From a virus: 27,333 bases of DNA. The notes below the pieces were generated by a model. It saw nothing but the letters and a program-made list of their open reading frames with translations, did not search any database and was not told where the DNA came from. The position numbers were made by a program, and so were the translations under genes. Location: IMG/VR virus record IMGVR_UViG_3300035698_011340, positions 1 through 27,333 of that record; one strand, 5' to 3'. Position 1 is the stretch's first letter. Every line of letters begins with the position of its first letter. This document shows positions 1 through 27,333 of this stretch, in pieces.

Positions 1-1
1 C

Positions 2-223
2 AAGGAGGGGAAAGACATCTGGCTGTCAGAGGCCGAAGAATTGCTTTTGGCTCGAATTAGAACGGCCTGCAAGGCCAGCCCGTTTCATCCTATAGGCGAT
101 GATGTGAAGGTTGCACTCGGGTTGAAGAAAAAGGGATTGCTGGTGTCTGGCGGCACCTGGCCGAACCGCGAGGGTTTTGAATTGGGTTGTCAGATTTCAG
201 AGAGTCAAAGGGAGGCACCCTAG
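2..223 (+). CDS. Partial unknown protein, C-terminal end
   Basis: This open frame runs in from the left edge and ends at TAG 221-223, so the true start lies outside the window. The visible 73 residues include a conserved-looking run (GDDVKVALGLKKKGLL) and a helical, charged start (WLSEAEELLLARIRTA). I do not recognise the family. It is closely followed by a rho-independent terminator, so it is probably the last gene of its transcript. An internal TTG or ATG start cannot be excluded, but the frame is open with no stop back to base 2, which favours a longer gene. Confidence 0.5.
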   Translation, partial: KEGKDIWLSEAEELLLARIRTACKASPFHPIGDDVKVALGLKKKGLLVSGGTWPNREGFELGCQISESQREAP

Positions 224-251
224 CGGCCCCCATCACCGCAAGACTTTTGAC

Positions 252-273
252 AACCCGCTTCGGCGGGTTTTTT
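252..273 (+). terminator. Rho-independent terminator
   Basis: A perfect 7-bp stem AACCCGC/GCGGGTT with a stable TTCG tetraloop is followed by a run of six T. It sits 28 bases after the stop of the partial first gene and ends that transcript. Confidence 0.9.
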
Positions 274-304
274 GTGCCCGCAACTATCCATAGGAGAAAC
301 GAAC

Positions 305-736
305 ATGCCCCGCCCAAAAGGCCTGGACACGGAAAGTCGTGCGCCAATTTTTGTCCTGCTCGCCCTGATCGCAGCTGCATTGGCTTGCCTGCTGATCGTG
401 GCGCACCTGAGAATGACGCCTGCCCGTGCAGAGGGCGTCATGGTCATTACGTTGTGCAGCACGCTGGAAGAAGAGCGTGCCATTGAAAACACGCCATGGC
501 GCATTCACGAGATATTTACCGGCGATGAGGCGCACAGGATGCTGCGCGTTTTCAATGAGGAGCCGCCACGGTCGTCGCTCAGTGCAGATCGCATCATGCT
601 GCTCACCCGAACGGTTAATGGCCAGATAGTGCATGGCATCGCGCTGGAGGATGAAGGTTGCATCGACGGCAGATTTATGGTGGCCGAACCGCTGTACCAG
701 AGGCTTGTCAACGCCGCCCGCGGCAGCCCGCTATAG
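305..736 (+). CDS. Small membrane-anchored protein of unknown function
   Basis: 143 residues. ATG 305 is preceded by AGGAG at about 7-10 bases, so I prefer it to the upstream TTG. One hydrophobic segment (about residues 13-33, rich in A, L, I) follows a basic N-terminus and ends near APARAEG-like sequence, so it is either a signal anchor or a cleavable signal. The remaining 110 residues would be periplasmic and contain two cysteines (C54-region CSTLEEE and EGCIDG). It stands between two terminators next to the lysis cassette. It could be a holin-like or exclusion protein, but a single membrane segment is weak evidence and I assign no function. Confidence 0.7.
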   Translation: MPRPKGLDTESRAPIFVLLALIAAALACLLIVAHLRMTPARAEGVMVITLCSTLEEERAIENTPWRIHEIFTGDEAHRMLRVFNEEPPRSSLSADRIMLLTRTVNGQIVHGIALEDEGCIDGRFMVAEPLYQRLVNAARGSPL

Positions 737-762
737 CACCCCGCCATTACCCGTCCGTTTTG

Positions 763-783
763 CCCGCCCCGAGCGGGTTTTTT
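763..783 (+). terminator. Rho-independent terminator
   Basis: Stem CCCGC/GCGGG with a five-base loop, followed by six T. It lies 26 bases after the stop at 736 and separates the small membrane protein gene from the endolysin gene. Confidence 0.8.
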
Positions 784-804
784 AATGCCTGAAAGGAAGC
801 CACC

Positions 805-1824
805 ATGAACCGGAAATCGACTAAGTATCTCGTCGTTCACGTCACTGCAACACCGCCAAATTGGAACGGCGGGCTTGCCGGCGTAACCGCGATGCACAAG
901 GCGCGCGGCTGGTCGCGGTGCGGCTACCGCTACATCATCAACCGGGATGGTCGCATCGAAGCGGCGCCGGGCGGCGACCGTGTAGTCAGCAATCACGTCA
1001 GGGGCTTCAATTCGGTTGCCTTGGGCGTGTCTATGGTCGGCGGTATTGATGCGTCGGGCAGGCCGCAAAACAACGCGACACCGGCGCAAATGCAGGCGCT
1101 GGAGGGGCTTTTGCGCAAGATGGCTGCCAAGTATCCCGGCGCGAAGGTTTGCGGCCACCGTGACCTGTCTCCTGACCGTGACGGCGACGGCATCATTGAA
1201 CCACATGAGCACCTGAAAGCCTGTCCCTGCTTCGACGCCATTCCGTGGGCATTGTCCAGGGGGTTGCCTGCGGCTGATATCAGGGGTGTGTGGAGCAAGC
1301 GCACAATCCGGCCACCGAAGGCACCTGACGAGCGCATCATGTACCTGCAGAAGTTGCTTGCAATGGCCGGCTATGAGTTTGGCGGTGTTGACGGGTATGT
1401 CGGGCCGAAGACAGAGGCTGCTATCAAGCGGTTCCAGATGGCCACCGGCGTCAAGTCCACGGGCAAGTTTGACCGAGCAACGGTTGCGGCTCTTCGCGCT
1501 GGCTATGAGGTGAGCCGGCCCGCGCCGGTGACGGTTGACCGGCCCGTGATGACCGAAGACATGGCGCAACTGGTATCTGAAGTCGAGGAGCCCGGCTTGT
1601 TTTCCTCAAAGACCAATCTCGGCGCAATGGCCTTGACGGCATCCACCGTCACCAGCGCCGGGTCGCAGGTTGCCAGCGATGTCGACAACCTGATGAAGGC
1701 TGCGCCGTGGATCGCGGTCATTCTGCTGGCGCTTTGCTTCGGTGGTTACATTGTCTGGTCGCGGCGCAAGAAGTCGAAACAAGCGGCCAAGGCAAGGCAG
1801 TTTTATGATGGAGGCGGACAGTGA
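805..1824 (+). CDS. Endolysin: T7-lysozyme-type amidase, peptidoglycan-binding domain, C-terminal membrane segment
   Basis: 339 residues. Residues 1-150 match the zinc N-acetylmuramoyl-L-alanine amidase (Amidase_2) of T7 lysozyme: zinc ligands H12 (VHVTAT), H118 (GHRDLS) and C140 (KACPCFD), with Y41 and K138 at the catalytic positions. It should cut the bond between muramic acid and L-alanine of the stem peptide. Between H118 and C140 lies an EF-hand-like loop (D124, D126, D128, G129, E135). Residues about 172-232 are a PG_binding_1 repeat domain. Residues about 299-318 form a membrane segment followed by a basic tail (RRKKSKQ), unlike soluble T7 lysozyme (about 150 residues). ATG 805 has AAAGGAAG upstream. 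The stop overlaps the next gene (GTGA). Amidase activity is a confident family inference; what the anchor does is not visible. Confidence 0.93.
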   Translation: MNRKSTKYLVVHVTATPPNWNGGLAGVTAMHKARGWSRCGYRYIINRDGRIEAAPGGDRVVSNHVRGFNSVALGVSMVGGIDASGRPQNNATPAQMQALEGLLRKMAAKYPGAKVCGHRDLSPDRDGDGIIEPHEHLKACPCFDAIPWALSRGLPAADIRGVWSKRTIRPPKAPDERIMYLQKLLAMAGYEFGGVDGYVGPKTEAAIKRFQMATGVKSTGKFDRATVAALRAGYEVSRPAPVTVDRPVMTEDMAQLVSEVEEPGLFSSKTNLGAMALTASTVTSAGSQVASDVDNLMKAAPWIAVILLALCFGGYIVWSRRKKSKQAAKARQFYDGGGQ

Positions 1825-2183
1825 CAAAGTTCATCACCAAATGGCTGCTGAAGGCCGGAATCAACTTCGCCGTACCCGTCTGGCTGGTGCCGGCCGCTTC
1901 AGCTGCTGGTGCCCTGTTTGTAGCCTGGTGGCTGTATTCCTCGGGTCTTGAAGCGGGACGAAACGAATGCGCTGCCGCTGCCCTGAAGGAGCAGACCCGG
2001 CAGATCGCCGTCAACGAGGACGAACGCCGCAAATCTGATGCCGAGGCGGTCGCCATCATCAACGAAAAGGAAAAGCGCGATGCTGAAATCCAACAACTCG
2101 ACACCAAGGCTGATGCAAGCCCTGGCGCTGGTGACGTGTGCTTTGATGCTGACAGCCTGCGCAGACTGGACCGGATCAGGTAA
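1821..2183 (+). CDS. Inner-membrane spanin (Rz-like)
   Basis: 120 residues, starting at GTG 1821 which overlaps the endolysin stop and has GGAGG upstream. One long hydrophobic N-terminal segment (about residues 12-40) is followed by a charged, alanine- and glutamate-rich helical stretch (about 45-95) and a short tail ending CFDADSLRRLDRIR, which is typical of Rz-like proteins. Family knowledge: the inner-membrane subunit spans the periplasm and, with the outer-membrane lipoprotein, fuses the two membranes in the last step of lysis. The partner gene begins inside this gene in another frame, the classical embedded Rz/Rz1 arrangement. Confidence 0.85.
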   Translation: MTKFITKWLLKAGINFAVPVWLVPAASAAGALFVAWWLYSSGLEAGRNECAAAALKEQTRQIAVNEDERRKSDAEAVAIINEKEKRDAEIQQLDTKADASPGAGDVCFDADSLRRLDRIR

Positions 2184-2391
2184 GGTGAAGCCGAACCTCA
2201 CGGCAGCCCCGCCATCCCTGACAAGGCCGTGCGTGCGCCCCGTTGACCTGAGTAGTCACACGTCGCTCAACAGGCGCTTGACGGAAGTATACTGGCGGCG
2301 CGACCGGGCCAGCCTGGTTGACTGCCGTGCCCGCCACGGCGCGACAGTCGATCACTACCAGCGGCGCGACAAGCGCCTTTCGGGAGAGTAA
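2080..2391 (+). CDS. Outer-membrane spanin lipoprotein (Rz1-like)
   Basis: 103 residues from ATG 2080, inside the i-spanin gene and in a different frame for 104 bases; AAGGAAAAG lies upstream. The N-terminus is a lipoprotein signal with lipobox L-T-A-C at residues 24-27, so C27 should be lipidated. The following residue is alanine, which agrees with outer-membrane sorting. The mature part carries the conserved cysteine-containing RPCVRPVDLS region and a C-terminal half rich in arginine (YWRRDRASLVDCRARHG). Position, lipobox and nesting make the assignment strong. It ends flush against the opposing gene at 2392. Confidence 0.85.
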   Translation: MLKSNNSTPRLMQALALVTCALMLTACADWTGSGKVKPNLTAAPPSLTRPCVRPVDLSSHTSLNRRLTEVYWRRDRASLVDCRARHGATVDHYQRRDKRLSGE

Positions 2392-2649
2392 TTAACCCTT
2401 GCTCCAGTCAAGTGCCTCAAGGATGCGACGGGCCGTGGCGACGGCGTCGGCACCGTCATTCGATAGAAGGGTTGCTTCGCCCTGGTGGTGGTCAATGAGT
2501 GTTTGCATCTGATCTTTGTTCAGGAATGCAATGTGCGGCGTTGTCGAAGACGCTTGGCTATGGGCTGGCTTGCTCGCAACGATTGCCGCGCCAATAACAC
2601 CGACAATCATCCGTCTGCGAGACACTACTCTTTGACAGATACGTTCCAT
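2392..2649 (-). CDS. Small exported protein, Tat-like or Sec signal (possible moron)
   Basis: 85 residues. ATG 2649 has a strong AGAGGAGG upstream, so I choose it over further-upstream starts. The N-terminus has S10-R11-R12-R13-M14-I15 before a hydrophobic core (about 14-25) and an A-H-S-Q-A boundary near residue 33, like a short Tat-type or a Sec signal peptide. The mature 50 residues are hydrophilic and not recognised. The gene opposes the lysis cassette, its stop is adjacent to the o-spanin stop, and it lies next to the presumed attP. Such isolated, oppositely oriented genes in temperate phages are often expressed from the prophage; that is inference. Confidence 0.65.
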   Translation of the reverse strand: MERICQRVVSRRRMIVGVIGAAIVASKPAHSQASSTTPHIAFLNKDQMQTLIDHHQGEATLLSNDGADAVATARRILEALDWSKG

Positions 2650-2848
2650 GATCGTTTCCTCCTCTGTGCGTGAGAGGTTGATGTGGTTCTTTTGAAACGC
2701 GGACAAGGAGCCTCCCACAACAACCTGCCCCTTGGTAGAGTCTACGGATGATCGCAGGCCACGCAATAAGAAGCGGATGTATACCTGTCATGCGCGAAAG
2801 CGTTGACCGAACGGAAGCCGCAGAATACCGGAGATTTCGCACCCAAAA

Positions 2849-2868
2849 CGGCCCGAAAAGTTTTACAA
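2849..2868 (+). repeat. Direct repeat copy 1, candidate integrase arm site
   Basis: Twenty bases beginning CGGCCCGAAAAG and ending TTTTACAA. They recur at 3065-3085 with one extra A in the A-run. The following TCG is also shared with 3097-3099. Confidence 0.7.
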
Positions 2869-3064
2869 TCGTTGTACAATATGGGACTTTATGGGCCTGA
2901 ATGACCGGATTTTTGACCGGATTGTAAAACCGCCGGGACGTTGGTAAGTTGCTGTTTTTTATGAGGATTGTTCGCTTGTGGGGGAGGCAGTGGGATAATC
3001 TACCGTTAACCTATTCCCCACCGGTCAGCCTGTTTTATCCAAAGATTTCAACACTTTGGAAAAC

Positions 3065-3085
3065 CGGCCCGAAAAAGTTTTACAA
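3065..3085 (+). repeat. Direct repeat copy 2, candidate integrase arm site
   Basis: Same sequence as 2849-2868 apart from one additional A. A further GTTTTACAATCG follows at once at 3088-3099, giving two tandem GTTTTACAA sites just beyond the integrase stop codon. Confidence 0.7.
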
Positions 3086-3116
3086 GAGTTTTACAATCGG
3101 GCTGGCCTGATGTTGT

Positions 3117-4196
3117 CTATTTGCCCTCATCGCCCGTGGAAGTCAACCCGCCATCGCGCCATTTGCGCATCGCATTGCGCGCGATCCGCTGCTGATTGAC
3201 GCCAGCGGTGTAGGTCGAGATCATCTGTCGGGACAGCCCGGTTACCGACATGATCTCTTCGTCAGTGCATCCTACCTCCGCAAGATTGACGCAGGCCGAC
3301 TTGCGCAGCCCGTGGGAGGTGTATTTATGCTCCTTGAGCGGGGCAAGTCCCGGCTTGGCCATTTCACGGCCCCAGGCGGCGTGATACTGCTCCGTGGTGA
3401 ACATCTTGCCCATGGGCTTCAGTTTGCCGGCAAGGACCATCCAGCCGCGGGCCTTGAGGTCCTTCAGGACCGGGACCAGGCTGGGGTGTGCCGGAACCTT
3501 CAGGGGCTTCTTGGTCTTCTGCTGGACAACCTCGATCTCCGGCCAGTCGCCTGACCAGTCGATATGCGACAGCCGCATCTTCAGACAGTCCGATATCCGC
3601 TGCCCGGTGTATCGCTCCAGCTGCACTGTCACCCACAGATCGTATCGCATGTGCTTGTCGCACAGATCGAACGCCCATGCCGGCCACGGCTCGCGCCCGA
3701 CCTTCCGGTGCTTGAAGCGGGGTGTGTCGTTGACCGGGTTCCGGCTGGCGCGTCCGCGCGGTATCGCCCATGCGTAGAGGGATTTGATCACTGACAGGTA
3801 ATGGTTGGCCTTGGCCTTCTGGTCTCCCATGGAGTCGCGCAGTTCCAGCAGATCCACGGGCGTTATGTCGTCGGGGGAGAATTCGCCGAGACGGGACCGG
3901 AAGTCCAGCAGGTAGTAGGCATAGTTGCGCTGCGTGCTGGCCTGCAGGCCGAGATAGTCCGGCGACGCCATGTAGGCGTCCACGACCTGGTGCAGATGGC
4001 CCCTTGGGTCATCGCCGCTCAATCGCTCTATGTCTGCCCAGAATTCCTGAGTTTGCGGGTTGCCCTTGATCCTGACCCGCTTGCCTGATTTGTCCGTTCC
4101 GCGACCTGGTTGGTAGTAGAAGTAATCCCTGCCCTTGGTTGTGACGCGATGGACCCCAGGCGGCAACTCAACCATGAGCCGCTTCCTTTTCCCCAT
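3117..4196 (-). CDS. int: Phage integrase (tyrosine recombinase)
   Basis: 359 residues. ATG 4196 (MGKRKRL) has AGGAAG about 8 bases upstream and overlaps the end of the preceding gene. The N-terminal part (about 1-60) is a small DNA-binding region with aromatic-rich DYFYYQPGRG, typical of arm-binding domains; about 65-165 is the SAM-like core-binding domain; 170-345 is the catalytic domain. Catalytic residues visible: R200 (TGQRISD), K227, H295 and R298 (SHGLRKS), and nucleophile Y329 (ISTYTAG). The second histidine/tryptophan position reads L321 in TGLSRQ. It should integrate the phage at attP, probably the repeat-rich region just downstream. It is the last gene of the leftward operon. Confidence 0.93.
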   Translation of the reverse strand: MGKRKRLMVELPPGVHRVTTKGRDYFYYQPGRGTDKSGKRVRIKGNPQTQEFWADIERLSGDDPRGHLHQVVDAYMASPDYLGLQASTQRNYAYYLLDFRSRLGEFSPDDITPVDLLELRDSMGDQKAKANHYLSVIKSLYAWAIPRGRASRNPVNDTPRFKHRKVGREPWPAWAFDLCDKHMRYDLWVTVQLERYTGQRISDCLKMRLSHIDWSGDWPEIEVVQQKTKKPLKVPAHPSLVPVLKDLKARGWMVLAGKLKPMGKMFTTEQYHAAWGREMAKPGLAPLKEHKYTSHGLRKSACVNLAEVGCTDEEIMSVTGLSRQMISTYTAGVNQQRIARNAMRKWRDGGLTSTGDEGK

Positions 4197-4455
4197 GAAT
4201 GCGCTTCCTGATCCGCTCTCTAAGGTGATCATCATTGCCGGGCACGGGGTTCGGTTCAAGTGATTTCTGGTTCAGCCGGTCCATGGCGTCATTGATCTGT
4301 TGCCGGGACCATCTTGTGACACCGCGCAGAACCACACCTTTGGGGAGCAGCCCTTCGGCCACATAGCGCCGCAAGCTGGATGTCGATATCGACAGCAGGT
4401 AGGCTGCGGTTTCTTCATCGCACCAGTCGGGCGGGTAGGGCCGGAAGTTGGTCAT
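4168..4455 (-). CDS. HTH protein, probable excisionase or AlpA-like regulator
   Basis: 95 residues from ATG 4455, whose A is shared with the stop of the 43-residue gene upstream. Residues about 10-55 read DEETAAYLLSISTSSLRRYVAEGLLPKGV...VTRWSRQQI, the MerR/excisionase-type winged helix-turn-helix fold used by Xis, AlpA and DNA-binding domains of phage regulators. It overlaps the integrase start by 29 bases, so both are probably co-translated, as expected for an int-xis pair. A GTG at 4500 would extend it by 15 residues but lacks a ribosome binding site. Directionality factor is an inference from fold and position. Confidence 0.75.
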   Translation of the reverse strand: MTNFRPYPPDWCDEETAAYLLSISTSSLRRYVAEGLLPKGVVLRGVTRWSRQQINDAMDRLNQKSLEPNPVPGNDDHLRERIRKRIHGEKEAAHG

Positions 4456-4586
4456 TACCGCTTCACCGGGTGCGTCTTTTTCCACAGTATCACCCAGCAC
4501 CCAATCGCGATTCCGTAGCGGTAACCGTAGTATTCAGGCTCCGGGAATATCGGCGACCACGAAAATGATGTTCTTTCTATGCGCAT
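4455..4586 (-). CDS. Small 43-residue protein, possible membrane peptide
   Basis: ATG 4586 lies inside the stop region of the 23-residue gene (overlap of 10 bases) and its TAA shares an A with the ATG of the xis-like gene. The product is aromatic-rich (PEPEYYGYRYG), then hydrophobic (IAIGCWVILW) with a basic end (KKTHPVKR), so it could sit at a membrane. I do not recognise it. Support comes from the exact stop/start coupling on both sides, which leaves no other use for these bases. There is no good ribosome binding site, so translation would depend on coupling. Confidence 0.5.
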   Translation of the reverse strand: MRIERTSFSWSPIFPEPEYYGYRYGIAIGCWVILWKKTHPVKR

Positions 4587-4648
4587 TGCGGATACCCGTC
4601 GTGCACAACACCATCGATCGCGCGGCCTTTGGCCTTGATTTCTGTCAT
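4577..4648 (-). CDS. Tiny 23-residue ORF, translationally coupled
   Basis: ATG 4648 begins two bases after the stop of the 58-residue gene, and AGGAGGGG sits 9-16 bases upstream inside that gene. The peptide is MTEIKAKGRAIDGVVHDGYP plus QCA, hydrophilic, with no recognisable domain. The strong ribosome binding site and tight spacing support translation. Its role may be only to carry ribosomes to the next start; a functional peptide is equally possible. Confidence 0.45.
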   Translation of the reverse strand: MTEIKAKGRAIDGVVHDGYPQCA

Positions 4649-4650
4649 AG

Positions 4651-4827
4651 CTAACACCCCTCCTGGTCTATGCGGGAGATGATTGGAATGATTGGAGCGC
4701 CGCACTTGCGGTGCACCACTTTGGCAATCTGTTCAGCACTCATGTCGCCTAAAAGCTGATCCACCAACGCGTCTCTTTCGCGCTGAGTGATATCTTCAGG
4801 CAGGATTGCCTTAAACCTTATTTCCAT
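4651..4827 (-). CDS. Conserved-looking small protein, unknown function
   Basis: 58 residues. ATG 4827 has AAGGAGG upstream and shares an A with the stop of the methyltransferase gene (TAATG). The protein has a short beta strand (MEIRFKAIL) and two helical stretches (DITQRERDALVDQLLGDMSAEQIAKVV), ending with two cysteines. Not recognised. It is part of the leftward early operon between the methyltransferase and int. Confidence 0.65.
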   Translation of the reverse strand: MEIRFKAILPEDITQRERDALVDQLLGDMSAEQIAKVVHRKCGAPIIPIISRIDQEGC

Positions 4828-5396
4828 TACGCAACCTCCTTTTCGGCTACGGCATGGACGTTTGCTGCAACAAGCTTCTTCACCATCCATGGCGGGACCG
4901 AGTCGCATGCCCGCAATTCGCGGAACTGGACCTTATAGCCTTCCTTGCGCAGTTGCCCTGTCCATTTGCGGAAGGTTTCGCCCTTGCGGACGGGACATGG
5001 CTTGTTGTCGTCTGTCAGCGGGCCCCATGTGCGAAATTCCTCGACATTTTCCAGCATGATGATGTCGGGCTTGACCCGCTGGGCCCACAACACCACAACC
5101 CATGCCAGGTCACGTATGTTGCGGGCGACCGGCTTGCCGCCCTTGGCCTTGGAGAAGTGCTTGCAGTCTGGCGAGAACCACGCCAGAGAGACCTTGCGGC
5201 CCTTCACGTAATCGAGCGGGTCGACCTGCCAGATATTCTTGGACAGATGCAAGGTGTCGGGATGGTTGGCCTGGTGCATCGCAATGGCGGCGGCATCGTG
5301 ATTGATGGCGATGTCGGGCGACCGGCCCAGCGCCATTTCTATGCCAAGGGATGCGCCACCGCCGCCTGCGAAACTGTCTACAATCAATCCGTCCAT
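4827..5396 (-). CDS. Internally deleted DNA cytosine-5 methyltransferase
   Basis: 189 residues, against about 350-450 for the related phage enzymes. Motif I is FAGGGGAS (residues 9-16). Motif IV is SPDCKHFS with catalytic C78. Motif VI is ENVEEF (116-121). After RELRACD (159-165) the family normally continues with motif VIII, the target recognition domain and motif IX. Here the sequence runs straight into SVPPWMVKKLVAANV (166-180), which resembles motif X (GNSVxPP...). It therefore looks like an in-frame deletion that removed the target recognition domain and kept both ends. AdoMet-binding and catalytic residues remain, but sequence-specific methylation is doubtful. ATG 5396 has AAAGGA upstream. 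Confidence 0.85.
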   Translation of the reverse strand: MDGLIVDSFAGGGGASLGIEMALGRSPDIAINHDAAAIAMHQANHPDTLHLSKNIWQVDPLDYVKGRKVSLAWFSPDCKHFSKAKGGKPVARNIRDLAWVVVLWAQRVKPDIIMLENVEEFRTWGPLTDDNKPCPVRKGETFRKWTGQLRKEGYKVQFRELRACDSVPPWMVKKLVAANVHAVAEKEVA

Positions 5397-5465
5397 CTTG
5401 TGTCCTTTGAAATTTGTGGGGAGGTATTTTCACACCAGCCTCCCCGGCCTGGTTGCGCGCGCTGG

Positions 5466-5861
5466 TTACGCGGCCTCGGAAACTTCCGGCCTTGCCCCGA
5501 TGGACTTCACGTTGGTGACAGCCTCATCGTTGACGCGCGAGGTCTTGACCGTGCCGGTCATGGCGTCGAGGCGCTGCTGAAACTCGGTATGCACGTTCTG
5601 CGCGTCGGCAATGATCTGGTCGAACATATCGGCATCGTTGCGACGGGCGTCCGTCATGGTGTCGGTGAAGGTTTTGACAACCGTGTCGATCAGCCGGTTG
5701 AGGCGTTCGCCGCGCGCGTCACGGGTATCCTGCAGGGCCTTGATCTTGTCATCCAGATCAGCCATCTGCGCGAGATAGAAGTCCATCAGTTCGCGGCAGT
5801 CGTCGGCCTGGGACTCAACCAGCGCCTGTATCAGCACTGCGGTTTTGGGTTGCTTGTTCAT
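5466..5861 (-). CDS. Coiled-coil protein, unknown function
   Basis: 131 residues. ATG 5861 has AAAGGAGG about 9 bases upstream. Residues about 10-110 are almost entirely helical with heptad-like spacing (LMDFYLAQMADLDDKIKALQ; RLNRLIDTVVKTFTDTM), so a coiled coil is likely. No catalytic motif is seen. It is followed by a 69-base gap before the methyltransferase gene and lies in the leftward operon. No function assigned. Confidence 0.7.
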   Translation of the reverse strand: MNKQPKTAVLIQALVESQADDCRELMDFYLAQMADLDDKIKALQDTRDARGERLNRLIDTVVKTFTDTMTDARRNDADMFDQIIADAQNVHTEFQQRLDAMTGTVKTSRVNDEAVTNVKSIGARPEVSEAA

Positions 5862-5886
5862 GGGGTAGTCCTCCTTTGAAAGGGCG

Positions 5887-6339
5887 TCATGCCCGTTGGT
5901 TGGAAAGTTCACGCAACGTACCAATCGTCTCGTTCATCAGGATGCCGGCGATCCGCGCCACGACCATCCTGTCTTTCGGGGTAAAGGCCTCGACGACATC
6001 CAGCATGAGATCGAACCTGTCCCTGTACTCCCAGAGCAGGTGTGCGACGCGCAACGGATCCACGCCGAATTGCGCCCACCACAACTCTTCATGCCCGTGG
6101 TGGTGCTGGCTGCCGGTGTTCATCAGGTGCAGTTCCTGGCACAGCGGCACGGTCCAGCGGTCATCGGCCTTTTCGGCCATGCCGGTATAGTGCTTGTCCC
6201 AGGTCACCGACCCGTAGGCGATGTGCGCGGCCTGCACGCCGATGATCCGGCCCGACAGCAGGCAGGGCAGGGACGCCACCATCTTCAGATAAGGGGTGGC
6301 GTGCTGGCGCGGTGACTTGGGAAGGGCGAGGCCCGTCAT
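5887..6339 (-). CDS. HNH-like / DUF968-type phage protein
   Basis: 150 residues; its ATG overlaps the previous stop (ATGA). The pattern YLKMVASLPCLLSG...GVQAAHIAYGS...KADDRWTVPLCQELHLMN matches the phage DUF968/HNH-like family, in which two cysteine pairs and a histidine form a zinc-centred treble clef. Visible candidates are C26, H39, C67 and H71. The usual second cysteine of the first pair is serine here (S29), so the metal site may be altered. Relatives sit in recombination and replication clusters of phages, as here beside a DnaQ-like exonuclease and RecT. Nuclease activity is inference. Confidence 0.7.
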   Translation of the reverse strand: MTGLALPKSPRQHATPYLKMVASLPCLLSGRIIGVQAAHIAYGSVTWDKHYTGMAEKADDRWTVPLCQELHLMNTGSQHHHGHEELWWAQFGVDPLRVAHLLWEYRDRFDLMLDVVEAFTPKDRMVVARIAGILMNETIGTLRELSNQRA

Positions 6340-6734
6340 TTCAGTCTACCTCCGCCATCAAGGTATTCGTGGTGACGCCTTCCAGCGCCTTCCATGCTTC
6401 TGTGGGTCTTGTCTCGGGCCAGGCCCATTCGGTCAGAGAGCAATTTGTAGGCGGCTGTTCTCGCTGCCTTGCGACGCCCCTTCGGAGCGTTCTTCCACAA
6501 AGGATCAAGACGCAGGTTGTGCAGTTTCATCCGCGCACTTCTGGTTGTCTTGTTGGCCGGATAGCCAAGCGGTTTAATGCTGCCGGGGTGGCACCCGCAC
6601 GTTGCCTTGCAGGGACGGCATATCCAGATGGATTTTGTCCACAGGTCACGGCGATGCGGGTAAATTTCCTGCCCGCTGGTCAAGACAGAAGGTTTGTCGC
6701 AATGCAGGCAAGCTGGTCCATCGGCCTTGCCCAT
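6336..6734 (-). CDS. Zinc-finger-containing protein (DUF3268-like)
   Basis: 132 residues. ATG 6734 has AAAGGAGGTGG upstream and overlaps the preceding stop (TGATG). The N-terminal half carries C9-x2-C12, IYPHRRDL, then C39-x2-C42 and GCHP (C48, H49), the layout of the phage zinc-finger-containing family DUF3268. It continues with PLGYPANKTTRSARMKLHNLRLDPLW, also typical. The C-terminal part is basic (KGRRKAARTAAYK), in keeping with nucleic acid binding. Biochemical role of the family is not known to me. Confidence 0.8.
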   Translation of the reverse strand: MGKADGPACLHCDKPSVLTSGQEIYPHRRDLWTKSIWICRPCKATCGCHPGSIKPLGYPANKTTRSARMKLHNLRLDPLWKNAPKGRRKAARTAAYKLLSDRMGLARDKTHRSMEGAGRRHHEYLDGGGRLK

Positions 6735-7336
6735 CACGCCACCTCCTTTGAAACCTGCGGTTTCGGAACCACGATGCCGCGCACCCTGCATTCGTTGTAG
6801 AGCGCGATGGTATCGGCCAGGTCGCCGTCTGCGGTGTGGGGGGAGGTTGGTGGCCGGCCAAGGATGCGCTCGACTGCCTCGACAAGCTTGAGCCTGCCGA
6901 CGCCGAGTTCCTTGCGACAGGCATACATCGTGTCGAACGTGGGCCGCTCGCCATAGCGGTCAGGCCTGTCCAGCCGGCGCTGTTCGCCCCTGACGATCTT
7001 CTGGTCATAGGCGACGCTGAACCCGACAATGAGTTCGCACTGGTCCACCAGTTCATCGTAGCGCGTCAGCACATCGACAATCGGCTCGCCTTCGGCCTCC
7101 AGTTGCTCGATGGACAGTCCGTTGATGTTAAAGGCGTCGCGATGGTTTTCCGGCCTCAGAACGTGGTCGGACCAGCCGTCCGGCCTGATCAGGCTGAACA
7201 TGGAGTCCATCTGCGTGCCGTCAGCATCCAGCAGGGCGGCACCAAGCGCGCACATCCGGGGCTGTTCAGGATGATCGGCTCCGTTCTTGTAATTGAACAG
7301 GCCGGTGGTTTCGGTATCGAGAATAAGGGCTTTCAC
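6734..7336 (-). CDS. DnaQ-like 3'-5' exonuclease (DEDDh)
   Basis: 200 residues with a GTG start at 7336 overlapping the previous stop (GTGA) and AAGGAGA 10 bases upstream. Exo I motif DTETTG gives D7 and E9; Exo II gives D111 (GFSVAYD); Exo III gives H167 and D172 (HTADGDLADT). This is the full DEDDh set of the DnaQ/RNase T superfamily, using two metal ions to remove nucleotides from 3' ends. In a phage recombination cluster it may process ends for RecT or act in replication fidelity. It is a stand-alone exonuclease without a polymerase domain. A second GTG at 7363 would add nine residues but breaks the coupling. Confidence 0.88.
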   Translation of the reverse strand: MKALILDTETTGLFNYKNGADHPEQPRMCALGAALLDADGTQMDSMFSLIRPDGWSDHVLRPENHRDAFNINGLSIEQLEAEGEPIVDVLTRYDELVDQCELIVGFSVAYDQKIVRGEQRRLDRPDRYGERPTFDTMYACRKELGVGRLKLVEAVERILGRPPTSPHTADGDLADTIALYNECRVRGIVVPKPQVSKEVA

Positions 7337-7506
7337 TGGGCAGTCTCCTTGTGTTTTGCGCACTGGAACCAGCCTTCGGCAAATTCGCGGGCGAGGCCCA
7401 TTTTCGTGCGCTGTTCAGAGCGGTCGGCGTAGCCCCATGCACGGATTTCAGTTCCGTCCATGGAGGCCGTGATGGTGTCGATGTCGTCGTCGGCGATCCT
7501 GACCAT
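7333..7506 (-). CDS. Small 57-residue protein between recT and exonuclease genes
   Basis: ATG 7506 overlaps the recT stop (TGATG) and its own TGA overlaps the GTG of the exonuclease gene, so it fills the space exactly. The product starts MVRIADDDIDTITASMDGTE and ends AREFAEGWFQCAKHKETAQ; acidic at the start, helical at the end. I do not recognise it. The perfect fit of both overlaps and absence of any other frame make it credible although it is short. Confidence 0.65.
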   Translation of the reverse strand: MVRIADDDIDTITASMDGTEIRAWGYADRSEQRTKMGLAREFAEGWFQCAKHKETAQ

Positions 7507-8645
7507 CACTTGCCTGCCTTGGCGAGTTCGTCGCGCTTTGCGATGATCGCGACGTCAAGGGTTTCCTTGTCGACTATCTCGTCGGCCCGGTCCTCGACCT
7601 GTTCGGCGATGAAATCGATCTCCTTGATCGTCAGGTCATCGTTTTCCAGCATCTTGAGTAGGTGCTTTTCGATATCGCTCAGCTTGAGAGGTTCTCGGGT
7701 CTCTTCGAACAGATCGTCTTTGCCTGTGACCTCACCGGTTTCGGGATCAGCCTCCTCCTGCTCGCCCTCTTCTTCGACGATCTGCGCATCTTCGGCTTCT
7801 GCATCCTGGTGCCCCTTGACCCATTCGTCATACTCAGCGGGCTTGAGTGAACGCGGCGCCTGCCTGATGGTCTTGCCTGCGCGCTGGTCTGCCTTGCCGA
7901 GTTCGTAGGGTGTCGGGCCTTCGTTTTCATCTTGGCTGATGATGGTTTCGACCGCCCGGCCATTCTGTTCTGGCCGTGGCGTGACGTTGACCATCTGTTC
8001 GGACTGATCGAAGTCGAACGGGATGCCCATAAAGATGCCAGGAGACACCGTGTTGGCAAACGCGCGGCAGGCTGTGTACTTGATCTGTTGCGATGGCCGC
8101 ACAATCCACAGTGTTGAAAACCTCGGATATGCCTCGGACATCAGGAACGAAAGCGTTCGCCGCTGCGCTTCTCCCTTGACTTGGGCAGACACAATGACGC
8201 CGAGACCTTCCTCGTCCTTGGGCGTCCAGTTCTGCTTGGGCACATCATTGCCCTTCTGGCTTTTGCCCATGGTGAAGTTGGCGCGAACCTTGTCCCAGTC
8301 GCCGAAAAGTTCGTATTCGACGTTGCCTTCGATTGCCCCGCTGTTCTCAAGGATGGCTTGCACCAGCTTGCCCTCGTAACCGACCTTGCCGCCGGGCGTC
8401 TGGTATGTGCTGGCGGCAACCGAGTAAGGGTCCAGCCTCCATGTCAACGCCTTGACGATGACCGCGAAGCATGCCTCGGGACAGTTGATCAAATGCGGTG
8501 GCGTCATGCCCTTGGCGTGTGCCATCAGGTTGGCGACCTGCTTGCACCGGTCGTACAGATCGTCGTCGAACATGATCTGCACGCCGATGGGAGCGGACAT
8601 GCCACCGGGCATTGTGTTTGTTGAGTGCTTTACGAGTTCGTTCAT
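7506..8645 (-). CDS. recT: RecT-family single-strand annealing protein
   Basis: 379 residues. ATG 8645 has AGGAGG 5-6 bases upstream. Residues about 20-240 match RecT: CPEACFAVIVKALTWRLDP, then YQTPGGKVGYEGKLVQAI, and RPSQQIKYTACRAFAN. RecT coats single-stranded DNA and anneals complementary strands during phage recombination. The C-terminal 120 residues are acidic and probably less ordered (EDAQIVEEEGEQEEADPETGE), ending in a predicted coiled-coil tail. No RecE-type exonuclease of the usual family is adjacent; the DnaQ-like exonuclease two genes on is a possible substitute. Confidence 0.9.
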   Translation of the reverse strand: MNELVKHSTNTMPGGMSAPIGVQIMFDDDLYDRCKQVANLMAHAKGMTPPHLINCPEACFAVIVKALTWRLDPYSVAASTYQTPGGKVGYEGKLVQAILENSGAIEGNVEYELFGDWDKVRANFTMGKSQKGNDVPKQNWTPKDEEGLGVIVSAQVKGEAQRRTLSFLMSEAYPRFSTLWIVRPSQQIKYTACRAFANTVSPGIFMGIPFDFDQSEQMVNVTPRPEQNGRAVETIISQDENEGPTPYELGKADQRAGKTIRQAPRSLKPAEYDEWVKGHQDAEAEDAQIVEEEGEQEEADPETGEVTGKDDLFEETREPLKLSDIEKHLLKMLENDDLTIKEIDFIAEQVEDRADEIVDKETLDVAIIAKRDELAKAGK

Positions 8646-8653
8646 GATGCCTC

Positions 8654-9445
8654 CTATCGCGTCATCGCGGTTTTGGTTTCGTAGATTTTCGCGCCTGTAA
8701 GTTTGCGACCGCCGGTGCGCACGAATGCCTTGACGGCCTTTTCCAGTGCGTCGGCTGCGAAGTACGGGCGCAGCGCTTCCAGATCGAGGGTTGCGCGATC
8801 GATGTCCGATGCGGTCCATGTGGTGCGCAGGCTCGACACCCCGCCCATGGAGCCTCTGACCCGCGACAGTTGGGACGCTTTCGCGTTCGCGGCCTGCTGC
8901 GCCTCGATGCGGTCGGCTTCTGCCTGTCTGGCCCGGTTTTCAGCGTCGACGGCATCAGTCAGATTGTCGTCGGTTTCCAGTTTGGCGGCGGCTTCTTCAG
9001 CTTCCTTGCGCAGGCGGTCCTCTTCGGCACGCGCTGCGGCTTCCGCTTCCATGCGGGCACGGCGTTCACGCGCCTCCATTTCGTTGAGGTAGGCAGTCTG
9101 TTTGGCGTTGACCCTTTTCCTGATCTCGTCGACAGGATCGGTAATGGCCTTGAAGAAACCGTCCACCGTGCGCCCGCCGCTGAGATATGGGTCTTTTTCC
9201 GATGTCCGGTGCTTTTCGGCTGCCTTGTTGAGTTCGGACAACTGGACCAGGTAATCCGACACCTTGCCGGAGACCGCTTCACTGGTGATCGGCGGTATCC
9301 GTTCCTCGGCAGCGGCCAGTTCATCGCGCCGCTTGAGCATGGCTTCATGCTCGGCCATCAACGCAGCCTGGATGTCGTCCGGTGCCGGGACTGAAAGTGG
9401 CGGCTTGTTGTGGCCAATGGTTGCTTCTGACGCCAGTGTGTTCAT
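8654..9445 (-). CDS. Coiled-coil protein upstream of recT
   Basis: 263 residues. ATG 9445 has AAAGGAG 7 bases upstream. A short ordered start is followed by a long alanine/glutamate/arginine helix (about residues 110-200, e.g. EMEARERRARMEAEAAARAE). A compact C-terminal domain follows (TTWTASDIDRATLDLEALRP and KAVKAFVRTGGRKLTGAKIY). Similar proteins commonly sit next to RecT or ssDNA-binding genes in phages. I infer a role in recombination but no enzymatic motif is present. Confidence 0.75.
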   Translation of the reverse strand: MNTLASEATIGHNKPPLSVPAPDDIQAALMAEHEAMLKRRDELAAAEERIPPITSEAVSGKVSDYLVQLSELNKAAEKHRTSEKDPYLSGGRTVDGFFKAITDPVDEIRKRVNAKQTAYLNEMEARERRARMEAEAAARAEEDRLRKEAEEAAAKLETDDNLTDAVDAENRARQAEADRIEAQQAANAKASQLSRVRGSMGGVSSLRTTWTASDIDRATLDLEALRPYFAADALEKAVKAFVRTGGRKLTGAKIYETKTAMTR

Positions 9446-9457
9446 CTGAAATCTCCT

Positions 9458-9856
9458 TTAGAACGGGGGCTTGGTGGTGAGGTGGTCGATTGGGCGGTTG
9501 GGGTTGTAGAGAGGTTCAGACGTGACCTCGTTCCAGCCGGCCCATTCGCGCAATTCGGTCATGTAGTTGAATTCTTCTTCGGTGATCGGGTTGTTGGCGA
9601 GCCATGTCCATTGATCGTATGGGTCGCGCTCTTTGCCGCAGACTTCGCACCGGTAGACTTCATCGGCGTCGAGTTCGTCGTTTTCGTCGACGGACTGCTC
9701 CAGCCATATCCGGGCCGGAACCCACGGGCCTCCCTTGACAAGCCGGCGCTTGAACCATCCGCATTGCGGATCACCATCATGAACGGCAGTCCTGCCCTTG
9801 GTCATGGCGGTGTGGTGCCAGCGGTAAAGAACGTGTATCGGGGTGGGCTCACGCAT
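9458..9856 (-). CDS. Conserved phage hypothetical protein with CxxC
   Basis: 132 residues from ATG 9856, overlapping the preceding gene by 8 bases. Rich in tryptophan and with a single C70-x2-C73 pair (YRCEVCGKERDPYDQWTW), plus basic patches early (KRRLVKGG). It may bind a metal but only one cysteine pair is obvious. Not recognised beyond resemblance to early-region proteins. Confidence 0.65.
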   Translation of the reverse strand: MREPTPIHVLYRWHHTAMTKGRTAVHDGDPQCGWFKRRLVKGGPWVPARIWLEQSVDENDELDADEVYRCEVCGKERDPYDQWTWLANNPITEEEFNYMTELREWAGWNEVTSEPLYNPNRPIDHLTTKPPF

Positions 9857-10190
9857 TGCGCTGGGCTCCGACCATGCGTCCGGCGGGCCGTGTCACATAG
9901 GTGAGTGCGACAGCCGCCTCGAAACGTTTGAGGGTATCGCTGGTGAGCGCGGCATGTGGTGTGTCGGTCTGGCTGCGATCAGGACACCCCAGGTTGATCC
10001 AGCGCCGGAAATCATCTTCGCTCACGCGGGCGTAGGGTGACCAATCCAGTTTTTTCGTGCTGCCGTCAGGAAAGGCCGCTTCGCGTTCGGCCTTCTTGTG
10101 ACCGTCATCGTGGTCCTCTGCCCAGCACCACAAGGTGACGCCGCGCCAAGAGAACGCAGGGGTTGCGTCTGAATGAGGGTGATAGGCCAT
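9849..10190 (-). CDS. First gene of the leftward operon, unknown function
   Basis: 113 residues from ATG 10190 with AAAGGAG about 9 bases upstream. It contains YHPHSDATPAFSWRGVTLWCW near the start and a short helical C-terminus. I do not recognise it. It is the first gene after P_L, so it would be the earliest leftward product, a position often held by regulators or host-takeover proteins in lambda-like phages. Confidence 0.65.
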   Translation of the reverse strand: MAYHPHSDATPAFSWRGVTLWCWAEDHDDGHKKAEREAAFPDGSTKKLDWSPYARVSEDDFRRWINLGCPDRSQTDTPHAALTSDTLKRFEAAVALTYVTRPAGRMVGAQRNA

Positions 10191-10216
10191 GGATGTTCGC
10201 TCCTTTGATCAGGAGG

Positions 10217-10252
10217 AAGTTGGCAAAACACCAACCGAAAGTCAATAGGTCG
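10217..10252 (-). promoter_or_regulatory. P_L: leftward early promoter, left arm of a 36-bp perfect inverted repeat
   Basis: These 36 bases are the exact reverse complement of 10729-10764. Read leftward they contain TTGACT (10245-10240) as a -35 element, with operator TTGGCAAAACACCAA lying where the spacer and -10 should be. The first leftward gene starts 27 bases beyond. The -10 is weak by the E. coli consensus. Shared identity with the rightward promoter implies control by the same regulators. Confidence 0.8.
10220..10234. promoter_or_regulatory. Operator O_L1
   Basis: TTGGCAAAACACCAA, a dyad of TTGG and CCAA half sites. The same site reads TTGGTGTTTTGCCAA at O_R1. It overlaps the presumed P_L core. 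Confidence 0.75.
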
Positions 10253-10264
10253 ACAGAAAAAAAG

Positions 10265-10279
10265 TTGGCAAAACGCCAA
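10265..10279. promoter_or_regulatory. Operator O_L2
   Basis: TTGGCAAAACGCCAA, with perfect 5-bp half sites TTGGC/GCCAA. It begins exactly 45 bases from O_L1, upstream of P_L. Confidence 0.7.
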
Positions 10280-10314
10280 TCGATTTTTCTACGGGGCGAT
10301 TGATCTGGTGTGTA

Positions 10315-10626
10315 TCAGGCTATCTTGAGAAGGGCCTTCAGGACGGTAACGGCCTGCTCGCGAATGCGTGGTGAGGTGTCCCTGAGAAGGGCGTCGGCGC
10401 TGGGCGTGTCGGGGTGGTGGAATATGTCGAACGGGTCAATTCCCAGCGCTTCGGCAAATTCGGATGCCGCAATAGTGGTCATTTTGCGTTGATTGTTTTC
10501 AAACCGGCTGATCTGATCCTTGGATGTGTCCAGGCGGTCCGCCAGTTGTTGCTGCGTCAGATGCTTGTGCGTTCGCCACTCTTTAAGGTAGTGGCGCAAC
10601 GGTATATTGTGTCCGATGCGATCCAT
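10315..10626 (-). CDS. CI-like phage repressor (HTH_3 only)
   Basis: 103 residues. Residues about 11-66 form an XRE-type helix-turn-helix (LTQQQLADRLDTSKDQISRFENNQRK...EFAEALGIDPFDIF). The C-terminal 35 residues are helical. There is no LexA/S24 self-cleavage domain, so induction must work differently from lambda CI. It is transcribed leftward between the O_L and O_R pairs, exactly the lambda cI position, and would be expected to bind TTGGN7CCAA operators. ATG 10626 has no strong ribosome binding site. Role as lysogeny repressor rests on fold and location. Confidence 0.8.
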   Translation of the reverse strand: MDRIGHNIPLRHYLKEWRTHKHLTQQQLADRLDTSKDQISRFENNQRKMTTIAASEFAEALGIDPFDIFHHPDTPSADALLRDTSPRIREQAVTVLKALLKIA

Positions 10627-10701
10627 AGTGCTTCTGGCTTACCCTTGACCCGCCTGCCGGGACCCCACCGCAACAATACCAACTCCCCACAAAATTGAAG
10701 A

Positions 10702-10716
10702 CTGCCAAATTGCCAA
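10702..10716. promoter_or_regulatory. Operator O_R2 (degenerate)
   Basis: CTGCCAAATTGCCAA: the right half TTGCCAA is intact, the left half is altered. It begins 45 bases before O_R1, the same distance as between O_L1 and O_L2. The next bases CTTTTTT are also shared with the left side. It overlaps a possible repressor promoter. Confidence 0.55.
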
Positions 10717-10728
10717 CTTTTTTGATTG

Positions 10729-10764
10729 CGACCTATTGACTTTCGGTTGGTGTTTTGCCAACTT
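10729..10764 (+). promoter_or_regulatory. P_R: rightward early promoter, right arm of the 36-bp inverted repeat
   Basis: Exact reverse complement of 10217-10252. TTGACT at 10736-10741 is a good -35; a 17-18 bp spacer places the -10 at CAACTT/AACTTG (10759-10765), and the start of transcription then falls at or beside the ATG 10771. Operator O_R1 fills the spacer, so a bound repressor would block polymerase. Confidence 0.8.
10747..10761. promoter_or_regulatory. Operator O_R1
   Basis: TTGGTGTTTTGCCAA, identical to O_L1 on the other strand, within the P_R core and 9 bases before the cro-like start codon. Confidence 0.75.
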
Positions 10765-10770
10765 GCCGTC

Positions 10771-10998
10771 ATGAAACCGAAACACCCGCTTGCATTGTAC
10801 CGGAACAGGCTTGGCATTTCTCAGCAGGAATTTGCGGAGAAGGTGGGCGTGACCAAGTGGACGATAAACCGGCTCGAATGCCGTGAACGCACCCCCTCGA
10901 TGAGCCTGGCCAACCGAATTGTCCGCGAGACAAACGGAGCCGTGAAGGCCGATGACTTCCTGCCCGACGCTTTCGATGAAATGCAGGAGTCGGCATGA
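10771..10998 (+). CDS. Cro-like HTH regulator
   Basis: 75 residues. Residues about 5-60 are an XRE helix-turn-helix (LGISQQEFAEKVGVTKWTINRLECRERTPSMSLANRIVRETNG). It is the first rightward gene, directly after P_R, in the lambda cro position opposite the repressor gene. ATG 10771 has no Shine-Dalgarno sequence, and the promoter geometry suggests a leaderless mRNA. Its stop overlaps the next start (ATGA). Expected role: competition with the repressor at the shared operators during lytic growth (inference). Confidence 0.82.
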   Translation: MKPKHPLALYRNRLGISQQEFAEKVGVTKWTINRLECRERTPSMSLANRIVRETNGAVKADDFLPDAFDEMQESA

Positions 10999-11471
10999 TT
11001 TATTTCATTGAATGCGCAGGCAGAGTGAAGATCGGGTTTTCCAAAGACCCGCACAAGCGCGTGGTCAAGATCGGCAGCGATGCACCGTTTCCGGTGATGC
11101 TGCTTGGTGTGGTCGACGGCGACGAGGCTGGTGAGGCGGACATTCAGTCCCGATTTGCCGATTTCCGGCTGCACGGCGAGTGGTTCGACAGGTCCGACGA
11201 GATCATGGCTTACGTCAATACCCATTGTTTTATCCCGATAAGGCTGGTCCGCAGCAATTCCGAGGGAATGGTGCGGCTCGTCAAGTGGATACGCAGCAAG
11301 AGGGGGCGGGGGATGGCGCTCGCGGCGGAGTTAGGCATTGCGCAACCGGCAATCTGCCAATGGGCGGACATTCCTGCCGAGCGCGTTCTTGAGGTGGAGA
11401 GGATCACCGGGATATCCCGTCACGATCTGCGGCGCGACCTGTATGGCGCGAAGCCGGAAGCGGCGGCCTAG
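10995..11471 (+). CDS. GIY-YIG (T5orf172/Mug113-like) domain fused to a YdaS-like HTH
   Basis: 158 residues, coupled to the Cro-like gene. Residues 1-70 fit the small GIY-YIG branch: I2-Y3-F4, then V11-K12-I13-G14 for the YIG element, R22 as the conserved arginine, and HGEWF with E62 as metal-binding glutamate. Residues about 92-150 (LVKWIRSKRGRGMALAAELGIAQPAICQWADIPAERVLEVERITG) fit the YdaS/Cro-type helix-turn-helix that needs no cofactor. The combination could be a site-directed nuclease or a regulator with an inactive nuclease fold. Tyrosine to lysine in the YIG motif is common in this subfamily. Confidence 0.75.
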   Translation: MIYFIECAGRVKIGFSKDPHKRVVKIGSDAPFPVMLLGVVDGDEAGEADIQSRFADFRLHGEWFDRSDEIMAYVNTHCFIPIRLVRSNSEGMVRLVKWIRSKRGRGMALAAELGIAQPAICQWADIPAERVLEVERITGISRHDLRRDLYGAKPEAAA

Positions 11472-11481
11472 AGAGACAGTC

Positions 11482-11985
11482 ATGTTCAGGCGGCTGCAAC
11501 CGCCTGATGTTGGCAACAACTTGAGCGGCCAGTTGGCCGATGTGAGCGAAGTTAGTTGGTTCTTCCATGCAGGCAAAATGACATGGATGGAGTTCAGGCA
11601 AATGTACGAGACGAACCGAATTTTGAACGCACCCGAAATGGTCGATGAGGCCAGGACGATTGTGGGTGCGCTTATTGCGGCGGAAAAAGCGGAGAATAAT
11701 GACGATGCCATCAAACAGATTGGAGACCGTGAACAAATCTCCAGATCATTTCTCAAGTCCATCATCCAGCCCTCAAGATGTCCAAAGGCCATTGCAGGCC
11801 ACGTCTTCAACCGGATCGAGCGCGCCTATCTCCGGCACCTGCGCCGCCAGATGTCGGCCCTTGAAACCGAAATCCTTCGCGTCGAACACATGGGCAGTGC
11901 TGACGCTTCCGTTCAGGCTCTGGCTGACAAGGCGGAAGCTATCGCGGGTGAAGCCCGACGATTGCTGCTCGCGCGCAGCCGCTGA
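11482..11985 (+). CDS. Phage early protein of unknown function
   Basis: 167 residues from ATG 11482, 11 bases after the preceding stop, with a weak GAGAGA upstream. Mostly helical; a stretch [22 protein letters not shown] resembles a helix-turn-helix-like segment and the C-terminus (about 110-165) is a likely coiled coil ([20 protein letters not shown]). Not recognised. Position among regulators suggests DNA binding, but this is only suggestive. Confidence 0.65.
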
Positions 11986-12011
11986 CGCCGTTCTTGCCCA
12001 GAAGGAGCGTT

Positions 12012-12515
12012 ATGATGGGTGACATCGGTCATAATTCATCCTTTGCGCAAGGCCAGTTGCGGGCGCTTGTCGAGCGCATCGAGCGATTGGAAGAAGATGG
12101 CAAGGCCATCAGCGCCGACAAGGCCGAGGTCTACTCCGAGGCGAAGGCCAACGGCTTCGATACCAAGATCATGAAGAAGGTCATCGCCTTGCGGCGGCGC
12201 GACGCTGCCGAGCGACAGGAAGAAGAGGCCATTCTCGATCTCTACATGTCGGCTCTTGGCATGATCCCGTCAGACAGGCCCGAAGAACAGCCCTCGCGTG
12301 CGCGCACGCACGAGGAACCGAACGACACCGCCGGGACAGGCACCCCTGCCACCCCCTTGCCCCCCGGTGATGTCGAAAACAGCAGTGGTGAGGATGCCCC
12401 CCAAGCCGCTGCTGGTGAGGAAGCAGGCGTTGATGTTGGTTGCCCCACCGTCCCATCAACGCCTGCCGCCCACGATCTGGACCCGCCGCCATTTCTGGAC
12501 AGCAAGGGGAGGTGA
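12012..12515 (+). CDS. Phage-encoded GapR-like (DUF2312) DNA-binding protein
   Basis: 167 residues; ATG 12012 (or 12015) with GAAGGAG upstream. Residues about 14-84 match GapR/DUF2312: [20 protein letters not shown], then [29 protein letters not shown] and [13 protein letters not shown]. GapR of Caulobacter is an essential nucleoid protein of about 90 residues that clamps overtwisted DNA and stimulates topoisomerases ahead of forks. Here a tail of about 80 residues rich in P, E, A and T follows, which is not part of the family. In a phage it may support replication or transcription of supercoiled DNA, or substitute for host GapR (inference). Confidence 0.88.
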
Positions 12516-12518
12516 GCG

Positions 12519-12914
12519 ATGTCGTGCCCCACTTGCGAAGCCCTTCGATCCCGCAATGACGACCTGCAACACCAGGTCGACATGCTCAGGTCCGCACTGG
12601 AAGAGCCCGGAGAGGTTCATATCTCCGGTATGACGGGCGGGCAAATGAAGGTCTGCCAGCTGCTGCGGGCAAGGTCTCCTGAACTGGTTTCGCATTCCCG
12701 GCTGCACGACCTGCTCTATGGCTTGAAATCTGATGCCGATTACGCGGACGACCAGATGGTGAAAGTCTATGTCTGCAAATCGCGCAAGGCGCTGAAGCCG
12801 CACGGCATCACCATCGAAACGGTATGGGGCCGGGGTTACCGCATGAACGCGGACGCCGCGGCCATGTGGGATGCCGCGGTTGCCGGGTACCGGCAGGACA
12901 GGGTGGCCTCATGA
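12519..12914 (+). CDS. OmpR-type winged-helix protein with N-terminal CxxC coiled coil
   Basis: 131 residues; ATG 12519 with GGGGAGGTGA just upstream. It begins MSCPTC (C3, C6) followed by a short coiled coil (LRSRNDDLQHQVDMLRSALEE). Residues about 42-110 resemble the C-terminal DNA-binding domain of OmpR/PhoB regulators: SHSRLHDLLYG...DDQMVKVYVCKSRKAL...ITIETVWGRGYRM, where the RGYR motif lies in the wing. There is no receiver domain, so it is not a standard response regulator. Probably a phage transcription regulator. Confidence 0.78.
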   Translation: MSCPTCEALRSRNDDLQHQVDMLRSALEEPGEVHISGMTGGQMKVCQLLRARSPELVSHSRLHDLLYGLKSDADYADDQMVKVYVCKSRKALKPHGITIETVWGRGYRMNADAAAMWDAAVAGYRQDRVAS

Positions 12915-13111
12915 GATCTCTCACCGCCCAGATCCAGGCCGTTGAACGCGCCATAGGGGTGGAGAAGAAGGGCAACGCCCCCGACGCCCCCTACACCATC
13001 ACCAGCCTGACCGACGCGATCACCACCCTGCGCTGGTGCGAGAAGAACAAACCTATCATCGAGGCAATCATAAAGGAGCGGACTCATGGAACTGACAATC
13101 GCCAACAATAA
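12911..13111 (+). CDS. Small helical protein, unknown function
   Basis: 66 residues; ATG 12911 overlaps the preceding stop (ATGA). Sequence MRSLTAQIQAVERAIGVEKK followed by SLTDAITTLRWCEKNKPIIEAIIKE is helical, without recognisable motif. Its end overlaps the start of the next gene by 26 bases and contains that gene's ribosome binding site. Confidence 0.6.
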   Translation: MRSLTAQIQAVERAIGVEKKGNAPDAPYTITSLTDAITTLRWCEKNKPIIEAIIKERTHGTDNRQQ

Positions 13112-13388
13112 TCTCAAGCAGGCCATGGCGACAAGGCCCTTCAAGGAAGCCCACTTCGCCACGTTCCCGCCTGAGCTGGTCGAACGCTGCATCCTGGCCG
13201 GATGTCCGGCCGGCGGCGTGGTGCTGGACCCTTTTGGCGGTGCCGGCACCACGGGGCTCGTTGCAGACCGGCTGCAGCGCAGCGCCATCCTGGTCGAGAT
13301 CAACTCAGAGTACGCCGTGATCGCCCGCAATCGTATCGATGCCGACCGCGACCCGATCCCGCTGGTAAACCTCATGGAGGCCACATGA
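13086..13388 (+). CDS. C-terminal half of a beta-class DNA methyltransferase (N6-A/N4-C)
   Basis: 100 residues with AAAGGAGCGG 5' of ATG 13086. Residues 19-90 (FKEAHFATFPPELVERCILAGC, then VVLDPFGGAGTTGLVA, and AILVEIN) are the end portion of N6_N4_Mtase enzymes: motif X and the AdoMet-binding motif I DPFGGAGT (48-55) with acidic motif II E71. Beta-class enzymes carry the catalytic DPPY-type motif IV before these; it is missing, and I found no matching frame upstream. Typical length is 230-400. It could bind AdoMet but should not methylate DNA alone. Confidence 0.82.
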   Translation: MELTIANNNLKQAMATRPFKEAHFATFPPELVERCILAGCPAGGVVLDPFGGAGTTGLVADRLQRSAILVEINSEYAVIARNRIDADRDPIPLVNLMEAT

Positions 13389-13612
13389 ACTCCTGCCCGG
13401 CGTGCCGCTGCAAACTCAGGATCATCAGGACCGTTTGCGTCGACAACGCCGTGCGTCGCCGTCGCTCGTGCCCCCAATGCAGCCGACGCTTCAACACCGT
13501 CGAGCTGCTGATCAGCAAGCCTTGTCCGGACGGGTCGGTGATGGTGATGGAGCCACCGTTCAGGCCTGCCGGGGAACAGATTGGAAAACTCGCAAGAAAG
13601 GGGTCGAAATGA
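13385..13612 (+). CDS. NrdR-like zinc-ribbon protein
   Basis: 75 residues; ATG 13385 overlaps the methyltransferase stop. Cysteines C4, C7, C29 and C32 frame VCVDNAVRRRRSCPQCSRRFNTVELL, which closely follows the N-terminal zinc ribbon of NrdR (CPxC...DS..RRRRxCxxCxxRFTTxE). The ATP-cone domain of NrdR is absent. NrdR represses ribonucleotide reductase genes; whether this ribbon alone binds NrdR boxes is unknown. It may be a general phage transcription factor of the ribbon type. Confidence 0.75.
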   Translation: MNSCPACRCKLRIIRTVCVDNAVRRRRSCPQCSRRFNTVELLISKPCPDGSVMVMEPPFRPAGEQIGKLARKGSK

Positions 13613-14202
13613 TCACCGATGAATGGTCACCGCAACAAGTGGCACACTTCCGCCGCACCGTCAGGAATAGCCACAACAGCGCTGACGCGGCACGGACGCT
13701 TGGTGTGTCCAACGAAACCGTACACAGGGTGTGCCGCGCGCTGGAGATACCCGTAGCACTCAACAACTGGCTGATGGTTGTGGCGCCCAAAGGCACCATC
13801 GGCGGCGGCCTGTCGAAGCTTCACAGGATTGAGGGGAGGCGACATCGCCACGACCCGACCGGGCCGAAGATGCCGGCATCACCAACAGGCGAAGAGGCTG
13901 TTGCCGGCACATTCCCAGCCAGCGTCCGGTTTCCGCCCACCGTGCGCCGCATAATCGTCGCCGCCGAGAAGTATTACGACATCCAGCCCGGTGTGATCGA
14001 GGGCACCGGGCGCGACAGGAAGACCTCGCAGGCCCGCCATGCCGCAATCCATGCTGCGCACATACTGGTTCCGAGACTTTCATCCTGCGAACTGGGCAGG
14101 AGGTTTAACCGGGACCACGCCACCATCCTGTATGTGCTGGGCAAGCCGACAGAGCCCTGTCGGGACTTCATTGATCTGGTGATGGAGGTGTTTGGCCAAT
14201 GA
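13609..14202 (+). CDS. DnaA domain IV protein with N-terminal helix-turn-helix
   Basis: 197 residues; ATG 13609 overlaps the previous stop. Residues about 5-48 form a simple helix-turn-helix (ADAARTLGVSNETVHRVCRALEIP). After a linker, residues about 108-180 match the DNA-box-binding domain IV of DnaA: SQARHAAIHAAHILVPRLSS and CELGRRFNRDHATILYVLGK, keeping the R-D-H-x-T signature (168-172) that reads DnaA boxes. The AAA+ domain is absent, so it is not an initiator ATPase. It may compete with host DnaA or mark the phage origin. Next to replication genes (inference). Confidence 0.82.
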   Translation: MITDEWSPQQVAHFRRTVRNSHNSADAARTLGVSNETVHRVCRALEIPVALNNWLMVVAPKGTIGGGLSKLHRIEGRRHRHDPTGPKMPASPTGEEAVAGTFPASVRFPPTVRRIIVAAEKYYDIQPGVIEGTGRDRKTSQARHAAIHAAHILVPRLSSCELGRRFNRDHATILYVLGKPTEPCRDFIDLVMEVFGQ

Positions 14203-14566
14203 GCAAACCTCGTGAACGAATTCTCGACTACGCAAGGGATATTGTCGAGTACATCCTTGATGTGGACGCCTCACACCAAGAAGTGCTGAGAATGATCGGT
14301 AGCCCTATAGAGCAGATATTGCTTGAGGCACTGTATGTTCAGACGCTTTTGCACCACCCGGGATACATAAGGTTTTTGGCTCTGTTGAAGCCCTCAACGA
14401 AGGCGACAACACATCCAATGTGTGCGTGATCCCGCAAGCATATATCGGGAAGTATCGTGTTGATTTTCTTGTTTGCGACAGGGCTGCAATCAAGGATTTC
14501 TGGTTGGTAGTTGAGTGCGACGGCCACGCCTTCCACGAAAAGACAAAGGAACAGGCTCATGCGTGA
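14199..14566 (+). pseudogene. Broken PD-(D/E)XK-type nuclease (DUF559/Vsr-like), frameshifted and C-terminally truncated
   Basis: The first frame (14199-14429, 76 codons) holds SPIEQILLEALY, typical of the family's start, then derails. The continuation is in another frame from about 14340: FAPPGIHKVFGSVEALNEGD, then YRVDFLV and WLVVECDGHAFHEKTKEQAH, which supplies the catalytic D and E-x-D. One extra base near 14330-14352 (for example in the TTTT run at 14346-14349) would join them. The protein then stops at 14566, where the family continues with a conserved R/D-rich helix, so it is truncated too. AT-richer than its neighbours. A sequencing indel could explain the shift but not the truncation. 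Confidence 0.65.
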
Positions 14567-15212
14567 GTTCACCAAAGTATCAAACTCCATATGGAACAGC
14601 ACCAAGTTCAACAGCCTTCATGACGACCAGGCAAAGCTTGCATATCTGTACATGCTGACCTGCCCACACTCCAATTCGTCGGGCTGTTATACGCTCAAGC
14701 AAGGGTATGCAGCAGCAGATCTGAATTGGAGTTTTGAGGCTATATCAAAGGCTATCGAAAGCCTTTCAAGTGCCGGTCTTATAGACTTCGACAAGGCGTC
14801 AGAGACAGTCAGAATAGTAAATTGGGTGTCTTTCAATCCGCCAACCAATGCAAAACATGCGATCGGCATTCTCGCCCACCTCAAGTCTGCATCGTCACGC
14901 GAACTGAAACTTCAATCACTCCAAGAGTTTAGCGACTGTATCGAGGCCAAGGGCTTTAACCGCGACCGGGCCAGTGGGGAGGCTTTGGTCAAGGCTATCG
15001 GGACGATGTTCAAAGCCTATCAAAAGGGTATCACCACCGAGACCGAGACCGAGACCGAGAGTAGACCAGACCAAGACACAGATGGAGACCTAGACTCGCA
15101 CGCGCTTGCGCGCGCGAGGACGGCGCCTGCCGCTGCCACGCCCAAGGGCGCGTCAGGGCCGTCCAGGGAACTTGTGTCATTTGTTGCCAACGGAATGAGG
15201 AATGGCAGATGA
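14559..15212 (+). CDS. Probable phage replication protein (winged-helix, O-like)
   Basis: 217 residues from ATG 14559 with AAAGGAACAGG upstream, overlapping the nuclease remnant by 8 bases. The start (FTKVSNSIWNSTKFNSLHDD, then QAKLAYLYMLTCPHSNSSGCY, YTLKQGYAAADLNWSFEAI, KAIESLSSAGLIDFDKASET) is the two-step winged-helix pattern seen at the N-terminus of phage replisome organisers. A TETETETE stretch encoded by a hexamer repeat (15036-15059) and a basic, alanine-rich tail follow. Lambda O is the best-known analogue, though the sequence is not clearly homologous. Confidence 0.65.
   Translation: MREFTKVSNSIWNSTKFNSLHDDQAKLAYLYMLTCPHSNSSGCYTLKQGYAAADLNWSFEAISKAIESLSSAGLIDFDKASETVRIVNWVSFNPPTNAKHAIGILAHLKSASSRELKLQSLQEFSDCIEAKGFNRDRASGEALVKAIGTMFKAYQKGITTETETETESRPDQDTDGDLDSHALARARTAPAAATPKGASGPSRELVSFVANGMRNGR
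15036..15059 (+). repeat. Four tandem ACCGAG hexamers
   Basis: Perfect 4 x 6 bp repeat coding for (Thr-Glu)4 inside the putative replication gene; similar AGACC elements continue to about 15092. It may be a simple slippage repeat or iterons. Confidence 0.8.
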
Positions 15213-15469
15213 CCACCAAAACCAGAATCCCGGACTGGTCGCTTCTCACCAACGCGGAGATGGCGGCGGAACTGTGCAGGGTTTCAGGATGTCCTGAACG
15301 CGGTGCGGAACATGTTGTGCGCACATGGGTCGAGCGTGGCTGGAGTATCGGCAACACCTGCTACCCCGCCATCAGGGGTCGCACGCTTCGCCGTCGCTCC
15401 ATGGGCAGGCCGGCGCCCGATCATCTTGCATGGTTCACCCCGGTCATCGAGGCGTGGCTCCGTGGGTAA
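15209..15469 (+). CDS. Small protein of unknown function
   Basis: 86 residues; ATG 15209 overlaps the previous stop (ATGA). WSLLTNAEMAAELCRVSGC and RGRTLRRRSMGRPAPDHLAW suggest a small helix-turn-helix-like or adaptor fold, but no family is recognised. Overlaps the HNH gene start by 8 bases. Confidence 0.6.
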   Translation: MTTKTRIPDWSLLTNAEMAAELCRVSGCPERGAEHVVRTWVERGWSIGNTCYPAIRGRTLRRRSMGRPAPDHLAWFTPVIEAWLRG

Positions 15470-15785
15470 GCGCCGTCAATCCATCATCGATCGCATCATG
15501 GAGCGGGTCGAGGTCTGTGATGAAACAGGCTGCCATCTGTGGACAGGACCACTTTCAGGCGATGGCCGTGGCGGTGGATATCCCCGCATGAACCTGGACG
15601 GCCAGACGGTCGCGGTGCATCGCGTCGTGTTCACGCACCATCACGGCTACATCCCCGGCAAGAAGCAGATCGATCACAAGTGCAGGACAAGGCGCTGTGT
15701 GAACGAGAAACACCTCGAGCTCGTCACCCACAAACAGAACCAGCGGCGACGCGATGCCGCGAGAAAGGAAGCACAGAATGTTTAA
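15462..15785 (+). CDS. HNH endonuclease (HNH_3 type)
   Basis: 107 residues with a GTG start at 15462 overlapping the preceding gene; an ATG at 15498 is a less likely alternative. The motif runs CHLWTGP...GYPRMNLDG...VHRVVFTHHHGYIP...QIDHKCRTRRCVNEKHLELVTHKQN, giving H53, D71-H72, C74, C79, N81 and H84 of the HNH_3 / homing-type metal site. Such free-standing HNH genes are frequent in phage early regions, either as homing endonucleases or as packaging/recombination factors. No intron or split gene is visible nearby. Confidence 0.85.
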   Translation: MGKRRQSIIDRIMERVEVCDETGCHLWTGPLSGDGRGGGYPRMNLDGQTVAVHRVVFTHHHGYIPGKKQIDHKCRTRRCVNEKHLELVTHKQNQRRRDAARKEAQNV

Positions 15786-16101
15786 CAGATCCGGATTTCT
15801 GGCGGCCGCACTGACAGGATTGATCGGCGCGATGTCAAGACCGTTGTTCACTGGCGCATCTGCACCGTTGATGCCTCGCCCTGGCCCTGGCGATAACAGA
15901 AGAACCGAACACTTTGGGTACAGGCAAAGCCACCGTTCGCGCGGCGGTACCATGCGCCCTTCACGCGATGTGGGGATATTAACGACACCGGCACAGGTCA
16001 AGATCAACAGGATGACCAATTGGCAGGCGACCCAGTGGTCAAGGGCCGGCTGCAAGGAGCGGGATATCGATACATATCTGGAAATGAAGCGGAGGCCCTG
16101 A
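15778..16101 (+). CDS. Unknown protein with hydrophobic N-terminus
   Basis: 107 residues; ATG 15778 has AAAGGAAG upstream and overlaps the HNH gene by 8 bases. The start FLAAALTGLIGAMSRPLF is moderately hydrophobic, the middle is proline- and arginine-rich, and the end (NWQATQWSRAGCKERDIDTYLEMKRRP) is helical and basic. No family recognised. The 190 bases that follow contain a hairpin GCTGA/TCAGC near 16121-16137 but no clear separate gene. Confidence 0.5.
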   Translation: MFNRSGFLAAALTGLIGAMSRPLFTGASAPLMPRPGPGDNRRTEHFGYRQSHRSRGGTMRPSRDVGILTTPAQVKINRMTNWQATQWSRAGCKERDIDTYLEMKRRP

Positions 16102-16291
16102 TCAGGCAGCACCGCAAACGCTGAGCCTTGTTCAGCCCAACACCACGGGAAGTGGAGAGAAAAAGCAGATGCCGCAATGCCTGCAACAGCGACGGGCGCT
16201 AAAGCCCACCGTGGAGAGGTTAGTAACAGTGGGCGTACCCGATAGCGGCACAATAGGCCGCAAAAGCAGTTGGATAAAAAAAGGCGACGCA

Positions 16292-16921
16292 ATGTCAAAG
16301 CGCAAAAACCGCAGAAAACAGCTAATAAAGGCTGGGATACTGCCGGCAAAAGGCACCAAACAAAAATCGGGCGCGCAACTTCGCCAGATCTATGGTCACG
16401 GCTCGCCGACGCGCGAACTGAAGCTGCGCAAGGCCGAGGCGTTGGGGCTTATCCGCTACCGCGAGGATGCGGACGGCACCCGTGTTGCTGTGCTGCCCAA
16501 GGGCATGAACTGGAATCAGTCCACCGAACCGCTGGACGTGTTGTTGTTCAGGGCCAGGGCGAGCGCCAGGGACAGCGAGAAGTTGCGGGTCATTGCTGAT
16601 CGTCGCTATGCCGCCGCCATGCGTCTCGGGTACCTGCGTTTCGTCGTGACAGGCCGGGGAGGCCCGGCGCTGAGCCAGTACCACATCACCAGCGAGAATG
16701 AAGAGGCCCCGGATCGCTCGCTGACCGAGGACGAGAAGATCGAGCGTGAGGAACGCGCCCATATGTTGTGGCGAGAGGCCATGCAGATACTGAGCGCACA
16801 AGCACCGCTTTCAATTTCACCCCTGCACACACTGCTGGACTGCCGCTGGCCGTCTGCAACCCGGATCGAGCGCGCGGTGGCCGGTCTGGATGTGCTTGCC
16901 GAATACTGGAGGATTGTTTGA
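16292..16921 (+). CDS. Phage protein of unknown function
   Basis: 209 residues from ATG 16292 (AAAAAAGGCGA upstream). An in-frame ATG at 16169 with GGAGAG would add 41 residues (MPQCLQQRRA...) and cannot be excluded. The start is strongly basic (MSKRKNRRKQLIKAG); the region SPTRELKLRKAEALGLIRYRED suggests a winged-helix-like fold. Its stop overlaps the next start (TGATG). Not recognised. Confidence 0.65.
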   Translation: MSKRKNRRKQLIKAGILPAKGTKQKSGAQLRQIYGHGSPTRELKLRKAEALGLIRYREDADGTRVAVLPKGMNWNQSTEPLDVLLFRARASARDSEKLRVIADRRYAAAMRLGYLRFVVTGRGGPALSQYHITSENEEAPDRSLTEDEKIEREERAHMLWREAMQILSAQAPLSISPLHTLLDCRWPSATRIERAVAGLDVLAEYWRIV

Positions 16922-18213
16922 TGACCGACATACGCAAGGAACTGGAGCATTTCGGGCACGAGCCTGTGCTGGCTGCAGCGTTTGGTGAGGTGCCGCCCAC
17001 CATCACCCGGGCAATCGCGGTGATTGACGGTCTGGTCGCTGCTCTTAAGGAGATACAGCCAATGGTGGACTGCGAGGCGCGACGCACCGTGTATAAATAC
17101 CCTCTGAGCAAACACCATCAAAAACTGGCGGACCAGGTCGAAGCAGCCTTGGCTAGCGTAACCGGAAATGGGGACAACGTCTGGCCCAGCCCTGAAGATT
17201 ATTGGAAGGGAACCATGTTCACAGAGACCGGCTTCGATGAGGACGGCGCATGGTGCGCCCGCAAGGTGTCGCCATACGAACCAACACCAAAACCTGACGA
17301 CCCGAGCAAGACGGCCGGCGAGAACGGCGGCATGCTGTGGGAAGTTGAAATGGATGATGGCAAGGATGAGGATGGACACGTACTCAGCCAGCAATTGGGG
17401 TGCGATGCATCCGGCCAATGGCACTACGACCCGCTCAAGGCGTATCGGGACGAGAACGCGCGGTTGCGCGATACGGTCACCGGCTTGCGGAATGCCCGAG
17501 AGGCGGCGACGGAGCCATTTGGCGGTTCCATAGAGTCGGTACGGAAGTTCCCGTGCCCAGAGTGTATGCCGGGCGTGAATGCTGACAGGGTTCAGACTGT
17601 TGTTGGCACCCAGATTCTGCCCGGTCATAGATGGGCCAGCATGAAAGACGGCGACCGCCTCGGGTGCGGCTACGCACCCGCAGCCCGTTCGGTAACAGAC
17701 TTTCTGCTCCACAACAGCATGTTTCGGTTTAACGCCGAGGAATGCGGCGATGAGGTCTGTGTCAGCGCCGCCATTGGCGTCGTGAGCCCTGAGACCATGG
17801 AGGGGTCAACCCAAAGCCTCTTCAACGACATCCGCAATGGTCAGATATCCCAACCATCAACAGGGATTGACGATCCCCCCAGCATCATCGAGTGGGTCGA
17901 CTCCCGTGGCGCATCCAGCGGCTGGGAGTTCATCAGCGATGTGAAGTCGTCCAGCCACTGCAAGATGCAGTCAATCGGCTGGATTGTGGCTGAAACCGAG
18001 GACTGCATCGCCCTGGCTCCGCACATCGGGATCGAAAGCGATGGCGACCACCAGTGCTGCGGCGTGATGTGGATACCGAAGTGCGCCATCACCAGCACCA
18101 CGGTTCAGGGGAAGCGGCTTCGCCGGGCCAGGTCGCAAATGGACGCTCTTCGCGAAGAATACCTCAACACCAAGAAACCCGGCAGATCCAGCCCTAGCAA
18201 AGGAGGTTTGTGA
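16921..18213 (+). CDS. Large cysteine-containing protein of unknown function
   Basis: 430 residues; ATG 16921 overlaps the previous stop. The N-terminal 60 residues are helical (TITRAIAVIDGLVAALKEIQ), followed by acidic and proline-rich stretches and a CxxC (FPCPECMPG). The C-terminal half has FLLHNSMFRFNAEECGDE and WEFISDVKSSSHCKMQSIGW, then EDCIALAPHIG and CCGVMWIPKCAIT. The MQSIGWIV...HIG...GVMWIPK run looks like a conserved phage module that I cannot name. Several modules may have joined here. It ends just before an AAAGGAGG ribosome binding site for the next gene. Confidence 0.65.
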   Translation: MTDIRKELEHFGHEPVLAAAFGEVPPTITRAIAVIDGLVAALKEIQPMVDCEARRTVYKYPLSKHHQKLADQVEAALASVTGNGDNVWPSPEDYWKGTMFTETGFDEDGAWCARKVSPYEPTPKPDDPSKTAGENGGMLWEVEMDDGKDEDGHVLSQQLGCDASGQWHYDPLKAYRDENARLRDTVTGLRNAREAATEPFGGSIESVRKFPCPECMPGVNADRVQTVVGTQILPGHRWASMKDGDRLGCGYAPAARSVTDFLLHNSMFRFNAEECGDEVCVSAAIGVVSPETMEGSTQSLFNDIRNGQISQPSTGIDDPPSIIEWVDSRGASSGWEFISDVKSSSHCKMQSIGWIVAETEDCIALAPHIGIESDGDHQCCGVMWIPKCAITSTTVQGKRLRRARSQMDALREEYLNTKKPGRSSPSKGGL

Positions 18214-18788
18214 TGACGGATGACCAATACAAGGCACCTTGCCATTTCTGCTCAACGATAGTGGATACGTACGTCAGTCCTATGGGCCTGTGTGACGATC
18301 ACAAGCACAAGTTGTATAGCGATGAGTTGAGCGACCTTTTGCGGAGCAAGGTGCTGCCGCTGACAAAATTCGCCAGGCCTAAAGGGATTGACGCTGAGCC
18401 CGGCAACGATGTTGCATTCAAATGCACCGAATGCCGTGACACAGGTCGTGTTTTCGTGCCGCCGCCCGATTGCTATGGCAACGAAACAAAGCCATGCCCC
18501 AACGGATGCAAGCCTGAACAGGACTTCGCCGACCACCCCATATCAATATTCGAGGCTAAGGCCCATAAATCCAGGAGCGGGGCCGACTGGACGCCGCGCG
18601 ACACGCTGATCGCCATGCTGCGTGATATCGACGAAGGCAGGTTCGACCCTGACGCCATGGTCATTGCATGGCGTCAGAAGGATGCTGACGGGTCGACCAG
18701 CGGGTTCTTCAACTCGGGACCGGACCTTCAAACATCGATCGGTGTGCTGGAGGTTGCCAAGGCCCGGTTGCTGGCGGAGATCGCCTGA
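18213..18788 (+). CDS. Double zinc-finger protein of unknown function
   Basis: 191 residues; ATG 18213 lies 6 bases after AAAGGAGG; a GTG one codon upstream is less well placed. Cysteines C10, C13, C27 with H30 could form one zinc site; C71, C74, C95 and C99 (CTECRDTG...CPNGC) form a DnaJ-type second site. The C-terminal half has RDTLIAMLRDIDEGRFDPDAMVIAWR, a phage domain I have no function for. Last gene before a hairpin terminator. Confidence 0.65.
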   Translation: MTDDQYKAPCHFCSTIVDTYVSPMGLCDDHKHKLYSDELSDLLRSKVLPLTKFARPKGIDAEPGNDVAFKCTECRDTGRVFVPPPDCYGNETKPCPNGCKPEQDFADHPISIFEAKAHKSRSGADWTPRDTLIAMLRDIDEGRFDPDAMVIAWRQKDADGSTSGFFNSGPDLQTSIGVLEVAKARLLAEIA

Positions 18789-18801
18789 ACAAGACTTGCG
18801 C

Positions 18802-18823
18802 AAACCGCCACATATAGCGGTTT
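18802..18823 (+). terminator. Hairpin, probable terminator of the rightward early operon
   Basis: Perfect 7-bp stem AAACCGC/GCGGTTT with an 8-base loop, 13 bases after the last early stop. There is no long T-run after it, so it may be a weak or factor-dependent terminator. Confidence 0.5.
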
Positions 18824-18848
18824 CGTGTCGATTTCACACTTTGGGTAG

Positions 18849-18877
18849 TTGACGAGTCTGGCGCGCGCGCGTAGGGG
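18849..18877 (+). promoter_or_regulatory. Candidate late promoter
   Basis: TTGACG (18849-18854) with a 17-bp spacer made mostly of GC repeats and TAGGGG at 18872-18877. The -35 is good, the -10 poor. Its position between two terminators and before the packaging genes makes it a candidate late promoter. Confidence 0.35.
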
Positions 18878-18936
18878 CAATATCACTAGATTACCCAAAC
18901 TGCATCGAGAGGGCGGTTTGGTTCAACCAAGGCACA

Positions 18937-18971
18937 CCCCGGCAGAGCGCGCACGCTTCGTCGGGGTTTTT
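18937..18971 (+). terminator. Rho-independent terminator in the late leader
   Basis: Stem ACCCCG/CGGGGT with an internal loop and an inner AGCG/CGCT stem, followed by five T. It lies about 60 bases downstream of the candidate late promoter and 22 bases before the next start codon, so it may be an antitermination target. Confidence 0.7.
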
Positions 18972-18992
18972 CTATTGAAAGAGCGGAATTCA

Positions 18993-19721
18993 ATGTTGAA
19001 GGTCTACAAACAAATGGAACTCAGGCACGAATGCGTTGAGATGGCGTTGCGGCTGTTTGGCGGGCTAGCAGTCAATGGCCCTACCGGAGAAGACCCCATT
19101 CTTGATGCTGCGGATAAATTCTTTAACCACATCACCAGGGACATGGAGTTGGAAAAGCCTGTCGATACAGGCGAAACCAAGGTGGGACCATGGGGGCCGC
19201 ACCCCACAACGCCAACGGTAGGCCGCATCGTCCACTACCACACCAGCAACCCTGACCGGCAGTCCAACCACAATGGACACGGCCCGTATGCCGCCATCGT
19301 GACAAGGGTGTTCAGCCCCGGCACTGCCGACGAGATGTGCAATCTCACGGTATTCGCTGATCTTGATAGCCCGCTCCTGGTGGGGTCTGTCAGCCACCAA
19401 AGCAAGGTCAAGGAAAATCAGGGTGCCGCTGCCATGGCTCCCGACTTCTGGGTCTGGCCGCGTGAGGAGGCCGCGCTTGATCAGGCGTCCGAGGTCAAGA
19501 TGGGTCGAGCCATCAATCAGGCTGGCATGCCAAGGCGAAACCGCACAGATATGATGACTCCTGCCGAAAAGGCCATATATTCCGCGCAGCTTTGCCTTGA
19601 AGAAGCAGGTGCGCACCCGGATCTGACGAAGGCAGGCGAATTGCTTTGCGAAGCCCGCACACTTGTCTCCGATTATGTCGACAGATGTGGCGACACCTGC
19701 AACCAGGTCGGCGTCCGGTAG
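18993..19721 (+). CDS. Phage protein with small beta-barrel-like module
   Basis: 242 residues from ATG 18993 with GAAAGAG upstream. The central part (about 70-150: TVGRIVHYHTSN, HGPYAAIVTRVF, CNLTVFADLDSPLLVGSV, FWVWP) matches a widespread small phage module of alternating strands whose members often consist of little else. A C-terminal helical region (TPAEKAIYSAQLCLEEAGAH) follows. Function unknown; located just ahead of the terminase genes. Confidence 0.65.
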   Translation: MLKVYKQMELRHECVEMALRLFGGLAVNGPTGEDPILDAADKFFNHITRDMELEKPVDTGETKVGPWGPHPTTPTVGRIVHYHTSNPDRQSNHNGHGPYAAIVTRVFSPGTADEMCNLTVFADLDSPLLVGSVSHQSKVKENQGAAAMAPDFWVWPREEAALDQASEVKMGRAINQAGMPRRNRTDMMTPAEKAIYSAQLCLEEAGAHPDLTKAGELLCEARTLVSDYVDRCGDTCNQVGVR

Positions 19722-19748
19722 CGTTACGCATAACGTTACTTGTAACGC
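19721..19748. other. Palindromic GTTAC/GTAAC cluster
   Basis: GCGTTAC at 19721-19727 and the perfect palindrome CGTTAC-TT-GTAACG at 19734-19747 follow the preceding stop immediately. Could be an operator or an RNA hairpin. Confidence 0.5.
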
Positions 19749-19805
19749 CTCAGAACAAGGAGCGCCGCGAGATCGCAGAGCCGTTTGCCTGGACGGTGTG
19801 CTTGA

Positions 19806-19849
19806 TTGAGCCTTGGCCGGCAAGGGACCGCTCCCTGTTGCCGGCTCAA
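19806..19849 (+). other. Long hairpin upstream of terS
   Basis: TTGAGCC...GCCGGCAA...GGGA pairs with TCCC...TTGCCGGCTCAA. No T-run follows, so it is not a standard terminator. It may be an RNA structure or part of a packaging-recognition region, since it lies just ahead of the small terminase gene. Confidence 0.55.
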
Positions 19850-19883
19850 ACAGCGGCATCAAATTCACTAAAGGAGCGGACAC

Positions 19884-20429
19884 ATGGCAAAGAAACCTGC
19901 CCGGAAACCTGCGGCCAAAAAGAACCCGATTGACCGCACCCGGACGCCGACCGGCATCACCAAGGAAAAGGCCTACGAGGTCTATCAGGACCTGTTCGCC
20001 AGCACCAAGGGCCAGACCACGCTGAAGCGGTGTTACGACGAACTGATCAAGCGGTATCCCGACGCGAAACTGTCCTACGCCTCGATTGCATTGTGGGCAC
20101 GCTCGCACGACTGGCAGACACGGGCGCGTGACCGCGTGAAGCAGGAGATCATCGACACCCTTACGCCCTACACGCCTGCGATGTCGGATGACGCCATCAT
20201 CGGCCTGCAGGGTGAGATGGTCATGGCCATACATCGATCGGTCGAGAACATGGTGTTGTCCAACCCTTCCGAGATCAAGGGGCTGCTGGAGTGCATTCAG
20301 GACCTGACCAGCATTCGTGACGGCGCGATAGTGGTGCCCGGCCAGGCCGAAACCCGCCCGGCCACGGCGCACAAGGAGAAGCTGGCGCAGGTTATGGGCA
20401 ACGTGAAACAACTCGTCCCGAAACCCTGA
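19884..20429 (+). CDS. terS: Small terminase subunit
   Basis: 181 residues; ATG 19884 has AAAGGAGCGG upstream. A lysine/proline-rich start is followed by a helix-turn-helix-like domain (TTLKRCYDELIKRYPDAKLSYASIALWARSHDWQTRAR), characteristic of small terminases that recognise the packaging site. Central helices (IGLQGEMVMAIHRSVENMVL) would form the oligomer core. Assignment rests on fold and on its position directly before terL. Confidence 0.78.
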   Translation: MAKKPARKPAAKKNPIDRTRTPTGITKEKAYEVYQDLFASTKGQTTLKRCYDELIKRYPDAKLSYASIALWARSHDWQTRARDRVKQEIIDTLTPYTPAMSDDAIIGLQGEMVMAIHRSVENMVLSNPSEIKGLLECIQDLTSIRDGAIVVPGQAETRPATAHKEKLAQVMGNVKQLVPKP

Positions 20430-20433
20430 TGAC

Positions 20434-22218
20434 ATGCAGGTTCGCGGCGCGCGTTATGTCAATGCGGACAACGAAAATCTCGCCGTCTTCATTGCCGAAC
20501 AACTGCCCTATCTCGACTATGAAGAGACCGTCGAGTTCTACAACCGCTTCATGGCGGTGCAGCCATACCAGCCCGACGACTGGGCGCTTCTAGGCTGTAA
20601 CGACAGGTTCTTCCTGCTGACCTGCCTGCTCAGCCGTGAGGATGCGCTGCATCCATGGCTGTTTGACCGTTGCCGCGAGATCGAGGCGGAACCGGACGGG
20701 TTTCTGGATCTGTGGGCACGGTTTCACTACAAGTCCACCATCATCACCTTTGCCGGCATCATCCAGGAGATACTGTGCGATCCGGAGATCACGGTCGGCA
20801 TTTTCGCCGCCACCAACCCCATCGCGAAGCCGTTTCTCAAGCAGATCAAGTTCGAGTTCGAGACCAATGAACTGCTCAAGGCCATCTATTGCGATGTGCT
20901 GTATGACGAGCCGAAGAAGGAATCCCCGGCCTGGTCGATAGACGGCATCACGGTCAAGCGGAAGTCCAACCCCAAGGAATGCACGATCGAGGCCTACGGG
21001 CTCATCGAGGGATTGCCGACCGGGCGTCACTTCCGCCTGCTGGTCTACGATGACCTGGTCAACGAGAAGTTGGTGCGCAACCCCGACATGGTGCGCAAAT
21101 GCACCGAACAATGGGAACTGTCCGCACCGCTTGGCGTCGGTGAAGCCACACGCAAATGGCACAATGGCACCAGATACAGCTTTGCCGACACCTACGGCAT
21201 CATCATTGACCGGAAGGTTCTGAAGCCGAGGATATACCCGGCCACGCATAACGGCCGGCGCGAAGGCAATCCGGTTTTCATGTCCCCGGCAGGCTGGGAT
21301 GCGATCAAGGTGGAGATGGCGTCGCAGCTGGCGGCGCAGATGCTCCAGAACCCGTCCGAAGGCAAGGAAGCAACCTTCTCGGTCCACTGGTTCAGGCCGT
21401 ACTGGCAGCGGCCCCTGTACCTCAACATCTACATCATCTGCGACCCGTCATCGGGCATCAAGCGCAAGAACACCGACAACACCGCCATGGCTGTCATCGG
21501 CATCGACACCCTGGGCAACAAGTACCTGCTTGATGGCTACCGCCACAAGATGAACCTGACCGAACGATGGCGCCGGTTCAGAGGCCTGTGGAAGAAGTGG
21601 AGCGACACTGCCGGTGTGCAGATGGTCCGCATGGGCTACGAGCGTTACGGCATGCAGTCCGATATAGCCACGTTCGAGAAGGAAATGGAACGCGAAGGCA
21701 TCTGGTTCGAGATCGAGGAAATCAACTGGCCGCGCGATGGCGAACATGCGAAAACAGACCGCATCCAGCGGCTACAGCCCGACATGGAACTGGGCCGGTT
21801 CTTCATTCCCGGATATGTCTGGCATGAAGTGCAGGCCAAGGATGACGATGCTCGCAAGCGCGCCATCGAGATAGGCAGGAAACCGCCAACCAAGCCGCTT
21901 GTGGAGTGGTATCTCGACGAGGAAACCGAACAGATCAAGTTTCGTTCTGTTCAGCAGCCGACGCCGGTGCAGACCAAACTCAGGCTGGCCGGGCAGGAGT
22001 ATCTGGCCGTAAAGCCGATCCAGCGCGTTGCCGAAGACGATGGCGGCAGTGCCAGGGTCTACGATCTGACGCGAGCCTTCATCGAGGAATGCCGGTTTCA
22101 CCCGTTCTCGCCCCGCGACGACCTGATCGACGCCGCCAGTCGTGTCTACGACATGGACCCGGTGCCGGCGGTGCCGTTCGAGGACGACAAGATCGAACAA
22201 CCCGACCATCCTGACTAG
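20434..22218 (+). CDS. terL: Large terminase subunit (packaging ATPase/nuclease)
   Basis: 594 residues, ATG 20434. The ATPase domain (about 45-260) has a Walker A-like ARFHYKST (R96, K100) and Walker B LLVYDDL (D206, D207; no canonical Glu directly following). The nuclease domain (about 325-580) has IICDPSSG (D337) and the terminal acidic pair in RDDLIDAASR (D562/D563, D566), the usual RNase-H-like metal ligands. It translocates DNA into the prohead through the portal and cuts it. No strong Shine-Dalgarno sequence is present; the start lies 4 bases after the terS stop. Confidence 0.93.
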   Translation: MQVRGARYVNADNENLAVFIAEQLPYLDYEETVEFYNRFMAVQPYQPDDWALLGCNDRFFLLTCLLSREDALHPWLFDRCREIEAEPDGFLDLWARFHYKSTIITFAGIIQEILCDPEITVGIFAATNPIAKPFLKQIKFEFETNELLKAIYCDVLYDEPKKESPAWSIDGITVKRKSNPKECTIEAYGLIEGLPTGRHFRLLVYDDLVNEKLVRNPDMVRKCTEQWELSAPLGVGEATRKWHNGTRYSFADTYGIIIDRKVLKPRIYPATHNGRREGNPVFMSPAGWDAIKVEMASQLAAQMLQNPSEGKEATFSVHWFRPYWQRPLYLNIYIICDPSSGIKRKNTDNTAMAVIGIDTLGNKYLLDGYRHKMNLTERWRRFRGLWKKWSDTAGVQMVRMGYERYGMQSDIATFEKEMEREGIWFEIEEINWPRDGEHAKTDRIQRLQPDMELGRFFIPGYVWHEVQAKDDDARKRAIEIGRKPPTKPLVEWYLDEETEQIKFRSVQQPTPVQTKLRLAGQEYLAVKPIQRVAEDDGGSARVYDLTRAFIEECRFHPFSPRDDLIDAASRVYDMDPVPAVPFEDDKIEQPDHPD

Positions 22219-22229
22219 CGAGGTGCCCC

Positions 22230-22397
22230 ATGGGACGCTCAACCACTGTGAAAACCACGGCCCGCTCGCTGATCTCCATCATGCAGGAGGCCGATCCCGA
22301 CCGCATCGAGGAGGCCGAGAACCCGGTCGAGTACAGTTTTTCAAACGGTCGGGAATTTCGGGGTCGCGAAAAGAGCAGGGGGGCGTACAGCGAATGA
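22230..22397 (+). CDS. Small 55-residue protein, unknown function
   Basis: ATG 22230 lies 11 bases after the terL stop with GCGAGG upstream, and the stop overlaps the next ATG (ATGA). MGRSTTVKTTARSLISIMQE then ADPDRIEEAENPVEYSFSNG and a basic end. Not recognised. Supported by the exact coupling on the 3' side and by filling the gap between terL and the next gene. Confidence 0.55.
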   Translation: MGRSTTVKTTARSLISIMQEADPDRIEEAENPVEYSFSNGREFRGREKSRGAYSE

Positions 22398-22813
22398 GGT
22401 TTCTGACGTCTTCCGATGCCAGCATCGGTTTCACCGACCGCATGTTCAGTGTCGACCCGACCCTGACCGAAGGCGGCTACGATCCACACACGAACAGCGA
22501 CCAGCGCCTTGCAGACGCGATCATGAACACGTTGCAGCAGCACTATCCGGGCCATCCGTGGTTTGTCGAGGTCTCGCATCACCGCAATGTCGGCATCGCC
22601 AAGATCAAGCTGCCGGGCTTCACCGATTATTCGTTCATCCTCAAGATCCGCGACCTTGTGTCCGATCCCGGCCTGAAGAGCGTTGTCGCGGCCGGCGGCC
22701 AGTTCCTGGAGCGATACCGGTTGCCGCGTTCAGGTATCGATTACGCCAGCTACCTCGCTTCCATGGCGAAGTATGGCGGCCTTTTCCGTCGCAAACTGAA
22801 GCCGCCGGAGTGA
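22394..22813 (+). CDS. Unknown protein between terL and portal
   Basis: 139 residues; ATG 22394 overlaps the preceding stop. DQRLADAIMNTLQQHYPGHPWFVEVSHHRNVGIAKIKLPGF is a clear globular stretch; the C-terminus ends LFRRKLKPPE. Proteins with this layout accompany portals in podovirus-like packaging modules, but I know no function. Confidence 0.7.
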   Translation: MRFLTSSDASIGFTDRMFSVDPTLTEGGYDPHTNSDQRLADAIMNTLQQHYPGHPWFVEVSHHRNVGIAKIKLPGFTDYSFILKIRDLVSDPGLKSVVAAGGQFLERYRLPRSGIDYASYLASMAKYGGLFRRKLKPPE

Positions 22814-22817
22814 TTTG

Positions 22818-25310
22818 ATGGCCCATGCAGCAGACACCATAGAGCGCGGACTCACCGCTGCGGACAAGTCCGAGCAGTTTGGCGACCACATCAACGGCCC
22901 TGAAGAAGACGATGACGGCACGCTCACCCATAACAAGGCCCTGGCGCTGACGCGCGAGGCTATCTCGTGGTCGACCGCTCATGTCAATTCCGGCGTGCGC
23001 CGCACATGGATTGACAGCTATCGCGCCTTCCAGAACGAGCATATGGCCGGCTCGAAGTACAATTCATCGCAGTATCGCGGCAGATCGAGGCACTTCAGGC
23101 CAAAAACCCGATCCGCTGTGCGCTCGTCCATGGCAACGGCGGCATCCGCCCTGTTCGCTACCATGGACGCGGTACAGATCAAGGCGACCAACGAGAGTGA
23201 TCCCGTGTCACGGGCGCGTGCAGCAATCCGTCATGAACTGGTCAATTACCGACTGGACCGGGCATCCGGCAAGGCGGGAATGCCGTGGTTTCTCGAGGCC
23301 ATGGGCGCGCTGCAGGACGCTCGCCTCACCGGTCTGTGCGTGTCGAAACAGTACTGGCAGTACGAGACCTATGATGTCACCGAGGAAGTAGAGGTCGAGG
23401 ACCCCGAAACCGGCGAAATCACCATCCAGAAGCGGACCCGGCAGGCAATCCGCAAGAACCGGCCCATGTCGAGGGTGTTCCCCATCGACCAGTGCCATCG
23501 CGATCCGGGTGCACACTGGTCCGACCAGGTGCAGGGATCGTCATTCTTCATTCTGGAAAACCCCATGTCGGTCGGCGATGTCGTCGGCATGATGAAAAAT
23601 GCAAGCAGCCCCGGCATCAAGTGGCTGAATGTCGAGCGCGCCACCATCGTTACCCATTCGCAGAGTCGCAACAACGACGAGCAGTCAGGTGTGAGGCGTG
23701 CGCGTGACGGCCAGTCAGGCCGCGACCGGCTCGATGACAACAAGGCGTCCGTCGACGATTTCCAGATCTGCTGGGTGCATGAGAACTTTGTCAAATATCA
23801 CGGCGAGGACTGGCACTACTGGTCCATCGGCCATGGTGTGCTGTTGTCCGAACCTGCCCCGGTTCGCGAGGTCTACCCCGAACAGTTCGGGGAACGGCCC
23901 CTTGTGCTGGGCCTGGGCGCGCTGGAAAGCCACAAGATCGACCCGATGTCGAACGTGGCGCAGATCCAGCCGATGCAGCGCGAACTGAACGATACCGTCA
24001 ACCTCCAGCTGGATGCGACCAAACAGTCGATCTCACCGGTGACCCTGATCCGCAGGAACAAGCAGATCAATTCGCGCCAGTTGCAGAACCGAAGCGCCGA
24101 CACCAACGTGTTTGTGACCAATGTCGATCAGGACGTGAAGGAACTGTCCCGGCCGGGACCGCAGCAGTCCAGTTTCCACATGGTGGACCGCATCAATTCC
24201 GACTTCGACGAACTGTACGGTTCATTCAGCGGTGGTTCGGTTTCGACCAACCGGCAACTCAACGAGACCGTTGGCGGCATGGGCATGTTGCGGTCCAGCG
24301 CCGAAGCGGTATCCGACTTCGATCTCAAGGTGTGGATCGAAACATGGGTCGAGCCCACCATACGGCAGATATCCAACCTGATCGCATGGTACGAGGCAGA
24401 TGCCACCGTGCTGGCGATTTGCGGCGAGAAGGCGGGGCTTCGCAAGAAATACGGCATCTCCGTTATCGATGACGAACTGCTTGAAGGCGAGGTCCTGTGC
24501 AGGGTCGCTGCCGGCAACGGTTCGGCTGATCCGATGCAGAAGATGCAGAAGTTCACCCTTGCGGCCAAGTCGGCGCTGGAACTGCTTGGCGAACGGGCGC
24601 AGAAGCGTCTCAGGGACGAGGAAATCACCGCGGAACTGTTCGGGCTCGCCGGTTATCGTGATGGCGACAGGTTCTTCGAAAAAGAAGAGGACATGGACCC
24701 GCGTATCGCGGAACTGGAACAGGCCCTGCAGCAGATGCAGCAGGCGCTGGAAAGCAAGGACCGCGAGATACAGGGCCGCATCCAGGTCGCGCAGATCGGC
24801 GCACAGGCTGATCTTCAGGAACAGGAGATGGAAAGCAACACCGCCATCGCCATTGCCCGGTTGAATGCCCACAAGGATCAGCAGCAGCAGCGTGGCGAAC
24901 ACTCCATGCGCATGATGGAGCGGATGTTCGATTACGAGACCGCAGAAGACCCTGAAACCTCGGAGGGCTCGACACCATCAAGGCAGGCTCCTGCAATGCC
25001 GCAGGTTCCGCAGCAGATGCCGCAGGTGCCCCAGAACGACCAGGCCATGCAACAGAACCGGCAATTGATGCAGGCTACCCAGGCCATGATGCAACAGAAC
25101 CAGCAACTGATGCAGGCCGTCGCGCAATCGCTGCAACAGGTATCGCAGGGCATGGTTGCGGTAGCACGCAGCATGTCGGAGCCCAAGGTGACCGAACTGA
25201 TCCGCGACGAGGCTGGCAGGCCCGTAGGGTCGCGCCAGGTGCCCATGGCCGCCCCGGTGCAGCAGGCCGCACCCGAACCACCAACCAACGCGCTTGAAGG
25301 CGTGTTCTGA
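22818..25310 (+). CDS. Portal (head-tail connector) protein
   Basis: 830 residues; ATG 22818 has CGGAG upstream. Residues about 60-560 have the portal layout of podovirus-like phages (RAAIRHELVNYRLDRASGKA; SRVFPIDQCHRDPGA; PMSNVAQIQPMQRELNDTVNLQLDATKQS; ETWVEPTIRQISNLI). From about 630 onward the chain becomes glutamine- and methionine-rich with coiled-coil character and tandem repeats (MPQVPQQ/MPQVPQN; QQNRQLMQATQAMM/QQNQQLMQAVAQSL). P22 gp1, for comparison, has about 725 residues and also has a long helical barrel at the end. It forms the dodecameric vertex channel for DNA entry. Confidence 0.85.
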   Translation: MAHAADTIERGLTAADKSEQFGDHINGPEEDDDGTLTHNKALALTREAISWSTAHVNSGVRRTWIDSYRAFQNEHMAGSKYNSSQYRGRSRHFRPKTRSAVRSSMATAASALFATMDAVQIKATNESDPVSRARAAIRHELVNYRLDRASGKAGMPWFLEAMGALQDARLTGLCVSKQYWQYETYDVTEEVEVEDPETGEITIQKRTRQAIRKNRPMSRVFPIDQCHRDPGAHWSDQVQGSSFFILENPMSVGDVVGMMKNASSPGIKWLNVERATIVTHSQSRNNDEQSGVRRARDGQSGRDRLDDNKASVDDFQICWVHENFVKYHGEDWHYWSIGHGVLLSEPAPVREVYPEQFGERPLVLGLGALESHKIDPMSNVAQIQPMQRELNDTVNLQLDATKQSISPVTLIRRNKQINSRQLQNRSADTNVFVTNVDQDVKELSRPGPQQSSFHMVDRINSDFDELYGSFSGGSVSTNRQLNETVGGMGMLRSSAEAVSDFDLKVWIETWVEPTIRQISNLIAWYEADATVLAICGEKAGLRKKYGISVIDDELLEGEVLCRVAAGNGSADPMQKMQKFTLAAKSALELLGERAQKRLRDEEITAELFGLAGYRDGDRFFEKEEDMDPRIAELEQALQQMQQALESKDREIQGRIQVAQIGAQADLQEQEMESNTAIAIARLNAHKDQQQQRGEHSMRMMERMFDYETAEDPETSEGSTPSRQAPAMPQVPQQMPQVPQNDQAMQQNRQLMQATQAMMQQNQQLMQAVAQSLQQVSQGMVAVARSMSEPKVTELIRDEAGRPVGSRQVPMAAPVQQAAPEPPTNALEGVF
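25050..25117 (+). repeat. 42-bp tandem repeat in the portal gene
   Basis: CAACAGAACC... at 25050-25075 recurs at 25092-25117 with 24 of 26 bases identical, encoding the QQNxQLMQA units. A second smaller repeat encodes MPQVPQ twice just upstream. Confidence 0.75.
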
Positions 25311-25322
25311 TCGGAGGTCAGC

Positions 25323-25730
25323 ATGGCCATTCAGTATTCCGTAGCGGTGCGCAACGCCAAGCTGGACGCGGTGGAGACCACCATGGGTGCGTCACCGATC
25401 CTGCGCATCTATTCCGGCGCAGCCCCGGCCAATTGCGCCGCATCTGCAACCGGCACGTTGATTGCCGAGATGGCGTTGCCATCGGATTTCATGCAGGACG
25501 CAGCGTCCGGCGTGAAGGAAAAGAGCGGGACATGGGAAGACTTGAACGCCAATGCCGGTGCAGTGGCCGGGTATTTCAGGATATGGGACAATGCCGGCAC
25601 CACCTGCCACAAGCAGGGCACCGTCACCGAGACTGGCATGGGCGGCGACATGGAGGTCGACAACACCGACATCAATGTGAACCAGAAGGTAACGGTCACA
25701 TCGTTCTCGATCACTGCCGGTAATGCCTGA
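25323..25730 (+). CDS. Small virion-associated protein, conserved in phages
   Basis: 135 residues; ATG 25323 has GGAGG upstream. YSVAVRNAKLDAVETTMGASPILRIYSG, then TWEDLNANAGAVAGYFRIWD and VDNTDINVNQKVTVTSFSIT follow a widespread phage family of small beta-rich proteins usually found among tail-fibre or head genes. Exact position in the virion is unknown. Overlaps the fibre gene by one base (TGATG). Confidence 0.7.
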   Translation: MAIQYSVAVRNAKLDAVETTMGASPILRIYSGAAPANCAASATGTLIAEMALPSDFMQDAASGVKEKSGTWEDLNANAGAVAGYFRIWDNAGTTCHKQGTVTETGMGGDMEVDNTDINVNQKVTVTSFSITAGNA

Positions 25731-27235
25731 TGGCCTTCCGCATCCTCGACCGGGCGCGCGTTTCCACTGCGACCACCGATGCCGGCGACATCACGCTGGG
25801 CGCGGCCACTGACGCCTTTTACCAGACTTTCGCCGAAGCAGGCATGACGGACGGCGATACAACCCATTACGTCATCGAGGACGGGTCTGATTTCGAGGAA
25901 GGGCTTGGCACCTACACCGCGTCCGGGACTGTTCTGGTGCGCACCACCATTTACCGAAGCACCAACAGCGATGCGGCGATCAATCTGTCCGGGTCTGCAA
26001 TAGTGTTTGGTGCCGCATTGGCGCGCGATATCCAGCATGACAACCGGGCGGTGCTTGATGCGGCCACGGCGAGTTTTCTCACCGCACAGGAAACCAAACT
26101 CGGCCATATTTCCGTTACCCAGGCGGTTGACCTCGACCAGATTGAAGCCGACATTGCCGCCCTGGCCAACGGTATGGTGTATGCGGGCAACTGGGATGCT
26201 TCAGCGGGGTCATTTCCCGGTGGCGGCTCGGCTCAAACCGGCGCGTTCTATACCGTATCGGTAGCAGGCACGGTTGATAGTGTCGAGTTCGTCGCTGGTG
26301 ATCGCCTGATCGCTTTAACGGACAACGCTTCCACCACTACCTATGCGGCCAACTGGACGCAGGTTGATGCAACCGATGCAGTGCAATCTGTTGCGGGCGC
26401 GGTTGGCACGATCAGCAAGGCGACATTGCTGGAAGCCCTGAATGTTGAGCATAGTGCAGACGTAACAGACGCGGTAAATATAGCCAGTTCAATAGCCGGA
26501 TCAACCGCCAAGGCAACACCCGTCAGCGCGGATAGATTTGCAATCACTGACAGTGCGGCAAGTGAAGTTCTGAAGACAGTCAGTTTTGCTGCCTTGTCTG
26601 CCGCACTGGGTGGCGGCGGTGGCGGTCCTAACTCTATATCAATGACCACAATCACGGCGACAGGTGCCGGAACATGGACCAAGCCAACCGGCTTCGTGTT
26701 TGGCATCGCCATCTTCACAGGAGGTGGCGGGGGTGGTGTTCATGAGAGTTCATCGGACACAGGTACCGGCGGCGGTGCAGGCGGCACAAAGATTGTCCCG
26801 ATCAATACCGCAGATGTGGCAGCAACTGAAGCCGTATCCGTAGGCTCTGGCGGCGCATCGCAAGCTGCTACTAATGGCACGGCAGGCGGTTCGACAACTT
26901 TTGATACTATAGCTGGAACACTGACTGCCAATGGGGGTTCTGGAGGTCTCCGCGATGGAGGTGGTTACTTTGATGTGGGCGGCGCTGGCGGCACACCGAC
27001 TGGAACCGGCTTAAATATAAACGGCGGTGGCGGTGCAGCCGGAGACTCTGGGCCTTATGAAATTTCAGCCGGCGGGGCCTCTTTTTGGGGTGGTCCAAAG
27101 AAACAGATGGATGATGCCCAAACAACTAAAGGGGGTGCATTTGGTTCTGGCGGCAATGGCAGCTCGAACGGTTTAGCCATCGGTTCACCCGGCCAAGATG
27201 GCGTCTTTATAATGCTCGAACTCAGTACAGTTTAA
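25730..27235 (+). CDS. Glycine-rich tail fibre or adhesin
   Basis: 501 residues; ATG 25730. The N-terminal 95 residues (MAFRILDRARVSTATTDAGD, TTHYVIEDGSDFEEGLGTYT, LVRTTIYRSTN) match a common attachment module of phage tail fibres. Residues about 110-290 are mixed, including FLTAQETKLGHIS and MVYAGNWDASAGSFPGG-type repeats seen in fibres. From about 300 the sequence is glycine-rich (GGGGGG runs near 293-298, FTGGGGGG, GGAGGT, GGGGAAGD), ending in a closing strand GVFIMLELSTV. Glycine-rich domains of phage adhesins can form polyglycine helix arrays that contact the receptor. Its location directly after the portal gene is notable. Confidence 0.82.
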   Translation: MAFRILDRARVSTATTDAGDITLGAATDAFYQTFAEAGMTDGDTTHYVIEDGSDFEEGLGTYTASGTVLVRTTIYRSTNSDAAINLSGSAIVFGAALARDIQHDNRAVLDAATASFLTAQETKLGHISVTQAVDLDQIEADIAALANGMVYAGNWDASAGSFPGGGSAQTGAFYTVSVAGTVDSVEFVAGDRLIALTDNASTTTYAANWTQVDATDAVQSVAGAVGTISKATLLEALNVEHSADVTDAVNIASSIAGSTAKATPVSADRFAITDSAASEVLKTVSFAALSAALGGGGGGPNSISMTTITATGAGTWTKPTGFVFGIAIFTGGGGGGVHESSSDTGTGGGAGGTKIVPINTADVAATEAVSVGSGGASQAATNGTAGGSTTFDTIAGTLTANGGSGGLRDGGGYFDVGGAGGTPTGTGLNINGGGGAAGDSGPYEISAGGASFWGGPKKQMDDAQTTKGGAFGSGGNGSSNGLAIGSPGQDGVFIMLELSTV

Positions 27236-27259
27236 CCAACCGCGTGAAGGGATAATCCA

Positions 27260-27333
27260 ATGCGCACACTACTGGCCATCACGGCCTTCTTGACTTTCGT
27301 TTCTGTTGCATCTGCTGGTCAGGTGATCAACGG
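27260..27333 (+). CDS. Start of an exported protein (cut by window edge)
   Basis: ATG 27260 has GAAGGGAT upstream and opens a frame to the window end. The first 24 residues are a typical Sec signal peptide: MR, hydrophobic TLLAITAFLTFVSV, then ASAG with likely cleavage after A-S-A. What follows is not visible. A secreted protein beside a fibre gene may be a moron or an adhesin-associated factor. Confidence 0.6.
   Translation, partial: MRTLLAITAFLTFVSVASAGQVIN

Follow-up and report, generated by a model that had tools for sequence, protein, structure and literature searches.

The window analysed here, a virus record of 27,333 bases (IMGVR_UViG_3300035698_011340), contains a repressor gene with two divergent early promoters on its flanks that have operators in common (Table 1). 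A small Cro-like HTH gene is divergent from the repressor gene and lies directly behind P_R, and the MUG113/T5orf172 domain of the gene after it is GIY-YIG-like. An integrase encoded at 3117-4259 indicates a temperate phage; together with a RecT-like protein and an exonuclease it occupies the leftward side of the window, while a helicase loader and a terminase are encoded on the rightward side. The host is probably an alphaproteobacterium, because of the known relatives of the phage and because a GapR (DUF2312) DNA-binding domain, a family found only in Caulobacter among 14 control genomes, is encoded at 12045-12260 on the plus strand.

Table 1. Genes, promoters, and predicted operators of the immunity region (window coordinates)
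Feature	Position	Strand	Basis or remark
First gene after P_L, 113 aa; leader with AAAGGAG	9849..10190	-	No family match
Left 36-bp arm, P_L promoter with O_L1	10217..10252	-	Exact reverse complement of 10729-10764
P_L -10 candidate CAACTT, weak	10217..10222	-	Inferred; mirror of P_R -10
Predicted operator O_L1 TTGGCAAAACACCAA	10220..10234		Pattern match; within P_L spacer
P_L -35 TTGACT	10240..10245	-	Mirror of P_R -35
T run upstream of P_L, T7 on minus strand, matching that at P_R	10257..10263	-	Sequence
Predicted operator O_L2 TTGGCAAAACGCCAA, half-sites perfect	10265..10279		45 bp from O_L1
Repressor gene, 103 aa, HTH_3 plus two C-terminal helices	10315..10626	-	Domain matches, model
Predicted operator O_R2 CTGCCAAATTGCCAA, one half-site degenerate	10702..10716		45 bp from O_R1
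T run between O_R2 and P_R -35	10718..10723	+	Sequence
Right 36-bp arm, P_R promoter with O_R1	10729..10764	+	Exact reverse complement; 55-nt extension 93%
P_R -35 TTGACT	10736..10741	+	Sequence; TTGAC/TTGC at this place family-wide
Predicted operator O_R1 TTGGTGTTTTGCCAA	10747..10761		Pattern match and profile
P_R -10 candidate CAACTT, weak	10759..10764	+	Inferred from 17-nt spacing
Cro-like gene, 75 aa, HTH_3; mRNA predicted leaderless	10771..10998	+	ATG 35 nt from first -35 base
Second P_R-operon gene, MUG113/T5orf172 domain plus C-terminal YdaS/P22-Cro-like HTH	10995..11471	+	Domain matches

The first-pass annotation had proposed that a perfect 36-bp inverted repeat builds both P_L and P_R, with a short repressor gene between them, and our analysis bears this out: the two arms are exact reverse complements (the 36-mer has one forward and one reverse match in the window), each with a promoter and an operator. 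The similarity also runs outward beyond the 36 bp, as had been noticed, with ungapped extension giving 55-nt arms (10217-10271 and 10710-10764) that are 93% complementary and whose mismatches are grouped just inside the 36-mer. The flanks of the repressor gene reach a mirror alignment score of 48, where the best of 200 shuffles reached 13-16. Read outward, the arm sequence GACCTATTGACTTTCGGTTGGTGTTTTGCCAACTT consists of the -35, a spacer holding the operator, and the weak -10, at the last base of which the perfect identity ends; each arm is thus a complete early promoter, with the -10 assigned from the 17-nt spacing. A consensus scan found no sigma-70 promoter at the arms of this window; in S. 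meliloti, the -10 of sigma-70 promoters is poorly conserved (PMC3616915). Both sides have a T run between O2 and the -35, and the one upstream of the P_R -35 is a possible UP element.

A scan of the window for TTGGN7CCAA returned the sites at 10220, 10265, and 10747 and an unrelated copy at 6847, where 0.6 copies are expected per window and none of 100 shuffles got to four. The remaining site, O_R2, keeps one half-site, and its best match lies at exactly 45 bp (p=0.006), in agreement with the original description of operator pairs 45 bp apart on either side of the repressor gene with a degenerate O_R2. Each side has two operators, not three, with no other TTGGN7CCAA nearby, and a predicted operator overlaps each early promoter between the -35 and the inferred -10. 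The repressor had been described as short and lacking a cleavage domain, which is also what we find, as its 103 residues gave HTH family matches only, with no peptidase or recognisable cleavage domain. In a structural model (mean pLDDT 86), five helices form the HTH domain and just two short C-terminal helices follow it, at residues 77-81 and 86-102, so that by family matches and model the lambda-type C-terminal cleavage/oligomerisation domain is missing; a structure search returned general HTH matches only. The segment PDTPSADALLRD, conserved among the relatives, is a candidate dimer or inter-dimer contact.

Our results lead us to propose, with a probability of roughly 85%, that this is the immunity region of a temperate phage of lambda type, in a new form, for whose switch we infer protein binding, transcript starts, and cooperativity as follows. 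Two divergent early promoters, made of nearly the same DNA in opposite orientation, flank the repressor gene, and a repressor dimer on O1, between the -35 and -10 of each, would directly block RNA polymerase. A second dimer would occupy O2, 45 bp upstream and in the helical phase relation of lambda's 24-bp pair, and the dimers on O1 and O2 probably bind cooperatively. P_R would then drive cro as a leaderless mRNA, and P_L would serve the leftward exonuclease, RecT, and integrase side with a leadered mRNA. Equal control of the two promoters, a repressor promoter overlapping O_R2, and looping between O_L and O_R, all raised in the first-pass annotation, may apply as well.

Much of this plan is shared with known systems. 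Lambda likewise has its repressor gene between divergent early promoters, with O1 in the -35/-10 spacer and further operators upstream, and its P_L and P_R are also mirror-similar (54 columns, score 20 versus a shuffle maximum of 13-15). It differs from the window in having three operators a side, 20-24 bp apart, in its cleavable repressor of 237 aa, and in a cro leader of 18 nt that places the ATG 53 nt from the -35. Three operators a side are not universal in lambda-type switches, however, as the immC region of Rhizobium phage 16-3 has two, the annotated O_L1/O_L2 and O_R1/O_R2 that flank the C repressor gene; unlike in the window, the annotated 16-3 repressor gene encodes 263 aa, the operator centres are 17 and 26 bp apart, and the mirror is not significant (score 9). 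Small, non-cleavable, lambda-like HTH repressors are known from Gifsy-1 and Gifsy-2, whose GfoR/GtgR proteins, at 136 aa, are longer than that of the window, and whose induction is by LexA-controlled antirepressors (PMC3121763).

Relatives of the repressor were missed by a single repressor query, which found no useful viral-contig relatives and only unrelated HTH proteins in genomes, and were reached by alignment-based scans that gave 47 and then 80 IMG/VR repressor loci. Bradyrhizobium phage ppBjS10J-1 (OP596615) has the nearest named repressor (tblastn, 55% identity over 87 aa) and the same layout with an O_L pair 45 bp apart, but it differs from the window in its operator, CCTACCGTTTTGGTAGG, its O_R spacing, and its longest exact mirror of 16 nt. 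Further relatives are a Devosia plasmid and Rhizobium and Sulfitobacter phages; phage and plasmid collections contained no close DNA relatives of the window. When the flank upstream of the repressor was aligned with the reverse-complemented opposite flank, about 18 of 51 relatives in the first set scored above all 200 shuffles. In an automatic search of the second set, 22 of 57 non-redundant loci exceeded the 95th percentile obtained by pairing flanks of different loci, with about 3 expected. The first-pass annotation had also considered that relatives might keep the genes and not the repeats; many of those that we looked at keep both. Their operators vary widely (TACCN5GGTA, GTCACGN5CGTTAC, TGACTGAATTTCAGTCA, TGTCGAAATNNTCGACA, and others), and O1 lies between the -35 and -10 on both sides throughout, whatever the operator sequence. 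In the repressor tree, L088, L095, and L099 fall together with the window at moderate support (88/76). L088 has the TTGGN7CCAA operator of the window, and L099 carries a mirrored two-operator module with 45-bp spacing (2313-2366 and 3551-3604) that shares the window's asymmetry, its O_R2 being degenerate.

A comparison of 134 repressor regions ranks the window first for the length of its exact mirror, at 36 nt, followed by 28, 21, 20, and 19 nt, and in the same comparison lambda reaches 12 nt, P22 10 nt, and N15 and phage 16-3 8 nt each. The contrast with lambda drawn at the outset is therefore justified for the degree of arm identity, which is unusual, and not for the layout, which is ordinary and shared with lambda. 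The second-longest mirror, 28 nt (AAAATAGTAGTTGCACTAAAATTATAGT), occurs in L156 on the flanks of the repressor at 2501 and gives another example of early promoters that are almost identical.

The arms would owe their similarity to selection for control of both promoters by one repressor and, on top of this, to a copying event of fairly recent date, by gene conversion or inverted duplication, in which one arm was copied over the other; such copying is most likely, being the simplest reading of the 36-bp identity. Selection for equal promoter strength and affinity might alternatively have kept the identity perfect by itself, with recent copying unneeded, and in all relatives O1 and the -35 are indeed constrained. 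We regard this as rather unlikely, as the window's arms are identical also at bases outside the -35, O1, and -10, while those of same-layout relatives are identical over about 15-28 nt only, and those of lambda over still less. The window P_R segment is closer to the P_L of L088 (p 0.005) than to its P_R (0.035) and other relatives disagree, so that copying of P_L onto P_R is a direction barely supported.

The spacing of the operators was followed through the family in two sets of loci, the first with O1 picked by eye and O2 located by a profile scan over the upstream 80 bp, and the second analysed automatically after the spacing prediction had been set down. On the P_L side of the first set, significant O2 sites lay at 33-34 or 44-45 bp in 15 of 15 loci; in the second set, the spacing was 32-35 bp in 13 of 17, 43-45 bp in three, and 48 bp in one. 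The 45-bp spacing for which related phages were to be searched thus recurs, at 43-45 bp, but 32-35 bp is also common, and 31 of the 32 scored loci of both sets have one or the other between O_L1 and O_L2. The combined P_L-side spacings give a Rayleigh R of 0.87 at a period of 10.5 bp, with a mean phase of 2.25 where lambda's 24 bp corresponds to 3.0; the period is loosely bounded, with 10-12 bp fitting the left-side spacings about equally, and the peaks at 34 and 44-45 bp hold most of the signal. In a cross-locus control on the left side, a foreign operator gave 2 hits in 176 tests versus 17 of 22 for a locus's own operator. The P_R side is less regular (R=0.64), with spacings of 34-36, 44-45, 56, 66-67, and 76 bp as well as a group at 15-20 bp and one at 59 bp; the 15-20 bp group may arise because the TTGAC of the -35 was taken for a half-site, or from sites that are genuinely adjacent (L088, L095). 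The loci share ancestry and are not independent, so the p-values are optimistic.

The O_L spacings of the family correspond to the 24 bp of lambda lengthened by one or two turns of the helix, and a spacing apparently quantised by the helical turn is consistent with cooperative binding of neighbouring dimers. It is also conceivable, if doubtful, that the 44-45 and 34 bp spacings are set by the positioning of RNA polymerase or of the -35/UP region and not by contact between repressors. The -35 does lie between O1 and O2 with T runs upstream of both -35s, and a minimum spacing is required to clear it, but clearing the -35 predicts a lower limit and not a pair of narrow peaks separated by a single turn of the helix, nor would it leave the left side empty between 36 and 42 bp.

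O_L2 together with the adjoining T7 (10256-10279) is a terminator-like match on the minus strand, about 36 bp beyond the repressor stop codon, and the minus-strand fold of 10240-10320 has a z of -3.0; the element may thus, to judge by its DNA, serve as both operator and intrinsic terminator of the repressor transcript. The same features would suit a mainly terminating role with no operator function, which seems to us quite improbable given that the same T run lies upstream of P_R, there with a broken palindrome, and that in the relatives the operator pair stays equally spaced while its distance from the repressor gene varies. Least probable is that the repeat serves recombination or mobility, as the terminal repeats of a mobile element or as the borders of a segment that can invert, and that its overlap with the promoters is secondary. 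A perfect 36-bp repeat around one gene has that appearance at first sight, yet the arms comprise exactly the promoter and operators and stop at the -10, no transposase or recombinase lies between them, and the architecture is kept in relatives with diverged arms. In the 57 phage-family loci whose upstream ORF was read, a divergent Cro-sized ORF always lay to one and the same side of the repressor, with no flipped copy seen.

The two transcripts of the lambda-type switch that we favour are predicted to begin differently. With the cro start scored as the first ATG of the long frame after O1_R, this ATG lay 34-38 nt from the first -35 base in 39 of 45 loci, and a Shine-Dalgarno-like motif preceded it in one of 45; on the P_L side, distances from the -35 to the start were broad, commonly 51-58 nt (55 in the window), and 28 of 41 loci had such a motif. 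The fixed short distance and the near absence of Shine-Dalgarno motifs predict that cro mRNA is leaderless, and with normal promoter geometry the transcript would begin at the A of the AUG. The window agrees, with neither a predicted leader nor a Shine-Dalgarno motif before cro, and its P_L transcript is predicted to be leadered. O_R2, put forward as the one visible asymmetry of the region, is degenerate as described, but the predicted difference between a leaderless cro and a leadered P_L transcript is a second asymmetry. Leaderless mRNAs are known in S. meliloti (PMC3616915), and in immB of the Yersinia telomere phage PY54, whose prophage repressor is of another type than that of the window, they have been demonstrated by RACE for cI and cro (PMC4488713), where in the window the leaderless cro is a prediction.

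We give about even odds to a broader proposal, namely that HTH-only repressors of a large group of mostly alphaproteobacterial phages use operator pairs whose spacings step by whole turns of the helix and share the phase of lambda (24, 34, 45, 56, 66, 76 bp), implying dimers that touch across up to several turns without the lambda C-terminal domain, and that cro mRNA is leaderless in these switches. The family-wide helical spacing and the leaderless cro are the parts of specialist interest. The spacing series parallels in nature the classical experiments in which helical phase was varied for lambda repressor, and it offers a clear prediction for short repressors, testable in ordinary laboratory strains, and the fixed -35-to-AUG distance predicts leaderless cro in many phages. 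For two related cases, the Brucella phage BiPBO1 (PMC4729917) and phiLM21-like prophages (PMC12429752), operator prediction is reported to have yielded none; a mirror comparison of the repressor flanks finds operators at once, because each promoter contains one.

Pairs of TTGGN7CCAA 45 bp apart were uninformative as a lone search pattern, returning mostly coding repeats: 75 stretches in all viral contigs, none of them beside a recognisable relative of the window repressor. Two sets of repeats were also noticed. At the end of one viral contig (L086, 1-240), palindromes of TTGGTGNTTCGCCAAC that resemble the window operator form an array that is not beside a recognisable repressor relative and perhaps represents iterons within a replication gene. 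In L023 (4145-4273), ACTTGGGAATTTCCCAAGT occurs three times, at spacings of 52 and 45 bp, and these copies are possibly operators of an unrelated phage repressor.
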